A stretch of 64,000 bases of DNA from Kocuria rosea subsp. polaris (GTDB lineage Bacteria > Actinomycetota > Actinomycetes > Actinomycetales > Micrococcaceae): NCBI GenBank assembly GCA_023896275.1, contig MLDA01000010.1:1-64000 (forward strand), read 5' to 3'. The position numbers were made by a program, and so were the translations under genes. This document shows, piece by piece, positions 1 to 64,000 of the stretch. The notes under the pieces were generated by a model. The model saw only the letters and a program-made list of their open reading frames with translations. It was not told the origin of the DNA and did not search any database. Positions within the stretch are counted from its first letter, which is position 1. The number at the start of each line of letters is the position of its first letter.

Positions 1-584
1 ATCGTGGGCGTCTTGGGGCGGGCGGGGTTGCGGTGGGGCAGACGCTCGCGAAGCATCGCGCGGCCGCGGTGAATCCGGGAGCGGACGGTGCCCAGCTTGA
101 TGCCGAGCGCTGCGGAGACCTCCTCGTAGGAGAGCCCCTCGAGATCGCAGAGGACGACGGCGGCGCGGAAGTCGACCGGGAGCGTGGCCAGCGCCTGCTG
201 CACGTCGATATCTAGGTTGTTGTGTTCGAAGAGCCGCTCGGGGCCCGGGTCGCGACCGGGCAGGCGGGACTCGGCGTCCTCCGCCAGCGCGTCGAAGCGA
301 ATACGAGACTTGCGACGAGCCTGGTCCAGGAAGAGGTTGGTGGTGATGCGGTGCAACCACCCACCGAGGGTTCCGGGCGTGAACGAATCCAACGAACGGA
401 AGACGCGGACAAACGTTTCTTGGGTGAGATCCTCGGCGTCGTAGGCGTTTCCGGTCAGGCGGAACGCCAGCCGGTAGACCTTCGCGGAGTGGTTCTCGAC
501 GATGGACTCCCAGCTGGGCACGGATTCCGAGGATTCGGCGGCCGCGAGGGCTGCGGATTCGGACGGGGCTGGCGATCGTTTCAC
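1..584 (-). CDS. sigE: ECF RNA polymerase sigma factor, SigE-like (3' end cut by window)
   Basis: The minus-strand reading frame is open from a GTG at 584 to the window edge (194 codons) and is incomplete at its C-terminus. It shows sigma region 2 at about residues 25-95 ([43 protein letters not shown]) and region 4 at about 130-185 ([37 protein letters not shown]). These are the promoter-binding parts of a group 4 sigma factor. An O-methyltransferase gene is divergent on the other side, as Rv1220c is next to sigE in Mycobacterium tuberculosis. From that synteny I expect an anti-sigma factor gene to the left, outside the window. The start is not certain: there is no Shine-Dalgarno, and an in-frame TGA lies a few codons upstream of the GTG. 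Confidence 0.88.
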
Positions 585-704
585 GGCTTCAATGCTGGCA
601 GATCAGGCTGTGAAATCGCTGTATAGCACACCGCAAGCCCCTGAAGATCCGGCGCTAGACTGGGTGTGTCCACAACTGCCCCACCGAAGGATATACGCCG
701 CCCG

Positions 705-1337
705 ATGAGCACCGACAAACACAGCAGCTGGTCCTACGCCGAGGCCCTGCCACTGGAAGACGACGTGCTCGCCCGTGCCCGCGAACGTGGCCACGAGCTC
801 GGCGTCACGCCAGTTGGGACCGGCGCGGCGGCCCTGCTGACGGTTCTGGCCGCCAGTTCCGGTGCCCGCACCGCCGTCGAGATCGGGGCCGGCGTGGGCG
901 TCTCGGGCGTCAGCCTGCTGCGCGGCTTCTCGGCCCAGACGGTGTTCACGACGATCGACGTCGACGTTGACCACCTCTCCGCGGCCCGGACGGCCTTCCT
1001 CGAACTCGGCGTGCCGACGAGCCGCACCCGGACGATCTCCGGCCGCGCGCGCGACGTGCTGCCGCGGCTGACCACGAACGCGTATGACTTCGTGTTCATC
1101 GACGCCGACAAGCCCGCCGTCGTCGACTACGTCGAACACGGCCTGCGCCTGCTGCGCCCGGGCGGCATGCTCGTGCTGCACGATGCTCTCGACGCGGACA
1201 AGGTCCCGCTGCCGGCCGTGCGCCAGCCCTCGACCGTCGCGGCCCGCCAGGCGGGTCGGCTCCTCCGCGAAAACGACGATGTCGTCTCCGCACTGGTGCC
1301 CACCGGCACCGGGCTGTTCCTCGCCGTCAAACGCTAA
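705..1337 (+). CDS. SAM-dependent O-methyltransferase (family 3)
   Basis: The product is 210 aa. It carries a SAM-binding loop VEIGAGVGVSG at about residues 58-68, an acidic motif FVFIDADKP and LLRPGGMLVLHDAL, typical of the catechol/caffeoyl-CoA type class I O-methyltransferases. Its substrate cannot be read from sequence. I start it at ATG 705 rather than the in-frame GTG at 666: a -10-like TAGACT at 656-661 puts the transcript start near 668, and an AAGGA precedes ATG 705. It is divergent from the sigE-like gene, the arrangement seen in mycobacteria and Micrococcaceae. A strong hairpin follows. Confidence 0.85.
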   Translation: MSTDKHSSWSYAEALPLEDDVLARARERGHELGVTPVGTGAAALLTVLAASSGARTAVEIGAGVGVSGVSLLRGFSAQTVFTTIDVDVDHLSAARTAFLELGVPTSRTRTISGRARDVLPRLTTNAYDFVFIDADKPAVVDYVEHGLRLLRPGGMLVLHDALDADKVPLPAVRQPSTVAARQAGRLLRENDDVVSALVPTGTGLFLAVKR

Positions 1338-1357
1338 GCGACCGCCCCGAAACGCAC

Positions 1358-1395
1358 GCGGCGGCCGGACCGGGCTCCCCCGGTCCGGCCGCCGC
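1358..1395. terminator. Bidirectional hairpin terminator
   Basis: A perfect 17-bp GC-rich stem (1358-1374 pairing with 1379-1395) has a 4-nt loop. It lies between the convergent O-methyltransferase and DUF3117 genes. There is no strong T-run, as is common in high-GC actinobacteria. Confidence 0.7.
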
Positions 1396-1414
1396 CGTCG
1401 TCGTATGTGGTGAC

Positions 1415-1582
1415 TCAGTCGGTGACGCCGACCAGGCAGGCCTTCAGCTCGGCCGCTTCCTCGGCGTTCAGCTCAACCACGAGGCGTCCGCCTCCATCGA
1501 TCGGAACCCGCATGATCAGGCTCCGGCCCTCTTTGGTAACTTCCATGGGTCCGTCGCCCGTACGGGGTTTCATCGCAGCCAT
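1415..1582 (-). CDS. DUF3117 domain-containing protein
   Basis: This is a 55-aa protein starting MAAMKPRTGDGPMEV and ending LKACLVGVTD, the highly conserved actinobacterial DUF3117 family of unknown function. The usual family length is about 55 aa, which fits the start at 1582. An ATG 12 nt further upstream (1594) would leave almost no distance to the GGAAGG Shine-Dalgarno, while 1582 has about 11 nt. The next minus-strand genes upstream encode the DivIVA-like and LOG proteins, the usual neighbourhood. Confidence 0.9.
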   Translation of the reverse strand: MAAMKPRTGDGPMEVTKEGRSLIMRVPIDGGGRLVVELNAEEAAELKACLVGVTD

Positions 1583-1758
1583 TGGTGCTGTCATCCTTCC
1601 TCGACAAACGGAACCCCTGCGGCCCCGCCAAGCGGTGCGGCCGAACTCACCGCGGCCCGCCTCCGGCGCCCGATGCTTTCAACCTGCGTTTCATATTATT
1701 CCCAAGATCGCCCCGTGGTGCTAATCACAGGCCGACACGAACCGTCAGGGAGCCCGCA

Positions 1759-2079
1759 TCAGGGCTCCTGCCGGCGGTCCGCCCCTGCGGCAGAGTGCGC
1801 CTGCTCCAGCTCGCCGTGCAGCCGCTCGATCTCGGCGGAAAGCGCGTCAAGGACGTCGTCGACCTGGTCGCATCGGTAGCCGCGCACCCCCAGCGAGAAG
1901 CGGACGTGCCGCACGTCCTCCGCCCGCATGCGCTCCGGCAGCAGCACGGGCGGCAGCGACGTCGTCGGCTCGCCCAGCTCCTGCGTGGGCAACGGCTCGC
2001 CTCCCCGGCGGCGGCCCACCACCAGGAACACGGTGGCCCCGAGGACCACGATTGCTAGAAACAGCAGCACGTACTCCAC
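1759..2079 (-). CDS. DivIVA-domain membrane-anchored protein
   Basis: The product is 106 aa. An N-terminal hydrophobic helix (about residues 3-21) is followed by RRR, a Pro-rich linker, and a DivIVA-like segment at about 52-90 (VRFSLGVRGYRCDQVDDVLDAL) that runs into a short coiled coil. The family is common in Actinobacteria, and DivIVA-like N-domains bind curved membrane, so a cell-envelope role is plausible but not shown. It starts 6 nt after the end of the LOG gene, so the two are probably cotranscribed. Confidence 0.8.
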   Translation of the reverse strand: MEYVLLFLAIVVLGATVFLVVGRRRGGEPLPTQELGEPTTSLPPVLLPERMRAEDVRHVRFSLGVRGYRCDQVDDVLDALSAEIERLHGELEQAHSAAGADRRQEP

Positions 2080-2085
2080 GTCGAC

Positions 2086-2877
2086 CTACCCCTCGCCGGG
2101 ACCTGCAGAGGCATCGGGGCGGTAGGCGGTGGCCCACCGTACGGCGTCCTCCGGGTCGTCCGTGAGGTGGAAGAGATCAACATCGCTACTCGAGACGGTT
2201 CCCTGGGTAACGAGCGTGTTCTTGATCCAGTCCACGAGCGGGCCCCAGAACGCGGTGCCAAAGAGGACGATCGGGAAGTTGGTGACTTTCTCCGTCTGTA
2301 CAAGAGTCAGGGCCTCAAACAGCTCGTCGAGCGTGCCGAACCCGCCGGGGAGCACGATGAAGCCCTGGGAGTATTTGAGGAACATCGTCTTGCGTGCAAA
2401 GAAATAACGGAAGTTGATGCCGAGGTCCACCCACTCGTTCAGACCCGTCTCGAAGGGCAGCTCGATGCCGAGGCCCACGGACGTCCCGCCGGCCTCGACG
2501 GCGCCCTTGTTCGCCGCTTCCATGGCGCCGGGGCCGCCGCCGGTCATGACGGCGTAGCCGCGCCCGACGAGGAGCCGGGCGATGTTCTCGGCCTGTTCGT
2601 ACTCCTTGCTGCCGCGGTGGGTTCGGGCGGACCCGAAGACGCAGATCGTCGGCCCCAGCTCGGCCAGCGTGCCGAACCCCTCGATGAACTCGCTCTGGAT
2701 GCGCAGCACGCGCCACGGGTCGGAGTGCACGAAAGCCGTGTCCCGCGGTGCGTCGAAGAGAAGCTCGTCGGCCTGCTTGATGTCGGCCTGCTCGCGGCGC
2801 AGGATCACGGGGCCCTTGCGCCGGGCGGGGTCCGGCAGCGAATCGAAGTCGCTCGAGGAAATGTGGTGGCGTCCCAT
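2086..2877 (-). CDS. LOG-family / TIGR00730 Rossmann-fold protein
   Basis: The product is 263 aa. The two family signatures are clear: GGGPG at about 113-117 (followed by AMEAANKGA) and PGGFGTLDE at about 177-185. These line the nucleotide site of LONELY GUY-type nucleoside 5'-monophosphate phosphoribohydrolases. Homologues cleave cytokinin-type or ordinary nucleotide monophosphates; the true substrate here is unknown. The start at 2877 is supported by a -10 TAGGCT six nt upstream, consistent with a leaderless mRNA. It is the first gene of a probable operon with the DivIVA-like protein. Confidence 0.87.
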   Translation of the reverse strand: MGRHHISSSDFDSLPDPARRKGPVILRREQADIKQADELLFDAPRDTAFVHSDPWRVLRIQSEFIEGFGTLAELGPTICVFGSARTHRGSKEYEQAENIARLLVGRGYAVMTGGGPGAMEAANKGAVEAGGTSVGLGIELPFETGLNEWVDLGINFRYFFARKTMFLKYSQGFIVLPGGFGTLDELFEALTLVQTEKVTNFPIVLFGTAFWGPLVDWIKNTLVTQGTVSSSDVDLFHLTDDPEDAVRWATAYRPDASAGPGEG

Positions 2878-2996
2878 GGTTCCAGCCTATGCCCCTTCGT
2901 TCCGCCGGGTCGTATTGAGTTGCAAACGGGTTAAATTTTCTCAGGCAATCCCCATACCCCCTTGTGACCAGCCACACTTCGAGTATGGTCAGTCAC

Positions 2997-3767
2997 ATGA
3001 ACGAAACCCAGAGCAACGAGGGTGGATCCTCCGGCCCCATCGTGCGGATGGACAAGGTCAACAAGCACTACGGTGCGCTGCACGTGTTGCAGGACATCGA
3101 GCTCGAGGTCGCCCGGGGCGAAGTCGTCGTCGTCCTCGGCCCGTCGGGATCCGGCAAATCGACCTTGTGCCGTGCAATCAACCGGCTCGAGACCATCGAC
3201 GATGGCGACATCTACATCGACGGCATCCGGCTGCCCGAGGAGGGCAAACCGCTCGCCCAGTTACGGGCCGACGTCGGCATGGTCTTCCAGTCCTTCAACC
3301 TCTTCGCCCACAAGTCGATCCTCGAGAACGTGACCTTGGGTCCGATCAAGGTCAAGGGCATGAAGAAGGCGGCCGCGGACGAGCTCGCGATGAAGCTGCT
3401 CACCCGCGTCGGCGTCGCCAACCAGAAGGACAAGCTGCCGGCGCAGCTCTCCGGCGGGCAGCAACAGCGCGTCGCGATCGCCCGCGCTCTGGCGATGAAG
3501 CCGAAGGTCATGCTCTTCGACGAGCCGACCTCGGCCCTCGACCCGGAGATGATCCAGGAGGTCCTGGACACGATGGTCGAGCTCGCCCAGGAGGGCATGA
3601 CGATGATCGTTGTGACCCACGAGATGGGCTTCGCGCGCAAGGCGGCCCACCGGGTCGTCTTCATGGCCGACGGCCAGATCGTCGAGCAGGCCAAGCCTGA
3701 GGAGTTCTTCACGAACCCGCAGTCGCACCGCGCCAAGGATTTCCTCGGCAAGCTCATCACCCACTGA
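2997..3767 (+). CDS. gluA: Glutamate-type polar amino acid ABC transporter ATPase
   Basis: The product is 256 aa with Walker A GPSGSGKST, signature LSGGQQQR, Walker B VMLFDEP and a switch His in VVTHEMG, close to the GluA/GlnQ family. It powers import of glutamate or related amino acids through GluCD using GluB. The start is at ATG 2997 because TATGGT (2984-2989) sits 7 nt upstream, matching the leaderless promoter pattern seen across this window. In-frame GTG 2964 and ATG 2985 have no Shine-Dalgarno. It is the first gene of gluABCD. Confidence 0.9.
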   Translation: MNETQSNEGGSSGPIVRMDKVNKHYGALHVLQDIELEVARGEVVVVLGPSGSGKSTLCRAINRLETIDDGDIYIDGIRLPEEGKPLAQLRADVGMVFQSFNLFAHKSILENVTLGPIKVKGMKKAAADELAMKLLTRVGVANQKDKLPAQLSGGQQQRVAIARALAMKPKVMLFDEPTSALDPEMIQEVLDTMVELAQEGMTMIVVTHEMGFARKAAHRVVFMADGQIVEQAKPEEFFTNPQSHRAKDFLGKLITH

Positions 3768-3790
3768 CCACTCATCACTAGGAGAAGAAC

Positions 3791-4624
3791 ATGCGTAAGA
3801 AAAGTCTCGCGATGGCGTCCATGGCCGCCATTGCCGCACTGACCCTATCCGCCTGTGGCGGTTCCGCCGACGACGACGGCGACGGTGCCGACGGCGGCGA
3901 CAGCATCCGTATCGGCATCAAGTACGACCAGCCGGGCCTCGGATTCCAGGAAGGCTCCGAGTACACCGGCTTCGACGTCGACGTGGCGAAGTACGTCGCC
4001 GCCGAACTCGGCTACGAAGAAGGCAACATCGAATGGGTCTCCGCCCCGTCGGCCAACCGCGAGACGCTGCTCGAGACCAACGGCGTCGACATGATCTTCG
4101 CGACCTACTCGATCACGGACGAGCGCAAGGAGCGCGTCGCCTTCGCCGGACCGTACTTCATCGCCGGCCAGGATCTGCTCGTCCGCGAAGACGACAGCGA
4201 GATCTCGGGGCCTGAGGATCTTGAAGGCAAGCAGCTGTGCTCGGTTACCGGCTCGACGTCGGCGAGCAAGCTGCAGGAGCTGCACCCGGGTATCGACCTC
4301 GTCGAGCAGGGCGGCTACGCGGACTGCCTCGGCCTGCTGGAGACCGGCGGCATCGACGCGGTCACCACGGACGACATCATCCTCGCCGGACTGGCGGCCA
4401 CGCCGGCCAACCAGGGCAAGTTCAAGGTCGTCGGCAACCCCTTCTCCGAGGAGAAGTACGGTGTAGGCCTCAACAAGGACTCGGACCAGTGCGAGGCCAT
4501 CAACGAGGCCATCACCAAGATGATCGACGACGGCGCCTGGGAAGAGGCCGTCTCGGCCAACACCGATGGCACCGGCTACGAGCCCTCCGACATGAACCCG
4601 CCGGAGCCTGACGCCTGCGCTTGA
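3791..4624 (+). CDS. gluB: Glutamate-type ABC transporter substrate-binding lipoprotein
   Basis: The product is 277 aa with a lipoprotein signal peptide (MRKKSLAM..., lipobox LSAC, Cys22), then a family 3 solute-binding domain: RIGIKYDQPG, FDVDVAKYVA, WVSAPSANRE, DAVTTDDIIL. The protein should be anchored outside the membrane and deliver glutamate or a similar amino acid to GluCD. A Shine-Dalgarno (AGGAGAAG) precedes the ATG, 23 nt after gluA. A hairpin directly downstream probably sets a higher mRNA level for this binding protein than for the permeases. Confidence 0.92.
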   Translation: MRKKSLAMASMAAIAALTLSACGGSADDDGDGADGGDSIRIGIKYDQPGLGFQEGSEYTGFDVDVAKYVAAELGYEEGNIEWVSAPSANRETLLETNGVDMIFATYSITDERKERVAFAGPYFIAGQDLLVREDDSEISGPEDLEGKQLCSVTGSTSASKLQELHPGIDLVEQGGYADCLGLLETGGIDAVTTDDIILAGLAATPANQGKFKVVGNPFSEEKYGVGLNKDSDQCEAINEAITKMIDDGAWEEAVSANTDGTGYEPSDMNPPEPDACA

Positions 4625-4641
4625 CCAATGCTGTGATCTCT

Positions 4642-4680
4642 AGGGGCCGGCAGCCCGGCGCGAGTCGGGTTCCGGCCCCT
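4642..4680 (+). terminator. Intercistronic hairpin between gluB and gluC
   Basis: The outer stem AGGGGCCGG/CCGGCCCCT (9 bp) encloses a second short stem GCCCG/CGGGT. It sits 18 nt after the gluB stop and before the gluC Shine-Dalgarno. This is the usual arrangement for raising binding-protein expression over permeases by partial termination or mRNA stabilisation. Confidence 0.6.
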
Positions 4681-4715
4681 CAGAGGTTCCACACCCACTG
4701 AAAAGGAGTTAGGCC

Positions 4716-5396
4716 GTGGAAGCCTACCTGTCTCTCTGGGAGACGTACGGGCCGCGGATGTTGGAGACCTTCTGGACCAACATGCAGCTCACTTTCTGGG
4801 CGGCGATTGCCTCTGTCACGCTCGGGGCGCTGCTGGCCCTGATGCGCATCTCGCCCGTGACCAGCCTGCGCTGGGTCGGCGCTGCCTACGTGAACATCTT
4901 CCGCAACACCCCGCTGACGATCATCATGACTTTCGGTGTCCTCGTCCTCTTCGGCGTCTTTAGGGTTCAGATTGCGGACGACTTCAACCTGAACTTCTTC
5001 CGCATCGCGATCATCGGCCTCACGGTCTATCACGCGGCGTTCTTCTGCGAAGCGATCCGGTCGGGAGTGAATACCGTCCCCCTGGGCCAGGCGGAGGCAG
5101 CACGCGCCATCGGACTGAGCTTCCTGCCGGCCGCCCGTCTGGTCATCTTCCCGCAGGCGCTGCGGGGGTCCATTGCCCCCATGGGCAACGTGCTCATCGC
5201 CCTGATCAAGAACTCGACAGTGGCCATGGCCGGTTCGGTTGCCGAGATCTCCGGGACCATGAGGACGATGATGGAATTCCGGCCCGACGTCGGCATCCCG
5301 ATCTTCCTCACCGTCGCGGCATTCTTCGTGATCGTGGTCCTCCCGGTCGGCATGCTGGCGACCTACCTGTCCAAGAAACTGGCGGTGGCACGATGA
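4716..5396 (+). CDS. gluC: Glutamate-type ABC transporter permease
   Basis: The product is 226 aa with several hydrophobic segments and the polar amino acid permease signature, including FRNTPLTI, YHAAFFCEAIRSGV and the EAA loop GQAEAARAIGLSF. It forms the membrane channel with GluD. The start at 4716 (GTG) is preceded by AAAGGAG. The stop overlaps the gluD start by 4 nt, indicating translational coupling. Confidence 0.92.
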   Translation: MEAYLSLWETYGPRMLETFWTNMQLTFWAAIASVTLGALLALMRISPVTSLRWVGAAYVNIFRNTPLTIIMTFGVLVLFGVFRVQIADDFNLNFFRIAIIGLTVYHAAFFCEAIRSGVNTVPLGQAEAARAIGLSFLPAARLVIFPQALRGSIAPMGNVLIALIKNSTVAMAGSVAEISGTMRTMMEFRPDVGIPIFLTVAAFFVIVVLPVGMLATYLSKKLAVAR

Positions 5397-6283
5397 GCGG
5401 TTCTGTCCTCTTTGATGCGCCCGGCCCCAAGGCCCGGCGCCGCATCTTGATCCTCAACGTCATCGGAGCACTCGGCTTCATCGCGCTGATCGTCTGGGTG
5501 GTTTCCGTCCTTGCCGACTACGGCCAGCTGGCACCTGAGAAGTGGACGTCCTTCACGCAATCGAGCACGTGGCAGAACTACCTCCTGCCCGGCCTGGTGA
5601 ACACGTTTAAATCGGCAGCGATCGCGATCCTTACCTCGCTCGCGTTCGGCATGATCTTCGGCATGGGGCGGCTGGCCCACAACAAGATCATCAACGCGAT
5701 CAGCTCAGTCGTCGTGGAGTTCTTCCGCGCCGTACCGGTGCTGCTGATGATGATCTTCTTCTGGATCTTCTTCGGGCGCATGGGGATCGTCCCCCAAGGA
5801 GATGCCCCCTTTGTCGCCGTCGTGCTCGCGCTGACGCTCTACAACGGCTCCGTGGTCGCCGAGCTCGTCCGCTCGGGAGTGCACGGACTGCCCAAAGGCC
5901 AGCGCGAGGCCGGCATCGCGATCGGCCTGACGCGGGGCCAATCACTGCGTTTCGTCGAAGTCCCGCAGGCCCTCGTCGCGATGATGCCAGCCCTGCTTGG
6001 CCAGTTCGTCGTCATCCTCAAGGATTCGGCGCTGGGCGCGATCATCAACTACAACGAGCTGCTCTTCAGCGCCCGTCTGGTCGGTACAGGCAACGCGAAT
6101 GTCTTCCAGGCCCTGCTCGTCGCCGCGGTGATCTTCATCCTGATCAATTTCGCGCTGACCTCCTTGGCCCAGTGGGTCTCGACCCGGGTCGCCCGCCGGC
6201 GTGCCCGCGCTGACGCCACGGACGATGGCACGGACCAGGCACCTGGGCCCCCGCAGACAATGGGGACGACCGCCACGGTCTGA
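5393..6283 (+). CDS. gluD: Glutamate-type ABC transporter permease
   Basis: The product is 296 aa. After a 20-residue cytosolic start come transmembrane segments and the permease signature (FFRAVPVLLMM, YNGSVVAELVRSGVHG, GQREAGIAIGLTRGQ), then a polar C-terminal tail. It partners GluC. It is the last gene of the operon, and an exceptionally long palindrome follows 17 nt after the stop. Confidence 0.92.
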   Translation: MSGSVLFDAPGPKARRRILILNVIGALGFIALIVWVVSVLADYGQLAPEKWTSFTQSSTWQNYLLPGLVNTFKSAAIAILTSLAFGMIFGMGRLAHNKIINAISSVVVEFFRAVPVLLMMIFFWIFFGRMGIVPQGDAPFVAVVLALTLYNGSVVAELVRSGVHGLPKGQREAGIAIGLTRGQSLRFVEVPQALVAMMPALLGQFVVILKDSALGAIINYNELLFSARLVGTGNANVFQALLVAAVIFILINFALTSLAQWVSTRVARRRARADATDDGTDQAPGPPQTMGTTATV

Positions 6284-6300
6284 CCCGTCCGGCGGCAAGC

Positions 6301-6346
6301 CGCGAAACGGCGCCGCACCCGAGCTCGGGTGCGGCGCCGTTTCGCG
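6301..6346. terminator. Perfect 46-bp palindrome, bidirectional terminator
   Basis: The two 23-nt halves are exact reverse complements with no loop spacer (centre between 6323 and 6324, GAG|CTC; arms begin CGCGAAACGG and end CCGTTTCGCG). It lies between convergent gluD and dapE, so it probably terminates both. The stem exceeds what an intrinsic terminator needs. Confidence 0.75.
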
Positions 6347-6362
6347 TCGCGTGCGGGGACGG

Positions 6363-7499
6363 TCAGGCGGTCAGCCACTCCCGCAGCGAGGTGTGGCACG
6401 CGCGGATCGCGTCGGCGCGGACGTGCTCGTCGTCGGAGTGCGCCAGCAGGGCATCGCCCGGGCCGAAGTTCACCGCGGGCACGCCGGCGGCGGAGAAGCG
6501 TGCGACATCGGTCCAGCCGTACTTGGGCTTGGGCTCCTGGCCCACCGTTGCGACGAAGGCCGCGGCGGCCGGGTGGTTCAGCCCGGGGCGGGCGCCGGCG
6601 GCCGCGTCCGTGCGCTCGATCTCGTACCCGGGCAACAGCGCCCGCACATACGCCTCGGCACCGTCCGGGTCCTTGTCGGGTGCGAACCGGTAGTTGATCT
6701 CCGCCTCGCAGTGGTCGGGGATCACGTTGCCGGCGATCCCGCCGTCGATCTTCACCGCGTTGAGGGACTCGCGGAACTCGAGCCCGTCGACGTTCACGGT
6801 CACGGGCCGGTGCACGGCGAGCCGGGTCAGCACGTCGGCCATCTTGTGGATCGCGTTCTCCCCCATCCAGGCGCGGGCCGAATGGGCGGCCCGGCCCTTC
6901 GTCGTGACTCGGAACCGGATCGTGCCGTTGCAGCCGCCCTCGACGGTCCCGTCCGTCGGCTCGAGCAGGATCGCAAAGTCGCCGCCGAGGAGCTCGGGGC
7001 TGTTGCGGAAGAGCCGGCCGAGCCCCGACTTGTACCCCTCGACCTCTTCGTGGTCATAGAACACGTAGGTGACGTCGCGGTTCGGCGCGGTGAGCCCGGC
7101 CGCGAGCGCGAGCTGAACGGCGACGCCGCCCTTCATATCGGTCGTCCCGCGCCCGTAGAGCACGTCAGCGCCGTCGTCGTCCTTCTCCCACACCGAGGGC
7201 ACGGTCCCGCGGGATCCGGGCGTGCTCGGCAGCGGAACCGTGTCGAGGTGGCCCGCGAGGATGACGCGCTCGGCGCGGCCGAGCTCGGTGCGCGCGATGA
7301 TCGAGTCGCCGTCGCGGTGCACGCTCAGGTGCGGCAGCCGCGCCAGCGCCGCCTCGACGGCATCCGCGATCGCTGCCTCGCCGTCGGAGACCGATTCGAT
7401 GTCGATCAGCTGCGCGGTCAGCTCCGCGACATCGCCTCCCAGGTCCAGGTTCACAGGGGCCATTACGACGTCGTCTCTTGCCTGTTTATCGTGAGTCAC
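6363..7499 (-). CDS. dapE: Succinyl-diaminopimelate desuccinylase
   Basis: The product is 378 aa of the M20 metallopeptidase family, actinobacterial DapE type. Metal-site motifs are visible: AGHLDTVPLP, GRGTTDMKGG, DHEEVE and the C-terminal HSDDEHV. It removes succinate from N-succinyl-LL-diaminopimelate in lysine and peptidoglycan precursor synthesis. The GTG start at 7499 is favoured by a TAGGCT -10 six nt upstream (leaderless); an alternative ATG lies at 7463. It is divergent from dapD across only 41 bp. Confidence 0.9.
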   Translation of the reverse strand: MTHDKQARDDVVMAPVNLDLGGDVAELTAQLIDIESVSDGEAAIADAVEAALARLPHLSVHRDGDSIIARTELGRAERVILAGHLDTVPLPSTPGSRGTVPSVWEKDDDGADVLYGRGTTDMKGGVAVQLALAAGLTAPNRDVTYVFYDHEEVEGYKSGLGRLFRNSPELLGGDFAILLEPTDGTVEGGCNGTIRFRVTTKGRAAHSARAWMGENAIHKMADVLTRLAVHRPVTVNVDGLEFRESLNAVKIDGGIAGNVIPDHCEAEINYRFAPDKDPDGAEAYVRALLPGYEIERTDAAAGARPGLNHPAAAAFVATVGQEPKPKYGWTDVARFSAAGVPAVNFGPGDALLAHSDDEHVRADAIRACHTSLREWLTA

Positions 7500-7540
7500 C
7501 GAACCAGCCTATCGCCGGTCGCCGCCGTTAGGATGGAATC

Positions 7541-8503
7541 ATGACTTCTGCTTCCGCTCAGCCCACCGCTGCCCGAAACACCGACGTACGCGTGGCCGCC
7601 GGCCACGGCCTCGCCACGGTTGCCGCAGACGGCTCCGTGCTCGACGTCTGGTTCCCCGCCCCCGCCTTGGGCCCGCTCGCCGACGCGCAGGACCTCACGG
7701 CCGACCTGAACGCTTCCGCCGTCGAAGACGCCGATCGCGGCACGCGCCAGGAAGTCGTCACCGTGGAGGCCGACCTCGACGCGGCACCGACCAGCACGGC
7801 CGATGCCTGGCTGCGCCTGCACCTGCTCTCGCACCGCCTCGCCGCCCCGAACACGATCAACCTCGACGGCGTGTTCGGCCTGCTCACGAACGTCGTCTGG
7901 ACGAACTTCGGCCCGTGTGCGGTCGAGGGCTTCGAGCTGACGCGCCTCAAGCTGCGCCGTCGCGGCAACGTCACCGTCTTCGGCGTCGACAAGTTCCCGC
8001 GCATGGTCGACTACGTCGTGCCCTCGGGTGTGCGCATCGGCGACGCCGGCCGCGTCCGCCTTGGCGCCCACCTCGCGGAGGGCACCACTGTCATGCACGA
8101 GGGCTTCGTAAACTTCAACGCCGGCACGCTCGGCAGCTCCATGGTCGAGGGCCGCATCTCCGCATCCGTCGTCGTGGGCAACGGCTCCGACGTCGGCGGC
8201 GGCGCCTCGATCATGGGCACCCTCTCCGGCGGCGGCAAGGAGAAGATCGTCATCGGCGAACGCGTGCTGCTCGGCGCGAACGCCGGCGTCGGCATCTCGA
8301 TCGGCGACGACTCCGTCGTCGAGGCCGGGCTCTACGTCACCGCGGGCACGCGCGTCACCCTCGGCGACCAGGTCGTCAAGGCCCTCGAACTCTCGGGCGT
8401 GAGTAACCTGCTCTTCCGCCGCAACTCCACCACCGGTGCGGTCGAGGCTCTGCCGCGCAAGGGGCAGACGGTCGAGCTCAACTCCGCGCTGCACGCCAAC
8501 TAG
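7541..8503 (+). CDS. dapD: Tetrahydrodipicolinate N-succinyltransferase, actinobacterial type
   Basis: The product is 320 aa. It shows the actinobacterial DapD layout: an N-terminal domain, a linker ([24 protein letters not shown]), then a left-handed beta-helix of hexapeptide repeats ([31 protein letters not shown]). It succinylates tetrahydrodipicolinate, two steps before DapE. A -10 TAGGAT sits 6 nt before the ATG, so the transcript is probably leaderless; the same bases could act as a weak Shine-Dalgarno. Confidence 0.93.
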
Positions 8504-8506
8504 TCG

Positions 8507-9421
8507 ATGGCTGCACGACGACGGCGGCGGCGCCGTTTCAGGGCCTTCCTCACTCTGGCCCTCAGCGTCGCCGTCGTCGCCGCGGGCATCTACGGCGTCT
8601 CGCGGTACGCGGACGAATCTCAATTCCTCGTCCGTGAGCAGTGCACCGCGTTCATCGGATCCGAACGGCATACGCTCGCGCCGGACCAAGCGGCGAACGC
8701 GGCCCTGATCGGTGCCGTTTCCGTCGAGCGCGGCCTGCGTGCCCGCGCGGCGACGATCGGCATCGCGACGGCGATGCAGGAATCGAAGCTGCGCAACATC
8801 GACTATGGGGACGAGGCCGGTCCCGACTCTCGCGGGCTGTTCCAACAGCGCCCCTCGCAGGGCTGGGGCACGGAGGAACAGGTCATGGACCCCCTCTACG
8901 CCGCCAACCGTTTCTACGCGGAACTCGAGGGCTTCGACTATTCGTCGATGCGCGTCACCGAGGCCGCGCAGAAGGTCCAGCGCAGCGCGTTCCCCGAGGC
9001 CTACGAGAAACACGAGCCGACCGCTCGCGCTTTCGCCTCCGCGCTGACCGGCCACTCCCCGGCCTCCCTCGACTGCACCCTCCGCCGCGCCGAGGCCGCC
9101 GGCGACGCCGCTGCCGTGCGCGACCAGCTGAGTGAGCAGCACAGCCCCTTGCTCGCCGCGCGGGCCGAAGTGGACGGGCGCCGGCTCAGCATCCCGACAC
9201 ATGCCTCCGGCGGGCTCGTGGATTCGAACGAACAGACCCAGCGCACGGGTTGGTCGATTGCGCAGTGGGCGGTCGCCCGTGCCGGCGCGGAGAACATCGA
9301 GTCCGTCTCCTTCGGGGGACTGATCTGGAACCGGGCGGAGAGCCGCTGGGTCCAGGGCAGCACGACCGACGGGCACGTGATCGTCACGGTCTCGGCCGCC
9401 GCGGGCTCCCCTACCGGATGA
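8507..9421 (+). CDS. Membrane-anchored lysozyme-fold-like protein, function unknown
   Basis: The product is 304 aa. A basic N-terminus (MAARRRRRRRF) precedes one transmembrane helix at about 12-32, and the rest should be extracellular. The segment AMQESKLRNIDYGDEAGPDSRGL...QRPSQGWGT resembles the start of transglycosylase/lysozyme-like domains (a Glu following a helix, then G-LFQ-like). Peptidoglycan binding or cleavage is therefore plausible but unproven. It starts 3 nt after dapD, so it is likely cotranscribed, and it overlaps the convergent next gene by 11 bp. Homologues are common in Arthrobacter-like genomes and are sometimes mislabelled as heavy-metal transporters. Confidence 0.7.
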   Translation: MAARRRRRRRFRAFLTLALSVAVVAAGIYGVSRYADESQFLVREQCTAFIGSERHTLAPDQAANAALIGAVSVERGLRARAATIGIATAMQESKLRNIDYGDEAGPDSRGLFQQRPSQGWGTEEQVMDPLYAANRFYAELEGFDYSSMRVTEAAQKVQRSAFPEAYEKHEPTARAFASALTGHSPASLDCTLRRAEAAGDAAAVRDQLSEQHSPLLAARAEVDGRRLSIPTHASGGLVDSNEQTQRTGWSIAQWAVARAGAENIESVSFGGLIWNRAESRWVQGSTTDGHVIVTVSAAAGSPTG

Positions 9422-10013
9422 GCCGGATCATCGGCTCGAGGTAGCTGCGCAACAGGGTCTCGTCGTGCACGAGCTCCTGGCTCAGGATCACGGTCCGGTC
9501 CCCCACGAGCCACGCCCGGCGTTCGGCCAACGGCAGCTCGACCATGTTCAGCGTCAGGACGTCTTTCGGGTCCCGCTCCAGGGAGCGCTCCTCGACTAGC
9601 GACTCGAGAACCTGCCGGCGGCCCGCGGCGGCGTGTTCGCGACTCAGCGCGTTGTACTCGCGGCGCCGCTCGTGCGCCCAGTCGGTCGCCGCCCCGTAAT
9701 GGGCGCGGAGCAGGCGCTGCAGCGACGGTGAGGACCGGTAGGCGTTGAAGTGCGGCTGCCCGAGCAGCCCCGGCTCGGGTGTCTCGGTCTCATCAGGTGA
9801 GCCGTCGGCGTCGTACCGCGTGACGATGCGCCGCCACCACTGGTGCCACTCCTGGCACAGCTCGGCGAACTCGGCCCGGCTGAACTCATCGGCGGCGCGC
9901 GGCTTCACCGGCGGGCTCAGCGGGCTCAGCATCGGGGTCTGCGGCGAATCGCAGAGCGCAGGTGAGGCGCTGCGGAGGCCGGCCAGATCGCGGAGGTAGA
10001 GCGCGATCAGCAT
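9411..10013 (-). CDS. Conserved hypothetical protein, actinobacterial
   Basis: The product is 200 aa with no motif I recognise. Features include a Pro-rich stretch near residue 30, a WHQWWRRIV segment, a Glu/Arg-rich helical middle, and a C-terminus ending PMIRLIR. The start chosen is ATG 10013 (MLIALYLRDLAGL); an ATG 54 nt upstream is also in frame. Its 3' end overlaps the convergent 8507-9421 gene by 11 bp. Confidence 0.6.
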   Translation of the reverse strand: MLIALYLRDLAGLRSASPALCDSPQTPMLSPLSPPVKPRAADEFSRAEFAELCQEWHQWWRRIVTRYDADGSPDETETPEPGLLGQPHFNAYRSSPSLQRLLRAHYGAATDWAHERRREYNALSREHAAAGRRQVLESLVEERSLERDPKDVLTLNMVELPLAERRAWLVGDRTVILSQELVHDETLLRSYLEPMIRLIR

Positions 10014-10155
10014 ACTTATGTGACTTCTGGCCGATACCTGCCAGCCCGGACCGGAGCGCTCGAACACTGCAACCGCCCATCACTCGTGAGACTTCTTAGT
10101 CTGTGAGATCCACCGTAGCCCCGGCGGTGGCCCCGCGCCACCATTTTAACCGCGA

Positions 10156-10193
10156 ACGGCGCCGGCGAGTACCTGGGTACTCACCGGCGCCGT
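10156..10193 (-). terminator. Hairpin terminator of gltA
   Basis: An 18-bp stem with one G-U type mismatch and a 2-nt loop (GGCGCCGGCGAGTACC paired with GGTACTCACCGGCGCC). It lies 25 nt beyond the gltA stop. Confidence 0.7.
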
Positions 10194-10217
10194 GCGTCGT
10201 GGTGCGGTGCGCCGGCC

Positions 10218-11501
<1,284 letters not shown>

Positions 11502-11617
11502 AACCTCTCCTTGGTTCGGAGTGAAGGTGGATCGAGCGTCAACGCGATTGCGCCTCAGCAATAATCAGGCAACACGGTACCGGCATGACGTACAACATAT
11601 CTAATCGACGCTCTGCT

Positions 11618-12736
11618 TTACGGCCCCTTGACAGCGGCCGTGAGTCGTGCTGTCGCAGCATCGATTCGCTCGTCCACAGCCGTCAAAGCTACTCGCACGT
11701 AACCTTCTCCGGCGTCCCCGTAGAAGCTACCGGGCCCGACGACGATTCCGAGCTCTGCGAGCCGGCCGACCGTCGTCCACGTGTCCTCACCCGCGGTGCA
11801 CCAGAGATAGAGACCCGCCTGCGAGTGCTCGATACGCAGCCCGAACGCCTCGAGTGCGGGAATCAGGCGCTCGCGCCGACCGCGGTAGAGGTCCTTCTGG
11901 GTCTGGACGTGGGCGTCGTCGGCAAGGCCGACGCGCATGGCCTCCTGCACCGGGTAGGGCACGATCATGCCCGCGTGTTTCCGGTTGTTAATCAGGCTCG
12001 GCAGCAGGTTGGGGGCCCCAGCGACGAAGGCGGCGCGGTAGCCGGCCACGTTGGACTGCTTCGACATCGAGTACACGGCCAGCAGGTCGGTGTGATCGCC
12101 TCCGCTGACGGCCTCTTCGAGCAGGCCCGGCACACCACCCTCCCAATCGCCCCAGCCCAGCTCGGAGTAGCACTCGTCGGAGGCGACGACCGCTCCGAGA
12201 TCACGGGCGTCGGACACGACCTCGGCCAGGGACTCTGCGGAGCGGACGATGCCGGTCGGGTTGCCCGGGGAGTTCACCCAGACGAGCTTGACCCGCGAGC
12301 GGACGTCGTCCTCCAGGTCACGCAGGGAGTCGGCGGCGACGGCGGTCGCTCCGGCGAGCTTCGCGCCGATGTCATAGGTCGGGTAGGCCACCACGGGGCG
12401 CACGACGACGTCGCCCTCCCCCAGCCCGAGCAGCAGCGGCAGCCACGCGACGAGCTCCTTGGAACCGACAGTGGGCATGACGTTCGCCGGGTCCAGGCCC
12501 GGGACGCCGCGGCGGCGCGCGAACCAGTCCGCGATGGACTGGCGCAGCGCCTCGGTGCCATGAGTCGTCGGGTACCCGGGCGCGTCAGCAGCGGCCCGCA
12601 GGGCGTCCTGGATGACGGCCGGCGTCGGGTCGACGGGCGTGCCGATCGACAAGTCGACCGTCCCCCCTGGGTGCCGCGCGGCCTGCTCGCGGTATGGTCG
12701 CAGCGACTCCCAGGGGTAGTCCGGCAGCGTCAGCAT
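11618..12736 (-). CDS. dapC: Succinyldiaminopimelate transaminase (DapC type)
   Basis: The product is 372 aa, a class I/II PLP aminotransferase. Motifs are NSPGNPTG, SDECYSELGW and the PLP lysine in SMSKQSNVAGYR. Its position directly after fdxA (5 nt gap) is the conserved actinobacterial fdxC-dapC arrangement, which supports DapC over other aminotransferases. It makes N-succinyl-LL-diaminopimelate, the DapE substrate. The start is ATG 12736; the reading frame stays open upstream into the antisense-free part of fdxA, which is overlap and not protein. Confidence 0.87.
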   Translation of the reverse strand: MLTLPDYPWESLRPYREQAARHPGGTVDLSIGTPVDPTPAVIQDALRAAADAPGYPTTHGTEALRQSIADWFARRRGVPGLDPANVMPTVGSKELVAWLPLLLGLGEGDVVVRPVVAYPTYDIGAKLAGATAVAADSLRDLEDDVRSRVKLVWVNSPGNPTGIVRSAESLAEVVSDARDLGAVVASDECYSELGWGDWEGGVPGLLEEAVSGGDHTDLLAVYSMSKQSNVAGYRAAFVAGAPNLLPSLINNRKHAGMIVPYPVQEAMRVGLADDAHVQTQKDLYRGRRERLIPALEAFGLRIEHSQAGLYLWCTAGEDTWTTVGRLAELGIVVGPGSFYGDAGEGYVRVALTAVDERIDAATARLTAAVKGP

Positions 12737-12741
12737 CCGGC

Positions 12742-13065
12742 TCAGCCCTGGTTCTGCGGCGGCAGGGCGGACACGAAGGGGTGGTCCTTGCCGGTGTTGC
12801 CCACCTTCGCCGCACCTCCCGGGGAACCGATCTCGTCGAAGAACTCGACATTCGCCTTGTAGTAGTCGGACCACTCGTCGGGGACATCGTCCTCGTAGTA
12901 GATGGCCTCGACGGGGCAGACTGGCTCGCAGGCGCCACAGTCGACGCATTCGTCCGGATGGATGTACAGCGAACGGTCGCCCTCGTAGATGCAGTCGACG
13001 GGGCATTCGTCGATGCAGGCCTTGTCTTTCACGTCCACGCACGGCTGGGCGATGATGTAGGTCAC
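12742..13065 (-). CDS. fdxA: 7Fe ferredoxin (3Fe-4S + 4Fe-4S)
   Basis: The product is 107 aa starting VTYIIAQPCVDVKDK. Cluster ligands appear as C-x7-C-x3-CPVDC and C-VDCGACEPVCP, typical of actinobacterial FdxA/FdxC. It is a small cytosolic electron carrier. The GTG start at 13065 gives the standard N-terminus and has a GGAAGG upstream; the open frame continues to 13179 without conserved sequence. The C-terminal tail (about residues 75-107) is longer than in minimal ferredoxins, as is normal in this family. Confidence 0.93.
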   Translation of the reverse strand: MTYIIAQPCVDVKDKACIDECPVDCIYEGDRSLYIHPDECVDCGACEPVCPVEAIYYEDDVPDEWSDYYKANVEFFDEIGSPGGAAKVGNTGKDHPFVSALPPQNQG

Positions 13066-13212
13066 TGAACCCGCTGCCTTCCTACTGGTCTGTGTTCTCG
13101 AAGCTTGCGTCGCCGCCCCGCACGGAGGTCCGGGCGCACGACTAGGTACCAGCTTAGTCCCTGCGCCCGCACACAGCATTCGGTCTCCTGGTGTGACGGT
13201 AGGCTACTTAAT

Positions 13213-13464
13213 GTGACCATCCGCTCCTTCGATGACCTCCCCGCCGGCGAACGAATCGTCGTGCGCTACCGGCTGCGCGCATCCGGGCACGGGCCCACGC
13301 TCTCCGACGCGCTGGGCACCTTCGTCGGGCTCGACGCGGACGACGACGGCGCCACCGTCGTCGTGATCGAGACCCGCGCCGGGGCGGTCAAGGTGCCGCT
13401 GGCGGACATCACCCACGCGAAGCAGGTGCCGCCAGCACCGCCGCGCCGCCGCCGCGGGGCGTGA
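13213..13464 (+). CDS. Small protein resembling the N-terminal SH3-like domain of Rv0428c-type GNATs
   Basis: The product is 83 aa starting VTIRSFDDLPAGERIVVRY and ending in a basic tail PPRRRRGA. The beta-rich pattern, with repeated Val/Ile and a VKVPLADITHAKQVP end, resembles the small SH3-like domain that precedes GNAT domains in some actinobacterial proteins. No acetyltransferase domain follows here. The GTG start is supported by a -10 TAGGCT (13200-13205) seven nt upstream. Function unknown. Confidence 0.6.
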   Translation: MTIRSFDDLPAGERIVVRYRLRASGHGPTLSDALGTFVGLDADDDGATVVVIETRAGAVKVPLADITHAKQVPPAPPRRRRGA

Positions 13465-13528
13465 TCTTCGCTTCATCTCCGGTTTGAAAACACCAATCAC
13501 TTCGTTCTCTTCCCGTATGATGGCAGGC

Positions 13529-14038
13529 ATGTCTTCCGCCAAAGCCGCAACCGACGAAGAACTCCAGGCCCGCGCTCGCGCCCTGAGTTCGCCGCTGCGA
13601 CTGCGCATTCTGCGCCTGTGCCTGCACAAGGCACGCACCAACAAGGAAATCGCGGACCTGCTCGAGATCAACCCCGCCACGAGCCTGCACCACGTGCGCA
13701 CGCTGCTGAGCAACGGGTTCCTCGAGGCGGGCGAGACGCGCCGCGGCAACCGCGGCGCCAAGGAGGTCCCCTACCGTGCGACGCGCATGTCCTGGGGCAC
13801 CAAGATCCCCGATGCGGCACCGGTCCTCGTCGACACGTTCCTCCAGGAGATCGACGGGCTCGCACCGGACGAGATCCAGGTGATGCGGATCGGGCTCAAG
13901 CTCACCGAGGAAGACCAGCGGGAGATGCTCGGGCGGATCAAGGATCTGCTCGCCGAATATGCGATGCGCCCGGCGGACGACGACGGCGTGGCCACCTCGC
14001 TCTTCCTGGCCCACCACCTCGACCAGACCGCGGGCTGA
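13529..14038 (+). CDS. Winged-helix (ArsR-like) transcriptional regulator
   Basis: The product is 169 aa. The N-terminal HTH is clear: LSSPLRLRILRLCLHKARTN, KEIADLLEINPATSLHHVRTL, followed by a wing with RRGNRGAKEVPY. The C-terminal half is acidic and helical and may form the dimer interface. No metal-binding Cys pair is seen. The ATG at 13529 is chosen because TATGAT (13516-13521) is 7 nt upstream, matching the leaderless pattern; in-frame ATG 13517 and TTG 13484 are less likely. Target genes are unknown. Confidence 0.82.
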   Translation: MSSAKAATDEELQARARALSSPLRLRILRLCLHKARTNKEIADLLEINPATSLHHVRTLLSNGFLEAGETRRGNRGAKEVPYRATRMSWGTKIPDAAPVLVDTFLQEIDGLAPDEIQVMRIGLKLTEEDQREMLGRIKDLLAEYAMRPADDDGVATSLFLAHHLDQTAG

Positions 14039-14050
14039 GGCCGGGCTCGC

Positions 14051-14479
14051 CTACCGGCGGCGGCGCAGGGCCGCGGCCGAGAGGAACAGTGCGACGATGG
14101 TCGCGGCGACGAGTCCGAACGTCCAGAGCGACCCGGCCAGCGCAGGGCCGAACATGTGCTCGCGGTTGCTCCACGGGACGATGAGCCAGTTGACCGAGTC
14201 GAACGAGATGAGCGCGACGACGCCGTAGGCCAGCGTGCCCGCGAGCGCTGCGGCCCAGAGCCGCTCCGAGTACGTCGCCGCCAGCGTGAAGAACGCCGTC
14301 GCAAGCACGAGCGCGGCGACCGCACCCCACGTCACAGGAGTGTCGCCCACGTAAAGGATCTGCCCGTGCAGCATCGTTCCGAGCAGCGCCGTGAGCAACC
14401 CGGCGACGATGGCGGCGATCCCTCCGACGATGGTGCCGTACCGGGCGCTCGTGGGCTGGCTGGCCTGCTGCTGCGTCAT
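14051..14479 (-). CDS. Four-helix membrane protein, unknown
   Basis: The product is 142 aa starting MTQQQASQPTSARYG. Four hydrophobic segments lie at about 16-38, 47-68, 75-98 and 115-137, with a basic C-terminus RRRR. The Shine-Dalgarno GGAAGG precedes ATG 14479. No family motif is recognised. It is convergent with the ArsR-like gene (12 nt between stops). Confidence 0.7.
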   Translation of the reverse strand: MTQQQASQPTSARYGTIVGGIAAIVAGLLTALLGTMLHGQILYVGDTPVTWGAVAALVLATAFFTLAATYSERLWAAALAGTLAYGVVALISFDSVNWLIVPWSNREHMFGPALAGSLWTFGLVAATIVALFLSAAALRRRR

Positions 14480-14555
14480 GGGTCCTTCCAGAGGGTCTCG
14501 AGAGGTCCGGATCAGTCTACGCGCCTTGGGCGCAGCTCCGTCCCGGGACGCGAGA

Positions 14556-14597
14556 ACGCCCCGCCGCCACCGGTGCGAACCGGTGGCGACGGGGCGT
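14556..14597 (-). terminator. Hairpin terminator of typA
   Basis: A 19-bp stem with one G-U type pair and a GCGA tetraloop (ACGCCCCGCCGCC... pairing with ...GGCGACGGGGCGT). It lies 19 nt beyond the typA stop. Confidence 0.72.
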
Positions 14598-14616
14598 CGT
14601 CGTGCAAGGAAGCAGG

Positions 14617-16524
<1,908 letters not shown>

Positions 16525-16603
16525 GCGTAAATGACTCGCTTCGAGTAGAGGGAGCGGGCGCGCAAAGGCCCAGACATGTCCAGTCTAGCCGCTGTAGACG
16601 CAG

Positions 16604-16643
16604 ACGGCGTATCGTGCTCCGAAAATAGTGCACGATACGCCGT
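16604..16643 (-). terminator. Terminator of the oligopeptide ABC operon
   Basis: A perfect 14-bp stem (ACGGCGTATCGTGC / GCACGATACGCCGT) with a 12-nt A-rich loop. It lies 12 nt after the ATPase stop and before typA. Confidence 0.72.
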
Positions 16644-16655
16644 CGCGTGGCTGCG

Positions 16656-18353
16656 TCAGTCGACGCGCAGTCCCTGCTCGCGGAGCAGTGCGCGGCGCGC
16701 TTCGCGCCGTTCACGTTGCTCGTCGGGGTCCGGAACCGGAGCCGCCGCCAGAAGCCGCTTGGTGTAATCCTCCTGCGGCGTGTGGAGCACCGTAGCGGTC
16801 GGGCCCTGTTCGATTGCGCGGCCGTCCTTCATGACGACCACCTGGTGCGCGAGCAGATCGACGACGGCCAGATCGTGACTGACGAACAGGCACGCGAACT
16901 CGTATTCCGCCTGCAGTTCGGCGATCATCTCGAGCACCGACGCCTGCACGGAGACGTCGAGCGCCGACGTCGGTTCATCGGCGATGAGCAGCTCCGGTTT
17001 GAGCGTCAGTGCGCGAGCGATGGAGATTCGCTGGCGCTGGCCGCCGGAGAGCTCGTGCGGGTAGCGGTTCAGGACGCTGCGCGGGAGCCTGACGGCGTCG
17101 AGGAGCTCCCCGGCACGTGCGAGTCTCTCCTTCCTGTTCCCGACCTTGTGAATGACCATCGGCTCGGTGATGCAGTCGCCGATCGGGAAGCGCGGGTTCA
17201 GCGATGCGGCCGGGTCCTGGAACACGACGCCGATCCTGCGGCGAACCGCCTTCGCTTCCTTCGGAGGCAGGGTGGCGAGATTCTCCCCCTGAACGGCAAG
17301 GGTCCCGCTGGCCACGGGCAGCAGTCCGAGGACCGCTTTGGCGATGGTCGATTTTCCGGAACCGGACTCCCCCACGATGCCGAGGATCTCGTTGCTCGCG
17401 ACGTCGAAGGAGACCCCTTCGACGGCACGGAACTTGTGTCCTCGCATGTCGTACTCGAGGACGAGGTCTTTGGCCTCGAGCACGAGCCGGCGCTCTCGCT
17501 CCGGCTCGCCCGAACGCTCGGCACTCGCGAGCGCCTCGTCGGCATGCCGCAATCGCGGGACGGCCTCGAGGAGCTTCTGCGTGTACGGGTGCTGCGGACG
17601 GGTGAGGACATCCTTGACCGTCCCGGTCTCCACGAGGTCGCCACGGAACATGACGGCCACGCGGTCGGCCATGTCGGCCACCACGCCCATGTTGTGGGTG
17701 ATCAGCAGGATGCCCGTGCCCAGTTCGTCTTTCAGGCGGCGCAGGAGGTCCAAAATCTCCGCCTGCACCGTCACGTCGAGCGCCGTCGTCGGCTCGTCCG
17801 CGATGATGACCTTGGGATTGCACGAGATCGCCATCGCGATCACGATGCGCTGGCGCTGCCCTCCCGAGAACTGGTGGGGGTACTGCTTGATGCGCTTGGC
17901 AGGGTCCGGGATGCCCACCTGTCCGAGCAGTTCGACGGATCGCTCCACCGCCTCCTGCCCGTAGGCCAGGTCATGCAGTTCGAGCGCCTCGGTCATCTGC
18001 CGCTCGACGGTCAGCACGGGGTTCAACGCCGTCATCGGTTCCTGAAAGACCATGGCGATGTTGGTCGCGCGCATTTTGCGGATGCGCTCGGGGTCCATCC
18101 CGACGACGTTGCGCTCCCCGACACTGGCCGCACCGGAGATGTGGGCGTTCATCGGGAGAAGCCCCATCGCCGCGGTAGACGTTACGGACTTGCCGGAGCC
18201 GGACTCGCCGACGAGTGCCACGACTTCGCCGGGCTGGACATCGAGGCTGAGCTTCTTGACCGCGTCGACGTCGCCGAACTCGGTATCGAACGTGACACTC
18301 AAATCGGTGAAGCTCAGTACCGCCGTTGAGCGGCGGTCGTTGGTCGTACTCAT
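16656..18353 (-). CDS. Dipeptide/oligopeptide ABC transporter, fused double ATPase (DppD-DppF type)
   Basis: The product is 565 aa with two complete ABC domains. The first spans about residues 10-260 (GESGSGKSVTS, FSGGQRQRIVIA, VIIADEPTTALD) and the second about 300-545 (GESGSGKSTIA, LSGGQRQRISIA, LLIADEPTSALD). Each is followed by an oligopeptide-type extension with YTQKLL/YTKRLL. This is a fusion of the usual separate DppD and DppF. Its start overlaps the upstream permease stop by 4 nt. It energises peptide uptake with the two permeases and binding protein of the same operon. It is the last gene before a clear terminator. Confidence 0.9.
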   Translation of the reverse strand: MSTTNDRRSTAVLSFTDLSVTFDTEFGDVDAVKKLSLDVQPGEVVALVGESGSGKSVTSTAAMGLLPMNAHISGAASVGERNVVGMDPERIRKMRATNIAMVFQEPMTALNPVLTVERQMTEALELHDLAYGQEAVERSVELLGQVGIPDPAKRIKQYPHQFSGGQRQRIVIAMAISCNPKVIIADEPTTALDVTVQAEILDLLRRLKDELGTGILLITHNMGVVADMADRVAVMFRGDLVETGTVKDVLTRPQHPYTQKLLEAVPRLRHADEALASAERSGEPERERRLVLEAKDLVLEYDMRGHKFRAVEGVSFDVASNEILGIVGESGSGKSTIAKAVLGLLPVASGTLAVQGENLATLPPKEAKAVRRRIGVVFQDPAASLNPRFPIGDCITEPMVIHKVGNRKERLARAGELLDAVRLPRSVLNRYPHELSGGQRQRISIARALTLKPELLIADEPTSALDVSVQASVLEMIAELQAEYEFACLFVSHDLAVVDLLAHQVVVMKDGRAIEQGPTATVLHTPQEDYTKRLLAAAPVPDPDEQRERREARRALLREQGLRVD

Positions 18354-19393
18354 GCGTTGGCCTTCGCTTTCTTCTTGCTGCGCTTCTGCGTCTGCCGCGG
18401 GTCGAAGGCATCGCGCAGGCCGTCGCCGATGAAGTTCACGCTCAGCGCGATAGAGACGATGATGACACCGGGCCACCAGAACAACCACGGCCGGTTCGTG
18501 AACGAGTTCTGGTATTCGCTGATCAGCAGGCCCAGAGAGGACTCCGGCGAACGGACGCCGAAGCCGAGGAAGCTCAGAGAGGTCTCCAGGAGGATAGCGC
18601 CGGCGATCGCAAACGTTGCATTCACGACGATGACGCCCACGGTGTTGGGCAGCAGGTGTTTGAAGATGATGCGGCCGTAGGACGCGCCCATCGACTGCGC
18701 GGCCGCCACGAACTCGCGTTCGCGCAGCGAGAGGATCTCACCGCGCACGAGACGTGCCAGCCCGGTCCAGGTCACCAGACCGAGAACGAGCGCCAGAAAG
18801 ATGATCGAACCTCCCAGGTTGCCAGCCATCTGGCCCAGCACGGCGGCGAGTACCAGCAACGGAATCACGATGAAGAGGTCCGTGATGCGCATCAGGATCG
18901 AATCGACCCAGCCGCGGAAGTACCCGGCGACAGCACCGATGATCGCTCCGATGACCGTCGCCACGGCTCCGACGATTACGGCAATGATGATGGACTTCTG
19001 CGTCCCGCGCATAACAAGCGCGAAGTAGTCCTTGCCGGTGTTCTCCTGCCCGAACGGGTGCTCCCCCCAGCGAAGACCGTCCCCGCCCAGCCAGCCTGGG
19101 AGCAGGCTCAAGGTCGGTCGGCCACCGTCGACGACGGTGCCGGCCTCGTAGTACGCCTTGCCCCACCAACCGGGAATCCCGGCGAAGCCGATCGACGAGA
19201 AGGCCATGACGGTGATGAAGATCAGGACGCAGACGGAGATCATGGCGGCCTTGTGGTGCAGGAAGCGACGGCGGATCATCTGCCCCTGCGACAGGGACTC
19301 CGCGTCTTCCTGGATGAGCCGAGCGTCTTCCGCCTCGGCCAGCGAATAGGTGTCGCCCTTGACCGGCGATGTCTGATGCTTGGGAGTACTCAT
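18350..19393 (-). CDS. Dipeptide/oligopeptide ABC permease (DppC type)
   Basis: The product is 347 aa. A long cytosolic N-terminus of about 40 residues is followed by a first transmembrane helix near 45-70 and a periplasm-side loop of about 75 residues. The binding-protein-dependent permease core carries the EAA loop EREFVAAAQSMGASYGRII. The C-terminus is Lys-rich (QTQKRSKKKAKANA). Start and stop both overlap neighbouring genes by 4 nt, so all three are translationally coupled. Confidence 0.9.
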   Translation of the reverse strand: MSTPKHQTSPVKGDTYSLAEAEDARLIQEDAESLSQGQMIRRRFLHHKAAMISVCVLIFITVMAFSSIGFAGIPGWWGKAYYEAGTVVDGGRPTLSLLPGWLGGDGLRWGEHPFGQENTGKDYFALVMRGTQKSIIIAVIVGAVATVIGAIIGAVAGYFRGWVDSILMRITDLFIVIPLLVLAAVLGQMAGNLGGSIIFLALVLGLVTWTGLARLVRGEILSLREREFVAAAQSMGASYGRIIFKHLLPNTVGVIVVNATFAIAGAILLETSLSFLGFGVRSPESSLGLLISEYQNSFTNRPWLFWWPGVIIVSIALSVNFIGDGLRDAFDPRQTQKRSKKKAKANA

Positions 19394-20910
19394 ACCCTGA
19401 TCCTCGGGTCGATGACGGCGTAGAAGATGTCGGCCAGCAGGTTGAACAAGATCGCTGCGGTTCCAGTGATGAGGAAGAACGCCATCACCGGGTTCGGGTC
19501 GACCTCGCGCAGGCCGGTCATGAAGAGTTCCCCCATGCCCTTCCAGCCGAAGACGGCCTCGGTGATGACAGCGCCGCCGATAAGTGCGGCGAAGTCGAAC
19601 GCTGCAATCGTCGCGATCGGGATCAACGCGTTGCGGAACGCGTGGCGGAAGATCACCGTTCGCTCCGGCAGGCCCTTGGAGCGGGCCGTGCGAATGTAGT
19701 CCTGACCGCCAACCTCCAGCATCGAAGAGCGGGTGTAGCGGCTGTAGCTGGCCAGGGAGATGATCGTCAGCAGGATCGTCGGCAGCAGGAGCTGGGTGCC
19801 CTGATCCAGCATGGTCTGCCAGAAGTCACCGCCGAAGTTCGGCGTCTGTGAACCGATCGTCGCGATGGGACGTGGTTTCATGCCGAGGAAGCCCGGCCAG
19901 GCGCGGAACACGTGGTCGAGGACGGTCAGCCCGGCGCCGACCACGCCTGTGACCACGCTGACGCCCGCCGCGGCACCGCTGTATCGTCCACCCATGCTCC
20001 GACCGACGAACCACGGGACTACCGCGGCGAGGACAAGCCCGCCGGCCATGATCCACCAGTTCATGTAGTAGAAGAACACGTTGAAGAGCGCGATCTGGAG
20101 CACGGAGACCAGCGCCGCCGTGATCAATGCCGGATAGAGGACCTTCTTGTTCCGCACGCCGACGGCCATCGCCGTCGCGCTGACAGCCACGGCGAACGTC
20201 AGGAATGCGACGCCGATGTAGCCGAGTTGCGGATTGCGGAAAAAGTTCAGCGACGTCAACGCGGGGAGGGCAACGGCAACGAAAACCGCAGCGGCCGCGA
20301 ACGTGATGATCCGGCGACGCAGACTTCCGGCCAGGAAGACCTGCATGAGGAAACCGACGATGAGCGCCGCAACGGCGATCTGCAAGAGGCTGAAATCCGG
20401 TTCGCGCACCCAGTTGTTGTATCCGATGGCGAGGTATTCCTTGAGCAGCACTGCCGCCCAGAAGACCGGCAGCGAAAAGAACAGGAACGTTGCGAACGTG
20501 ACACCGTAGTCAAGGCCCGAGTACTGCCGGATGGCGGTGAGGATGCCGATGGCCACACCGAACACGAGGGCAAGCAACGTCGCGAGCAGGACGAGCCGGA
20601 GCGTTGACGAAGCCGCCAGCTCCAGCAGGGAGTTGATGGAGACACCGGACCTGTTGGTCCCCAGATCGCACTGAAGTGCGAAACACTTGCCGACACCAGC
20701 GAGCCACGTGAGATATCGCTGATACCAGGGCATGTCGAGGTTCATATTGTCGCTCCGGCGTTCCATCAGGAGTTCGCGGTTTTCCGCGTTGCTCTCCCGG
20801 AGATCGCCGAGGGGGTCACCCGAATTGATGACAAGAATGTAGAGCAAGATGGAGGCACCGAAGAGTACGACGATCGAAGCGCCGAGCCTCCGAAGGATGA
20901 ATTTAAGCAC
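19390..20910 (-). CDS. Dipeptide/oligopeptide ABC permease (DppB type) with large internal insertion
   Basis: The product is 506 aa, whereas DppB proteins are usually about 310-340 aa. The N-terminal DppB hallmark (LKFILRRLGASIVVLFG, GDPLGDL) and the C-terminal EAA region (QDYIRTARSKGLPERTVIF) are both present. Between about residues 180 and 370 lie several extra hydrophobic helices not found in classic DppB. The GTG at 20910 is chosen over GTG 20943 because an AAAGGA lies about 11 nt upstream. It is cotranscribed with the DppC-type permease and ATPase. Confidence 0.87.
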   Translation of the reverse strand: MLKFILRRLGASIVVLFGASILLYILVINSGDPLGDLRESNAENRELLMERRSDNMNLDMPWYQRYLTWLAGVGKCFALQCDLGTNRSGVSINSLLELAASSTLRLVLLATLLALVFGVAIGILTAIRQYSGLDYGVTFATFLFFSLPVFWAAVLLKEYLAIGYNNWVREPDFSLLQIAVAALIVGFLMQVFLAGSLRRRIITFAAAAVFVAVALPALTSLNFFRNPQLGYIGVAFLTFAVAVSATAMAVGVRNKKVLYPALITAALVSVLQIALFNVFFYYMNWWIMAGGLVLAAVVPWFVGRSMGGRYSGAAAGVSVVTGVVGAGLTVLDHVFRAWPGFLGMKPRPIATIGSQTPNFGGDFWQTMLDQGTQLLLPTILLTIISLASYSRYTRSSMLEVGGQDYIRTARSKGLPERTVIFRHAFRNALIPIATIAAFDFAALIGGAVITEAVFGWKGMGELFMTGLREVDPNPVMAFFLITGTAAILFNLLADIFYAVIDPRIRV

Positions 20911-20967
20911 TGATGATGGTTCCTTTCGAACCAGCCGCGCCACCCGAGTGGGGTGGCCGGACAGGGC

Positions 20968-21000
20968 GCGGGGCCCGGCGCTCAGCGCGCCGGGCCCCGC
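20968..21000 (-). terminator. Intercistronic hairpin after the binding-protein gene
   Basis: A perfect 14-bp stem GCGGGGCCCGGCGC / GCGCCGGGCCCCGC with a 5-nt loop. It lies 24 nt after the binding-protein stop and before the first permease. It probably lowers permease expression relative to the binding protein. Confidence 0.65.
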
Positions 21001-21024
21001 TCCTGTTGGACGGCTACCTAGCTA

Positions 21025-22758
21025 TTACTCGGCGCGGTGCCAAGCCTGGGCGTTCCAGACGATTCCGTCCTGCGTCGCCGTTCCCTCGACGTTCTCAATG
21101 TTCGCGGCCGAAGCGTCGAGCCCCGGGTGCGCGAAGATCGGGATACCGAACAGGTCGTCCCAGAGCAGCTTCTCGATCTCCTTCGTCTGCTCGAGGTGGA
21201 CCGACTCGTCAAGCGAGGTCGCTAGGGTCTTCCAGGCCGCGTCGACGTCCTCGTTGGAGTACTTGCCGTAGTTCTGCGGCTTGCCCGTCGCGTAGATGTT
21301 CTCGCCGGAAGCGATCTGACCGGATCCGGCCCAAGCGAAGAGCGCTACTTCGTAGTCGCCACGTTCCTGCGTTCCGCCCGGCTGGAAGAAGTCGGCGTCA
21401 CCTGCGTCGACGATTTCGAAGCCGGCCTCATCACAGGAGGACTTGATCATGGCGACCTGGTCGGCGCGGCGGGGGTTCGGTGCCGAATAGCCGATGCGCA
21501 CTTCGGTGCCGTCGGCGCCTTCTGCCTCAACGATCTCCTTGGCACCCTCGATGTCGACCTCGTCGTAACGGCCGTCATAGGCGGCCTCGACGACTTCACT
21601 GTAGTTCTCCTGGAACGGGAAGACTTCACGTGCGTTGAAGACCTCGGCATCCGGGTTGATCGGCTGGATGAGGTTCTCGACGATTTGCTGGCGCGGCACG
21701 CACATGGCGAACGCCTCGCGCAGTTTGAGGTTGTCGGCGAACAGCGCACCATCAACGAAGTTGAAGTCGAGGTGCTCCCACGTCAGAGTGTCCCCCTGGT
21801 GGATGTTCACCTTGTCGCCGAGCCCTTCGAGCTGGCTCAGCGTGTCGACCGTCGGCTGAGGAGCGATGACGTCGAGGTCACCGTTGTCGAGCGCCTGGAC
21901 CATCGCCCCCTGATCGACGAAGCGGAAGGTCAGCTCGTCGTTGGCGGCCGCCTCGCCGTAGTAGTTCTCGTTCGGCAGGAGCGTCAGCGACTGGCCGGCC
22001 TGCCAAGAACCAAACTTGTAGGCACCGCTCACGGGGACCAGTTCCTCGTCCGGCAAGGTGCCGGGATCCGAGTGCCAGCCGGTGTTCCAGAACTCGGCAG
22101 CATCAGCGAGAGCATCCGAGTCCTCGTCACGTACAGCCTGAACGAACTCCTCCGTGGTCAGCCCGCCCTGCTCGGCGACCACGTGGGCTGGGTGCAGCAT
22201 CCAGGTCTGGATCTGCCAGTCCGGGTGCGGGTCGGCGTACTCGACGGTGAACGTCTTGCCGTCCCAGTCACCCTGCGGTCCCTCGGGGACTTCGTCGCCG
22301 AGGTCCGCAGACACCGCGTTGAACAAGGGCGAATCGCCCTTGGCCAGATTCGTGTTCTGAACCGCCCATGCGAGCACGGAGTCCGCGACGGTGATCGGCG
22401 TGCCATCGGACCAGGCCGCGTCTTCGGCGATCGTGTACTCGATGGTCATCGGGTCTTCGCTGATGAGCTCGAAGGAGCCCAGGTCCTCATTCGGGAGGAT
22501 CTCACCATCGGTTCCGAAGTAGGTGAAGCCGGGCTGCATCCGGTCGACGATCGACGAGTTGTACGTGCTGTACGACTCCGGCGTAAAACCGTTGTAGCTG
22601 ATGAACTCGTTCGGCCCCACTGATACCGAAATCGATTGGTTGGCGGCCGGCTCCTCGCCTCCGTCACCGTTCGACGCCCCATCGGGTGCGCATGCGCTCA
22701 GGGCCAGTCCCAGGATCGCTCCTGCGGCCACTGCCGTGGAAATACGCTTCAGACGCAT
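21025..22758 (-). CDS. Oligopeptide-type ABC transporter binding lipoprotein (family 5)
   Basis: The product is 577 aa. The signal peptide (MRLKRISTAV..., lipobox LSAC, Cys23) is followed by an acidic linker and a family 5 solute-binding domain (YTIAEDAAWSDGTPITVADSV, VSGAYKFGSWQAGQSLTL, LREAFAMCVPRQQIV). The ATG at 22758 has a strong Shine-Dalgarno (AAGGAGGCGG). It is the first gene of the operon with the two permeases and the fused ATPase. The substrate could be peptides, but family 5 proteins also bind other ligands. Confidence 0.92.
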   Translation of the reverse strand: MRLKRISTAVAAGAILGLALSACAPDGASNGDGGEEPAANQSISVSVGPNEFISYNGFTPESYSTYNSSIVDRMQPGFTYFGTDGEILPNEDLGSFELISEDPMTIEYTIAEDAAWSDGTPITVADSVLAWAVQNTNLAKGDSPLFNAVSADLGDEVPEGPQGDWDGKTFTVEYADPHPDWQIQTWMLHPAHVVAEQGGLTTEEFVQAVRDEDSDALADAAEFWNTGWHSDPGTLPDEELVPVSGAYKFGSWQAGQSLTLLPNENYYGEAAANDELTFRFVDQGAMVQALDNGDLDVIAPQPTVDTLSQLEGLGDKVNIHQGDTLTWEHLDFNFVDGALFADNLKLREAFAMCVPRQQIVENLIQPINPDAEVFNAREVFPFQENYSEVVEAAYDGRYDEVDIEGAKEIVEAEGADGTEVRIGYSAPNPRRADQVAMIKSSCDEAGFEIVDAGDADFFQPGGTQERGDYEVALFAWAGSGQIASGENIYATGKPQNYGKYSNEDVDAAWKTLATSLDESVHLEQTKEIEKLLWDDLFGIPIFAHPGLDASAANIENVEGTATQDGIVWNAQAWHRAE

Positions 22759-23250
22759 TCCGCCTCCTTGTGTCTGCATGTGAATCACATGTCACTGTTT
22801 CTGGCCATCCCGACCTCCGTCGGTCCGACCGCTTCGCCACGCACAACGTGCGTGGCATGCCTCACACGAGAGAGACTAGTCCGTGAAACGTTTCTTGAAT
22901 ATAAACTTTCGTACCCTTGAGGCGAATGTTACCGACTCGCAACATTTCGTTACGTGCGTCACATTGGATCCCTGGGGGGTCGGCGGGCCGTTGTGTGGCG
23001 AAAAATCAAGGATGTCCTTCAGGTTGAAGATCCCCAATCACTCAACCGCGTCATGCCGGGCCCACTGAGGAGAGCGTGGTGAATCTTCAATCGGTCGGTA
23101 CGACGCCGAGCTCTCGCAAACAACAGGCCTGACGCAGCCGGGATGGTCGACCATTCGTGAGGAACGCCAGTTCGCCCTTGACTTTGCATAGAAATTCCAC
23201 TACAGAGAACCGTCGCGCGACCCCAGCAGCCTTCCCTTTGGACACGACGA
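22759..23250 (-). promoter_or_regulatory. Long leader/promoter region of the oligopeptide ABC operon
   Basis: About 490 bp without a credible gene, lower in GC than its surroundings. In the probable 5' UTR (22836-22856) is a perfect 9-bp inverted repeat GCCACGCAC-AAC-GTGCGTGGC. At 22885-22894 is the palindrome GAAACGTTTC, whose AACGTT core resembles LacI-family operators, close to an AT-rich TATATT on the minus strand. No terminator-like structure lies directly before the start codon. Confidence 0.4.
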
Positions 23251-23296
23251 CGGCGGGTGGTCCGGCGGCGCTTACGCGTCGCCGGACCACCCGCCG
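23251..23296 (-). terminator. Hairpin terminator of the MscS-related gene
   Basis: A 16-bp perfect outer stem (CGGCGGGTGGTCCGGC / GCCGGACCACCCGCCG) continues inward with five further pairs to a TTAC loop. It lies 36 nt beyond the stop at 23333. Confidence 0.75.
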
Positions 23297-23332
23297 GACG
23301 TCGAGCCGGTCGGAGCCGGCCGAGTTGAAGCG

Positions 23333-24604
23333 TTAGATCGCCGGTGGGCCGTCCGCCCGCGGGCCGGAGGCAGGAGGCGTGGTGGGAGGAGCCGTCGGTC
23401 CCGCCGCCGGACGTGGCGCAGGGCCGGGCTCCGAGTCGGCCAGATCGTCCAGGTCGACCTTGTTCAGCGTCCGCGCTGCGGCGTCGCGTCCGCCGAGGCC
23501 GAACGCCAGCGCAGCCGCGAGGGCGCCGCCGATGACGACCGCGCCGAACGCGAGGTTGATGATGGAGTCGGCGAGGCCCATGTAGCGCAGGCCCATCGCG
23601 ATGAATAGCGCGATGGCCGAGTAGCGCAGCACCTTGGACGCCAGGCCGTGGGTGATGAACTTGCCGATGAGCTTGGCGATCAGGAAGCCGGCCGCGATGA
23701 TGACGCCGCCGAAGAGGACGTTGCCGCCCAGCTCCAGGATCTCGTGGAGGATGTTGGTGATCGCCGGGAAGCCCAGCAGCTGCGTCGCCATGATCGCGAA
23801 GAAGATCATGATGGCGACCTGAACGATCTTGGTGATCACACCGGAGGCGCTCGCCCCTTCCGGAACGACGCCGAGGCTGCCGAGTGCGCGGTCGGTGCCG
23901 ACGCCGCGCAGCAGTTCCTCGAGCAGCTTGCCGAGGAACGACGAGATGACGAAACCGATGGTCAGCAGGATGCCCGCCGCGATGATGGCCGGAATGGCCG
24001 CCAGGAACATCGAGAGCATCTGCTCGGCCGGCTGTGAGATGGCCTCGATGCCGAGCACCTGCAGGGCCGCAATGGCGACCACGATGATGATGATGCCGAA
24101 AAGCAGATTGCCAATCAGGGAGGACACCTTGGCATTGGTCTCATGGGGATCAGTCGGCTCAGCGTCTCTCGGCTTGAACTTGCTGGTCAGTCTGCTCAGG
24201 TCAACGGTGGCGAGCGCCGTCTGAACGAGCTGGCGCACGATCTTGGCGATGACATAGCCGATGAAGAAGATGAAGCCTGCACCGATGAGGTTCGGCAGGA
24301 AGCCGAAGATGCCGCCGAGCAGACCCTGTAGCGGCGAAAGCGCCTGCTCGAGGTTGAAAATCTGAAGGATGGCGATCAGGCCGAACAGCCAGACCAGCAG
24401 AGAGGCGATCTGGCCGATGGACTCACCGATCTGCTGCCCGTCGTTCCCTTGCCTCTGCAAGGCCGGAATCTTGGCGACCGCCTTGCTGATGGCCCACTTA
24501 ACGGCCTTGGCGATGATCCACGTGACGATCAGGATGATGATCGCGAAGACGACCTTCAGGAGCATCGACCCCCAATCGATGTCACCTAGGAAGTTTGACT
24601 GCAT
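23333..24604 (-). CDS. MscS-related membrane protein (conserved TM-helix family)
   Basis: The product is 423 aa with about ten hydrophobic segments arranged as repeats. Related blocks recur: NLIGAGFIFFIGYVIAKIVRQ, AIIAAGILLTIGFVISSFLGKL and NVLFGGVIIAAGFLIAKLIGKF. These match the conserved TM helix repeat found at the N-terminus of some mechanosensitive channels; the MscS beta domain is not visible. The C-terminus is Pro/Ala-rich and polar. The ATG at 24604 has a Shine-Dalgarno (GGAGAAA). It is probably a membrane channel or stress-related membrane protein. Confidence 0.75.
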   Translation of the reverse strand: MQSNFLGDIDWGSMLLKVVFAIIILIVTWIIAKAVKWAISKAVAKIPALQRQGNDGQQIGESIGQIASLLVWLFGLIAILQIFNLEQALSPLQGLLGGIFGFLPNLIGAGFIFFIGYVIAKIVRQLVQTALATVDLSRLTSKFKPRDAEPTDPHETNAKVSSLIGNLLFGIIIIVVAIAALQVLGIEAISQPAEQMLSMFLAAIPAIIAAGILLTIGFVISSFLGKLLEELLRGVGTDRALGSLGVVPEGASASGVITKIVQVAIMIFFAIMATQLLGFPAITNILHEILELGGNVLFGGVIIAAGFLIAKLIGKFITHGLASKVLRYSAIALFIAMGLRYMGLADSIINLAFGAVVIGGALAAALAFGLGGRDAAARTLNKVDLDDLADSEPGPAPRPAAGPTAPPTTPPASGPRADGPPAI

Positions 24605-25012
24605 GACTATTTCTCCTTCCATCTCGGGCGAAACGGCCGGTAGCCGATTCGCAATGTTCCCCTTGAGCGTAAGAAGTTATGCGATACATCACAAGGGTTT
24701 TAACGAGTTAGAAGTGAAGCCGTGCCAATTCTTGAGCAAACAGGCCCTCGGTAGCAGAAACCGCTAGTCACTGCTCGCATCCGATCGGCGCGGCCATGCG
24801 GCTGGCTTGAATTCACTGGCCGCCGAGGGGTGGATATGCGCGATGGGCGTGGGCATCCAAGGCCGAATGCCCACGCCGTTTTCGCAGCCGGTCCTCACCG
24901 ATCACACGCAAGAGAAGAGTGAATTCAGATGCATGAAATTCATGATTAATTTCCGGCCAACAGATTCGCCGCGGTGGATCCGATTTAGTTATATTTTCAA
25001 GTCTTCGCTCGG
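24605..25012. other. Intergenic region with a + strand terminator-like hairpin
   Basis: 408 bp with no convincing gene. At 24846-24877 an 11-bp stem (GGCGTGGGCAT / ATGCCCACGCC) is followed by GTTTTC, so it looks like an intrinsic terminator on the + strand. No + strand gene lies upstream of it. A possible minus-strand promoter for the MscS-related gene is TTGTGA, 17 nt, TACGCT near 24670-24700. The rest shows nothing distinctive. Confidence 0.35.
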
Positions 25013-27391
25013 CTACCGCGCCGCGAGCCCGGCGACGTCCGCCGCATCGAGCGCGCCCGTGTAGAGGCGGACCTCGTCGACGGCGCCAGCGAACGGCGTA
25101 TCCCACCAGTTCACGCCGACCCCGAACACTCCGCCCGCGGTCGTCAGCACGTCCGGGAATCCGGACGCGGCGTGCACCAGCTCGCCGTCGAGGTAGACGG
25201 CGACGTCGCCGTGATCGACCGTGAACGCCACGTGGCTCCACTGCCCCGCGGGGATCCGCGAGCCCGCGTCGCCGTCGTAGTACTTGGTAGCCCCGGACCA
25301 AAGCATCGTGTTCCCACCGACGCCGCCGTGGCCCTGCGGGAGGAGGCTGATCCAGTTGTTCGCATCCCGCGCCCCGAAGAACGCGGTGGTGTAGGGGGTG
25401 AACTGCTCGGGTTTGAGCCACAGGCTCACGGAGTATTCGTTGCCGGAGAGCACCCCGTCGGGCAGGCGGATGCCGCTGGCCCCATCGAGCACCGCGGCCT
25501 GCCCGTGAACGCCGCCGGTGTAGGAGATCTGCCCGCCCGTGTTGTCGATCCGGTTTCCCGTGACGGTACCGGCAGCGGTGCGCGCAGCGGACTCCTCGAG
25601 CGAACCGTCGAACGAATAGTGCGCTGCGAGCCCCTGCTCGACCTTCGCCAGCACGGTCACGTCGAATTCCACGTCTTCGGTCAAGCCGCCGCTGGCGACG
25701 GTAGCCGTCAGGGTGGCGGCGCCGTCGTCCTGCCCGGGTGCGGGGCGGGTGACCGCGCCTTCCGCGGTGACGACGGACGGATCGGTGCTATCCCACGCGA
25801 TGCTCGCCCCGTGCGTGCCCCCGGTGGGCAGCTGTAGGTCGGCGACGACGGCGGACGTGTCGCCCAGGTAGGCGCCGCCGGCAAGGTCTGCGCTCACCGC
25901 GGCGACGATCTCGACGTCGCTCATCGGCGCGAGAGCACTCCCCCACAGCGAGACGCCCGCGGCCGACTGAACGCTGAACGTCAGCACCCACGAGCCCGAG
26001 GTCGGGTCCCAGTCGCGCGAGAAGCGGCCGTCGTAGACTTCGCCGTCGAGCGTGAGCTTGGCTCGGTCCTTGTTGTAGACCTGCCAGCGGCCCGACACGG
26101 CTCCACTGACGGTACCGTTCTGGTTCAGGCGGATGTCCTGCGCGCGGGCGACATCGGCGGTGATCGCCTTGCCGTGGTTGATCAAGCGGTAACGTCCGAC
26201 GGCGTCGCCCCGACGCACGTGCTCGAGCTCGGCGCCCGCGTAGCGGTAAGGCGCGACGACGGGCCAGCCGGCGGAGTTGAAATGCATCCGGTTGACGCGA
26301 ACGTTGTGGCGCTCACCCTGGCCGGGGAACCGCGCATGGAAGATGAGCAGCATCTCGCCAGTCTCAGGGTCGACGTAGGTGGTGTTGTGGCCGGGCGAGA
26401 CGTAGCCGTCGCCGAGGCCGGAGCCGGGGTCGCCGACCTCGCGCTGGAAGAGGTAGCTGCCCATGAGCTTGGTGCCGTAGGGCTCGATCGAGGCATCGTC
26501 GAAGATCGGCAGGTCCGGGTCCGAGCGGACCTCGCGCATGTCGTTGCCCTCGGCGTCGTAGTAGGGGCCCGCGGGGCTGTCGGCGCGGGCGACGCGCATG
26601 TTGTAGCCGCCGTCGGCGTCGAGTCCGCCGAAGGAAAGGAACATGAAGTAGTCGCCGGATTCGGCGTCCGGCATGATCGAGGCGCCCTCGATCCGGCTGT
26701 GGTTCCCGCCGGTGAGGTGGGTGCCGTAGCCCTGGCCGGGCAGCGGCACGCCGGTCTCGGGGTCGAGCTCGAGGCTGAAGATGCCGCCGGAGTAGGAGCC
26801 GTAGGTCATCCAGAGGTCACCCTCGTGGTCGTAGAAGACGTCGGGGTCGACCGCGTTGGGGTGGATTCGGCCGTCGTAGGGGGTGCCATCCTCACTCATG
26901 CCCTCACCGTCGCGGTGGCCCGAGCGCAGGATGATGCCGAGGTCCCGGTAGGGGCCGCCGACGTCGTCGGAGACGGCGACGCCCATCGCCGAGCGCGGCG
27001 AATCGCCCCGGCACGCGTTGTAGTACATGTAGTAGCGGCCGTCCGCGAGCTGAATGACGTCGGGGGCCCACAGGGTGTCCGACTCGGCCCAGGCGAAGGT
27101 CTCGGCGAGTTCGACCGTGACGTCGTCGAAGAGCGGGTTCTCCGCGGTGACGTGATTGGCCTCCTGCTCCCACATCATGAAGTCCTCCGTGCTGGCGGCG
27201 GCGAGGTGGGAGCCGAAGACCCAGTGCTCACCGTCGGCCTCGACGTGCGAGGGATCGTGAACCTCGACGTCGGTGAATTCCGGCGTCGGGAGCGGCGCCG
27301 ACTGCGGGGGCGCAGCGGTCGCGGCCGGGGCCACGAGCGCGAGCGACAGCGCGGCCACTGCGGCGGCTGAGAGGTGCATTCGTTGTCTCAA
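25013..27391 (-). CDS. Secreted GH43 endo-arabinanase-like glycoside hydrolase with LamG-type domain
   Basis: The product is 792 aa. The signal peptide is LRQRMHLSAAAVAALSLALV...ATA. The GH43 five-blade propeller spans about residues 35-350, with candidate catalytic residues Asp46 (VHDPSH), Asp182 (VDPDV) and Glu235 (RIEGAS). An arabinanase-type C-terminal subdomain (GRYRLINHGKAIT) follows, then an Ig-like bacterial domain near 545-630 and a LamG/concanavalin-like domain near 640-790. It probably cleaves alpha-1,5-arabinan outside the cell. The TTG start at 27391 has AGGAGAACCC directly upstream; ATG 27379 is the alternative. Two LacI-type palindromes flank the promoter. Confidence 0.87.
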   Translation of the reverse strand: MRQRMHLSAAAVAALSLALVAPAATAAPPQSAPLPTPEFTDVEVHDPSHVEADGEHWVFGSHLAAASTEDFMMWEQEANHVTAENPLFDDVTVELAETFAWAESDTLWAPDVIQLADGRYYMYYNACRGDSPRSAMGVAVSDDVGGPYRDLGIILRSGHRDGEGMSEDGTPYDGRIHPNAVDPDVFYDHEGDLWMTYGSYSGGIFSLELDPETGVPLPGQGYGTHLTGGNHSRIEGASIMPDAESGDYFMFLSFGGLDADGGYNMRVARADSPAGPYYDAEGNDMREVRSDPDLPIFDDASIEPYGTKLMGSYLFQREVGDPGSGLGDGYVSPGHNTTYVDPETGEMLLIFHARFPGQGERHNVRVNRMHFNSAGWPVVAPYRYAGAELEHVRRGDAVGRYRLINHGKAITADVARAQDIRLNQNGTVSGAVSGRWQVYNKDRAKLTLDGEVYDGRFSRDWDPTSGSWVLTFSVQSAAGVSLWGSALAPMSDVEIVAAVSADLAGGAYLGDTSAVVADLQLPTGGTHGASIAWDSTDPSVVTAEGAVTRPAPGQDDGAATLTATVASGGLTEDVEFDVTVLAKVEQGLAAHYSFDGSLEESAARTAAGTVTGNRIDNTGGQISYTGGVHGQAAVLDGASGIRLPDGVLSGNEYSVSLWLKPEQFTPYTTAFFGARDANNWISLLPQGHGGVGGNTMLWSGATKYYDGDAGSRIPAGQWSHVAFTVDHGDVAVYLDGELVHAASGFPDVLTTAGGVFGVGVNWWDTPFAGAVDEVRLYTGALDAADVAGLAAR

Positions 27392-27432
27392 GGGTTCTCC
27401 TCTTCGTTCGCGCGGCGGCGGGGGCCGCCGAG

Positions 27433-27476
27433 TACAACGTTGTAAAATAGGCGCGAACGATGGAATTCCAACGTTG
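27433..27476 (-). promoter_or_regulatory. GH43 promoter flanked by two LacI-family operator-like palindromes
   Basis: TACAACGTTGTA (27433-27444) is a perfect 12-bp palindrome, and CAACGTTG (27469-27476, extended as CAACGTTGTA) is a second copy. Their centres are 34 bp apart. On the minus strand a TTGGAA, 16 nt, TATTTT promoter lies between them, so one site overlaps the -35 and the other the transcription start. The AACGTT core and spacing suit a LacI-family repressor responsive to arabino-oligosaccharides. No such regulator gene is in the window. Confidence 0.6.
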
Positions 27477-27556
27477 TATATTGTGACTAGGTTCACAGAA
27501 CGCGGGCCTCTAGTCAAGAGCTTCCCCGCCGCGCGACGCCGCCCTACGATGGGCCC

Positions 27557-28030
27557 ATGAACGTGCACTTGGACGCAGAGGAGGCCGCGCTCGCGGGGAT
27601 GCTTGAGCTCCAGCGCGAGGCGATCGACGCGCTGCTCGACGACCTGACGGACGAGGAAGCCCGCCTGCGCCTGGTCCCGTCCCTGACGACTCCGCTAGGC
27701 CTGGTCAAGCACGCGGCCTTCGTCGAGGACGTCTGGTTCGCCCACCGGGTGGCCGGCGGGGATCGGGACGCGCTCGGCCTGGCCGCGACGGTGGATGAGA
27801 GCTTCGCGCTCGCACCGGAGGACACGATCGTGTCGGTGCGCGCGGCCTTCGCCGCCGCGTGCGCTCGCTCGCGCGACATCGCCGCGGAGCATGACCTCAA
27901 CGAGCGCTTCGCCTGGCGAGAACGCACGGTGACACTGCGCTTCATCGTCCTGCACATGATTCGCGAGTTCGCCCGGCACGCCGGGCACGGCGACATCCTG
28001 GTCGAGCAGATCCGGGCGCGGCGGACCTGA
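27557..28030 (+). CDS. DinB-superfamily (DUF664-like) protein
   Basis: The product is 157 aa and helical. Likely metal-site histidines occur at the usual DinB positions (LVKHAAFVEDVWF, LHMIREFARHAGHGDIL). DinB-fold proteins include metal-dependent thiol transferases, but the role of this one is unknown. The start is supported by a -10 TACGAT (27545-27550) six nt upstream. It is divergent from the GH43 gene. Confidence 0.78.
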   Translation: MNVHLDAEEAALAGMLELQREAIDALLDDLTDEEARLRLVPSLTTPLGLVKHAAFVEDVWFAHRVAGGDRDALGLAATVDESFALAPEDTIVSVRAAFAAACARSRDIAAEHDLNERFAWRERTVTLRFIVLHMIREFARHAGHGDILVEQIRARRT

Positions 28031-28050
28031 CGGGACCGCCGCGCCCGGAT
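28010..28050. terminator. Bidirectional terminator overlapping the DinB-like stop codon
   Basis: A perfect 15-bp stem ATCCGGGCGCGGCGG / CCGCCGCGCCCGGAT with an 11-nt loop. The left arm is inside the last codons of the DinB-like gene, and the convergent oxidoreductase stops 5 nt to the right. Confidence 0.7.
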
Positions 28051-28054
28051 GGAT

Positions 28055-28975
28055 CTAACGCGTGGCGTCGATGAGGACCTTGCCGTTCGCGCCGGCCTGG
28101 TTGGCCTCGAGCGCCGCCGCCGACTCGGCCAGGGCGAACGTCCGATCGATCTCGACGCGCAGCGCGCCAGCGGCGACCTTCTGCAGCAGTTCCTGCAGCC
28201 GCGCGCCATCGGGACGGACCCAGACCCAGCGCCCGCCGGCGCCCTCAACGGTCGGGTCGGCGATCGAAATGTGCCGCCCGCCGTCGGCGAGAACCGCCTG
28301 CGTCTCGGCGAGGACTCCCCCGACGAAGTCGGCGACAGCCGTCACGCCACCGGGCGCCGCGTCGCGCACGCGCTCGACCAGCCCGTCACCGTACTCGACC
28401 GGAATAACGCCCAGTGCGCGCAGCTTCTCGTGGTTGCGCTCCGAGGCCGTGCCGATCACGGTCGCGCCGATCTCGAGCGCGAGCTGCGCGGCGAGGAAAC
28501 CGACGCCGCCGGAGGCCGCGTGGATCAAGAGCGTGTCCGTCTCGGTCAGCTCGAGCGTCTCGAGCGAACGCTGGGCGGTGAGGCCCGCGAGCGGCAGGCC
28601 CGCGGCGTCGTCGTACGAGACCGATTCGGGTACGCGCGCGACGGACGTGGCCGGGAGCGCGACAAACTCGGCGAACGTGCCGCCCGAGACGACGTCTTTG
28701 CGGCCGTAGGCGGCGACGCGGTCGCCCGGAGCGAACTCCGGAGTGTCGGGGCCGACCTGCTCGACGACGCCGGAGACGTCCCAGCCCGGGACCACCGGGA
28801 AGACGGCGTCGAGCATGCCGTCCAGGCCGCCGGCCATGAGTTTCCAGTCGACGGGGTTCACGGCCGCGCGCTCGATGCGGATCAGGACCGAGCCGGGACC
28901 GACGTTGGGGGTCGGCAGGTCGGTGAGTTCGAGGGTGTCTGGGGTGCCGTATTCACGGTAAGTCATTGCTCGCAT
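28055..28975 (-). CDS. NADP-dependent zinc-free alcohol dehydrogenase-like oxidoreductase (quinone reductase type)
   Basis: The product is 306 aa of the medium-chain dehydrogenase family. The N-terminal GroES-like domain shows GPGSVLIRIERAAVNPVDWK and PVVPGWDVSGVVE. The Rossmann domain has IHAASGGVGFLAAQLA. The zinc-binding Cys cluster is absent, which fits quinone oxidoreductase-like enzymes. The start at ATG 28975 (MRAMTYREYG) fits the family; ATG 28966 is also possible. The physiological substrate is unknown. Confidence 0.85.
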   Translation of the reverse strand: MRAMTYREYGTPDTLELTDLPTPNVGPGSVLIRIERAAVNPVDWKLMAGGLDGMLDAVFPVVPGWDVSGVVEQVGPDTPEFAPGDRVAAYGRKDVVSGGTFAEFVALPATSVARVPESVSYDDAAGLPLAGLTAQRSLETLELTETDTLLIHAASGGVGFLAAQLALEIGATVIGTASERNHEKLRALGVIPVEYGDGLVERVRDAAPGGVTAVADFVGGVLAETQAVLADGGRHISIADPTVEGAGGRWVWVRPDGARLQELLQKVAAGALRVEIDRTFALAESAAALEANQAGANGKVLIDATR

Positions 28976-29180
28976 GCCCAGCACAACCGCGCGTGCGGCG
29001 CCCGCATTCCCGGACCTGCCTGTGACTTCACCGACCCGGGGCAGCATCTCCAGGATCGACGGGAAGTGATCGAAGAACTCGCACTCGCAAATCGACACGA
29101 CATGCATCTAGATTTTTGACAATCACTTACTCGGCCTCAATACTGTTGAATCTGAGGGTTCATCCGGGCTCTGATGACCA

Positions 29181-29645
29181 ATGCGGCCTACCGCTTCGCG
29201 CACACCCAACCAGTGGATTCGGAAATTACCCGTGACATCACCTCGTCGAACCGGAATGCTCCTCTGCGGACTGGCCAGCCTGTTCAACTTCAGCGTCTTC
29301 TTCGTCGCATGGGATTTCCTCGGCGTATTCCGAAATTCTATGCCGCCACGGCTGGGCATCATGGTCATCAGCCTCTCACTGGTGGCTCTGCTCGCCACGT
29401 TAGGAGCCACTCGCAAGCCCCGTGGCAAGACTGGACTGCACCTCACCATTGTGGCAGTCGCTTGTGCCGCATCGCTGCTGACCGTCAGCGGGGAACTGCT
29501 TGTACTCAACAGCGAGGACGGTAACTTTGCCATCGCACTCATGCCCGCGACGGGGACTCTTCTACACGTGCTGGCGGGGGCTATCCTGAGCCGGCACCTC
29601 GGACATGCTGCTGCTTTGCCGGACAGGGTGAATCAGCAGAACTAG
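29181..29645 (+). CDS. Small membrane protein, unknown
   Basis: The product is up to 154 aa with four hydrophobic segments (about 26-46, 57-76, 88-108, 124-140). Base composition is less GC-rich than the neighbours. The start is uncertain: ATG 29181 gives a polar 25-residue lead, and GTG 29232 (VTSPRRTGMLL) would give a more usual N-terminus. No family is recognised. Confidence 0.45.
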   Translation: MRPTASRTPNQWIRKLPVTSPRRTGMLLCGLASLFNFSVFFVAWDFLGVFRNSMPPRLGIMVISLSLVALLATLGATRKPRGKTGLHLTIVAVACAASLLTVSGELLVLNSEDGNFAIALMPATGTLLHVLAGAILSRHLGHAAALPDRVNQQN

Positions 29646-29846
29646 ACCCTTGGAAAAACCCTGCGCCGTCCGATGAGCAATGTGAGGCAACTACCCAGCG
29701 ATGCGGCCGGTACAGGTGCCAGGGCACTTCCGCTGCTCCCGCCAACAGTCGAGGAGTTCTCCGACACCGGGAAGATCCAGTTCGTGAGCCACAAAAAGAG
29801 TATCGCCGCCTGCAACACAGGCCAATCACCCCAGCGCTGGAATGAC

Positions 29847-30125
29847 TTACTGGGTGTTGGTGGCCTTGATTAGCTTCCGGTGAGTGATATCGGTTGTGAC
29901 GCCCCAGATCGCCGCTACCAATGCCGCAACGACGAACATACTGAATCCGAGATGCATCCCACTCAGAATCCAGTCCGGCGTGGGCCCAGGATCTAAACCT
30001 TGGCTTTCAGTCATGCTGTACTCCACACCGGAGACGACCAAGAAGACTGCCACGATCAGCAGTCCGAGACCCGCGAAAACGAGTGCAGCAAACAAGGCCT
30101 TGCGTGGCATGGCGGCGCTCGTCAT
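29847..30125 (-). CDS. Two-helix membrane protein in the TPP-riboswitch operon
   Basis: The product is 92 aa starting MTSAAMPRKALFAALVF. Two transmembrane segments lie at about 9-33 and 55-80, and the C-terminus is basic (THRKLIKATNTQ). Its ATG overlaps the stop of the luciferase-like monooxygenase gene by 4 nt, so it is translationally coupled as the last gene of that operon. No motif gives a function; a small transporter subunit or membrane accessory is possible. Confidence 0.6.
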   Translation of the reverse strand: MTSAAMPRKALFAALVFAGLGLLIVAVFLVVSGVEYSMTESQGLDPGPTPDWILSGMHLGFSMFVVAALVAAIWGVTTDITHRKLIKATNTQ

Positions 30126-31453
30126 CGACTCGTTTCGGCCAGCTCGCGCGCCGCCGGCTCCCCAGCAAGGTGCGAGCGCAACGTGCGGGCATCGTACTCG
30201 CGACGGAAGCGCCCGCGCTCCTGCAGCACCGGGACGACGAGGTCGACGAAGTCCTCGATGCTCGCCGGCAGCGCCGGCGGCATCAGGTTGAATCCGTCCG
30301 CGGCTCCAGAGTCGATCCACCGCTCGATCTCGTCGGCGATGGCCTCGGGCGTGCCGATGAACGTAGCGTGCCCGCCGCCGGCGGCAAGATAGCCGAGCAA
30401 CTCGCGCACGGTCGGTTGCGTGCTTTCGATGATGCGCAGCACCGTCGCGTACCGGCCCTGCGGCCCCGTGAACTCCTCGAGCGGGGGCAACTCCGGGACG
30501 GGGGCGTCGAGCTCCCAGCCGGAGGTGTCGGTGCCCACGAAGAACGACAGCTGGCGCAGGGAGTCCTCCACGGGCAGCAGCTCATTGAGCTCGCGCTGGC
30601 GCCGCCGCGCCTCCTCGTCGGTGCTCGCGACGTACGTGACGAGGCCGGGCATGATCGTCAGGGAGTCGGGATCGCGGCCGTGGGCCGCGGCCCGGGAGCG
30701 GATGTCCTCGCGGTAGGCCCGCGCCGACTCCAGGTCCCACGCCACCGCGTAGACGCCCTCGGCGTAGCGGGCGGCCAGGTCGCGCCCGGGCTCGGAGGCC
30801 CCGGCCTGGAACAGCACGGGGCGGCCCTGCGGCGACTGCGGCACGTTGAGCGGACCAGCGACGTCGAACGCGGCACCGTGATGGTCGAGCGGCTTCAGCA
30901 GCGCCGCGTCGACGTACTTGCCCTCCCGGTCCGCGAGGATCGATTCGGCCGGCCAGGAGTCCCAGAGGCCGGTGATCACGCGCACGAATTCCTCCGCCCG
31001 CGCGGAGCGCTCCTCGTGCGCCGGCAGGGCCTCCATCGAGTGGTTGCGCGCCTCGGCGTCGGTCATCGAGGTCACGACGTTCACGCCGGCCCGGCCGGCG
31101 GAGATGTGGTCCAGGCTCGCGAGCTGCCGGGCGGCGTTGAAGGGATTCCAGAAGGTACTGGAGATCGTCGTGACGAGGCCGATCCGCTCGGTCGCCCGGG
31201 CCATCGCGGTGAGCGTCGTGACCGGCTCGAGGTACCAGCGCGGCCCGCGGTCGAGCCCGTCGAGGCCCACTGACTGACCATCGGCCAGGAAGACCGCGTC
31301 GAAGAGCCCGCGCTCGGCCGTGCGCGCGAGGCCCTCCCAGTACTCGATCTCGCCGAGGCGGGCGACGCTCGACTCGGGGTGCCGCCAGGCGGCGACGTGA
31401 TGCCCGCAGCCATGCGCGAAGAGGTTCAGGTGCACCTGCCGTGCGCCGGCCAT
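30122..31453 (-). CDS. Luciferase-like FMN-dependent monooxygenase (NtaA/SnaA/DszA family)
   Basis: The product is 443 aa, the typical family length. Signatures include VHLNLFAHGCGHHVAAWRHP, YWEGLARTAERGLFDAVFLAD, NPFNAARQLASLDHIS, AGVNVVTSM and GRPVLFQAGASEPGRDLAA. Relatives use reduced FMN to oxidise xenobiotics or sulfur and nitrogen heterocycles. The gene begins within the stop of an SDR gene (1-nt overlap) that follows a TPP riboswitch. Its substrate may therefore be linked to thiamine or its breakdown products, which is inference from context only. Confidence 0.88.
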   Translation of the reverse strand: MAGARQVHLNLFAHGCGHHVAAWRHPESSVARLGEIEYWEGLARTAERGLFDAVFLADGQSVGLDGLDRGPRWYLEPVTTLTAMARATERIGLVTTISSTFWNPFNAARQLASLDHISAGRAGVNVVTSMTDAEARNHSMEALPAHEERSARAEEFVRVITGLWDSWPAESILADREGKYVDAALLKPLDHHGAAFDVAGPLNVPQSPQGRPVLFQAGASEPGRDLAARYAEGVYAVAWDLESARAYREDIRSRAAAHGRDPDSLTIMPGLVTYVASTDEEARRRQRELNELLPVEDSLRQLSFFVGTDTSGWELDAPVPELPPLEEFTGPQGRYATVLRIIESTQPTVRELLGYLAAGGGHATFIGTPEAIADEIERWIDSGAADGFNLMPPALPASIEDFVDLVVPVLQERGRFRREYDARTLRSHLAGEPAARELAETSR

Positions 31454-32256
31454 CAGTCCTTCACCAGCCCGCCGTCGATCACGAGGTTCTGCCCCGTGGC
31501 GGACCGCGCCCAGGGCGAGGCGAAGAAGAGGACCGCGTCCGCGAACTCGGCCGGCGTCGTGACCGAGCGAAGCGGGGTGCCCTCGGCGATCGCGTCAAAC
31601 ACTGCCTCCGGGGTCGCCGCGCTCGCGTCGGTCGTGCGCAGCAGACCGCCACTGACCATGTTCACGCGGATGCCGCGCGGCCCCAGGTCGGAGGCGAAGG
31701 TGCGCGTCAGCGAGAGCAGTGCCGCCTTGGCCGCGGTGTAGTCGTGGTAGGGCACGACGGGGTTCTGGAAGAGGTTGGTCCCGACGTTCACGACGCGGCC
31801 GGAGCCGAGTTCCGCGAAGTCCGCCAGGGCGGCCTGGACGACGTTGATCGCGCCCTCGACGGTGCCGGAGAACTGCTGGGAGAACTCGTCGTAGGTGATC
31901 TCGTGGGCGTGGGAGCGGCCGTCACCGTTGAAGGAGAAGTCGACCAGCGCGTTGTTGACGACGGTCGCCACCGGTGCCCCGAACGCGGCCTTCGCCTGCG
32001 CGACGAGCGCCTCGACCTGCGCCCGGTCGCGGACATCGGCCTGCACGGCGGCGACGCGGCCCGGGTGCGCGGCGACGAGTTCGTCGGCGGCCTGACGGCT
32101 CGCGTGGTAACCGACGACGACCCGCGCGCCCTCACGCAGGAACGCCTCGGTGATGGCCCGGCCCAGGCCGCGCGCCCCGCCGGTCACGAGGACCACCTGG
32201 TCGGCGATCGCCGGTGCTGTCTCTCGTGCGGCCGCGGCGGTGTCTGTTGTCGTCAT
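31453..32256 (-). CDS. SDR-family oxidoreductase (3-oxoacyl-ACP reductase-like) downstream of a TPP riboswitch
   Basis: The product is 267 aa. The Rossmann motif TGGARGLGRA and the catalytic Tyr-Lys pair (YTAAK) are present. The usual catalytic Ser about 13 residues before the Tyr is not obvious; the sequence there reads VNVGTNLFQNPVVPYHD. The start is ATG 32256 with AGAAGGG upstream. It is the first gene of the riboswitch-controlled operon. I recall a THI-element-regulated 3-oxoacyl-ACP-reductase-like gene (called oarX) from comparative thiamine genomics; whether this is its orthologue should be checked. Confidence 0.85.
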   Translation of the reverse strand: MTTTDTAAAARETAPAIADQVVLVTGGARGLGRAITEAFLREGARVVVGYHASRQAADELVAAHPGRVAAVQADVRDRAQVEALVAQAKAAFGAPVATVVNNALVDFSFNGDGRSHAHEITYDEFSQQFSGTVEGAINVVQAALADFAELGSGRVVNVGTNLFQNPVVPYHDYTAAKAALLSLTRTFASDLGPRGIRVNMVSGGLLRTTDASAATPEAVFDAIAEGTPLRSVTTPAEFADAVLFFASPWARSATGQNLVIDGGLVKD

Positions 32257-32343
32257 GTGCTTGCCCTTCTGCTCACATGGCGAGGGTGCGTCTGGGGCGC
32301 CCGCGGAAGCCGGTAGCACCGGGTGATGCGCGGGATCGCATCG

Positions 32344-32420
32344 GACATTCCCTTCGCCAGTACTAACTGGATCAGGTTCTACGGGTCGCATCTCAGCCAC
32401 CGATGGTGGCGCCCCGAGTC
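32344..32420 (-). ncRNA. TPP riboswitch (THI element)
   Basis: The minus-strand sequence contains the conserved THI-box blocks in order: ACTCGGGGCGCC, GGCTGAGATGCGACCC, GAACCTGATC, AGTTAGTACTGGCG and AAGGGAA. The bases that contact thiamine pyrophosphate (CTGAGA and the ACCTGAT region) are intact. It ends about 88 nt before the SDR start codon. Downstream short hairpins (CCGGT-GCT-ACCGG and GATGCG-ATCCCG-CGCATC) could serve as expression platform, but the mechanism is not clear from sequence. Confidence 0.93.
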
Positions 32421-32476
32421 GTTTCCCAAGGACCGTATCACGGCGTCCGCCGCGCGCTGGCCGGGCGCGTGCCCGC

Positions 32477-33778
32477 TCAGGGCTGCGGTTGGGGCGCCCG
32501 CGCGGCGGCCTGCAGGCGCAGTACGACGGCGTCGAGCCAGGCCCCGACGTTCACCCGCGCCTCGTGCGTGTCCGGGTAGCGGCACCGCAGGTGCAGGCCC
32601 GATTCGTCGAGAATGAACCACAACATGACGCCGTCGGTCGCGATGCTCGCACCCACGTAGTGCATGTCGAGGCACTCCGCCGGCACCCGCACGGGCAGGC
32701 GGCGCAGGTCCAGCCACGAGATCGCGAACATGCCGGGTGTCGCGGGCATCCCGCCCCACGGGCGCAGCAGTTCCTCGAGCGGATACGACCCGAGCCGCAC
32801 GGCGGCCTTCACCGCACGTGCGCAGGCTTCGGGCTCCGGATCCCCCGACTCGAGCACCGAATTGGTGATGAACCAGCCCACGGAGTCGTGCCAGGCGTCG
32901 TCGTGCCGGCTGTGTACGGGGAAGACCGCCCGCAGGGCGGATCCGGCGAGCTCGGCCGTGACCGCGGTCATCGCCGACACGGCCGAGGTGAGGGTCGAAA
33001 CCCCGGCGGCTCGGGCGCCCTCGGCGAGCGCCGCGCAGGCCGCGGTGCCGAGCACGTCGCGGACCTCCACGCGCTCGGGGTGCGGCGCGGACGGGCCGAG
33101 CGGCAGCGGGAACACCGGCATGCCCCCGGCGCCGACGTCCATGATCTCCGCCCAGCGGCGGCGGACGTCCTCCGGTGCGGCGGGCCGCGCGGCGAGGGCG
33201 CGGGTGTGCTCGGCGAAGGCGGGCGCCGGCGACAGCGCGGGGCCGCCATCGTGCGCGCCGCGCAGCGCGGTCATGAGGTCGCGGACGATGACGAGCATCG
33301 ACCACATGTCCACGTGGGTGTGGTCGGCGGCGACGATCACCGTGGGTCCGGCGGCGGTCTCGAGCACGCAGATCCGGTGCGACGGCGCCGAGAAGGGCGT
33401 GCAGCGGCGGTCGAAGACGTCGCGGACCGCGGCCTCGACGGCCTGGCCCGCCCCGATCGGATGCTCCACCCAGCCGCCGGCGCCGACGTCGACCTGGTGC
33501 AGGCGGGGACCGTCGCCGTCACCAGGGTCGACGACCGAGCGCAGGGTGCCGTGCCGGGCGATCACGGCCAGCCACGCCGCGGCCAGATCGTCCCGGGAGA
33601 GCGTCTCCGCGAGGCGGAAGGACACGCCCATCCACGACCCGGGCCGCTCGCCCGCGCCGACGTGGCGCCGCTGATCGAAGGACAGGGGCAACGCGCACGC
33701 GGGAGGCGAGACGGCGACGTCGTACCCGTAAAGACGCCCGAAAGGCAGGCGCAACTGCGCGATGCTGGTGAGCCGCAT
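32477..33778 (-). CDS. Stand-alone condensation-domain protein
   Basis: The product is 433 aa. The NRPS/PapA-type condensation fold is indicated by the histidine motif (AADHTHVDMWSM, corresponding to HHxxxDG with the first His replaced) and by DSVGWFITNSVL, a hallmark of condensation domains. There is no adenylation or carrier domain, so it is free-standing and could be an acyl or peptide condensing enzyme or a structural homologue. A -10 TAGGCT sits 6 nt before the ATG, inside a sequence similar to a DtxR/IdeR iron box. Confidence 0.75.
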   Translation of the reverse strand: MRLTSIAQLRLPFGRLYGYDVAVSPPACALPLSFDQRRHVGAGERPGSWMGVSFRLAETLSRDDLAAAWLAVIARHGTLRSVVDPGDGDGPRLHQVDVGAGGWVEHPIGAGQAVEAAVRDVFDRRCTPFSAPSHRICVLETAAGPTVIVAADHTHVDMWSMLVIVRDLMTALRGAHDGGPALSPAPAFAEHTRALAARPAAPEDVRRRWAEIMDVGAGGMPVFPLPLGPSAPHPERVEVRDVLGTAACAALAEGARAAGVSTLTSAVSAMTAVTAELAGSALRAVFPVHSRHDDAWHDSVGWFITNSVLESGDPEPEACARAVKAAVRLGSYPLEELLRPWGGMPATPGMFAISWLDLRRLPVRVPAECLDMHYVGASIATDGVMLWFILDESGLHLRCRYPDTHEARVNVGAWLDAVVLRLQAAARAPQPQP

Positions 33779-33796
33779 GCTGGTAGCCTAACCTTC
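33778..33796 (-). promoter_or_regulatory. Leaderless promoter overlapping a DtxR/IdeR-like half-box
   Basis: The minus strand reads GAAGGTTAGGCTACCAGCA directly before the condensation-protein ATG. It contains the -10 TAGGCT and matches 13 of 19 positions of the actinobacterial iron-box consensus (TTAGGTTAGGCTAACCTAA), including an unbroken AGGTTAGGCTA; the second half is poor. Iron control is possible but weakly supported. Confidence 0.35.
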
Positions 33797-33835
33797 AATT
33801 TCCGCACCGCGACAGCATCATGACGGGAGGCCCCC

Positions 33836-34615
33836 ATGCCGACGTTCACGGTTCCGGGCGCCGAGCTGGACGTGGAGCTCAGCGACGAGGGCGGGCATCC
33901 GGTGGTCCAGCTGCACGGCCTGACCTCCTCCCGCGCCCGCGACCGGGTGCTCGATCTGGACCTCGGCCGCGGCCTCAGCGGGACACGGCTGCTGCGCTAC
34001 GACGCGCGCGGGCACGGGCGGTCGACGGGGCGGCAGACACCCCGCGACTACCGCTGGGAGGTGCTGGCCGAGGACCTGCTGGCCCTGCTCGAGCGCTTCT
34101 TCCCGGGCGAGCGCGTGCACGGGGTGGGCCCGTCGATGGGTGCGGCGACGCTGCTGCATGCCGCGGTGCGCGACCCCGGGCGCTTTAGCGGCCTGACCCT
34201 GCTGGTCCCGCCGACGGCGTGGCAGACGCGGGCCGCCAAGGGTGAGGACTACCGGCGGGCCGCCGCGCTCATCGAGCGGCGCGGGGCGCGCGCATTCGTC
34301 GTCGCCGGCGCCAACGTCCCGCCGCCGCCGGCGACGGTGGGCGCCCCCGCGACGGTGCCCGACGTCGCCGAGCACCTGCTGCCCGCGCTGTTCCGCGGGG
34401 CGGCGGACACCGACCTGCCCCCACGAGAGGCGATCGCCGGGCTCGGGATGCCGGTCACGATCCTCGCGTGGGTCGACGACCCCGCCCACCCGCTCTCGAC
34501 GGCTGAGGCGCTCGCGTCGCTGCTCCCCGACTCCAGGCTTCAGGTGGCGTCCACCCCAGCCGAGGTCCAGACGTGGCCTGGAATCCTGCGCGCGGACGTC
34601 GCCCGGCGCGGCTGA
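33836..34615 (+). CDS. Alpha/beta hydrolase
   Basis: The product is 259 aa. The order of motifs is typical: VVQLHGLTSSRARD (oxyanion region), LLRYDARGHGRSTG, and the nucleophile elbow GVGPSMGAATLLH with Ser in GPSMG; LAWVDDPAHPLS probably carries the acidic and His residues. The Shine-Dalgarno GGGAGG precedes the ATG. It is divergent from the condensation-domain gene across 57 bp. The substrate is unknown. Confidence 0.82.
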   Translation: MPTFTVPGAELDVELSDEGGHPVVQLHGLTSSRARDRVLDLDLGRGLSGTRLLRYDARGHGRSTGRQTPRDYRWEVLAEDLLALLERFFPGERVHGVGPSMGAATLLHAAVRDPGRFSGLTLLVPPTAWQTRAAKGEDYRRAAALIERRGARAFVVAGANVPPPPATVGAPATVPDVAEHLLPALFRGAADTDLPPREAIAGLGMPVTILAWVDDPAHPLSTAEALASLLPDSRLQVASTPAEVQTWPGILRADVARRG

Positions 34616-34723
34616 GCGCTCGGGCGGCGTATTGAACGTCGGGAACCAACGCGGCGCCCCGGGTTGTCCACAATTGCAGCCCGCCAACACATCGGCGGCG
34701 GCATGTGCACCAGCATGGTGGCT

Positions 34724-35215
34724 ATGGGAATCAGATATTACGCATACACCTGGCCCGCAGAGGACCTCGACATGGTCCTCCGGAACCCCCGCGCCGCGCT
34801 GTCAGACGATCCGTTCGACGACGTATTTCTCACCCCTCCGGATGAGCAGCCCGACATGCTGTATTTGGACAAGATGTGGCCCGACTTCCAGCAGCTGACC
34901 TCCCCAGCTGAACACGAGCACCCGCGCCCGTCCTACCGCATGTTCGAAGGCAACGTCAGCTACTGTGCCGACGAGGGGTGGGCCTGTTGGTACCCCTGGT
35001 ACAGGGCCATCGCCCCAGACGAGACAGGCGTCATCGCCCGCGATCTGGCTTCGATCACGGACGCCGAGGTCACCGCGAGGTTCGGCACGGGGGACGCGCC
35101 CCAGTCCCGGCACAGGAACACCCGGTCGGCACTGTGCGCCAACCTCGACGCCGCGAGAAAGTTCACCGAACGCGCCGCCGAGCAAGGTCGGGGCCTCGTC
35201 TACATGATCGGATGA
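34724..35215 (+). CDS. DUF1877-like (YfbM-like) hypothetical protein
   Basis: The product is 163 aa starting MGIRYYAYTWPAEDLDMVL. It is rich in aromatic residues (YCADEGWACWYPWYR). The beginning and general pattern resemble the YfbM/DUF1877 family of unknown function. The start at ATG 34724 is chosen by similarity of MGIRYY to the family; the frame is open back to a TTG at 34664. Confidence 0.55.
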   Translation: MGIRYYAYTWPAEDLDMVLRNPRAALSDDPFDDVFLTPPDEQPDMLYLDKMWPDFQQLTSPAEHEHPRPSYRMFEGNVSYCADEGWACWYPWYRAIAPDETGVIARDLASITDAEVTARFGTGDAPQSRHRNTRSALCANLDAARKFTERAAEQGRGLVYMIG

Positions 35216-35288
35216 GCGTCACCTCCGAATGGCTACACGAACGCTTCCGCCGCGCTGCGTCGGCGGTTGGGGACTGGGCCGTCGTCGT

Positions 35289-36032
35289 TCAGATCAGCAG
35301 GTTCACCGCGCCGGCCGCGGTCAGAACCAGCACGGCGTGCTCGAAGAGACGCTGCGAGATGCGCGCCGCGAGCCAGCGGCCGGCGAAAGCCCCGACCACG
35401 ACGAGCGGGATCAGGGCGGCGGAGATCGTGAAGATCTGAGCGTCGAGCAGGCCCAGACCGATCTGGAACGGCAGCTTGGCGAGGTTCACGGCGAAGAAAA
35501 AGTAGGCCGTGGTCCCGAGGAAGGCCTTCACGGGCAGGCGCCGGGAGAGCAGGTAGAGGCTCATGACCGGGCCGCCCGCGTTGGCGACCATCGTTGTGAA
35601 CCCGCCGAGCGTTCCGTAGCCGTAACCGGCGGCTCGGGACGGGGCGACGAGCGCGTCGGAGCCGGACTTCGCGCGGCGCTGCCACAATGCGAAGACCAAC
35701 AGCGCGAGCAGGATCACGCCGATCACGCGGCGGACGACGTCGTCTGTCGAGGCGCCGAGAAACACGGCGCCGACGACCATACCGGCCAGCACCCCGGGGA
35801 CGAGGCGGCGCAGGGTGCGCCAGTCGACGTCGTTCCGGTACATCCAGACGGCGAACAAGTCGCCGACGATCAGGAGAACGAGCAGCGCGCCCGTTGACTC
35901 GCGGGCCGGCAGGACGGCGGCGAAGATCGCGACGCAGAGGGTCCCGGCGCCGGGCAGCGCGGTCTTGGCGAAGCCCGCGAGCAGCGCGCCGCACGCGAGC
36001 ACAGCCCAGGCGAGCACATCGAGTTCGATCAC
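35289..36032 (-). CDS. TauE/SafE-family sulfite/anion exporter
   Basis: The product is 247 aa with about eight hydrophobic helices. The family signature is AGFAKTALPGAGTLCVAI near the N-terminus, repeated in the second half as GGFTTMVANAGGPVMSLYLL. The GTG start at 36032 has a TAAGGT -10 six nt upstream (leaderless). Members export sulfite, sulfoacetate or other small anions; the substrate here is unknown. A second TauE/SafE gene follows divergently. Confidence 0.88.
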   Translation of the reverse strand: MIELDVLAWAVLACGALLAGFAKTALPGAGTLCVAIFAAVLPARESTGALLVLLIVGDLFAVWMYRNDVDWRTLRRLVPGVLAGMVVGAVFLGASTDDVVRRVIGVILLALLVFALWQRRAKSGSDALVAPSRAAGYGYGTLGGFTTMVANAGGPVMSLYLLSRRLPVKAFLGTTAYFFFAVNLAKLPFQIGLGLLDAQIFTISAALIPLVVVGAFAGRWLAARISQRLFEHAVLVLTAAGAVNLLI

Positions 36033-36241
36033 CGGCTCACCTTACGCGGCCCGCCCGGCGACATCTATCGTCACCCGGCGTACCCGCGTCCGACACGGAG
36101 AGTCATCGTACGACGTCGTCCGCAGCAGACGCCGGGGCCGGCGCCGCGCCGTCCTAGGGTGAGCCTTCTCGGGACACTCACGATACAAAGCTCGCGACGT
36201 TCCCGGTCACCTCGGACTCAAGCTCGTCAGAAAGGACCACC

Positions 36242-37159
36242 ATGCGATCTCTCATCATCCTGGCCGTCATCGGCTTCTTCGCCCAACTCGTCGACGGATC
36301 CCTGGGCATGGCCTACGGGGTGACATCCACGACGCTGCTGCTGCTGGCGGGCATCGCCCCGGCCGCGGCCTCGGCGATCGTGCACCTCTCCGAAGTCGGC
36401 ACGACGCTGGTCTCAGGGGTGGCGCACTGGAAGTTCGGCAATGTGGACTGGCGGGTCGTCGGCATCATGGCCGCCCCCGGCGGCGTCGCCGCGTTCTTCG
36501 GCGCCCACTTCCTGGTGGGCCTGGACGGCGAGGCGGCGAAGCCGGTTGTCTCGACGATCCTGTTGGTCCTCGGCATCTACGTCCTGTACCGGTTCCTGCG
36601 CATGCCGACATCCCAGCCGGCGTTCCGTGGGACGCTCCGCAAGCGCTTGCTCGTGCCCTTGGCTGTCGCGGCCGGTGCGCTCGACGCCGTGGGTGGCGGC
36701 GGCTGGGGGCCGGTGGGAACGCCGACCCTGCTGGCCTCGGGCAAGATCGCCCCGCGCAAGGTCGTCGGCTCGATCGACACCTCCGAGTTCGTGGTGGCCC
36801 TGGGCGCCTCCCTCGGGTTCCTCACAGGGCTGGGTGCGGCCGGGATCGACTTTGCCTGGGTTCTCGCCCTCCTCGCCGGTGGCGTGGTCGCGGCCCCGCT
36901 GGCCGCATGGCTGGTCCGGCTCCTGGCCCCACGCGTCCTCGCCGTCGCGGCAGGCGGGCTCATCGTCTTCACGAATAGCCGGACGCTGCTGGGCACTGAC
37001 GCGGCCGAGGGCCTGCTGGGCGGCAACACGGGCTCTGTCGTGCTGGTTGTGCTCTTCGCGGCGTGGGCGGCGCTGGTGGTCTGGGTCGTGCGACGCGAGC
37101 TGCGGGCCCGCGTTGCCGAACGCGAGCACCGCGCGGCACTGGCCAAGACCGAGGCCTAA
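36242..37159 (+). CDS. TauE/SafE-family membrane transporter
   Basis: The product is 305 aa with about eight hydrophobic helices. Signatures are VDGSLGMAYGVTSTTLLLL with SAIVHLSEVGTTLVSG, then the repeat DAVGGGGWGPVGTPTLLASGK. It belongs to the longer CysZ-like subgroup of TauE/SafE often linked to sulfate or sulfite transport. The Shine-Dalgarno AAAGGA precedes the ATG. It is not closely similar to the divergent neighbour, so this is not a recent tandem duplication. Confidence 0.88.
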   Translation: MRSLIILAVIGFFAQLVDGSLGMAYGVTSTTLLLLAGIAPAAASAIVHLSEVGTTLVSGVAHWKFGNVDWRVVGIMAAPGGVAAFFGAHFLVGLDGEAAKPVVSTILLVLGIYVLYRFLRMPTSQPAFRGTLRKRLLVPLAVAAGALDAVGGGGWGPVGTPTLLASGKIAPRKVVGSIDTSEFVVALGASLGFLTGLGAAGIDFAWVLALLAGGVVAAPLAAWLVRLLAPRVLAVAAGGLIVFTNSRTLLGTDAAEGLLGGNTGSVVLVVLFAAWAALVVWVVRRELRARVAEREHRAALAKTEA

Positions 37160-37194
37160 GTTGGGGACATCTCTATAAGGGTCGGCGGCAGGCT

Positions 37195-37620
37195 TCAGAT
37201 GCGTCGCGTGGTGAGCGTCAGGACGAGCGCCACGACACCCGACAAGAAGGAAACGACCCCCACGAGGTAGGCGGCGAGCATGAGGTCACCGGCCCAAGAG
37301 GCTTCCGCAACCCACAGCAATCCCGAAGAAATCACCATGAGGACCGCCACCCAGGCGGAGATGGCCATCACGAGGGGCGCAACAGATGATGTCCGATGTC
37401 GGCCGAGCCATCGCCCGAAGGCAACTGCTCCAACCAAGAGCGACACCGCAAACATGGCCAGCATGAGCCAATAGAGGGGCCCGCCCGGCTGGCCCCCAAT
37501 GTCTGGAACGACGCCATGCGCGAAAAGACTGGTACTGACAAGGAACAAGAGCGCACAGGCGACTGCGATCGATGCCGTCCACCCGTGGCGGACAGTCGGA
37601 GAATTACTCACCAGTGACAC
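37195..37620 (-). CDS. Four-helix membrane protein, unknown
   Basis: The product is 141 aa with hydrophobic segments at about 16-36, 50-70, 84-104 and 113-135 and a short basic end TTRRI. No family motif is seen. Codon use is less GC-rich than the flanking genes. Confidence 0.6.
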   Translation of the reverse strand: MSLVSNSPTVRHGWTASIAVACALLFLVSTSLFAHGVVPDIGGQPGGPLYWLMLAMFAVSLLVGAVAFGRWLGRHRTSSVAPLVMAISAWVAVLMVISSGLLWVAEASWAGDLMLAAYLVGVVSFLSGVVALVLTLTTRRI

Positions 37621-37645
37621 TTTTTACTCACCTTCGTGGGATGGC

Positions 37646-39304
37646 TCAGGCCTCGGTGACACGGCCGGCGTCAACTCGCCAGTGCCGGTCCGTCCGCACC
37701 GTCGAGAGCATGCGCCGGTCGTGCGTCACGAGCAGCAGGGTCCCGTCGTAGGAGTCGAGCGCCTGCTCGAGCTGCTCGATGGCGGGAAGGTCCAGGTGGT
37801 TCGTTGGCTCGTCGAGCACCAGCAAGTTCACGCCCTGGGCCTGCAGGACGGCCATGCCGGCGCGGGTGCGCTCCCCCGGCGAGAGCTCGCCCACGGGGCG
37901 GTTCACATGCTCGGCCTTGAGCCCGAACTTGGCCAGCAGGGTGCGCACCTCGCCGGAGGCCATCTCGGGCACAACCGCCTCGAAGGCGTCGGCGAGGGCG
38001 GCGGGCCCGGCCAGCTGCGAGCGGGCCTGGTCGATCTCCCCGATGCGCACGCTCGCGCCGAGGCTCGCGGTCCCTTCGTCCGGCGCCTGGTGGCCGAGCA
38101 GCGCCCGGAGCAGCGTCGACTTGCCGGCGCCGTTCGGGCCGGTGATGCCGATGCGCTCCCCGGCGTTGACCTGCAGGGACACGGGCCCGAGGGTGAAGTC
38201 CCCCTGCCGGATCACGGCCGCGCTCAGGGTCGAGACGACCGAGCTGGAGCGCGGCGCCGAGCCGATCGTGAAGACCAGCTGCCACTCCTTGCGCGGCTCC
38301 TCGACCTCGTCGAGCCGGGCGATCCGGCTCTCCATCTGCCGCACCTTCTGCGCCTGCTTCTCACTCGACTCGGACGCGGCTTTGCGCTTGATCTTGTCGT
38401 TGTCCGGGGACTTCTTCATCGCATTGCGCACGCCCTGGCTGGACCATTCGCGCTGCGTCCGCGCGCGGGAAACGAGGTCGGCCTTCTTGTCCGCGAACTC
38501 GTCGTACTTCTCACGCGCGTGCCGCCGCAGCGTCTCGCGCTCCTCCAGGTACGCGTCGTAGCCGCCGCCGTACACGCGGTTCGAGCCCTGCGCGAGGTCC
38601 AGCTCCAGCACCCGCGTGACACACCGGGAAAGGAATTCGCGGTCGTGGCTGACGAGCACCACTCCCCCGCGCAGCCCGCGCACGAACGCCTCGAGCCGCT
38701 CGAGCCCGTCGAGGTCCAGGTCGTTGGTGGGCTCGTCGAGCAGGACGACGTCGAAGCGCGAGAGCAGCAGCGCGGCCAACCCGACGCGGGCGGCCTGCCC
38801 GCCGGAGAGCGAGGTCATCAGCGTCTGCTCGGCCCGCTCGCCGTCGAAGTCCAGGCCCAGGTCGGCCAACACGACGGGCAGTCGCTCATCGAGGTCAGCC
38901 GCGCCGCTCGCCAGCCAGCGGTCGAGCGCCGCTGAGTAGACGTCGGCGGGGTCGATGCCGCCGGCAGCCGGTTCGCCAAGCGCCTCGGCCGCCGATTCCA
39001 TCGCGCGCGTAGCCTCGGCACACCCGGTGCGCCGGCCGACGTAATCGACGACGGTCTCACCCTCGACGCGCTCGTGCTCCTGCGGCAGCCAGCCCACGAA
39101 GGCGTCGGCCGGAGCCAGCGTGACGGATCCGGCCTGGGGCGTGTCGACGCTGGCGAGAAGCCGCAGCAGCGTGGACTTGCCGGCGCCGTTGGCACCGACG
39201 ACCCCAACGACGTCGCCCGGGGCGACGGTGAGATCCAGCGAGTCGAAGAGCGTGCGGTGGCCGTACCCGCCGGCGAGTCCGTGGGCGACGAGTGTTGCGG
39301 TCAT
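37646..39304 (-). CDS. ABC-F family ATP-binding protein
   Basis: The product is 552 aa with two ABC domains in one chain and no membrane segment. The first has GANGAGKSTLL, SLSGGQAARVGLA and VLLDEPTNDLD; the second has GPNGAGKSTLL, LSPGERTRAGMA and LVLDEPTNHLD. The linker is Lys/Glu-rich and helical (RTQREWSSQGVRNAMKKSPDND). ABC-F proteins act at the ribosomal E site, and some protect against antibiotics. Whether this one is a resistance factor or a housekeeping factor cannot be told from the sequence. Confidence 0.9.
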   Translation of the reverse strand: MTATLVAHGLAGGYGHRTLFDSLDLTVAPGDVVGVVGANGAGKSTLLRLLASVDTPQAGSVTLAPADAFVGWLPQEHERVEGETVVDYVGRRTGCAEATRAMESAAEALGEPAAGGIDPADVYSAALDRWLASGAADLDERLPVVLADLGLDFDGERAEQTLMTSLSGGQAARVGLAALLLSRFDVVLLDEPTNDLDLDGLERLEAFVRGLRGGVVLVSHDREFLSRCVTRVLELDLAQGSNRVYGGGYDAYLEERETLRRHAREKYDEFADKKADLVSRARTQREWSSQGVRNAMKKSPDNDKIKRKAASESSEKQAQKVRQMESRIARLDEVEEPRKEWQLVFTIGSAPRSSSVVSTLSAAVIRQGDFTLGPVSLQVNAGERIGITGPNGAGKSTLLRALLGHQAPDEGTASLGASVRIGEIDQARSQLAGPAALADAFEAVVPEMASGEVRTLLAKFGLKAEHVNRPVGELSPGERTRAGMAVLQAQGVNLLVLDEPTNHLDLPAIEQLEQALDSYDGTLLLVTHDRRMLSTVRTDRHWRVDAGRVTEA

Positions 39305-39405
39305 CTGGCAATTCTCCCACGCGACGGGCGGCGTTCTTCCCGGCTGACCGGCGTCGCCGTGCGCCGATCCCCCATGTCGCGCGGAGTGCCGATACCCTAC
39401 GAAGC

Positions 39406-40125
39406 ATGACGAATGACGTTCTCACGCCCGCCCGGACAGCGACCGTGGCCTGGAACGTGGTGCGCATCGCGACGGCCGTCCTCATCGCCGCGGCCGCGGC
39501 CCGCCAGCTTGCGCAGTCGGTGACGTTCGCCTTGGACTCCGACACGGCGTACGGCTCCCACCTCCCGACGGTCGTCGCGAACTTCCTGAGCTTCTTCACG
39601 ATCGAGTCGAATCTGCTCGCCGCGATCGTGCTGCTCGCCGCAGCGGTTCACTCGTTCCGCTCGAGGGGGCGCGCGGCACAGGATCCGGCGTGGCTTGCGA
39701 CCCTCCTGGTCTGCGCGTCGACGTACATGATCGTCACCGGGGTGGTCTACAACGTGCTGCTGCGCGGGGTCGAGCTGCCGCAGGGGCAGACGGTGCCGTG
39801 GTCGAACGAGGTGCTGCACGTTGTCGGGCCGCTCGTCATGCTGCTCGACGTGCTCCTCGCGCCGCGCCGACGGGCGCTGCCCTGGGCGGCAATCGGCGTC
39901 GTCGTGCTCTATCCGATCGCCTGGGCGATCTACACGCTGCTGCGGGCGAACACCGTCATCGCCCCGCTCTCGGGCGACCCCTGGTGGTACCCGTACCCGT
40001 TCCTGGACCCGCACCTGCAGGGCGGATACGGCGTCGTGGCGGCCTACATCGCCGGGATCGCGGTGCTCATCGGGCTCGCCGGTTGGGGAGTCATCGCCGC
40101 CGGGCGGCTCCGGACCCGGGGCTGA
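39406..40125 (+). CDS. Pr6Pr-family membrane protein
   Basis: The product is 239 aa with six hydrophobic helices. Typical parts are FLSFFTIESNLLAA, TGVVYNVLLRG, NEVLHVVGPLVMLLDVLL and WWYPYPFLDP, matching the Pr6Pr (FAR-17a/AIG1-like) family of unknown function. A -10 TACCCT (39393-39398) lies 7 nt before the ATG, so it is probably leaderless. It is divergent from the ABC-F gene. Confidence 0.8.
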   Translation: MTNDVLTPARTATVAWNVVRIATAVLIAAAAARQLAQSVTFALDSDTAYGSHLPTVVANFLSFFTIESNLLAAIVLLAAAVHSFRSRGRAAQDPAWLATLLVCASTYMIVTGVVYNVLLRGVELPQGQTVPWSNEVLHVVGPLVMLLDVLLAPRRRALPWAAIGVVVLYPIAWAIYTLLRANTVIAPLSGDPWWYPYPFLDPHLQGGYGVVAAYIAGIAVLIGLAGWGVIAAGRLRTRG

Positions 40126-40164
40126 CCGTCGCGCCGGACGCCGAATGTGCGGCAGACTCGTGGC

Positions 40165-40605
40165 ATGGACGATCTGCATGTGCCCCCGGGCCCCGGCGCT
40201 CCCGGCGGCCTCACGGTGCCCGCGGCCGAGCTGCTCGAGCAGTTCTCCCGGTCCTCCGGCCCCGGCGGCCAGGGGGTCAACACCACCGACTCGCGCGTCC
40301 AGCTCAGCCTCGACCTCGGCACGACGACGGCGCTGGACGAGCCCCAGCGCGAACTCGCCCTCGCGCGCCTCGCGGAGCGGCTGACGGGCACGGTCCTGAC
40401 GATCAGCGCCTCGGAGCACCGGTCCCAGCGGCAAAACCGGACCGCGGCGCGGCAGCGGCTCGCCGGGCTGCTGCGCGACGCCGTCGTCCCCGAGATCACT
40501 CGCCGGCCGACGCGGCCCACTCGGGGATCGAAGCGGCGCCGGCTCGAGGGCAAGCGCCAGCGCGCCGAGACCAAGCGGAACCGACGCCGCCCGGGAGCCG
40601 AGTGA
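40165..40605 (+). CDS. arfB: Alternative ribosome-rescue factor / peptidyl-tRNA hydrolase ArfB
   Basis: The product is 146 aa. The catalytic GGQ motif lies in RSSGPGGQGVN, with NTTDSRVQLSLDL following, as in ArfB/YaeJ and the release-factor hydrolase domain. The basic Arg/Lys-rich tail (about residues 115-146) is the part that enters the empty mRNA channel in ArfB. It hydrolyses peptidyl-tRNA on stalled ribosomes. The start is at ATG 40165 (MDDLHVPPGPG). Confidence 0.88.
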   Translation: MDDLHVPPGPGAPGGLTVPAAELLEQFSRSSGPGGQGVNTTDSRVQLSLDLGTTTALDEPQRELALARLAERLTGTVLTISASEHRSQRQNRTAARQRLAGLLRDAVVPEITRRPTRPTRGSKRRRLEGKRQRAETKRNRRRPGAE

Positions 40606-40630
40606 GACGACCGCGGGCGGTCGGCGCGGG

Positions 40631-41404
40631 TTAGGCGCCCGGCCTCCACGACGCCAGCTGGTCTGTCGACACCTCGCGCAGCCACATCTGCCACAGCGGG
40701 CCGAAGGTGAAGCGGCGCGCGCCCAGTGCGGTGAGGGCCGCCAGGTCGCCGGCGGCGTGCCCGTCGACGGGGTGCACCGTGAGGTTGACCGGCACGCTCA
40801 CTGCTTCGACGAGACGCGTCACGTCCTCGGCTGACGCCAGCCCCACGGGGTAGACGGACCGGGCCCCGGCCTGGGCCATCAGCTTCGACCGCTCCACCGC
40901 TTCCGCGAGCGGGTCGGCGAACACGTCCGGGCCGAGCTTGAGGGCGTCGGTGCGCCCGTTGATGACAAAGTCGACTCCCGCCGCGTCGGCGGCCTGCCGG
41001 GCGGCGGCGATGTAGTCGGCGTGCTCGTTGCGGTCGCGCACGCGCTTGCCCTCGGAGTGCACGACGTCCTCGATGTTCACTCCGACGGCGCCGGCCTCCA
41101 GGACCCGCTCGATCAACTCGGCGGGCGCCAACCCGTAGCCCGACTCGACGTCGGCGCTCACGGGCACGTTGACCGCGCCGGTGATCCGCGCGACCACCGC
41201 GAGGTAGTCGGCGAAGTCCATGTTCTCGCCGTCAGAGCTGCCGGTCGCGTCGGCCACGGGGTGGCTTCCCGTGGTGATGCCCTCGAATCCCGACTCCTCC
41301 GCCGTGCGCGCGCTCCAGACGTCCCACACGGTGGGCAGGACGAGCGCTCGGCCCGACTCGTGGGCTTCGGCCAAGGTAGTGGCAAGTTCTTTGACGTGTG
41401 TCAT
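40631..41404 (-). CDS. Isocitrate lyase / PEP-mutase family protein
   Basis: The product is 257 aa. Motifs are TVWDVWSARTAEESGFEGI, VSADVESGYG, VGVNIEDVVHSEGK, FVINGRTDAL and SVYPVG. It lacks the KKCGH catalytic segment of true isocitrate lyase, so it belongs to the PEP phosphonomutase/oxaloacetase-like branch. The exact reaction is unknown. The ATG at 41404 has AAGGAGAA upstream. Confidence 0.88.
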   Translation of the reverse strand: MTHVKELATTLAEAHESGRALVLPTVWDVWSARTAEESGFEGITTGSHPVADATGSSDGENMDFADYLAVVARITGAVNVPVSADVESGYGLAPAELIERVLEAGAVGVNIEDVVHSEGKRVRDRNEHADYIAAARQAADAAGVDFVINGRTDALKLGPDVFADPLAEAVERSKLMAQAGARSVYPVGLASAEDVTRLVEAVSVPVNLTVHPVDGHAAGDLAALTALGARRFTFGPLWQMWLREVSTDQLASWRPGA

Positions 41405-41463
41405 GTGGTTCTCCTTAGGCTGCGCCGTGCGGCGCTCGGTCACCGGTGTCCGTCAGGGCAAGA

Positions 41464-41718
41464 CTAGGTCCTTTTGGCCGCGATGTCAGGGGGCAAGGAG
41501 CGGGAATCGGGCGGCATCGGGTGGCCGTCGACCTGGATCGTACCGGACGGGCACAAGTACTCGGCCTCACGGACCGCGTCCTGGTCGTCCTCCAGCGGGT
41601 TGGCCTCCAGCAGTTCCACGAACCCTCCGTTCGCGTCGCGGTTGCGGAAGATGCGGGGCGCGACGTGGCCGCAGTTGCCGGAGGCCACGCACAGGGGTTG
41701 GTGAACGGTGACTTTCAT
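41464..41718 (-). CDS. 3Fe-4S-type ferredoxin next to the desaturase
   Basis: The product is 84 aa. Cysteines at 10, 16 and 56 fit the single-cluster pattern (LCVASGNCGHVAP, then LCPSGTI) of the small actinobacterial ferredoxins that usually serve cytochrome P450s. The residue at the fourth ligand position of a 4Fe-4S site is Gly13, so a 3Fe-4S cluster is expected. It lies 57 nt after the fatty acid desaturase gene on the same strand and may be that enzyme's electron donor. Confidence 0.85.
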   Translation of the reverse strand: MKVTVHQPLCVASGNCGHVAPRIFRNRDANGGFVELLEANPLEDDQDAVREAEYLCPSGTIQVDGHPMPPDSRSLPPDIAAKRT

Positions 41719-41775
41719 CTTTGGCTCCCCTTTCTGGGTGTTCGCTTCACGCGCGGGAGTGGCTTCTCGCGCGGC

Positions 41776-42861
41776 TCAGCCGCGATACCGCTGCACCAAC
41801 GGGCACGCGAACGGGTCCCGGTTCTTCAGTCCGACCTGGTTGAGGTAGGCCACCACGGTGGCGGCGGCGCCGGCCAGCGACTCCTGGGTGTACGGAATGC
41901 CGAGCCCGCTGCAGTGCTCGCGCACGAGCACCTGCAGGGCGGGTAGGTTGGGCCGGGGCACCGCCGGAAAGAGATGGTGCTCGACCTGGAACTGAAGCCC
42001 ACCCAAGAGCAGCCGGGACAGCGGGCCGTCGTCGATATTGCGCGACATCCGCACCTGGCGGCGGAGGAAGTCGAGGTGGACGCCGGCCGGGACGGTCGGC
42101 ATGCCGATGTGGTTGAGCGCGAAGGCTCCGCCCAACAGGAGACCGAAGGTCCCGACCTGGACGCCGACGAACGCGAACGCCATGCCCACCGGCAGCACGA
42201 GGAACAGCAGCGTCAGGTAAGCCGCATGGCGAACCGCGATGAGCGCGATCTCGGTGACTCGGTGCGGCACGTTGCGCGCACTGAAGAGCATCCGCAGCGA
42301 CGCGACGTGTAGGTTCAGGCCCTCCAGGAGCAGCAGCGGGACGAAGAAGTACCCTTGGCGCCGGGCGAGCCAGGCGCTCAGACCCGCGCGGCGGTCGGCG
42401 GCCGCGGGGGTGAGCGCCAGCAGGTTGGACTCGATATCGGGGTCCGTGTTCTCCCGGTTCGGGTGCGCGTGGTGCGTGTTGTGCTTAGCCATCCACCAGC
42501 TGAAGCTCAGGCCCATGAGCAGACAGGCAATGAGCCGAGACGCCCACTCGTTCCGCGTTCTCGAGGCGAAGATCTCCCGATGTGCGGCCTCGTGCGCGAG
42601 GAACCCCAGCTGCGCCATCACCAGACCGATGAGCGCGGCGATGATCAGCTGGAACCACGTCGCGCCGAGGAGGACGACGGCGGCCAGCAGGCCCGCGAGC
42701 AGCAGGACCCACCCACCGATCCGAGTCACGTAGAACCCATAACGACGACGCATCAGCCCGGCGTCGTGCACCGTCCGGCTCAGCTGCCGGTAGGACTCCA
42801 CAAACTCTTCACGGGACAAGGCGGCACCTCCCTGGTCTCGCGCGCCGCGCCCGTCCGGCAC
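41776..42861 (-). CDS. Membrane fatty acid desaturase (acyl-lipid, DesA3/linoleoyl-CoA type)
   Basis: The product is 361 aa. Three histidine boxes for the di-iron centre are visible: HEAAH (90-94), HNTHH (127-131) and QVEHHLF near 310. Two pairs of transmembrane helices are at the expected places. The Q-x-x-HH third box is typical of front-end and delta-6-like desaturases. It would introduce a cis double bond into membrane acyl chains using O2 and a ferredoxin. The GTG start at 42861 is the furthest upstream; the conserved part begins near LSREEFVESYRQL. Confidence 0.87.
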   Translation of the reverse strand: MPDGRGARDQGGAALSREEFVESYRQLSRTVHDAGLMRRRYGFYVTRIGGWVLLLAGLLAAVVLLGATWFQLIIAALIGLVMAQLGFLAHEAAHREIFASRTRNEWASRLIACLLMGLSFSWWMAKHNTHHAHPNRENTDPDIESNLLALTPAAADRRAGLSAWLARRQGYFFVPLLLLEGLNLHVASLRMLFSARNVPHRVTEIALIAVRHAAYLTLLFLVLPVGMAFAFVGVQVGTFGLLLGGAFALNHIGMPTVPAGVHLDFLRRQVRMSRNIDDGPLSRLLLGGLQFQVEHHLFPAVPRPNLPALQVLVREHCSGLGIPYTQESLAGAAATVVAYLNQVGLKNRDPFACPLVQRYRG

Positions 42862-42980
42862 CGACGGTGCCTCGCGCCCGGCTGACTAGCCGCTTAGGGC
42901 CAGATTAGACAGGAATACCCACCCGTTCAATCCCCTCACCGCTGCCTGCCGGACGCCGCGGCGCAGGTAGGGTGGCGCCC

Positions 42981-43673
42981 ATGAGCGATCTGATCAACCT
43001 CGACGCTTTCCGCGGTCTCGGCCCCGACGCGACGCACCGCGACGTCACGGACGCTGTGCTCGCCGCCGGCTGGATCCGGTGCGGCGACGGCGACTGGGCG
43101 TCAGCCTTCGCCGCGCCCGGCGGGGCCGTCGTCGCCCGGATCAGCCCGTTCGATCCCGTCGGCCCCTACACGGCGCGGCTCTACACGGAGGCGGCCGAGA
43201 CGGGTCTCGTGCCGCGGCTGTATGCGCACCGGAGCCTGTCCGGCGGCGGCGATCTCCAGCTCATGGAGCGGCTCCAACCCGTTCCGGTCGCGGAGGCCGC
43301 GGCGTTCCTGGCCCGGCTCGCGGTGCCCGATCTGGGCCTGGCGCCCCTCGCCGCCGTCGTCGTGCGCATCCACGCTGACGCCTGCCGCGAGCTCCCCTGG
43401 TGCGGACCGCTCGACGACAATCCATCCAACGTGATGCGCACGATCGACGGCCAGCTGGTGCTCACCGACCCCTACTACGCGGACGGACCGAACCTCTTCG
43501 CGACCGCCGAGCACGATCCGGACCGCCTCGTGGCGACCATCCCCGAGCGTCACCGTCGGTTCATGACCGAGATTCCGTTGGCCGCTTCCGGGCCGTGGGA
43601 GCCCGCGGCGCGCGAGGCCGTGCGCGAGGGGCTGCGCCTGGCCGACGAGCGGACCGCCCGGGGTCGCTCCTAA
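42981..43673 (+). CDS. Kinase-fold-like hypothetical protein (phosphotransferase-related)
   Basis: The product is 230 aa. The segment LDDNPSNVMRTIDGQLVLTDPYYADG resembles the catalytic and metal-binding loops of aminoglycoside phosphotransferase-like kinases (HGDLxxxN...D), but the catalytic Asp context is altered (DDNPSN). It could be a degenerate or minimal kinase. The start at ATG 42981 is supported by TAGGGT (42968-42973) seven nt upstream; an in-frame GTG at 42972 is unlikely. Confidence 0.6.
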   Translation: MSDLINLDAFRGLGPDATHRDVTDAVLAAGWIRCGDGDWASAFAAPGGAVVARISPFDPVGPYTARLYTEAAETGLVPRLYAHRSLSGGGDLQLMERLQPVPVAEAAAFLARLAVPDLGLAPLAAVVVRIHADACRELPWCGPLDDNPSNVMRTIDGQLVLTDPYYADGPNLFATAEHDPDRLVATIPERHRRFMTEIPLAASGPWEPAAREAVREGLRLADERTARGRS

Positions 43674-43685
43674 CGTCCGGCAGGA

Positions 43686-44972
43686 TTAACGCTTGGACGC
43701 GCGGTAGCCGGCGTTCTTCGCTGCTGCCGCCGTCGTGAAGCACTCCTCCGGCTTGGTCCTGCTGTAGTAGGCGCCGCCGGGCACGTGGTAGATCCCCGAA
43801 TCGGCGTTGCCCTTGACCGGGTACCCCTTCGGGCAGTTGAACGAACCGGTCCCGGCGACGCGCGACGGCTTCGCCCCCGCCTTGATCGTCAGCGACTGCT
43901 TCGCCGACGTCGTATAAGTCTTGGACCACGTCGTCTTGGTGACCTGCTTGGAGGTGGTCACGGTCTTGACGAGCGACTTCGACGGGTAGAGGACTGGAGA
44001 CGCCTTGGCTCCAACCTTGGCCTGCAGAGGAGTCTCGTCCTCCCAGTTGTCCTCCCACAGGGCGAAGCCGGTCAGGCCCGACTCGTCGTTGAGCGCGGTC
44101 TGGGGAAACGACAGGAACTCGGTGGCATACGTTCCGTCGAACCCACCCGTGCAATTCAGGTAAACCGGGACGAAGTCCGCCTTGATGAGCGAGCCGTCCT
44201 CTTCCGACTCGAAGACGGCGCGCTCCGCCTTGCCGACACGATCCACCGTGCAATTCATCTTGATCGCGCGGTTCGGGCCCGCGACGGTGGACTTGCTCGT
44301 GCTCTTCTCCGTGCTGGTCTTTGTCACCGGGACCTTGTACTTAACCGTGGTGGTGACGCTGTACTTGCCGGCCTTCAGTGCGGCCGCCGACTTGTTGGTG
44401 ACGAGGGTCTTGGACCCCTGCTTCACCGTCACGCTCTTGGACACCAGCTTGGCGCCCTTGCTGACCGTGACGTTCGGCTTGATCGTCGCCTTCTTGCCAT
44501 AGGGCGCGGTCTTGCTGGCGATCTTCTTGATTGCGACGGCGGTCCGGACCTTGAGCGTCTGGCTCTTGGTGGACTTCTTGGTCGCCGAGTAGGTCTTCTT
44601 GCCGTCCTTGACGGTGTAGGTGCGGTACGTGGCCGTCGTCGTCACCGCGTAGGTGCCGGCCTTGAGCGAAGCGCTCTTGGCCTTGGAGGCGACGGTCTTG
44701 CCGCCCTTCTTGATCGTGAACGTCGCGGACGAGAGTTCGGTCTGCCCGGAGAGCTTGATCGACGGGGTCACCTTGGCCGATCCGCCGACGGCGACGAGCG
44801 GGCTGGCGATCGTCCCGATGGTGAGCTTGGACGACGTCGTCGTGGCCGCGGGCGCCTGCACGGCGGCCGTGGTCGGCAGCGGAGCGGCGGTGGCCGGCGC
44901 CGCGGCTACGCCACCCATGAGCAGCGAAGCGGCGGCGACGGACGCGCACCAGCGCATGACAAGTGTTTTCAT
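43686..44972 (-). CDS. Secreted Lys/Thr-rich repeat protein with C-terminal sunset-type domain
   Basis: The product is 428 aa. The signal peptide is MKTLVMRWCASVAAASLLMGG...ATAA. Two related Ig-like repeats follow (AVGGSAKVTPSIKLSG...LKAGTYAVTTTATY and APYGKKATIKPNVTVSKG...LKAGKYSVTTTVKY), then a domain with two Cys (MNCTVD, YLNCTGG). The C-terminal motif (SFNCPKGYPVKGNADSG, YHVPGGAYYSRTKPEECF, GYRASKR) matches what databases call a sunset domain. The ATG at 44972 has GGGGGA upstream. It is probably a cell-surface protein of unknown role. Confidence 0.75.
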   Translation of the reverse strand: MKTLVMRWCASVAAASLLMGGVAAAPATAAPLPTTAAVQAPAATTTSSKLTIGTIASPLVAVGGSAKVTPSIKLSGQTELSSATFTIKKGGKTVASKAKSASLKAGTYAVTTTATYRTYTVKDGKKTYSATKKSTKSQTLKVRTAVAIKKIASKTAPYGKKATIKPNVTVSKGAKLVSKSVTVKQGSKTLVTNKSAAALKAGKYSVTTTVKYKVPVTKTSTEKSTSKSTVAGPNRAIKMNCTVDRVGKAERAVFESEEDGSLIKADFVPVYLNCTGGFDGTYATEFLSFPQTALNDESGLTGFALWEDNWEDETPLQAKVGAKASPVLYPSKSLVKTVTTSKQVTKTTWSKTYTTSAKQSLTIKAGAKPSRVAGTGSFNCPKGYPVKGNADSGIYHVPGGAYYSRTKPEECFTTAAAAKNAGYRASKR

Positions 44973-45115
44973 GATTCCCCCAACTAAAGCCGGATGCAGA
45001 GCGCATCGCGGTTTGAACGAGAGAATCATAACCCCAGGTGCGCGCAAAAGTGACGGGCGAGACACAACAAGTTTTATTCGCCGATCAACGGTGGCGGGAG
45101 AAGCGCCGCGGGGTG

Positions 45116-45661
45116 TCAGAGCCGGAGGATGCCGACCGGCTCCGCCTGCGGGAACGGGTCGGAGTGGAGTCGACCATAGGTGTCAACGTCGATCCGCTCG
45201 CCGTCGATCAGGAACTTCCCGCGCCCAGTGCCTTCCTTGACGAATCCGGCGGCTCGCGCCACCCGGCCCGACGCCGGATTGTTGACGCGGTGCCCCAGCT
45301 CCAGGCGGTCCAGGCCGCCAACCGTAAGCGCCCAGTCGGCCACGGTCGCGGCGGCACGCGCCATCCATCCGTTGCCGCGCGCGTCCTCGCTCATCCAGTA
45401 CCAGAACCAGCCGCTGCGGTTCGCCGGATCCGCGGTGACGCAGACCAGCCCGACGAGTCGATCATCGGAGGCGAGCGCCCAGGGGATCTGGTGGCCGTCG
45501 GGCCGCAGGAGAGCCCGGACGTATCGCTCGGCGTCCTCGAGCGACGCCACCTCACCCTGCCTGGCCATGTCCGGGTTCGACCGGAACGCCGCCAGCACCT
45601 CGGCCGCGTCCGATTCCCACAGCGGGCGAAGCAGGACGGCCGCTTCGTGAAAGTTGCTCAT
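45116..45661 (-). CDS. GNAT N-acetyltransferase (RimJ/RimL-like)
   Basis: The product is 181 aa. GNAT motif A is WYWMSEDARGNGWMARAAATVADWAL, then LELGHRVNNPASGRVARAAGF, the RimJ-type pattern. The -10 TAGGCT lies 6 nt before the ATG (leaderless). The substrate is unknown. Confidence 0.82.
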   Translation of the reverse strand: MSNFHEAAVLLRPLWESDAAEVLAAFRSNPDMARQGEVASLEDAERYVRALLRPDGHQIPWALASDDRLVGLVCVTADPANRSGWFWYWMSEDARGNGWMARAAATVADWALTVGGLDRLELGHRVNNPASGRVARAAGFVKEGTGRGKFLIDGERIDVDTYGRLHSDPFPQAEPVGILRL

Positions 45662-45710
45662 GCTGGAAGCCTACGACGACGGCGCTGCCGCCTTTGCTAG
45701 CGTGAGCCCC

Positions 45711-46010
45711 ATGGCCTGGACCTTCACGACCGAACTCATCGAATGGCGCGGCCCCGCCCCGTTCGTGTTCGCCCCGATGCCGGCGGGCATGTCGGCCGAG
45801 CTGAAGGAAGCCGCGCGCGGGCTGATGTATTGGGGACAGATCCCGGTCGCGGTCACGATCGGAACCACCGACTTCGACACCGCACTATGGCCCAAGGACG
45901 GGCGCTTCTTGGTCCCGGTCAAGAAGGTTGTTCAGGAGGGTGAGGGGATCGGCGTCGGCGACGTCGTCGCTGTCAGTCTGGACGTGCGCGCGGGTCAGCC
46001 CAGGCGCTGA
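45711..46010 (+). CDS. DUF1905 family protein
   Basis: The product is 99 aa starting MAWTFTTELIEWRGPAPFVF, with VKKVVQEGEGIGVGDVVAVSLDV near the end, the DUF1905 pattern. This fold is often found beside or fused to YdeI-like domains. The start is supported by TAGCGT (45698-45703) seven nt upstream. Function unknown. Confidence 0.82.
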   Translation: MAWTFTTELIEWRGPAPFVFAPMPAGMSAELKEAARGLMYWGQIPVAVTIGTTDFDTALWPKDGRFLVPVKKVVQEGEGIGVGDVVAVSLDVRAGQPRR

Positions 46011-46020
46011 TTCCGGCGGT

Positions 46021-46620
46021 TCAGAGGTGCCGCAGGACGGTGACGGCGAAGTCGGCGTCGTCGTGCCAGGCCCGCAGATCCCAGGTCGCGAACCGGTGCT
46101 CGACCCGCAGCCGGGCGTCCGCCACGTGTCGGTCGAAGTCGGCGAGCGAGAGGTGCCGCGTCACGTGGAACCCGACGATGATGAACCCCTCCGGGCTGAC
46201 ACACGCCCCGACGCGGCGAAGCACCTCCGCCTCCGTCCCCGGGGCGAGGAAGACCATGACATTCCCGGCCATGAGTGCCGCATCGAAGGGTTGGGGCTGC
46301 CCCAAAGAAGCCAGCTCCAGCTCGGCCAGGTCGACGACGGCGTACGTGGGGCCCGCGTGATCCTGCTCGGCCGCGGCGATCAACTCGGGGTCCGCATCGA
46401 TTCCGACGACGCTGTGCCCGCGCGCGTGCAGCTCGCCCGCATGACGGCCGGGACCGCAGCCGGCGTCGAGGATCCTGGCCCGCCGCGGGACCATGGCGTC
46501 GACCAGCCGGGCCTCCCCGATCAGGTCCTCCCCCTCAGCGGCCATCTCCCGGAAGCGGTGGATGTACCACTGCGAGTGCCCGTCCTTGGTCTCTGTCACC
46601 CAACGCGTCGGTTCTCCCAT
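46021..46620 (-). CDS. Class I SAM-dependent methyltransferase
   Basis: The product is 199 aa. SAM motif I is ILDAGCGPGRHAGEL, with GIDADPELI as motif II. The N-terminal WYIHRFREMAAEGEDL is typical of this actinobacterial group. The start at ATG 46620 is supported by TACTGT six nt upstream. It is divergent from the metallophore operon but is not obviously part of it: the operator lies 60 bp away within the operon promoter. Confidence 0.8.
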   Translation of the reverse strand: MGEPTRWVTETKDGHSQWYIHRFREMAAEGEDLIGEARLVDAMVPRRARILDAGCGPGRHAGELHARGHSVVGIDADPELIAAAEQDHAGPTYAVVDLAELELASLGQPQPFDAALMAGNVMVFLAPGTEAEVLRRVGACVSPEGFIIVGFHVTRHLSLADFDRHVADARLRVEHRFATWDLRAWHDDADFAVTVLRHL

Positions 46621-46673
46621 GGACCCACAGTAACGCTCCCGCACCCCGGGCCCGGCCTTCGCGGACCGACACT

Positions 46674-46702
46674 TTGACTATGAGAATGATTCTCATTAGT
46701 GT
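46674..46702 (+). promoter_or_regulatory. Metallophore operon promoter with Fur/Zur-family operator in the spacer
   Basis: A -35 TTGACT (46674-46679) and a -10 TAGTGT (46697-46702) are separated by exactly 17 nt. Those 17 nt (46680-46696) are the perfect palindrome ATGAGAAT-G-ATTCTCAT. It has the 7-1-7 Fur-family form TGAxAATxATTxTCA, closer to actinobacterial Zur boxes than to the DtxR/IdeR box. Repressor binding here would block RNA polymerase completely. Transcription should start near 46709, about 70 nt before the first gene. Confidence 0.78.
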
Positions 46703-46780
46703 CTAGCAAGTGTTGGCCGCAGGTGCCCCACGACGGCTGAGTGCCGCAGCCCTGGCCACCGAGAATGGAGCAACCGAATA

Positions 46781-47803
46781 ATGAGAAGTCTCAAGCCCTG
46801 GGCAGCCCTCATGCCCGCTTTGGTTCTGGCCGCCGCGACCGGATGTGGTGCGCCAGCCGACGCCGGCAGCAACCCCGCGGATGACGCGGCGGAGCCGATC
46901 ACCGTGGACAGCTGCGGTCGGGAGGTTGTGTTCGACGCACCGCCGGAGCAGGTCCTGGCGATCGGTTCGGAGGCGCCGGCGCTGCTGGTCGCGGCCGGAG
47001 CCGGCGACAAGGTGACGCACTACGCCGGGAGCCTGGAGGTGCCGTTCGACGCTGAGACGCAAGCCGTGGTCGAGGGTGCCGAACGGGTCACCGAGGACTC
47101 GCACGACGTCTCGTCCGAGATGATCCTCAGCTCGGGAGTCGACGTCGTCATCGGCACCGACATCGGGGCAGGCGTCGACATCGACACCCTCGCCACCCGC
47201 CTGGACGAGGCCGGAATACAACTGCTGACGGTGAGCGGCTACTGCGCGGGCATCGAGGGGCGCTCCACGGACGGCGTGAGCGGGTTCGACCTGATCTACC
47301 GGGACGTGGAGACCTACGGCGAAATCTTCGGGACCGAGCAGGTGGCCACGGGCGCCATCGAGGACATGCAGGACCGCGTCACGGCGGCGGCGGCGGAGCT
47401 CGCGGACGAGGTCTCCGACCGGAGCGCGGCCCCCTTGTACGTGCCGGCCGGTGGCACCCTGGGGTCGTACGGCGGGCAGTCGCTCGTGTCCGAGCAGATG
47501 ACCTTGCTGGGCCTGGAGAACGTCTTCGCGGACGTGCCGAAGCGCTACTTCGAGCCGTCCACGGAGGAACTCGTCAGCAGCGATCCCGACCTGATCTTCG
47601 CGATGTACCTGCCCACCGGTTCGTCGACGCTTGAATCCGACGAGGACGTGGTGAACGAGCTGCGCGATCGGCCCGAACTGGAGGGGCTGACGGCGGTCGA
47701 CGACGACGCGGCGGTGGTACCGCTGAATTACTTCTACACCTCCCCCGGCCCGCTGGCGATCGACGGGCTTGAACTGATCGCCGAGCGCCTGGCCAACTCG
47801 TGA
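46781..47803 (+). CDS. Metal-chelate ABC transporter binding lipoprotein (FecB/BtuF type)
   Basis: The product is 340 aa. It is a lipoprotein (MRSLKPWAALMPALVLAAATGC, Cys22) with a class III periplasmic-binding fold: REVVFDAPPEQVLAIGSEAPALLVAAGAGDKV, then VDVVIGTD, and EELVSSDPDLIFAM in the second lobe. It should capture the metal-loaded metallophore outside the cell and pass it to the FecCD-type permease encoded four genes downstream. It is the first gene after the Fur-family operator; the Shine-Dalgarno is GGAG at a long spacing. The stop overlaps the racemase start by 4 nt. Confidence 0.88.
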   Translation: MRSLKPWAALMPALVLAAATGCGAPADAGSNPADDAAEPITVDSCGREVVFDAPPEQVLAIGSEAPALLVAAGAGDKVTHYAGSLEVPFDAETQAVVEGAERVTEDSHDVSSEMILSSGVDVVIGTDIGAGVDIDTLATRLDEAGIQLLTVSGYCAGIEGRSTDGVSGFDLIYRDVETYGEIFGTEQVATGAIEDMQDRVTAAAAELADEVSDRSAAPLYVPAGGTLGSYGGQSLVSEQMTLLGLENVFADVPKRYFEPSTEELVSSDPDLIFAMYLPTGSSTLESDEDVVNELRDRPELEGLTAVDDDAAVVPLNYFYTSPGPLAIDGLELIAERLANS

Positions 47804-48729
47804 GGCAACTAGGAGAGCTGCGCCGGCGGGGGCGCATCGACGAGCACCGGCGCGCGCCCGGCGCACCCGCCCGGAGACGGCCGGGCCGGGCGGCGCGGGG
47901 CACGACGGAGGTCGACTTCGTCAAGCTGAGTCCGACGCGGAACATGACGCTGCTGGTCACCAGCCGGCATCCCGTCCGGGAGTACACGTCTATCGCGACG
48001 CAGCTCCTCTCGACCGGCCACGTACACGCCGAGCAGGTCGGCTTCGTGCGGACGCCCACGTCGCCGGGGGCACAGGTGCGCTTGCACATGGCCGGCGACG
48101 AGTTCTGCGGCAACGCCTGCCTGGCGCTGGCCGCGCTCAAGGCGGCGGAGCAGGGCCTGGTCCGCGGTGAGGCGACCAACGTCGTCGTGCAGGCATCGGG
48201 CGCGGACGCTCTCGTGAACTGCCGCGTCGAGCGCCGCGGGGCCGGCTACGAGTGCGAGCTCGAGATGCCACCGCCGCAGCGCGTGGAGCCCTACTCGTTC
48301 CCGGGCGCAGGGACCCACCGGTCTGCGATGGTCCGGTACGCGGACGCGGCGCACCTCGTCGTCGAATGCGACCGGAACGACCCCCTGATGAGGGAGCGCG
48401 CGCTGCGGCTCGCGGACCACCTCGGAAGGACCGAGGGGGTGCCCGTCGTCGGGGTGATGCTCTTCGACCCCGCGAGCCACCATCTGGATCCCCTCATCAA
48501 CGTGCCGGCGCTGGACAGCACGGTCTGGGAGCGCAGCTGCGCGTCCGGAACCGCGTCGATCGGCGCCCACCTGGCCGCAACCTCGAAGGCCTCCGTGTCA
48601 GCGAGCGTGCGGCAACCCGGCGGCACCATGCACGTGAGGGCCGGCTACGACTCCGAAGGACTCACCACAGTGCACGTCGCGGGGCATGTCCGCGTCGTGG
48701 CAGAAGGGACCGCATATGTCCACGACTGA
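47800..48729 (+). CDS. cntK: CntK-type histidine racemase (DapF-like epimerase)
   Basis: The product is 309 aa. The epimerase fold begins near residue 38 (FVKLSPTRNMTLLVTS). Two Cys motifs, GDEFCGNA (Cys103) and SCASGTASIG (Cys247), are the acid-base pair; their 144-residue spacing equals that of Cys72 and Cys216 as I recall them in Staphylococcus aureus CntK. EQVGF, MPPPQRVEP and VRQPGG also match CntK rather than DapF, and there is no GNGxR motif. It would convert L- to D-histidine, the first step of staphylopine-type synthesis. The GTG start overlaps the upstream stop; the first 37 residues are Arg-rich and have no counterpart in CntK. Confidence 0.88.
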   Translation: MRQLGELRRRGRIDEHRRAPGAPARRRPGRAARGTTEVDFVKLSPTRNMTLLVTSRHPVREYTSIATQLLSTGHVHAEQVGFVRTPTSPGAQVRLHMAGDEFCGNACLALAALKAAEQGLVRGEATNVVVQASGADALVNCRVERRGAGYECELEMPPPQRVEPYSFPGAGTHRSAMVRYADAAHLVVECDRNDPLMRERALRLADHLGRTEGVPVVGVMLFDPASHHLDPLINVPALDSTVWERSCASGTASIGAHLAATSKASVSASVRQPGGTMHVRAGYDSEGLTTVHVAGHVRVVAEGTAYVHD

Positions 48730-49555
48730 ACTATCGTCCGGAACGCCGGCGACGCCCGCCACCGCGAGCGCCATGCTGGAGAGCCTGCGGGACTACAGGC
48801 GGCGCTTCGCCGCGGCCGCGGACGGGTACGACGCGTCGACCGAGCGCGCCGCCGACCTCGAACAGCTCATGGGTGACTTCTCCGCTTTCGTGACCGACGA
48901 GCGCAACGAGACCCCCTTCGCCGAACTCACGGACGTCGGGGAGCTGGTGGCCGATTTGCGGACCCAGTCCGCGCGCTGCGCCGCCGTGATGGAGAAGTAC
49001 CGTGCGCTGCGCCTGCTCGAGGGCCGCAGCGGATCCGTCGGGTACTTCGCCAACGTCGAATCGTGTATCCAGGAAGAGTTCGGGGCCGTCGCGCCGACCG
49101 CGGCGTCGCGCGTGCTGCTCGTCGGGTCGGGCTCGTTCCCGATGACGCTGCTCAACGTCGCCGAGCGCACCGGCGCCGCGGCCGTCGGCGTCGACATCGA
49201 CGCCGAGGCCGTCGATCTGGGCCGTCGGGTCGTCACCCTCCTGGGCGGTGGGTTCGACATCGCACTCGAAAACGTCCCGGCGGAAGAACTCGACTTCACG
49301 TCGAACGCCACCCACATCGTCTTCAGCTCGACGGTCCCGGTGAAGTACGACATCCTGCACCGGCTGCACTCGGTCACCCGGGACGACGTCGTCGTCGCCA
49401 TGCGCTTCGGCGACGGGCTGAAATCGCTGTTCAACTACCCGATGCAAGACGTCGACCCCGCGCGCTGGCGCCTGCTCGAGACGGTGCGCCGGCCCGGCCA
49501 GGTCTTCGACATCGCGCTGTACGCCAAACACCCCGCCGAAAGAGAGGCTGAGTAG
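48716..49555 (+). CDS. cntL: CntL-type nicotianamine synthase-like aminobutanoyltransferase
   Basis: The product is 279 aa, close to S. aureus CntL. A helical N-terminal part (LEQLMGDFSAFV) precedes the Rossmann SAM site (SRVLLVGSGSFPMTLLNVAE and GVDIDAEAVDLGRRV) and THIVFSSTVPVKYDILH, as in the nicotianamine synthase family. CntL moves the aminobutanoyl group of SAM onto the amino group of D-histidine. The ATG at 48716 has AGAAGGG upstream and lies 14 nt inside the end of cntK. The next gene begins 3 nt after its stop. Confidence 0.9.
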   Translation: MSTTELSSGTPATPATASAMLESLRDYRRRFAAAADGYDASTERAADLEQLMGDFSAFVTDERNETPFAELTDVGELVADLRTQSARCAAVMEKYRALRLLEGRSGSVGYFANVESCIQEEFGAVAPTAASRVLLVGSGSFPMTLLNVAERTGAAAVGVDIDAEAVDLGRRVVTLLGGGFDIALENVPAEELDFTSNATHIVFSSTVPVKYDILHRLHSVTRDDVVVAMRFGDGLKSLFNYPMQDVDPARWRLLETVRRPGQVFDIALYAKHPAEREAE

Positions 49556-49558
49556 CCC

Positions 49559-50854
49559 ATGAGTGACCTCGGGAACGTCCTGATCGCCGGGACCGGTCCG
49601 ACGGCGGTGCAGACGGCCGTGCTGATGGGGCGGCTCGGAGGAGCGGTCGGGATCGCCGGCCGCACCTCGGACCGCTCGGCGTCGTTCTTTGCCGCCCTGG
49701 CCGCGGGCGACGGCCTCGTGCGCGCCGACGTGCAGAACGAGACGCACCGTGCCCTGGCCGGCGAGCGCCGGATCGAGCAGTGGTTCCGCGGGTACCCGAC
49801 CGTCTCCGGCGCGTGGGACACCCTGATCCTCACCGTGACCGCGGACGCGTACGTCCCGGTGCTGCGGCAGCTGGCCCCAGACGTCCTCGCGCGCGTCCAG
49901 CGCATCGTGCTGATGTCGCCGACGCTCGGCTCCGGCCACCTCGTCCGCGAGTACGCGAGCGAGGCGGGGGTCGACCCCGAGGTGATCAGCTTCTCGAGCT
50001 ACCTCGGCGACACTCGCTGGCCGGGCGGCGCCCCGGGCGCCTCCGTCCTGACGGCGGGCCTCAAGCGCCGGATCTACGCGGGGTCGACGCGGGCCTCCTC
50101 ACCCGCGCTCGAGCGACTGCGCACCCTGTACGGGTCGGTGGGGACCGCCGTCGACATCCTCGGTCTGCCCGTGGAGGCGGAGACGCGGAACATCTCGCTG
50201 TACGTGCATCCCCCGCTGTTCATGAACGACGTCACCCTGCGCGCCGTGTTCGGCGCGTCCGGCCCCACGAAGTACGTCTACAAGCTCTTCCCCGAAGGCC
50301 CCGTCACGCCGTCGCTGATCCGCACGATGGTTGCGCAGTGGCGGGAACTGACGGCCGTCGCCGTCGCCCTGGGCGGCACCGGCGTCAACCTGCTCGAGTT
50401 CATGCTGGCGGACAGCTACCCCGTCCGCCCGGAGAGCATCAGCCCGGCCGACGTGGCCGCGTTCGAGCAGCTGCCCACGACCCACCAGGAGTATCTCGTC
50501 TACGTGCGCTACGCATCGCTGCTCATCGATCCGTTCTCGGAACCGGACGCCGACGGGAGGTACTTCGACTTCTCGGCCATCCCCATCCGGTCGATCTTCC
50601 GCAACGACGCCGGGCAGTGGGATGTGCCCCGGATGCCGAAGGAGGACTACTACCGCACGAAGATCATTCAAGGCGTCGCCCGGCACCTGGCTGTGCCGTG
50701 CCCGACGATCGACACGCTGTTGGCGTCCTACGAGGGTGAGCTGGAGCGGACGACGACGGCGCTCGCCGGCCAGTCCGTCTCCGCGGCTTTCGCGGTCCAG
50801 GACTTCGACGAGGACCTTGGCATGATCTGCGCCGGGATCGCGAGGGCAGCATGA
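49559..50854 (+). CDS. cntM: CntM-type opine metallophore dehydrogenase (staphylopine/pseudopaline synthase family)
   Basis: The product is 431 aa, the length of S. aureus CntM. The dinucleotide site [15 protein letters not shown] is followed by GRTSDRS, where Arg35 may select NADPH. Family blocks include [58 protein letters not shown] and [13 protein letters not shown]. It reductively joins a 2-oxoacid to the CntL product. Asp151 in YLGDTRW lies where, as I recall, S. aureus CntM has Asp150 and the alpha-ketoglutarate-using Pseudomonas enzyme has Ala, so pyruvate is the likelier substrate. The stop overlaps the exporter start by 4 nt. Confidence 0.9.
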
Positions 50855-52077
50855 GCCACGTCGACGTAGCCACCACCGAGGAGATGCCTAGCGAACGGCG
50901 GATCATCGCCGCAGTCTGGCCGACCCTGCTGGCGTCGGCCGTGGGCCTGCTGCCGTTCACCCTGTTGACCGCGTTCCTCGTACCGATCTCCGATGCCGCG
51001 GGCGCGGAGTACGCCGAGGTGGGGACCCTGCGCGGGCTCGCCGGGATCGGCGCGGTGCTCACCGGCGTCGCACTGGCCCCCTTGATCGGCCGCATCGCCC
51101 CCGGAAAGGTCGCCGCCGCCGCGCTGGTCCTGCTCGGCGTGGCCGCCGTCGTCGGAACCAACGCCTGGGTTCCCGCCCTGGCGGCGTTCTGCCTGCTCAC
51201 GGGCGTGTCCAACGCGATGCTGTACCCGGCGCTGTCCGCGGCCGCGGCTGACCGTTTCGGGTCCGGTCCGGCGGCCGGCCGCGCCGCGACCCTCGTCATG
51301 ACGTCGCAGACCCTGGCGTCAACGCTGGGGGCGCCACTCCTCGTCTTGCCGACCCTGCTGTGGGGCTGGCAGGGCAATCTCGTCGCAATCGCCGTCGTAT
51401 CCCTGGCGCTGGCGCCGCTGCTGGCCCGCTACGGCCGCGAGGATCGCGCCGACGCGCCAGCCGCGCAGCGCGTCGGCTACCTCGCCGCGTTCCGGAAACT
51501 CGCGGGCGTCCCGGGCGCCCGCGCCCTGTTGCTGGTCTCGTTCGGTCGGGCCGGCGCGCTCATGGGGCACCTGGCGTTCCTGGCGCCGCTCTACGCGGAC
51601 CGGTTCGCGCTGAGCCCGGGCATGTTCGCCTTCGTCTGGTCCCTCAGCGGCGGCGCGTTCTTCATCGGTCACCTCGTGTCCGGCCGGTTGCTCAACGCCG
51701 ACGATTCCGACCGGCGGATCCATCGCGTCATGTCGATCTGCCTCGTGAGCGCCCTGGTGGCGCTGTGCGGCGTGTACTTCGCCCCGGTACTGCCGCTGGC
51801 GTTGCTCTGCACGGCAGTCCTGTCGGCCAGCCACGCGGTCGTCGCCGCCGCGGTCATGAGCCTGCTCGTGCGGCGTTGCGCCGAGGTCCGCGGGACGGCG
51901 CTGAGCCTGAACGCTGCCGGCATGAGCTTGGGCCTGTTCCTCGGCGCGGCGGCCGCCGGCGCCGGCCTGACCTGGGCGGGCTATCCGGCGGCAGCGGCGA
52001 TCCTCGGCGGATTCACGCTCCTTGCCCTGGTCGCCGCGCTGACCTTCCGCCCCACCGCACAGAGGCTTCCAGGATGA
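50851..52077 (+). CDS. MFS exporter of the metallophore (CntE-like)
   Basis: The product is 408 aa with twelve predicted hydrophobic helices. MFS-type loops include [20 protein letters not shown], between helices 2 and 3, and [17 protein letters not shown] in the second half. Position alone, directly after cntM and overlapping it by 4 nt, indicates export of the finished metallophore, the role of CntE in S. aureus. Its stop overlaps the permease start by 4 nt. Confidence 0.83.
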
Positions 52078-53195
52078 CCATCACCAAGTCCACTCCCCAC
52101 AATCACCGCGCCGAGCGTTCCGAGGCGCCGCTCGCCTTCTCCGACGACGACCTCGATCACGCCCGCCGCCGCCGTCACACCACGCTCTGGGTCCTCGGGC
52201 TGGCCGGCGGGCTCCTCGTCACGCTAATCGTGGCCGTGGGCCTCGGCCCGTCCTCCATTCCGGCGGGCACCGTGCTCCAGATCCTCCGCCAGCACTTCTT
52301 CGGCGTGCCGCAGGAGGCCGACTGGACCTCGGCCGAGGAGTCGATTGTCCTCCTGCTGCGGGGCCCGCGGGTGCTGCTCGGCGCCGCGGTCGGGGCCGGC
52401 CTGGCGATCGCCGGCGTCGCCCTGCAGGCGCTGACGCGCAACATCCTGGCCGAACCGTACCTGCTGGGCGTCACCTCGGGAGCCTCGACGCTGTCGGCCG
52501 CGTCGATCCTGTTCGGGGTCAGCGCCGGCATCGGGTCGTCCTCGCTCGCCGGCAGCGCGTTCGTCGGTGCGCTCGCGGCGGGCGTGGCGGTTTTCCTGCT
52601 CGCCCGGGTCGGATCGCACATGACCTCGACCCGGCTCGTTCTGGCCGGCGTCTCGGTCGGTTACGTCCTGCACGCCCTCACCTCGCTGTTGATCTTCGCC
52701 TCCGACGACCCCAACGCGGGCCGCTCCGTGCTCTTCTGGACTCTCGGGTCGCTGACGCTCGCGACGGGTCAATCCGTCCTGCTCACGTGGGTGGCCGTGC
52801 TGACGACGACGGCGGTGCTGCTGTTCTGGTCCCGCCCGTTGGACGCGCTGGCCATCGGAGACAACACCGCGCAGACGCTGGGGATCTCACCGACCCGCCT
52901 CCGCGCGGCGGTCATGGTGGTGATCGCGTTGTGCGTCGGGGCCCTGGTCGCGGCCTCCGGCGGCATCGGCTTCGTTGGGCTGATCATCCCGCACGTCGCC
53001 CGGCTCTGCGTCGGGACCGCGCACCGCCGGCTGATACCGGTGGCCGCGCTGCTCGGCGCGATCTTCCTGGTCTGGGCCGACGTGCTTGCGCGTGTCACCC
53101 TCGCCCCGCAGGAGCTTCCGCTGGGCATCGTCACGGCCCTGCTCGGGGCCCCGTTGCTGTTCCTGCTCGTCCGCCGACTCAACCCGGCCCAGTAA
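52074..53195 (+). CDS. FecCD-type ABC permease for metal chelate uptake
   Basis: The product is 373 aa. A 40-residue cytosolic N-terminus is followed by about ten helices of the BtuC/FecCD family: LLRGPRVLLGAAVGAGLAIAGVALQALTRN, LAEPYLLGVTSGAS, LVLAGVSVGYVLHAL, GGIGFVGLIIPHVAR and QELPLGIVTALLGAP. A single permease gene implies a homodimer, as with BtuC. With the upstream lipoprotein and downstream ATPase it would reimport the metal-loaded metallophore. Confidence 0.9.
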   Translation: MTITKSTPHNHRAERSEAPLAFSDDDLDHARRRRHTTLWVLGLAGGLLVTLIVAVGLGPSSIPAGTVLQILRQHFFGVPQEADWTSAEESIVLLLRGPRVLLGAAVGAGLAIAGVALQALTRNILAEPYLLGVTSGASTLSAASILFGVSAGIGSSSLAGSAFVGALAAGVAVFLLARVGSHMTSTRLVLAGVSVGYVLHALTSLLIFASDDPNAGRSVLFWTLGSLTLATGQSVLLTWVAVLTTTAVLLFWSRPLDALAIGDNTAQTLGISPTRLRAAVMVVIALCVGALVAASGGIGFVGLIIPHVARLCVGTAHRRLIPVAALLGAIFLVWADVLARVTLAPQELPLGIVTALLGAPLLFLLVRRLNPAQ

Positions 53196-53223
53196 GACTC
53201 AACCGCCCAAGGGGGCTCAGTTC

Positions 53224-54063
53224 ATGATTTCAGCGCACGACGTTTCCGTCGGCTACGACGACAAGCTGGTGGTCGAGGGGGTCGGGTTGCATGCCGGGCC
53301 CGGCGAGGTGGTCGGCCTGATCGGGCCGAACGGCAGCGGCAAGAGCACGTTCCTGCGGACCCTGTACGCGGCCCTGCGCCCGCGAGCGGGCCTCGTCATG
53401 ATCGACGACGAGCCGATCGGCTCCCTCCGTGGAACCGACCTGGCCCGGCGAGTCGCCGTCGTCGCACAGGAGACGCCGACGGACCTGCCCGTCACGGTCG
53501 CGGACATGGTGCTGCTCGGCCGCGCCCCGCACCGCAGGGCCCTCGCCGCCTTCAACCGCGAGGACCACCAGGCGGTGGCGGCCGCATTGACCCGGGTCGG
53601 CGCGCGGGAGCTCGCCGACCGCCGGTTCGCCACGCTCTCGGGCGGCGAGAAGCAGCGCGTGCTCGTGGCCCGGACGCTGGCGCAGCAGGCCGACCACCTC
53701 CTCCTCGACGAGCCGACCAACCACCTGGATATCCGCTACCAGCACGAGCTGCTGCGGATGGTCGGGCAGCTCGGGGTGACCACCGTCGTCGTGCTGCACG
53801 ACCTCAACCTCGCCGCCCGCTACTGCACGAAGCTCGTCATGCTCGAGCACGGCCGGGCCGTGGCCGCCGGCACCCCCGACGAGGTCCTCCTCCCCGACGC
53901 GCTGCACCGGGTCTACGGGATCCACGTGGAGCGGGTGATGGTGGGCGGCTGCCTGCAGCTGATCTTCAGCACGGTCGACGAACACGCCGCGCGGGCGGCG
54001 CACCCGCCCGCGGCTTGGGCGGACGCTGCGGCCGTCCCGGTGGCCCAGTACGATCCCGCGTGA
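53224..54063 (+). CDS. FecE/BtuD-type ABC ATPase for metal chelate uptake
   Basis: The product is 279 aa. Walker A GPNGSGKST, signature LSGGEKQRVLVA, Walker B LLLDEPTNHLD and switch His (VVLHDLNLA) are all intact, with the FecE-type C-terminus HRVYGIHVERV. An Ala-rich tail of about 25 residues follows. The ATG at 53224 has AAGGGGG upstream, 28 nt after the permease. It is the last gene of the metallophore operon. No strong terminator hairpin is visible in the 265 bp that follow. Confidence 0.9.
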   Translation: MISAHDVSVGYDDKLVVEGVGLHAGPGEVVGLIGPNGSGKSTFLRTLYAALRPRAGLVMIDDEPIGSLRGTDLARRVAVVAQETPTDLPVTVADMVLLGRAPHRRALAAFNREDHQAVAAALTRVGARELADRRFATLSGGEKQRVLVARTLAQQADHLLLDEPTNHLDIRYQHELLRMVGQLGVTTVVVLHDLNLAARYCTKLVMLEHGRAVAAGTPDEVLLPDALHRVYGIHVERVMVGGCLQLIFSTVDEHAARAAHPPAAWADAAAVPVAQYDPA

Positions 54064-54328
54064 CGGCTGCCGGCGACGATCGACGGCTCCCGAACGTCAG
54101 GACCTCCGGGAGCACATCCCTCCGGCACCCGCCGGGAGTCCCGACGTCGATCCACACCATCCCTGATCGGTCACGCCCGCGGGCCGCCGTTCGTTTGGCC
54201 ACGTCGCCGTCGGGGGAACGCGTACGGGCGCGACGGCCGAAGAAGAACCTGAACTGGTCGGAAACGTGGGTGACGTGAAGTCGTTCGGACCCGGCTGAAC
54301 GTTGCTCGCCCCCTAATATTTTGGTCCG

Positions 54329-55030
54329 ATGACGCCGCATCCGCCTCGCACGGGGCACTCCCCCGCTGCCGCCTACGACGCCTTTGCCGAGGCCTACACG
54401 GCGGAGAACGACTCGAGCCTTCTGAACGAGTACTACAACCGGCCCGCCATCCGTCGCTTACTCGGCGACGTGGCCGGCCGGCGTGTGCTCGACGCCGGAT
54501 GCGGCTCGGGCCCCACGCTCGCCGACCTCGTCGACGGCGAGGTCCACCTCAGCGAGGTGCTCACGAGGGACGGCAACGTCCTGCTCCCGGAGTTCCTGGC
54601 CTCGCACGACGTCGTGGTCAACTGCACGCTCCAGGACGTCGCGGCGCCGCTGACCTACCTGCGGACCGCGGACCTGGCGGGTTTCGCTGCCGGCAGCCTG
54701 ATCATCGACGTCTCGTGCGACGAGGGCATGGGCTTCGAATGGGCAAAGCCCACCGGGTTCGACGATCCGATGTTCACGGTCGGCAACGGGGTTAACTACT
54801 ACGCGGTGGACCACAGCCCGTCCTACCTGTGGAACGCGGCCACGTGGGAGATCAGCGAGGCAGTGCTCCCGTTCCTGCGCACCGTCATGGACGGGGAATC
54901 CGCGTGGGCGGAGAACCTGACCCTCTCCCGGGCGATCGAGATCCACGACGGCGTGATCCGAAACCCCAGCATCCTGAGCTTCCAGGGGCGCGAGCCGGAC
55001 TACCCACACCCTCGCGCGGCCACTGCCTGA
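54329..55030 (+). CDS. Chimeric protein: methyltransferase N-terminus fused to alanine dehydrogenase/CEOS-like C-terminus
   Basis: The product is 233 aa. Residues 1 to about 66 are the start of a class I SAM methyltransferase (AAYDAFAEAYTAEND, VLDAGCGSGPTLADL), ending just after motif I. From about residue 68 (DGEVHLSEVLTRDGNVLLPEF) the sequence is the C-terminal part of an alanine dehydrogenase-like N5-(carboxyethyl)ornithine synthase (VVVNCTLQDVAAPLTYLRT, LIIDVSCDEGMGFEWAKP, YAVDHSPSYLWNAATWEISE, SILSFQGREPDYPH). Neither enzyme is complete. The join is in frame without stops and looks like the scar of a deletion. A TAATAT/TATTTT -10 lies just upstream. It is probably non-functional or newly functional. 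Confidence 0.7.
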   Translation: MTPHPPRTGHSPAAAYDAFAEAYTAENDSSLLNEYYNRPAIRRLLGDVAGRRVLDAGCGSGPTLADLVDGEVHLSEVLTRDGNVLLPEFLASHDVVVNCTLQDVAAPLTYLRTADLAGFAAGSLIIDVSCDEGMGFEWAKPTGFDDPMFTVGNGVNYYAVDHSPSYLWNAATWEISEAVLPFLRTVMDGESAWAENLTLSRAIEIHDGVIRNPSILSFQGREPDYPHPRAATA

Positions 55031-55324
55031 ACCACTCTCATCCGTGTCCCCTGTCCGGGACCGGGTCTGCAACTAGTCACCACTTGACCGCCAGTCCTCG
55101 CCGGTTTCGGACCTCCGAGCCCGACTCCTGCGGCGCCCAGGATGCTGCTGACTCGTGCCAGTTCATGGGCTGTCCGGATGTCACGGATGCAGATGTCTCT
55201 CACGTGACCACCCGGATAGTCGGCGTCAACCACACGCTGTGCTCCCGAGAGTACGAACGGTCACCGGCACCGGTGCTCTTGCGCGCGAAGCACGCCTGCG
55301 ACCTGAAACCGGTGTTGGCCGCAA

Positions 55325-56059
55325 CTAACGACGGCGGGCGATGATCAGGCCATCCCAGCCTTTTTCGCCGACGGTCTGGATCGCGGTGGCGTCCAGGTCC
55401 GGATGGGCCGCGATGTCCTGGGCGACGGTTCTGACGCCCTGCACGCGTGGATCATCGCTGTCAGCCTGTACGACGGCGCCGTCGCGGACGACGTTGTCGA
55501 TGATGATCACTGCCCCGGGGCGAGTCAGCGCGAGCGCCGCAGCAAGATACGTCGGGTTGCTCGGTTTATCCGCATCGATGAACACCAGGTCGAAGGGTTC
55601 GACACCCGCTTCGATCAGGCTCGCGGCAGACTCCGCTGCTGAACCCACAACGACCTCGACGCGCTCACCGATTCCGGCTCGGTCCAGATTCTCGCGTGCG
55701 ATCAGCGCGTTCTGTTCCTCAAGTTCGAAGGTGATGACCTGGCCACCATGTCCGACGGCGCGCGCGAACCAGACGGTGGAGTACCCGGCGAGCGTCCCGA
55801 ATTCGAGGACGCGTTTCGCTCCGGCAATCTGCGTGATGAGCCCCAGGAAGGCTCCCTGATTGGCGGCGACTTCAGCGTTAGGCATGGTGGTGCGCGCACC
55901 AGATTCGCGGGCCGCGACGAGCGCCGAATCCTCGTTGACAAGCTCAGCGGTGAAATATGCGTCGACGTCGCGCCACGCCTGCGCCGAAGCGTATCGGTTG
56001 ACGGGAACGGTTGAATCAGGCGAACCAGCAGCAGGCTGCTCAACGGCATCGAGTGTCAT
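55325..56059 (-). CDS. SAM-dependent O-methyltransferase (family 3)
   Basis: The product is 244 aa. Motifs are VLEFGTLAGYSTVWFAR, FDLVFIDADKPSN and LTRPGAVIIIDNVVRDGAV, typical of the caffeoyl-CoA O-methyltransferase group. The start is ATG 56059, with CATAAT seven nt upstream; ATG 56068 is also in frame. It is not closely similar to the O-methyltransferase at 705-1337. The substrate is unknown. Confidence 0.87.
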   Translation of the reverse strand: MTLDAVEQPAAGSPDSTVPVNRYASAQAWRDVDAYFTAELVNEDSALVAARESGARTTMPNAEVAANQGAFLGLITQIAGAKRVLEFGTLAGYSTVWFARAVGHGGQVITFELEEQNALIARENLDRAGIGERVEVVVGSAAESAASLIEAGVEPFDLVFIDADKPSNPTYLAAALALTRPGAVIIIDNVVRDGAVVQADSDDPRVQGVRTVAQDIAAHPDLDATAIQTVGEKGWDGLIIARRR

Positions 56060-56067
56060 GGTCAACA

Positions 56068-56628
56068 TTATGCACCGCGCCGCCCCGACCAGTCGCGGCG
56101 CAGCAAGCCGTACACCCACGAGTCGGATACGTCTCCGTTGACGATGCAGTCCTCTCGCAGCGTCCCCTCGAGTTGGAAGCCGAGCTTCTCGAGCACGCGG
56201 GCCGACGCCGCGTTGCGGGTATCCGCCTCCGCCTGAACCCGGTTGAGATCGAGAGATTCGAAAGCCCACGTCAACAGTGCATGCGCAGATTCCGTCGCAT
56301 AGCCGTGTCCCCAGGCTGATCGGTTGAAGCAGTAGCTCAGGGACGCACTCCGGAAGTCCGGGTTCCAGTCGTTGAAGGTACACCAGCCGAGGAAAGCCGC
56401 GTCGGTAGATCGCTCGACGGCGACGCGCACGCCGCTTCCGTCCTCCTCCATCGCGCGGTTCCGCTTCATGAAGCGCGCCACCGAGGCCCGGTCAGTCCAT
56501 GGAGGCGAATCCCAGTAGCGCAGCACATAGGGGTCACTCTGCAACGCGAAGAGCGCGTCGGCGTCGTCGTCGGTGAACGGACGCAACAGCAGTCGGTCCG
56601 TCTCCAGGGTTGGCGTCGAGAGTGTCAT
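56068..56628 (-). CDS. GNAT N-acetyltransferase (RimJ/RimL-like)
   Basis: The product is 186 aa. The RimJ-type start TLETDRLLLRPFTDDDADALFAL is followed by motif A around YCFNRSAWGHGYATESAHALLTWAF and VQAEADTRNAASARVLEKLGF. It directly precedes the O-methyltransferase on the same strand. The substrate is unknown. Confidence 0.87.
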   Translation of the reverse strand: MTLSTPTLETDRLLLRPFTDDDADALFALQSDPYVLRYWDSPPWTDRASVARFMKRNRAMEEDGSGVRVAVERSTDAAFLGWCTFNDWNPDFRSASLSYCFNRSAWGHGYATESAHALLTWAFESLDLNRVQAEADTRNAASARVLEKLGFQLEGTLREDCIVNGDVSDSWVYGLLRRDWSGRRGA

Positions 56629-56733
56629 CGCACCAGTCTCACACGAGTGTCCGAGCGAGGGCAGTGCCTGGCTTCAACGAATTATCCGGGCACGACGCGG
56701 CGCTCGCTCTGCGCCGCGTGTGAGAATCGGCGC

Positions 56734-57150
56734 ATGACACTCAACTATCAGAGCGGGGACGTTCTAGATCGAGACGAACTCACGCGCCTGTACGCATCCG
56801 TGGGTTGGTCCGCGTACACGAAGGACCCCGCCCGGCTTGAGGCTGCAGTCGCTGCGTCGCTGGCTGTAGTGACGGCCCGGGACGATGGCCGGCTGGTCGG
56901 ACTGGCGCGGCTGGTGGGCGACGGGCTGACCATCGTGTATCTGCAGGACATCCTCGTTGCGCCCGAGTTTCAACGCAGCGGAATCGGGCGCGAGCTCTTC
57001 CGCCGAGCGTTCGAGCCGTTCGAAGACGTGCGCCAGAAACTGCTCCTGACCGACAACGAGCCTCGCCAAATCGCGTTCTACGAGTCGATGGGATTCACCG
57101 AGATCCGCGACTTGCCCCACCCGGCCCGCGCCTTCGCCAAGTTCAGCTAA
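56734..57150 (+). CDS. GNAT N-acetyltransferase
   Basis: The product is 138 aa. The core motif is LQDILVAPEFQRSGIGRELFRRAFEPF, then LLLTDNEPRQIAFYESMGF. This is a minimal single-domain GNAT. The start at ATG 56734 gives MTLNYQSGDVLDRDEL, the usual N-terminus of this group. The substrate is unknown. Confidence 0.85.
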   Translation: MTLNYQSGDVLDRDELTRLYASVGWSAYTKDPARLEAAVAASLAVVTARDDGRLVGLARLVGDGLTIVYLQDILVAPEFQRSGIGRELFRRAFEPFEDVRQKLLLTDNEPRQIAFYESMGFTEIRDLPHPARAFAKFS

Positions 57151-57251
57151 AGCAGCGTCGGGCACGCGGACTTTAGCGGTGTGGCCACCGCGATTTTCAC
57201 CGAGCCCGGACGGCGATGACAAGGCCCGGCCCCTCCGATTATCCTTCTCGA

Positions 57252-57626
57252 TCAGAGGTACGGGTGGGTGATCAATTCGAGGTAGTGGCCTGCGGGGTCT
57301 AGCAGGTAGACGCCCCGACCGCCGTGCCCACGATTGATCTCGCTCGGTCTGGTCCGTTGCGGATCAGCCCAGTGCTCCCGGCCCTGGCGAGTGATCTTCG
57401 CGTAGGCCCGATCGAAGTGTTCGTCGTCGAGCAGGAAGGCGTAGTGCTGGGGCGGGAACTCGATGGGCGGAACGGCGAATTGCAGCATGACTCCGCCTGC
57501 GATGCCGATGTTGACGAACGGCCCCCACGATAGGAGTTCGTCGGCTTCGAGCAGGTCTCGGTAAAACGCGGCCGAGTCGGCCGCATCGGTCGCGGCAATG
57601 ATGGTGTGGTTAAAGTGCGCTGTCAT
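57252..57626 (-). CDS. VOC/glyoxalase-family protein
   Basis: The product is 124 aa starting MTAHFNHTIIAATDAADSAAFYRDLL. The vicinal oxygen chelate pattern includes YAFLLDDEHFDRAYAKI and the C-terminal GRGVYLLDPAGHYLELITHPY. His7 and Glu119 are candidate metal ligands. It could be a dioxygenase-like enzyme, a lyase or a resistance protein. Confidence 0.85.
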   Translation of the reverse strand: MTAHFNHTIIAATDAADSAAFYRDLLEADELLSWGPFVNIGIAGGVMLQFAVPPIEFPPQHYAFLLDDEHFDRAYAKITRQGREHWADPQRTRPSEINRGHGGRGVYLLDPAGHYLELITHPYL

Positions 57627-57806
57627 TTCTCTCCTGTAGTTGTCTGCGTTTCGGGTGGTTGTCGCGCAGACGACAGGAGGAGCCCGGATCAGGACATGAC
57701 CAGGTTGCCGTTCCGGGAGCGGCCCGACCGGGCCTGACTGGTCATCATCGGAGCCAAGTCTACTGTGCCCGCGCAGACATCAGCCTGCGGCAGCTACGAT
57801 CAACAA

Positions 57807-58301
57807 GTGAGCAGCGCGACGAGTTGGCACATCGACGAGAAATCCCTTCTACCCGTCATCGACGATCTCGGGGCATTCCGCCGTGAATTCAGGAACGACC
57901 CTGTCGTCGACGTCCTGATCTATCTCTGGTCCGGCCGCCCCCAGCTGGCCGAGGATCTGCTCAACGCCATGGCGCCGCCCGCTTCGTCCTTCCGACTGCG
58001 CGCGCTGCTGGCAGATACCTGGCGGGACCAGGGCCGCTACGACGAGGCCATCGCGGCCTATCGGGAACTCGTGGCTGCCGCTGCGGGCACGGCGCGCGAA
58101 GCCGTGATGCGGCAACACCTCGGCAAGGCCCACTTCGCTCGCGGAGAGTACAGTCGGGCGCTGGAATGCTTCGAAGACGCTCTTGAACTACGAGTTCGTG
58201 AGAAGGCCGACGCCGACCTGGTCGCCTCATCTCAATTGGCCGTCAGGAGGGCAACGGAACTTCTGAAGCAACCCTGCACCGGGGACATCAGTCGCCCGTG
58301 A
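57807..58301 (+). CDS. Tetratricopeptide-repeat protein
   Basis: The product is 164 aa starting VSSATSWHIDEKSLL. TPR-like helix pairs are seen at LRALLADTWRDQGRYDEAIAAYREL and LGKAHFARGEYSRALECFEDAL. It resembles small actinobacterial TPR proteins with no known role. The GTG at 57807 is chosen because TACGAT (57795-57800) lies 6 nt upstream; the open frame reaches 57765. Confidence 0.72.
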   Translation: MSSATSWHIDEKSLLPVIDDLGAFRREFRNDPVVDVLIYLWSGRPQLAEDLLNAMAPPASSFRLRALLADTWRDQGRYDEAIAAYRELVAAAAGTAREAVMRQHLGKAHFARGEYSRALECFEDALELRVREKADADLVASSQLAVRRATELLKQPCTGDISRP

Positions 58302-58316
58302 GATGCGGGCACGGGC

Positions 58317-58844
58317 TCACGTGCGAATCCAGTAGCGCAGTTTTCGCTTGTCCTCGGTCAGAGCTAGAGAGTCCTCAAGAACTCCGCCTTGACGTTCAAT
58401 CACCCTGATTGAGGCGGCATTGTCGTCGTCGCACGTCACCAGCACGCTCGTCACGCCGAGTTCGTTCAATTCGTCGATCGCTTGCCGGAGCATCTCGGTC
58501 GCGTATCCACGCCGCCGATACGCTGGCCGTACGGCATAGCCGACATGTCCACCGATCGCGAGCAAGGCCGCGTTGAGCTCATGACGCACGTGGACCCGGC
58601 CGACGATCCGGCCATCGACTTCGGCGACGAGCATCGTGGCCGGGACCTGCCCTGGGGCGATTCCGATTCCACACCTGGTGCGCACGAGTGCAGTCAGGTA
58701 GTCCGTCCACGATTCGCCGCCGTCGGCCAACATGAAGTCGAATCCTTCTTCACTCAGCTCACGTTGCGCGGCCCGGACCTCGTACTCATCGTCCACCGCT
58801 GGTGGACGGAGCCTCAACGTAGATGGCGGCACAGATGCGGTCAC
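58317..58844 (-). CDS. GNAT N-acetyltransferase
   Basis: The product is 175 aa. The motif is HVGYAVRPAYRRRGYATEMLRQAIDEL, then VLVTCDDDNAASIRVIERQGGVL, with a conserved-looking end KRKLRYWI. Its start overlaps the next GNAT's stop by 4 nt, so it is third in a row of three coupled GNAT genes. The substrate is unknown. Confidence 0.87.
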   Translation of the reverse strand: MTASVPPSTLRLRPPAVDDEYEVRAAQRELSEEGFDFMLADGGESWTDYLTALVRTRCGIGIAPGQVPATMLVAEVDGRIVGRVHVRHELNAALLAIGGHVGYAVRPAYRRRGYATEMLRQAIDELNELGVTSVLVTCDDDNAASIRVIERQGGVLEDSLALTEDKRKLRYWIRT

Positions 58845-59428
58845 GGCATTGTCCCGCCGCCGAGGACCATGGAATGCACCACGGGCCCCTGGTCAATCCG
58901 GCTGGTGGCGGTGACGACGAATCCGAAGCGCTTGTACATCCGCACGTTTGCGTCCGATGAGGTTTCCAGCGCGACGCCGGCACCGCCGGCTGCCTCCACG
59001 ACGTCGAGCCCCGCGCGGATCAGCGCCGAACCGAGCCCCGTCCCCTGACGCTCCGGTCTCACGCCGACAGTCTCCAATGTCCAGTGGTCATCGGGTGCGG
59101 GAGGAAGGCTCGCGCGAGCGACGACATCGAGGCGGTCGCCGTGGAGCTCGGCTACCCGCCCTTGAAAATCCTCCGACGGCGCAGGCGCATCTGGAGGGAG
59201 CAACGCGATGACACCGTGAACTTGATCCTCGACCAGAACCTCACCCGCACTCAGCGCATAGTTGAGATAGAGCTCCTGGAGTCCTGCTAGGCGCCGTGAA
59301 AAGTCGTCCTCGGGAATCGACCATCGGGTCCAAGGGTAGTTTTCGAAGGCACGGGCAAGCAGCTCGGAGGCAGCTTTCAGATCGCCTGGGGTGGCCGCTC
59401 GAACTTTAAAATCTGCAGAAGTGCTCAT
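58841..59428 (-). CDS. GNAT N-acetyltransferase
   Basis: The product is 195 aa. The core is WTLETVGVRPERQGTGLGSALIRAGLDVVE, then VALETSSDANVRMYKRFGF. It is the middle gene of the three coupled GNAT genes, with 4-nt overlaps at both ends. It is related to actinobacterial acetyltransferases sometimes linked to drug self-resistance, but no substrate can be assigned. Confidence 0.87.
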   Translation of the reverse strand: MSTSADFKVRAATPGDLKAASELLARAFENYPWTRWSIPEDDFSRRLAGLQELYLNYALSAGEVLVEDQVHGVIALLPPDAPAPSEDFQGRVAELHGDRLDVVARASLPPAPDDHWTLETVGVRPERQGTGLGSALIRAGLDVVEAAGGAGVALETSSDANVRMYKRFGFVVTATSRIDQGPVVHSMVLGGGTMP

Positions 59429-59898
59429 GTCTTTCCCGCCCGAGCCCCCTCGGCTACGAGCCGCATGTGGAGAATCGGATACGGAAGCCCGTCGTCGCCC
59501 ACCGGGCTCCGTTCAGTCACGACGAATCCGGAACGCTCGTAGAAGCCCACGGCCTGTTCGTTCTGCTCGTTGACATCCACAGCGGTCACAGCTTCAGCTT
59601 CGAGCACGTGCGCCAGCAGCTTCGAACCGACGCCACCACCGCGGTGGCCGGCATCGACGAACAGCATCTCCAACTTGCCATGGGCCGTACCGGCAAAGCC
59701 GATCTGTACTCCGCGGCGTTCCGCGACAACGAGCGAGACGCACGGCAGGTAGTCAGCCGCCAGTCTGGACTCGATCGCGTCGCGGTGTGGTTGCGCAAGG
59801 AAGTCGTGAGTGGCGTCCACGGCGCTACGCCACACCTTCACAAGTTGGGGGTACTCCCCCGCGCCGTTCACCGGCCGGACGAGGACGTCGTCATTCAT
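59425..59898 (-). CDS. GNAT N-acetyltransferase (YjaB-like)
   Basis: The product is 157 aa. The core is LEMLFVDAGHRGGGVGSKLLAHVLE, then VDVNEQNEQAVGFYERSGF, followed by PVGDDGLPYPILHMRL, the pattern of the YjaB/PhnO-like group. The start at ATG 59898 has TACGAT seven nt upstream (leaderless). It is the first gene of the three-GNAT operon. Confidence 0.87.
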   Translation of the reverse strand: MNDDVLVRPVNGAGEYPQLVKVWRSAVDATHDFLAQPHRDAIESRLAADYLPCVSLVVAERRGVQIGFAGTAHGKLEMLFVDAGHRGGGVGSKLLAHVLEAEAVTAVDVNEQNEQAVGFYERSGFVVTERSPVGDDGLPYPILHMRLVAEGARAGKT

Positions 59899-59927
59899 GG
59901 AACTGATCGTACGACAACGAGGAGCCC

Positions 59928-60464
59928 TCACGGATTCTTCAAGGTCCCGACGACGTCGTACCGGGCGACGACGAAGTCCCCGTTGCGATCGCACTCTCGC
60001 AACGCGAGGTCGAACGCACCGCCGAACAGCGGTCTGCCCGAGCCGAGCGTGACGGGCGCGATCGATACCAGCACCTCGTCGAGCATTCCGGCCGTTGCGA
60101 ACTCCGCCGCGAGATCGCCGCCGCCCATGATCCACACGTCGCGGTCCCCTGCCGCGGACTCGATCGCCGTTCGGTGATCGACGGGACCACCTGCCAGAAA
60201 CGTGACGTGCTCGTTTGCCGGTTCCAGCTCACGGTGCGTGAACACGAAGGTGGGCAGTTCCGGCAACCACGAGCGTTCGTGCTCCAGGATCCACGCGTAG
60301 GTGGTCGCGCCCATGACCTGCGCGCCCACGCCGGCGATGAACCGGGTGGCGTTCCCCGGGCCGTCGTCGTCGATGTGTTGCTTGAAGAGCCAGGCCAGAG
60401 AGTCGGCGTCGTCGGCCAGAAATCCGTCCAGTGTGGTGGCGGTGTAATAGCGGTAGCGGGTCAC
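59928..60464 (-). CDS. Dihydrofolate reductase-fold (RibD C-terminal-like) protein
   Basis: The product is 178 aa. The RibD-C/DHFR-like signatures are TATTLDGFLADDADSLAWL, VMGATTYAWIL, DVWIMGGGDLAAEF and LGSGRPLF. The GTG at 60464 overlaps the stop of the upstream AraC-type regulator by 4 nt and has AGGAGGCA upstream, so the two are cotranscribed. Members are widespread NADPH-binding proteins of mostly unknown substrate. Confidence 0.87.
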   Translation of the reverse strand: MTRYRYYTATTLDGFLADDADSLAWLFKQHIDDDGPGNATRFIAGVGAQVMGATTYAWILEHERSWLPELPTFVFTHRELEPANEHVTFLAGGPVDHRTAIESAAGDRDVWIMGGGDLAAEFATAGMLDEVLVSIAPVTLGSGRPLFGGAFDLALRECDRNGDFVVARYDVVGTLKNP

Positions 60465-61405
60465 GACGTGCCTCCTGAGGCGTGGCGGTGCCACATGATC
60501 GGGTCGGGATCGAGATGGCTGACGTCGACGCCGGACTGGGTCAACATCCAGCGGACGATCTGGCGTCGGTGGGCCGAGAAGGTCAGGACGTGGGCCAAGA
60601 TCTGGGAGAGCAGGAACGACTCGGGTGGGTCGCAGAGGGCATCGATCACCCGGTCGCCCCATGCGCCGCGGCGTTCAACGTCCCGGGTCATCGCGAGCCA
60701 TCGAACGGCGATCTCGGCGTGCCTCTCGCGCAGACTGGCCGCGTTGGTCGCCCCGTCGACCTCGGGTTCGTCGCTGCCTTCGATGCTGGCGAGCCACGGG
60801 AGTTTGTCCAAGGCTAGGTGCCGGAGAACATCCGCGAGCGTGGCCTCGCCGCCGGCCCATGCCAGCACCTGATGACCGGGCATCCGCTCACGGCGCCACT
60901 CCTCGTCGCTAACCGCCTCTGCCGCGGCCAGCAGCGCGTCCGTCTCGTCGAGGTCGTGCCGGACCATCAGCGCCACCACATCACCCGCAGACTGCTCCTC
61001 GTCGGCGTCGACGTAGAGCACTGTCGGGGAGTGGAAGTGGATGCCGTTCCGGGCCGGCAGCCAATGCCCTCGTTCGTGCCGCGTCGGCATCGTGCTCGGC
61101 GGGCAGCCGAACGCGCGGGAGAATGCGCGCGAGAACCCGTCGACGGAGTCGTACCCCGCAGCAAATGCCGTGTCGGTCACCGACTGCCCGCGTTGCAGTT
61201 CCCAGGCGGCACGTTCCAGCAATACGCGCCGCCGTAGCGCGGCCGGCGATTCGCGGGCAGCCCGGCTCACCTGCCGACTGAAGTGGAAGGTCGAGGTGTA
61301 CGCGGTCGCGGCGATCTGGTCGAGGGCCGCTCCGTCCTCGTGCTCCGCGAGGACGGCATCGAGAAGTTCACGGATGCGGTCGCGTCCCGGTTGGCGTTCG
61401 TTCAT
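60461..61405 (-). CDS. AraC-family regulator with C-terminal DinB-like domain
   Basis: The product is 314 aa. The N-terminal two-HTH AraC domain covers about residues 5-110 (AATAYTSTFHFSRQVSRAA and DTAFAAGYDSVDGFSRAFSRAFG). The rest, about 120-300, looks like a four-helix DinB domain with His residues (VALMVRHDLDETDALL, VLRHLALDKL, LAHVLTFSAHRRQIVRWML). The fused domain may sense a small molecule. It probably regulates itself and the coupled DHFR-like gene. Confidence 0.83.
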   Translation of the reverse strand: MNERQPGRDRIRELLDAVLAEHEDGAALDQIAATAYTSTFHFSRQVSRAARESPAALRRRVLLERAAWELQRGQSVTDTAFAAGYDSVDGFSRAFSRAFGCPPSTMPTRHERGHWLPARNGIHFHSPTVLYVDADEEQSAGDVVALMVRHDLDETDALLAAAEAVSDEEWRRERMPGHQVLAWAGGEATLADVLRHLALDKLPWLASIEGSDEPEVDGATNAASLRERHAEIAVRWLAMTRDVERRGAWGDRVIDALCDPPESFLLSQILAHVLTFSAHRRQIVRWMLTQSGVDVSHLDPDPIMWHRHASGGTS

Positions 61406-61453
61406 GCCTCAAGCATGCACGGGTAGGAGCCATTATCGCCCGACCGTTCTTGC

Positions 61454-62116
61454 TCAGCGGCCCTCGGACGCCGCCGCGGCGGCACGGGCGAGCCAGGCCG
61501 GAGTGCGTCCGGGGCGTTGAGGTGGGATGAGTTCGCCGCCCTCGCAGCACGCGACGAGTTGGGTCGCGCGTCGCTCGCGCGTGGCCTGCTGTTTCGCGGA
61601 CATGATCCAGTGGCGGACGGCCTTGCGGTATCCCGGAGTCGCCTGAGCGAGGAACGCTAGGGCACCCGGTGAAGCGTCGACAATCGCCTGCAGGTCAGGG
61701 GTGAGATCGGCCTCGGGGTTCTCGTGGGAGTAGGTCCCCGACCGGTCGGCGGTGCGGCGCTCGAAGGCCGCGATGCCCGCCGAATGCATCCGTCCTTCCG
61801 CCATCAGCCGCTCGACGTGAGCGATGTTGACGTTCGACCAGGTGCTGCCGGGTTTGCGCGGCGACCACCGCTGACGACGCGAGTCCGCGTCGATCTTCTG
61901 CGAGACGGAGTCGATCCATCCGAAGCACAGCGCTTCTGGGACCGCGTCCTTCCAGGTGAGTCCGCGGTCCTCAACGTGTGCGAGCTTGAGCCCCATCCAC
62001 AGCTCGCTCTCCGAGTCATGGTGGCGTTCGAGCCATGCGCGGAACTCGGCGCCGTCTCGGAAGAAGAGCGCCGGGCGCTCCGGCGTACCGCCCGGGGTTC
62101 CAGGTTCGTTGGACAT
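61454..62116 (-). CDS. YdeI/OmpD-associated family protein
   Basis: The product is 220 aa. Family parts are ELWMGLKLAHVEDRGLTW, ALCFGWIDSVSQKID, RWSPRKPGSTWSNVN and the C-terminal RKAVRHWIMSAKQQATRERR. In other bacteria YdeI relates to peptide resistance; the role here is unknown. A TAGACT lies 6 nt before the ATG (leaderless). Confidence 0.87.
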   Translation of the reverse strand: MSNEPGTPGGTPERPALFFRDGAEFRAWLERHHDSESELWMGLKLAHVEDRGLTWKDAVPEALCFGWIDSVSQKIDADSRRQRWSPRKPGSTWSNVNIAHVERLMAEGRMHSAGIAAFERRTADRSGTYSHENPEADLTPDLQAIVDASPGALAFLAQATPGYRKAVRHWIMSAKQQATRERRATQLVACCEGGELIPPQRPGRTPAWLARAAAAASEGR

Positions 62117-62238
62117 GCGCTCAGTCTACGAGGCCCTTTGCGGCGCGTGCAGCCAAGGTGCGGGCTGCTCTAGAGGCTCGGACAGGTCGATTGTCTCCTC
62201 CGCCGCGCCAAAATGCTTGCCAAGCTGCCCGTCGTCGA

Positions 62239-62851
62239 TCAGCTCAACGCAACTGCTGCTTGCACCCCACAGTGAGTGAATCCCAACCGCTGCGCCAGGC
62301 CCCGAGAAGCATCGTTTCCCTGACGGCTTCGCCACTGTGCGATCAGACCGGCCCTCACCGCCTCTTGCGTCGCGACCGCTGCGGCGGCATAGGCGTAGCC
62401 GGCCCCTCGGCGCCTCGGGTCAGTGTCGTTCCGTCTCCTCGATACCGCTCTCTTCCCACTCGGCCGCGCTCACTCGGCCGCGCAGAGCAACGACATCAGC
62501 CGAGGCCGCCTCACGCGCAGCTAGTCGGCGCAAGGGAGAGGTGCGGTCCGCGAAAAGTAGGTCGGCGCTACCAATGGGATGTGCACCCGCAGGGAGCATC
62601 CTCACCAGCTCCGCCGCGTCGAGCAGCGACCCTGGGGGTGCGTTGCGGAGCAGCTCCAGGACTCTCGAAGGTGCAGCCGCGAAACCGAACCCGTCGACAT
62701 TCACGGCCACGACAGCCTCAAGGTCCGCCCGCTCGACGAGAATCCATGCGTCCTTGCTAATGTCCTGCGTCGGCACGCCAATTGCAGCCGCCTACTCCGC
62801 CCTTATTCGTCCCCGAGCGTAGTCCGAGAGAATCGCTGCCGCTGAGTTCAT
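62239..62851 (-). pseudogene. Decayed GNAT acetyltransferase gene
   Basis: The frame starts at ATG 62851 (MNSAAAILSDYARGRI), meets an in-frame TAG after 19 codons, and continues in the same frame as PTQDISKDAWILVERADLEAVVAVNVDGF...WEESGIEETERH to a TGA at 62420. The C-terminal half of a GNAT (RRRGAGYAYAAAAV, SRQGNDASRGLAQRLGFTHCGVQ) follows in another frame and ends at 62239. The part that would link the halves, roughly 40-50 residues with motif A's first strand, is missing. So the gene carries a nonsense codon plus a frame-changing deletion. Confidence 0.7.
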
Positions 62852-62919
62852 TTGTGTACTCTACGGTGTCCACTGTCAGAGCCTAGATGGCCGGGCACGG
62901 CCGGTACTCGGCGGGACGT

Positions 62920-63171
62920 TCAGGTGGAACGCGTGCCGCGGTCCGTGACCTTGTAAATCTCACCGTTTTGGTCGTAGGTGATCCACTCTCCCACGGGATC
63001 TCCGGCATCAAAATGGCCGGAGCGCTTGAGGGTACCGTCCTTCCTGTACCACTCCCAGTATCCAACGGGCACACCGTCGTCAGACCTGCCCTTCGACCAC
63101 CGGGACTTCCCGTCGGCGTGATACTTGATCAGGAATCCGTCGACAACCTCTGATTTCTTCTGGGCCACCAT
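62920..63171 (-). CDS. Small MORN-repeat-like protein
   Basis: The product is 83 aa. Short repeats of the MORN/YwqK type appear: GKSRWSKGRSDDGVPVGYWEWY, then GTLKRSGHFDAGDPVGEWITY, then NGEIYKV. The Shine-Dalgarno AAAGGAG precedes ATG 63171. Such proteins often serve as antitoxin-like or immunity-like partners, but nothing in the neighbourhood supports that here. Confidence 0.65.
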   Translation of the reverse strand: MVAQKKSEVVDGFLIKYHADGKSRWSKGRSDDGVPVGYWEWYRKDGTLKRSGHFDAGDPVGEWITYDQNGEIYKVTDRGTRST

Positions 63172-63386
63172 TAGTGCGTCTCCTTTCCCATACTTCGCGA
63201 ACTGGCGCTTTGCTCACTCTCGCCTCGGGATAGTCGGCGTAGGGCATCGCATGCATCTCACAAGGCTAAGGCCTCCGTCATCGCTCGAATCGGTGGGTGG
63301 ACCGTGGAAATGCGCGATCAGTGCTCGTGAGAACTGGGATCAAGCGGACCGGGACGTTGGTGCGATGTTCCACTTCTGCTTTCTCG

Positions 63387-64000
63387 TCAAGTGTCACCTA
63401 ACCCAGCACGCAGATATGCAAGCGCCCAATCCGTGGGCAGTGACCTCGGCGCATAGCGGCGTCCCGTGCGGCGCATGTTCTTGACGCGATCGGTGCGGAA
63501 GACGCGCCAATCCTCGCGGTTGAGGTCCCAGCCGAAGACGTACCACCGTCGGTCGATGTGGATCTGACGATGGGCTTCGATCCTCCGTTGAGTGCTGGTG
63601 CCGTGCGCGTCGATGTAGTCGAAGACGATGATCTCCTGTGCGGCGGCTGCCTCGGCGAACTCTCCGAGCGCCTCCGCGGCGATGTCGGGAAATGGCCGAG
63701 GTTCCGCTTCAATGCTCGCGCGCAAGGCCGACACCCTCGTGCGAAGTCGCCTAGGGAGCAGATCGTCGATCTGCCCATAGGCGCGGTCAGCGGCCTCATT
63801 CAGCCCTCCGGGTCGCGAGTGAGTGGCTGCGGCGAGTACGGCAAGGCTGACGACCGTGGCGACAGCTTCCTCGTCGTCGAGGACGAGAGGAGGCATCCGC
63901 CGCCCGGCCATGAGCTGGTAGCTACCGCCCGGACCGGGGCGGGTACGCACAGGGTAGCCGTAGCCGCGAAGTCGCTCGACATCCCGGCGCAACGTCCTGG
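63387..64000 (-). CDS. WYL-domain HTH transcriptional regulator (N-terminus cut by window)
   Basis: The frame runs off the right edge, so the first residues are missing. What remains begins with the end of a DeoR-like HTH (TLRRDVERLRGYGYPVRTRPGPGGSYQL), then a helical linker, and a WYL domain (IIVFDYIDAHGTSTQRRIEAHRQ, DRRWYVFGWDLNREDWRVFRTDRV; the WYL motif reads WYV). It is a YafY-like regulator; the WYL domain senses nucleic acid or nucleotide ligands in other proteins. Its target genes probably lie outside the window. Confidence 0.88.
   Translation of the reverse strand, partial: RTLRRDVERLRGYGYPVRTRPGPGGSYQLMAGRRMPPLVLDDEEAVATVVSLAVLAAATHSRPGGLNEAADRAYGQIDDLLPRRLRTRVSALRASIEAEPRPFPDIAAEALGEFAEAAAAQEIIVFDYIDAHGTSTQRRIEAHRQIHIDRRWYVFGWDLNREDWRVFRTDRVKNMRRTGRRYAPRSLPTDWALAYLRAGLGDT

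Follow-up and report, generated by a model that had tools for sequence, protein, structure and literature searches.

The seven genes at 46671..54063 of the stretch of Kocuria rosea subsp. polaris DNA analyzed here (64,000 nucleotides of contig MLDA01000010.1, hereafter the window) very probably form a Zur-controlled opine-zincophore operon, predicted to be of the staphylopine type, i.e. using D-histidine and pyruvate. Our observations concern which genes are present and the families they belong to, the operator and the genes next to similar sites in the rest of the genome, and the synteny, descent and insertion of the operon. If the assignment is correct, staphylopine-type zinc scavenging extends to actinobacteria of the Micrococcaceae, with a different class of importer and a candidate Zur operator. 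The original prediction, that this member of the Micrococcaceae carries genes to make, export and re-import an opine metallophore, is supported by profiles, solved structures, synteny and trees.

Operon organization

All seven genes lie on the + strand. The first encodes a substrate-binding lipoprotein of a FecCD-type importer (46781..47803; PF01497), predicted from its profile match and relatives to bind the metal-metallophore complex. It is followed by a CntK-type histidine racemase (47800..48729), a CntL-type D-histidine 2-aminobutanoyltransferase that resembles nicotianamine synthase (48716..49555) and a CntM-type opine dehydrogenase (49559..50854). An MFS transporter, which its profile match (PF07690, 92.6 bits) and relatives mark as the predicted metallophore exporter (50851..52077), precedes the importer permease of FecCD type (52074..53195; PF01032, 285 bits) and the importer ATPase (53224..54063; PF00005, with the query taken from 53227). 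The importer class is therefore PF01497/PF01032/PF00005, and no Opp-type CntABCDF is present in the operon. The export and import genes are at most six ORFs from cntM, and the nicotianamine synthase-like cntL is directly upstream of it.

ORF calls and profile searches bear out the earlier claim of seven same-strand genes at this place, and also that five of the six junctions are overlaps or a 3-nt gap: the overlaps are 4, 14, 4 and 4 nt and the gaps 3 nt (between cntL and cntM) and 28 nt. Every frame is open, with a GC3 of 0.89–0.94.

Biosynthetic enzymes and proposed function

CntK matches NF033599 with 199.7 bits (E 6.3e-59; equivalog cut-off 300) and the solved structures 6l4l (E 1.3e-36), 9cr6, a histidine racemase (E 2.1e-20), and 6jis; its alignment to the solved racemases spans EFCGNA and SC.SGTASIG. 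CntL scores 269.3 bits against NF033601 (E 3e-80; equivalog cut-off 350) and matches the structures 7c9m (E 4.8e-66) and 7c7m (E about 5e-66), while its score against the Pfam NAS family, 20.7 bits, is below the cut-off of 27.1. CntM reaches 609.9 bits against PF10100 (cut-off 25), matches the solved staphylopine dehydrogenase 6h31 (E 5.5e-107) and scores 469 bits against NF033600, below the curated equivalog cut-off of 675. On these scores, the three matches are not due to chance. The CntK-, CntL- and CntM-type identities proposed in the original prediction thus hold, and the comparison with characterized enzymes and the trees that it suggested place the proteins within the expected families. 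Since none of the three reaches its NCBIfam staphylopine equivalog cut-off, their exact substrates are not secured. The oxoacid-selectivity rule for CntM, as set out in the available part of PMC7438024, points to pyruvate: Asp151 aligns with Asp150 of SaCntM (position counted on the alignment), and Asp occupies this position in all 14 rows of the CntM clade.

The following scheme is inferred from this evidence as regards its chemistry, zinc as principal metal, which way the transporters work and the binding of Zur. When zinc is scarce, Zur would leave the palindrome at 46680–46696 and the operon would be transcribed. CntK would supply D-histidine, CntL would transfer onto it the aminobutanoyl group of SAM, and reductive condensation of the product with pyruvate by CntM would yield staphylopine or something very close to it. 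This metallophore would leave the cell through the MFS protein and, once loaded with metal, return by way of the lipoprotein, permease and ATPase, this FecCD-type importer standing in for the Opp-type importer of Staphylococcus.

Zur-type operator and probable zinc regulon

The operon, taken from 46671, includes a perfect inverted repeat at 46680..46696 (+ strand), ATGAGAATGATTCTCAT, an 8+1+8 palindrome that a motif search identifies as a predicted Zur-type operator. Its 15-base core starts 100 nt upstream of the first start codon, and all 13 Micrococcaceae importer loci have a site that agrees at 13 or more of the 15 bases, 93–100 nt before the start of the binding protein. Outside the Micrococcaceae, the match is weak in Pseudonocardia (L016; 12 of 15) and absent in Austwickia (L018), and none of the three clusters of a second actinobacterial type has one. 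A scan for promoters and terminators gave nothing useful.

Within the window, the operator alone matches the motif with two mismatches or fewer (mean of 0.04 in 100 shuffles); across the genome, 12 such sites occur versus none for the reversed pattern. Three of these have a single mismatch: one between the genes for an AztA-like ATPase and AztB/AztC, one before an oxidoreductase gene of the same Azt cluster, and one where a CobW_C/ZigA-like GTPase frame begins. The operator is therefore shared in this genome with zinc-uptake genes, those of an Azt-type transporter, and with the gene for a ZigA-like GTPase. Against NCBIfam, AztB and AztC score above the cut-offs and AztA reaches 217 (cut-off 220). 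Of the eight two-mismatch sites, seven were inspected (all but that on C33); five have no evident zinc gene adjoining, and the motif alone is therefore no proof.

Contig C47 encodes a Fur-family protein next to a PF00950 metal permease gene. Among solved structures, this protein is closest to a metal uptake regulator (3mwm, 7vo0) and to the zinc regulator FurB (2o03), at 148–167 bits versus 85 for the best ferric regulator; in NCBIfam, its best match is a ferric-regulator model at 83 (cut-off 146), and the Zur model gives 55 (cut-off 167). Judged by these relatives, the genome encodes a Zur, namely the C47 protein.

On contig C11, a two-mismatch Zur-type site precedes genes for two ATPases, an MFS protein, a binding protein and a fused permease of the nickel/Opp type. 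Their best NCBIfam names are parts of nickel transporters, under cut-off, and the matches to Cnt models are weak (CntA 51/800, CntC 70/440, CntD 70/380 bits). Compared with 80 CntM loci, and among the matches listed, the ATPases are 25–36% identical, and the binding protein and permease match seven and ten loci, respectively, at 27–31% identity; the MFS protein has no match among these loci. With this second candidate metal importer, re-import need not rest on the importer in the window alone.

Insertion of the operon

The arrival of the operon is a replacement that can be mapped. The left junction of the foreign segment lies at 46628..46660, where DNA similarity to sister species ends (at 46639 for G003 and at 46627 for G001), and the right junction lies at 54529..54540, within a few bases common to both sides. 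A hybrid ORF (54329..55030, + strand) spans the right junction: after about 67 methyltransferase residues, it continues in-frame with about 165 residues from the C-terminal end of an AlaDH/PNT-family dehydrogenase, which sister species carry at full length. This arrangement indicates that, in the window genome, the operon took the place of the 5′ part of the dehydrogenase gene. We also considered the hybrid ORF as a remnant of the extra methyltransferase of actinomycete clusters, and rejected this: the ORF is a product of the junction, with the C-terminal part of the dehydrogenase as its second half and a first half similar to a methyltransferase in another family (G127) that, by eye, has no cnt gene in the surrounding 10 kb. 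As to carriage on plasmids, 11 plasmid records contain a CntM relative, all less than 60% identical and none actinobacterial by name.

Distribution and import-only relatives

Among 295 genomes of the family, 13 have a binding protein with at least 62% identity, and 10 of these 13 have cntM in one open frame. The order of the seven genes is the same in all 13 cntKLM-bearing relatives of this type, i.e. 10 Micrococcaceae together with Pseudonocardia, Austwickia and Nocardioides; G075, whose cntM is frameshifted, is included. In the search for an eighth conserved gene, for which the neighbor list was also drawn up with a GC filter, the neighbors of 14 seven-gene loci grouped only within or between genera g22 and g23 (top 14 groups). 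No methyltransferase was recognized by eye beside the operon in this clade; by profile, the next same-strand genes are Macro in L018 and Pyr_redox in L157.

Two of the 13 Micrococcaceae importer genomes (G111 and G640) lack cntKLM, with operator, importer and exporter intact. The genes retained in G111 have a low dN/dS relative to its producer sister, and G640 is about 97% identical in DNA to the producer G652 on both flanks of the deletion. From their sequences, both seem to be natural non-producers in which the synthesis genes were deleted and the importer kept. The frameshift in G075, one base shorter in a single-base run than in the nearest relative, may be a sequencing error, and we do not count it among the firm losses. 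There is perhaps an even chance that opine zincophores are public goods, and that independent non-producers in two genera live on the metallophore of producers such as the window species; the MFS pump would then perhaps recycle or unload the imported metallophore. Cheating is illustrated with siderophores in the available part of PMC13142891, and these import-only relatives, including the near-identical pair G652/G640, offer a natural test of it for metallophores. The import-only relatives, the Zur-type box and the insertion history are additions to the earlier description of this locus.

Alternative interpretations

The alternative we take most seriously, though we consider it distinctly less probable than not, is that the same pathway gives a product other than staphylopine, through a different oxoacid or amino acid or a later modification. 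The enzyme scores under the equivalog cut-offs and an importer class unlike that of known staphylopine users allow for this, as do the bulkier products proposed for FecCD-type actinomycete clusters in the part of PMC7438024 available. Against it are the Asp at the oxoacid position throughout the clade, the presence of CntK, and the fact that no tailoring gene was recognized in or beside the operon (mostly by eye, with a few neighbors checked by profile). A main role in the uptake of iron, nickel or cobalt rather than zinc is unlikely. FecCD-type importers do bear names for iron chelates or B12, and nicotianamine-like metallophores bind several divalent metals according to the available text of PMC13142891, but the operator is common to zinc transporter and zinc-GTPase-like genes and is kept at every Micrococcaceae locus.

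An unused acquisition, decayed or silent, seems a little less likely still: the replacement with a hybrid ORF at its edge, and the absence of the operon from all four other genomes of the genus compared, have to be set against seven open frames of high GC3 and a perfect operator. We regard it as very improbable that the ABC transporter and MFS protein merely adjoin cntKLM and serve another pathway, e.g. F420-0 transport. The best NCBIfam names for the importer are indeed ‘putative F420-0 ABC transporter’ subunits, and the fact that G111 and G640 lack cntKLM but keep the transporter and MFS genes would also allow another substrate. However, the F420-0 models score far under cut-off (74/392, 279/437 and 262/372 bits), the genes overlap, their order and operator are conserved, and the binding-protein matches of at least 62% identity in the family genomes occur once per genome, all at the operon locus.

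Comparison with known systems

The staphylopine system of Staphylococcus aureus (cntKLM, cntABCDF and cntE) shares with the window operon the CntK, CntL and CntM relatives, the Asp at the pyruvate position and, according to the available part of PMC7438024, an MFS exporter. The window operon differs in its importer, which is of the FecCD type with a PF01497 binding protein rather than Opp-type, in its gene order and in the Zur-type operator before the binding-protein gene. Bacillopaline (Paenibacillus), pseudopaline (Pseudomonas) and yersinopine (Yersinia) are built on the same core of nicotianamine synthase-like enzyme and opine dehydrogenase; in the same text, the first two have Ala (2-oxoglutarate) at the selectivity position, unlike the Asp found here, and pseudopaline and yersinopine have no racemase.

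Closer counterparts come from actinobacteria. The literature search found no characterized Micrococcaceae opine metallophore system among the matches listed, and in this respect the novelty suggested by the original prediction stands; as a whole that novelty was overstated, since the actinobacterial type itself is already in the survey by Morey and Kehl-Fie (2020; PMC7438024). The part of it available describes CntM clusters of actinobacteria that include a predicted histidine racemase, an MFS exporter and a FecCD importer; these components, along with the nicotianamine synthase-like enzyme and the opine dehydrogenase, are shared with the window operon. The survey links an additional methyltransferase to the FecCD-only actinomycetes, whereas none was recognized beside the window operon, in which the binding protein comes first. 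Three Pseudonocardiaceae clusters (L021, L022 and L028) likewise have the order cntK-L-M-MFS and a FecCD-type importer, but their binding protein, 25–27% identical to that of the window, follows the MFS gene, their permease is 44–46% identical, a methyltransferase comes next in two of the three, no operator match is present and their CntM forms a separate branch. As far as the available text of the survey sets it apart from the clusters described there, the clade in which the binding protein leads and no methyltransferase was recognized is new, as are the replacement of the dehydrogenase gene by the operon and the import-only Micrococcaceae relatives.

Operon content and enzyme assignment

All seven frames of the original prediction are present on the + strand (46781-54063); at four of the six junctions the genes overlap, and at the other two they are separated by gaps of 3 and 28 nt. 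Pfam and NCBIfam searches assign them to a binding protein (PF01497), CntK, CntL, CntM (PF10100, 610 bits), an MFS protein, a FecCD permease (285 bits) and an ATPase; the Pfam profile search gave no match for CntK. Among solved structures, the best match of CntM is staphylopine dehydrogenase (E 5.5e-107) and that of CntL is D-histidine 2-aminobutanoyltransferase (E 4.8e-66). CntK matches best to chains that carry the deposited name diaminopimelate epimerase (E 1.3e-36), taken here as CntK of S. aureus; a named histidine racemase comes next (E 2.1e-20). All three enzymes score below the NCBIfam staphylopine equivalog cut-offs, so these matches establish family membership and make them candidate functional equivalents. 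The operon is real and looks intact, and it belongs to a known type, found here in a little-studied branch; we infer its import step.

The nearest NCBIfam models to the importer (TIGR03868, TIGR03869 and TIGR03873; window 46781-54063) are putative F420-0 transporter subunits. Zincophore importers in such operons may be mislabelled by automatic annotation.

Predicted product

By the product rules of Morey and Kehl-Fie (PMC7438024), the presence of a histidine racemase points to D-His, and pyruvate use is read from an Asp at position 150 of SaCntM. Asp151 of the window's CntM (residue counted by hand) lies opposite that position in the alignment to the solved structure. Across an 87-row CntM alignment, every one of the 14 sequences in the window's clade has Asp at the selectivity position, as do 69 of the 70 from Bacillota (Ala in the remaining one) and two of three in a second actinobacterial group. 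The third, from Actinokineospora spheciospongiae (L022), carries Gly and possibly uses a different oxoacid. The predicted product of the operon is staphylopine or a very near relative.

Zur-type operator and putative zinc regulon

A perfect palindrome at 46680-46696, upstream of the binding-protein gene, is the sole match in the window to TGARAATSATTYTCA at up to two mismatches; 100 shuffles of the window gave a mean of 0.04 matches, with at least one in three shuffles. At the same threshold the whole genome holds 12 sites, compared with none for the reversed pattern: one exact (the window operator), three with one mismatch and eight with two. One single-mismatch site (C15:8809) lies between divergent genes for an AztA-like ATPase (217 bits against an NCBIfam cut-off of 220, just below it) and for an AztB/AztD-like fusion (AztB 339/280, AztD-like part 65/400) with AztC (365/350). 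The others are upstream of a Pyr_redox_3 oxidoreductase gene (C15:5649) and in the gene for a CobW_C/ZigA-like GTPase (ZigA 87/600 bits), where the site falls within the 5' end of its longest frame (C22:59588). Among the two-mismatch sites, C15:4451 precedes an SBF-family transporter gene in the same C15 cluster. Neighbours were read for seven of these eight sites, the eighth being on C33, and no evident zinc gene was seen in the adjoining stretches read for five (C3, C11:71737, two on C20, and C23).

The C15 locus (L099 4451-11928), with Zur-type sites around its AztA-like ATPase, AztB-AztD-like fusion, AztC and SBF-family transporter genes, is probably the core zinc-starvation locus of this genome. 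It also carries a flavoprotein gene, a small frame rich in His and a second transporter that looks similar by eye. On contig C11, a two-mismatch Zur-type site (C11:154045) stands 24 nt upstream of the first of two ATPase frames, which are followed by genes for an MFS protein, an Opp5/NikA-like binding lipoprotein and a fused permease (L238 3046-9079). This operon may encode a second importer for metal or metallophore in the window's genome; it has no bearing on the product of the window's enzymes.

On C47, the gene for a Fur-family protein adjoins one for a metal permease (PF00950, 145 bits). The solved structures closest to this Fur-family protein are 3mwm and 7vo0 (metal uptake regulator), presumably Streptomyces Zur, and 2o03 (zinc regulator FurB); its top NCBIfam score, below cut-off, is to a ferric regulator model. 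Actinobacterial Zur targets listed in a Zur review (PMC6103462) include zinc importers, COG0523 GTPases and metallophore genes.

The operator is matched at 13 or more of 15 positions in all 13 importer-bearing Micrococcaceae loci, 93-100 nt upstream of the binding-protein start. Outside the family, among loci compared by synteny, it is matched at 13/15 in Nocardioides and 12/15 in Pseudonocardia, with no match in Austwickia or in the three loci of the second actinobacterial type. In Pseudonocardia alaniniphila, the immediate neighbour of the zincophore operon, on the opposite strand, is a gene for a ZigA-like GTPase of the cobW family (L016 14774-15940; 485 bits against a cut-off of 600).

Insertion of the operon

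Similarity of the left flank to two sister species ends at 46639 (G003) and 46627 (G001), and in both the next gene encodes an AlaDH/PNT-family dehydrogenase. The G001 protein is full-length (403 aa, both Pfam halves present), and the frame in G003 is unbroken. The window has about 7.9 kb in place of about 0.8 kb of G003, a replacement that removed the 5' part, somewhat more than half, of the dehydrogenase gene. At the right junction, near 54530, a methyltransferase fragment runs in frame into what is left of the dehydrogenase, the two meeting over a few bases common to both sides. The resulting hybrid ORF (54329-55030), with a methyltransferase start and a dehydrogenase end, is a product of the insertion. 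The fragment shares 81% DNA identity over 176 bases with a genome from another family of the order (G127). Two further genomes of the genus (G002 and G004) have the left-flank gene and only distant dehydrogenase copies (33%). Genes that look by eye FtsK-like and/or RNase J-like lie near the operon in 7 of 10 other Micrococcaceae cntKLM loci, so the window's copy is at a different site.

Near the operon, on the - strand (43686-45065), is a gene for a 459-aa protein that looks secreted and is rich in Lys, Ser and Thr; about 400 bases of this gene are left out of the DNA alignment to G003, and the region is absent from G001.

Relatives, descent and rarity

A CntM search of the genome collection confirmed 149 relatives, the best 80 of which comprise 10 actinobacterial and 70 Bacillota sequences. 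The 87-row tree (the window, these 80 and six further Micrococcaceae) was built by a quick method with SH-aLRT support only and midpoint rooting, and long branches (L025, L161) and biased composition were flagged. It places the window in a 14-row actinobacterial clade (support 99), whose 13 other members all share the order SBP-K-L-M-MFS-FecCD-ATPase; the synteny set includes L025 twice, the second time as L163. Three Pseudonocardiaceae clusters lie elsewhere in the tree and are ordered K-L-M-MFS-SBP-FecCD-ATPase, with a methyltransferase next in two; the binding protein of one (L028) is 26% identical to the window's. Within its clade, the window's CntM groups with other Micrococcaceae (94). 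The tree of the four transporter proteins joins the window to Pseudonocardia, Austwickia, Nocardioides and G629 and separates this group from the other Micrococcaceae (100/100); the two trees thus disagree in part on the window's placement.

Counting the window's genome, CntM scores above cut-off in 1 of 5 genomes of the genus, 4 of 198 relatives, 11 of 295 family genomes (3 of 32 genera) and 1 of 396 genomes of the phylum. That single phylum match is the window's genome itself; one further fragment there reaches 19 bits, below cut-off. The operon locus was found in 5 of 15 and 7 of 18 genomes searched in two other genera; other DNA matches there are short pieces, mostly of the ATPase part.

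Import-only relatives

A search of 295 family genomes for the binding protein gave 13 with a match of at least 62% identity, plus four further matches at 34-38%; cntM is in one open frame in 10 of the 13. In Paeniglutamicibacter terrestris (G075), cntM falls into two frames because a short run differs in length by one base (L038, about 11026), which may be a sequencing error. The other two, G111 (L183 5728-10020) and G640 (L184, reverse strand), have no CntM profile match, and a DNA search of each whole genome with the operon (E 1e-10) found nothing that matches its cntKLM part. Both retain the binding protein, MFS, FecCD, ATPase and Zur-type operator, in aligned stretches without stops. G640 is about 97% identical to the producer G652 either side of the gap, and a scrap of the cntK start and the cntM end remain at the joint (by eye); in G111, the stop codon of the binding-protein gene overlaps the start of the MFS gene.

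The 16-row transporter tree pairs G111 with the producer G076 and G640 with G652 (each 100/99). The tree needs two changes for cntKLM presence or absence, and two losses are the simplest reading. Between G111 and G076, pairwise dN/dS (NG86) is 0.16 for the binding protein, 0.14 for MFS, 0.14 for FecCD and 0.09 for the ATPase (dS 0.33-0.43). The transporter genes have been under constraint since that split, which the loss of cntKLM may postdate. The G640 pair (dS 0.01-0.12, dN/dS 0.10-0.31) diverged too recently to judge selection, and we claim selection on the retained genes for G111 alone. Retention of MFS is not simply explained by piracy; our guess is that it perhaps recycles or unloads imported metallophore.

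Comparison with known systems

The literature matches listed, in which subscription journals are little covered, include neither a characterised Micrococcaceae opine metallophore nor an opine-metallophore non-producer. Metallophore exploitation is described, with siderophores as the example, in a 2026 primer (PMC13142891). Another study reports an opine-like cluster in a Paenibacillus and not in its Arthrobacter (PMC10628120). The 2020 survey used CntM as its search handle (PMC7438024, section 7), so importer-only loci would escape it. The pathway itself is not new; what is new is the evidence on its regulation, acquisition and loss.
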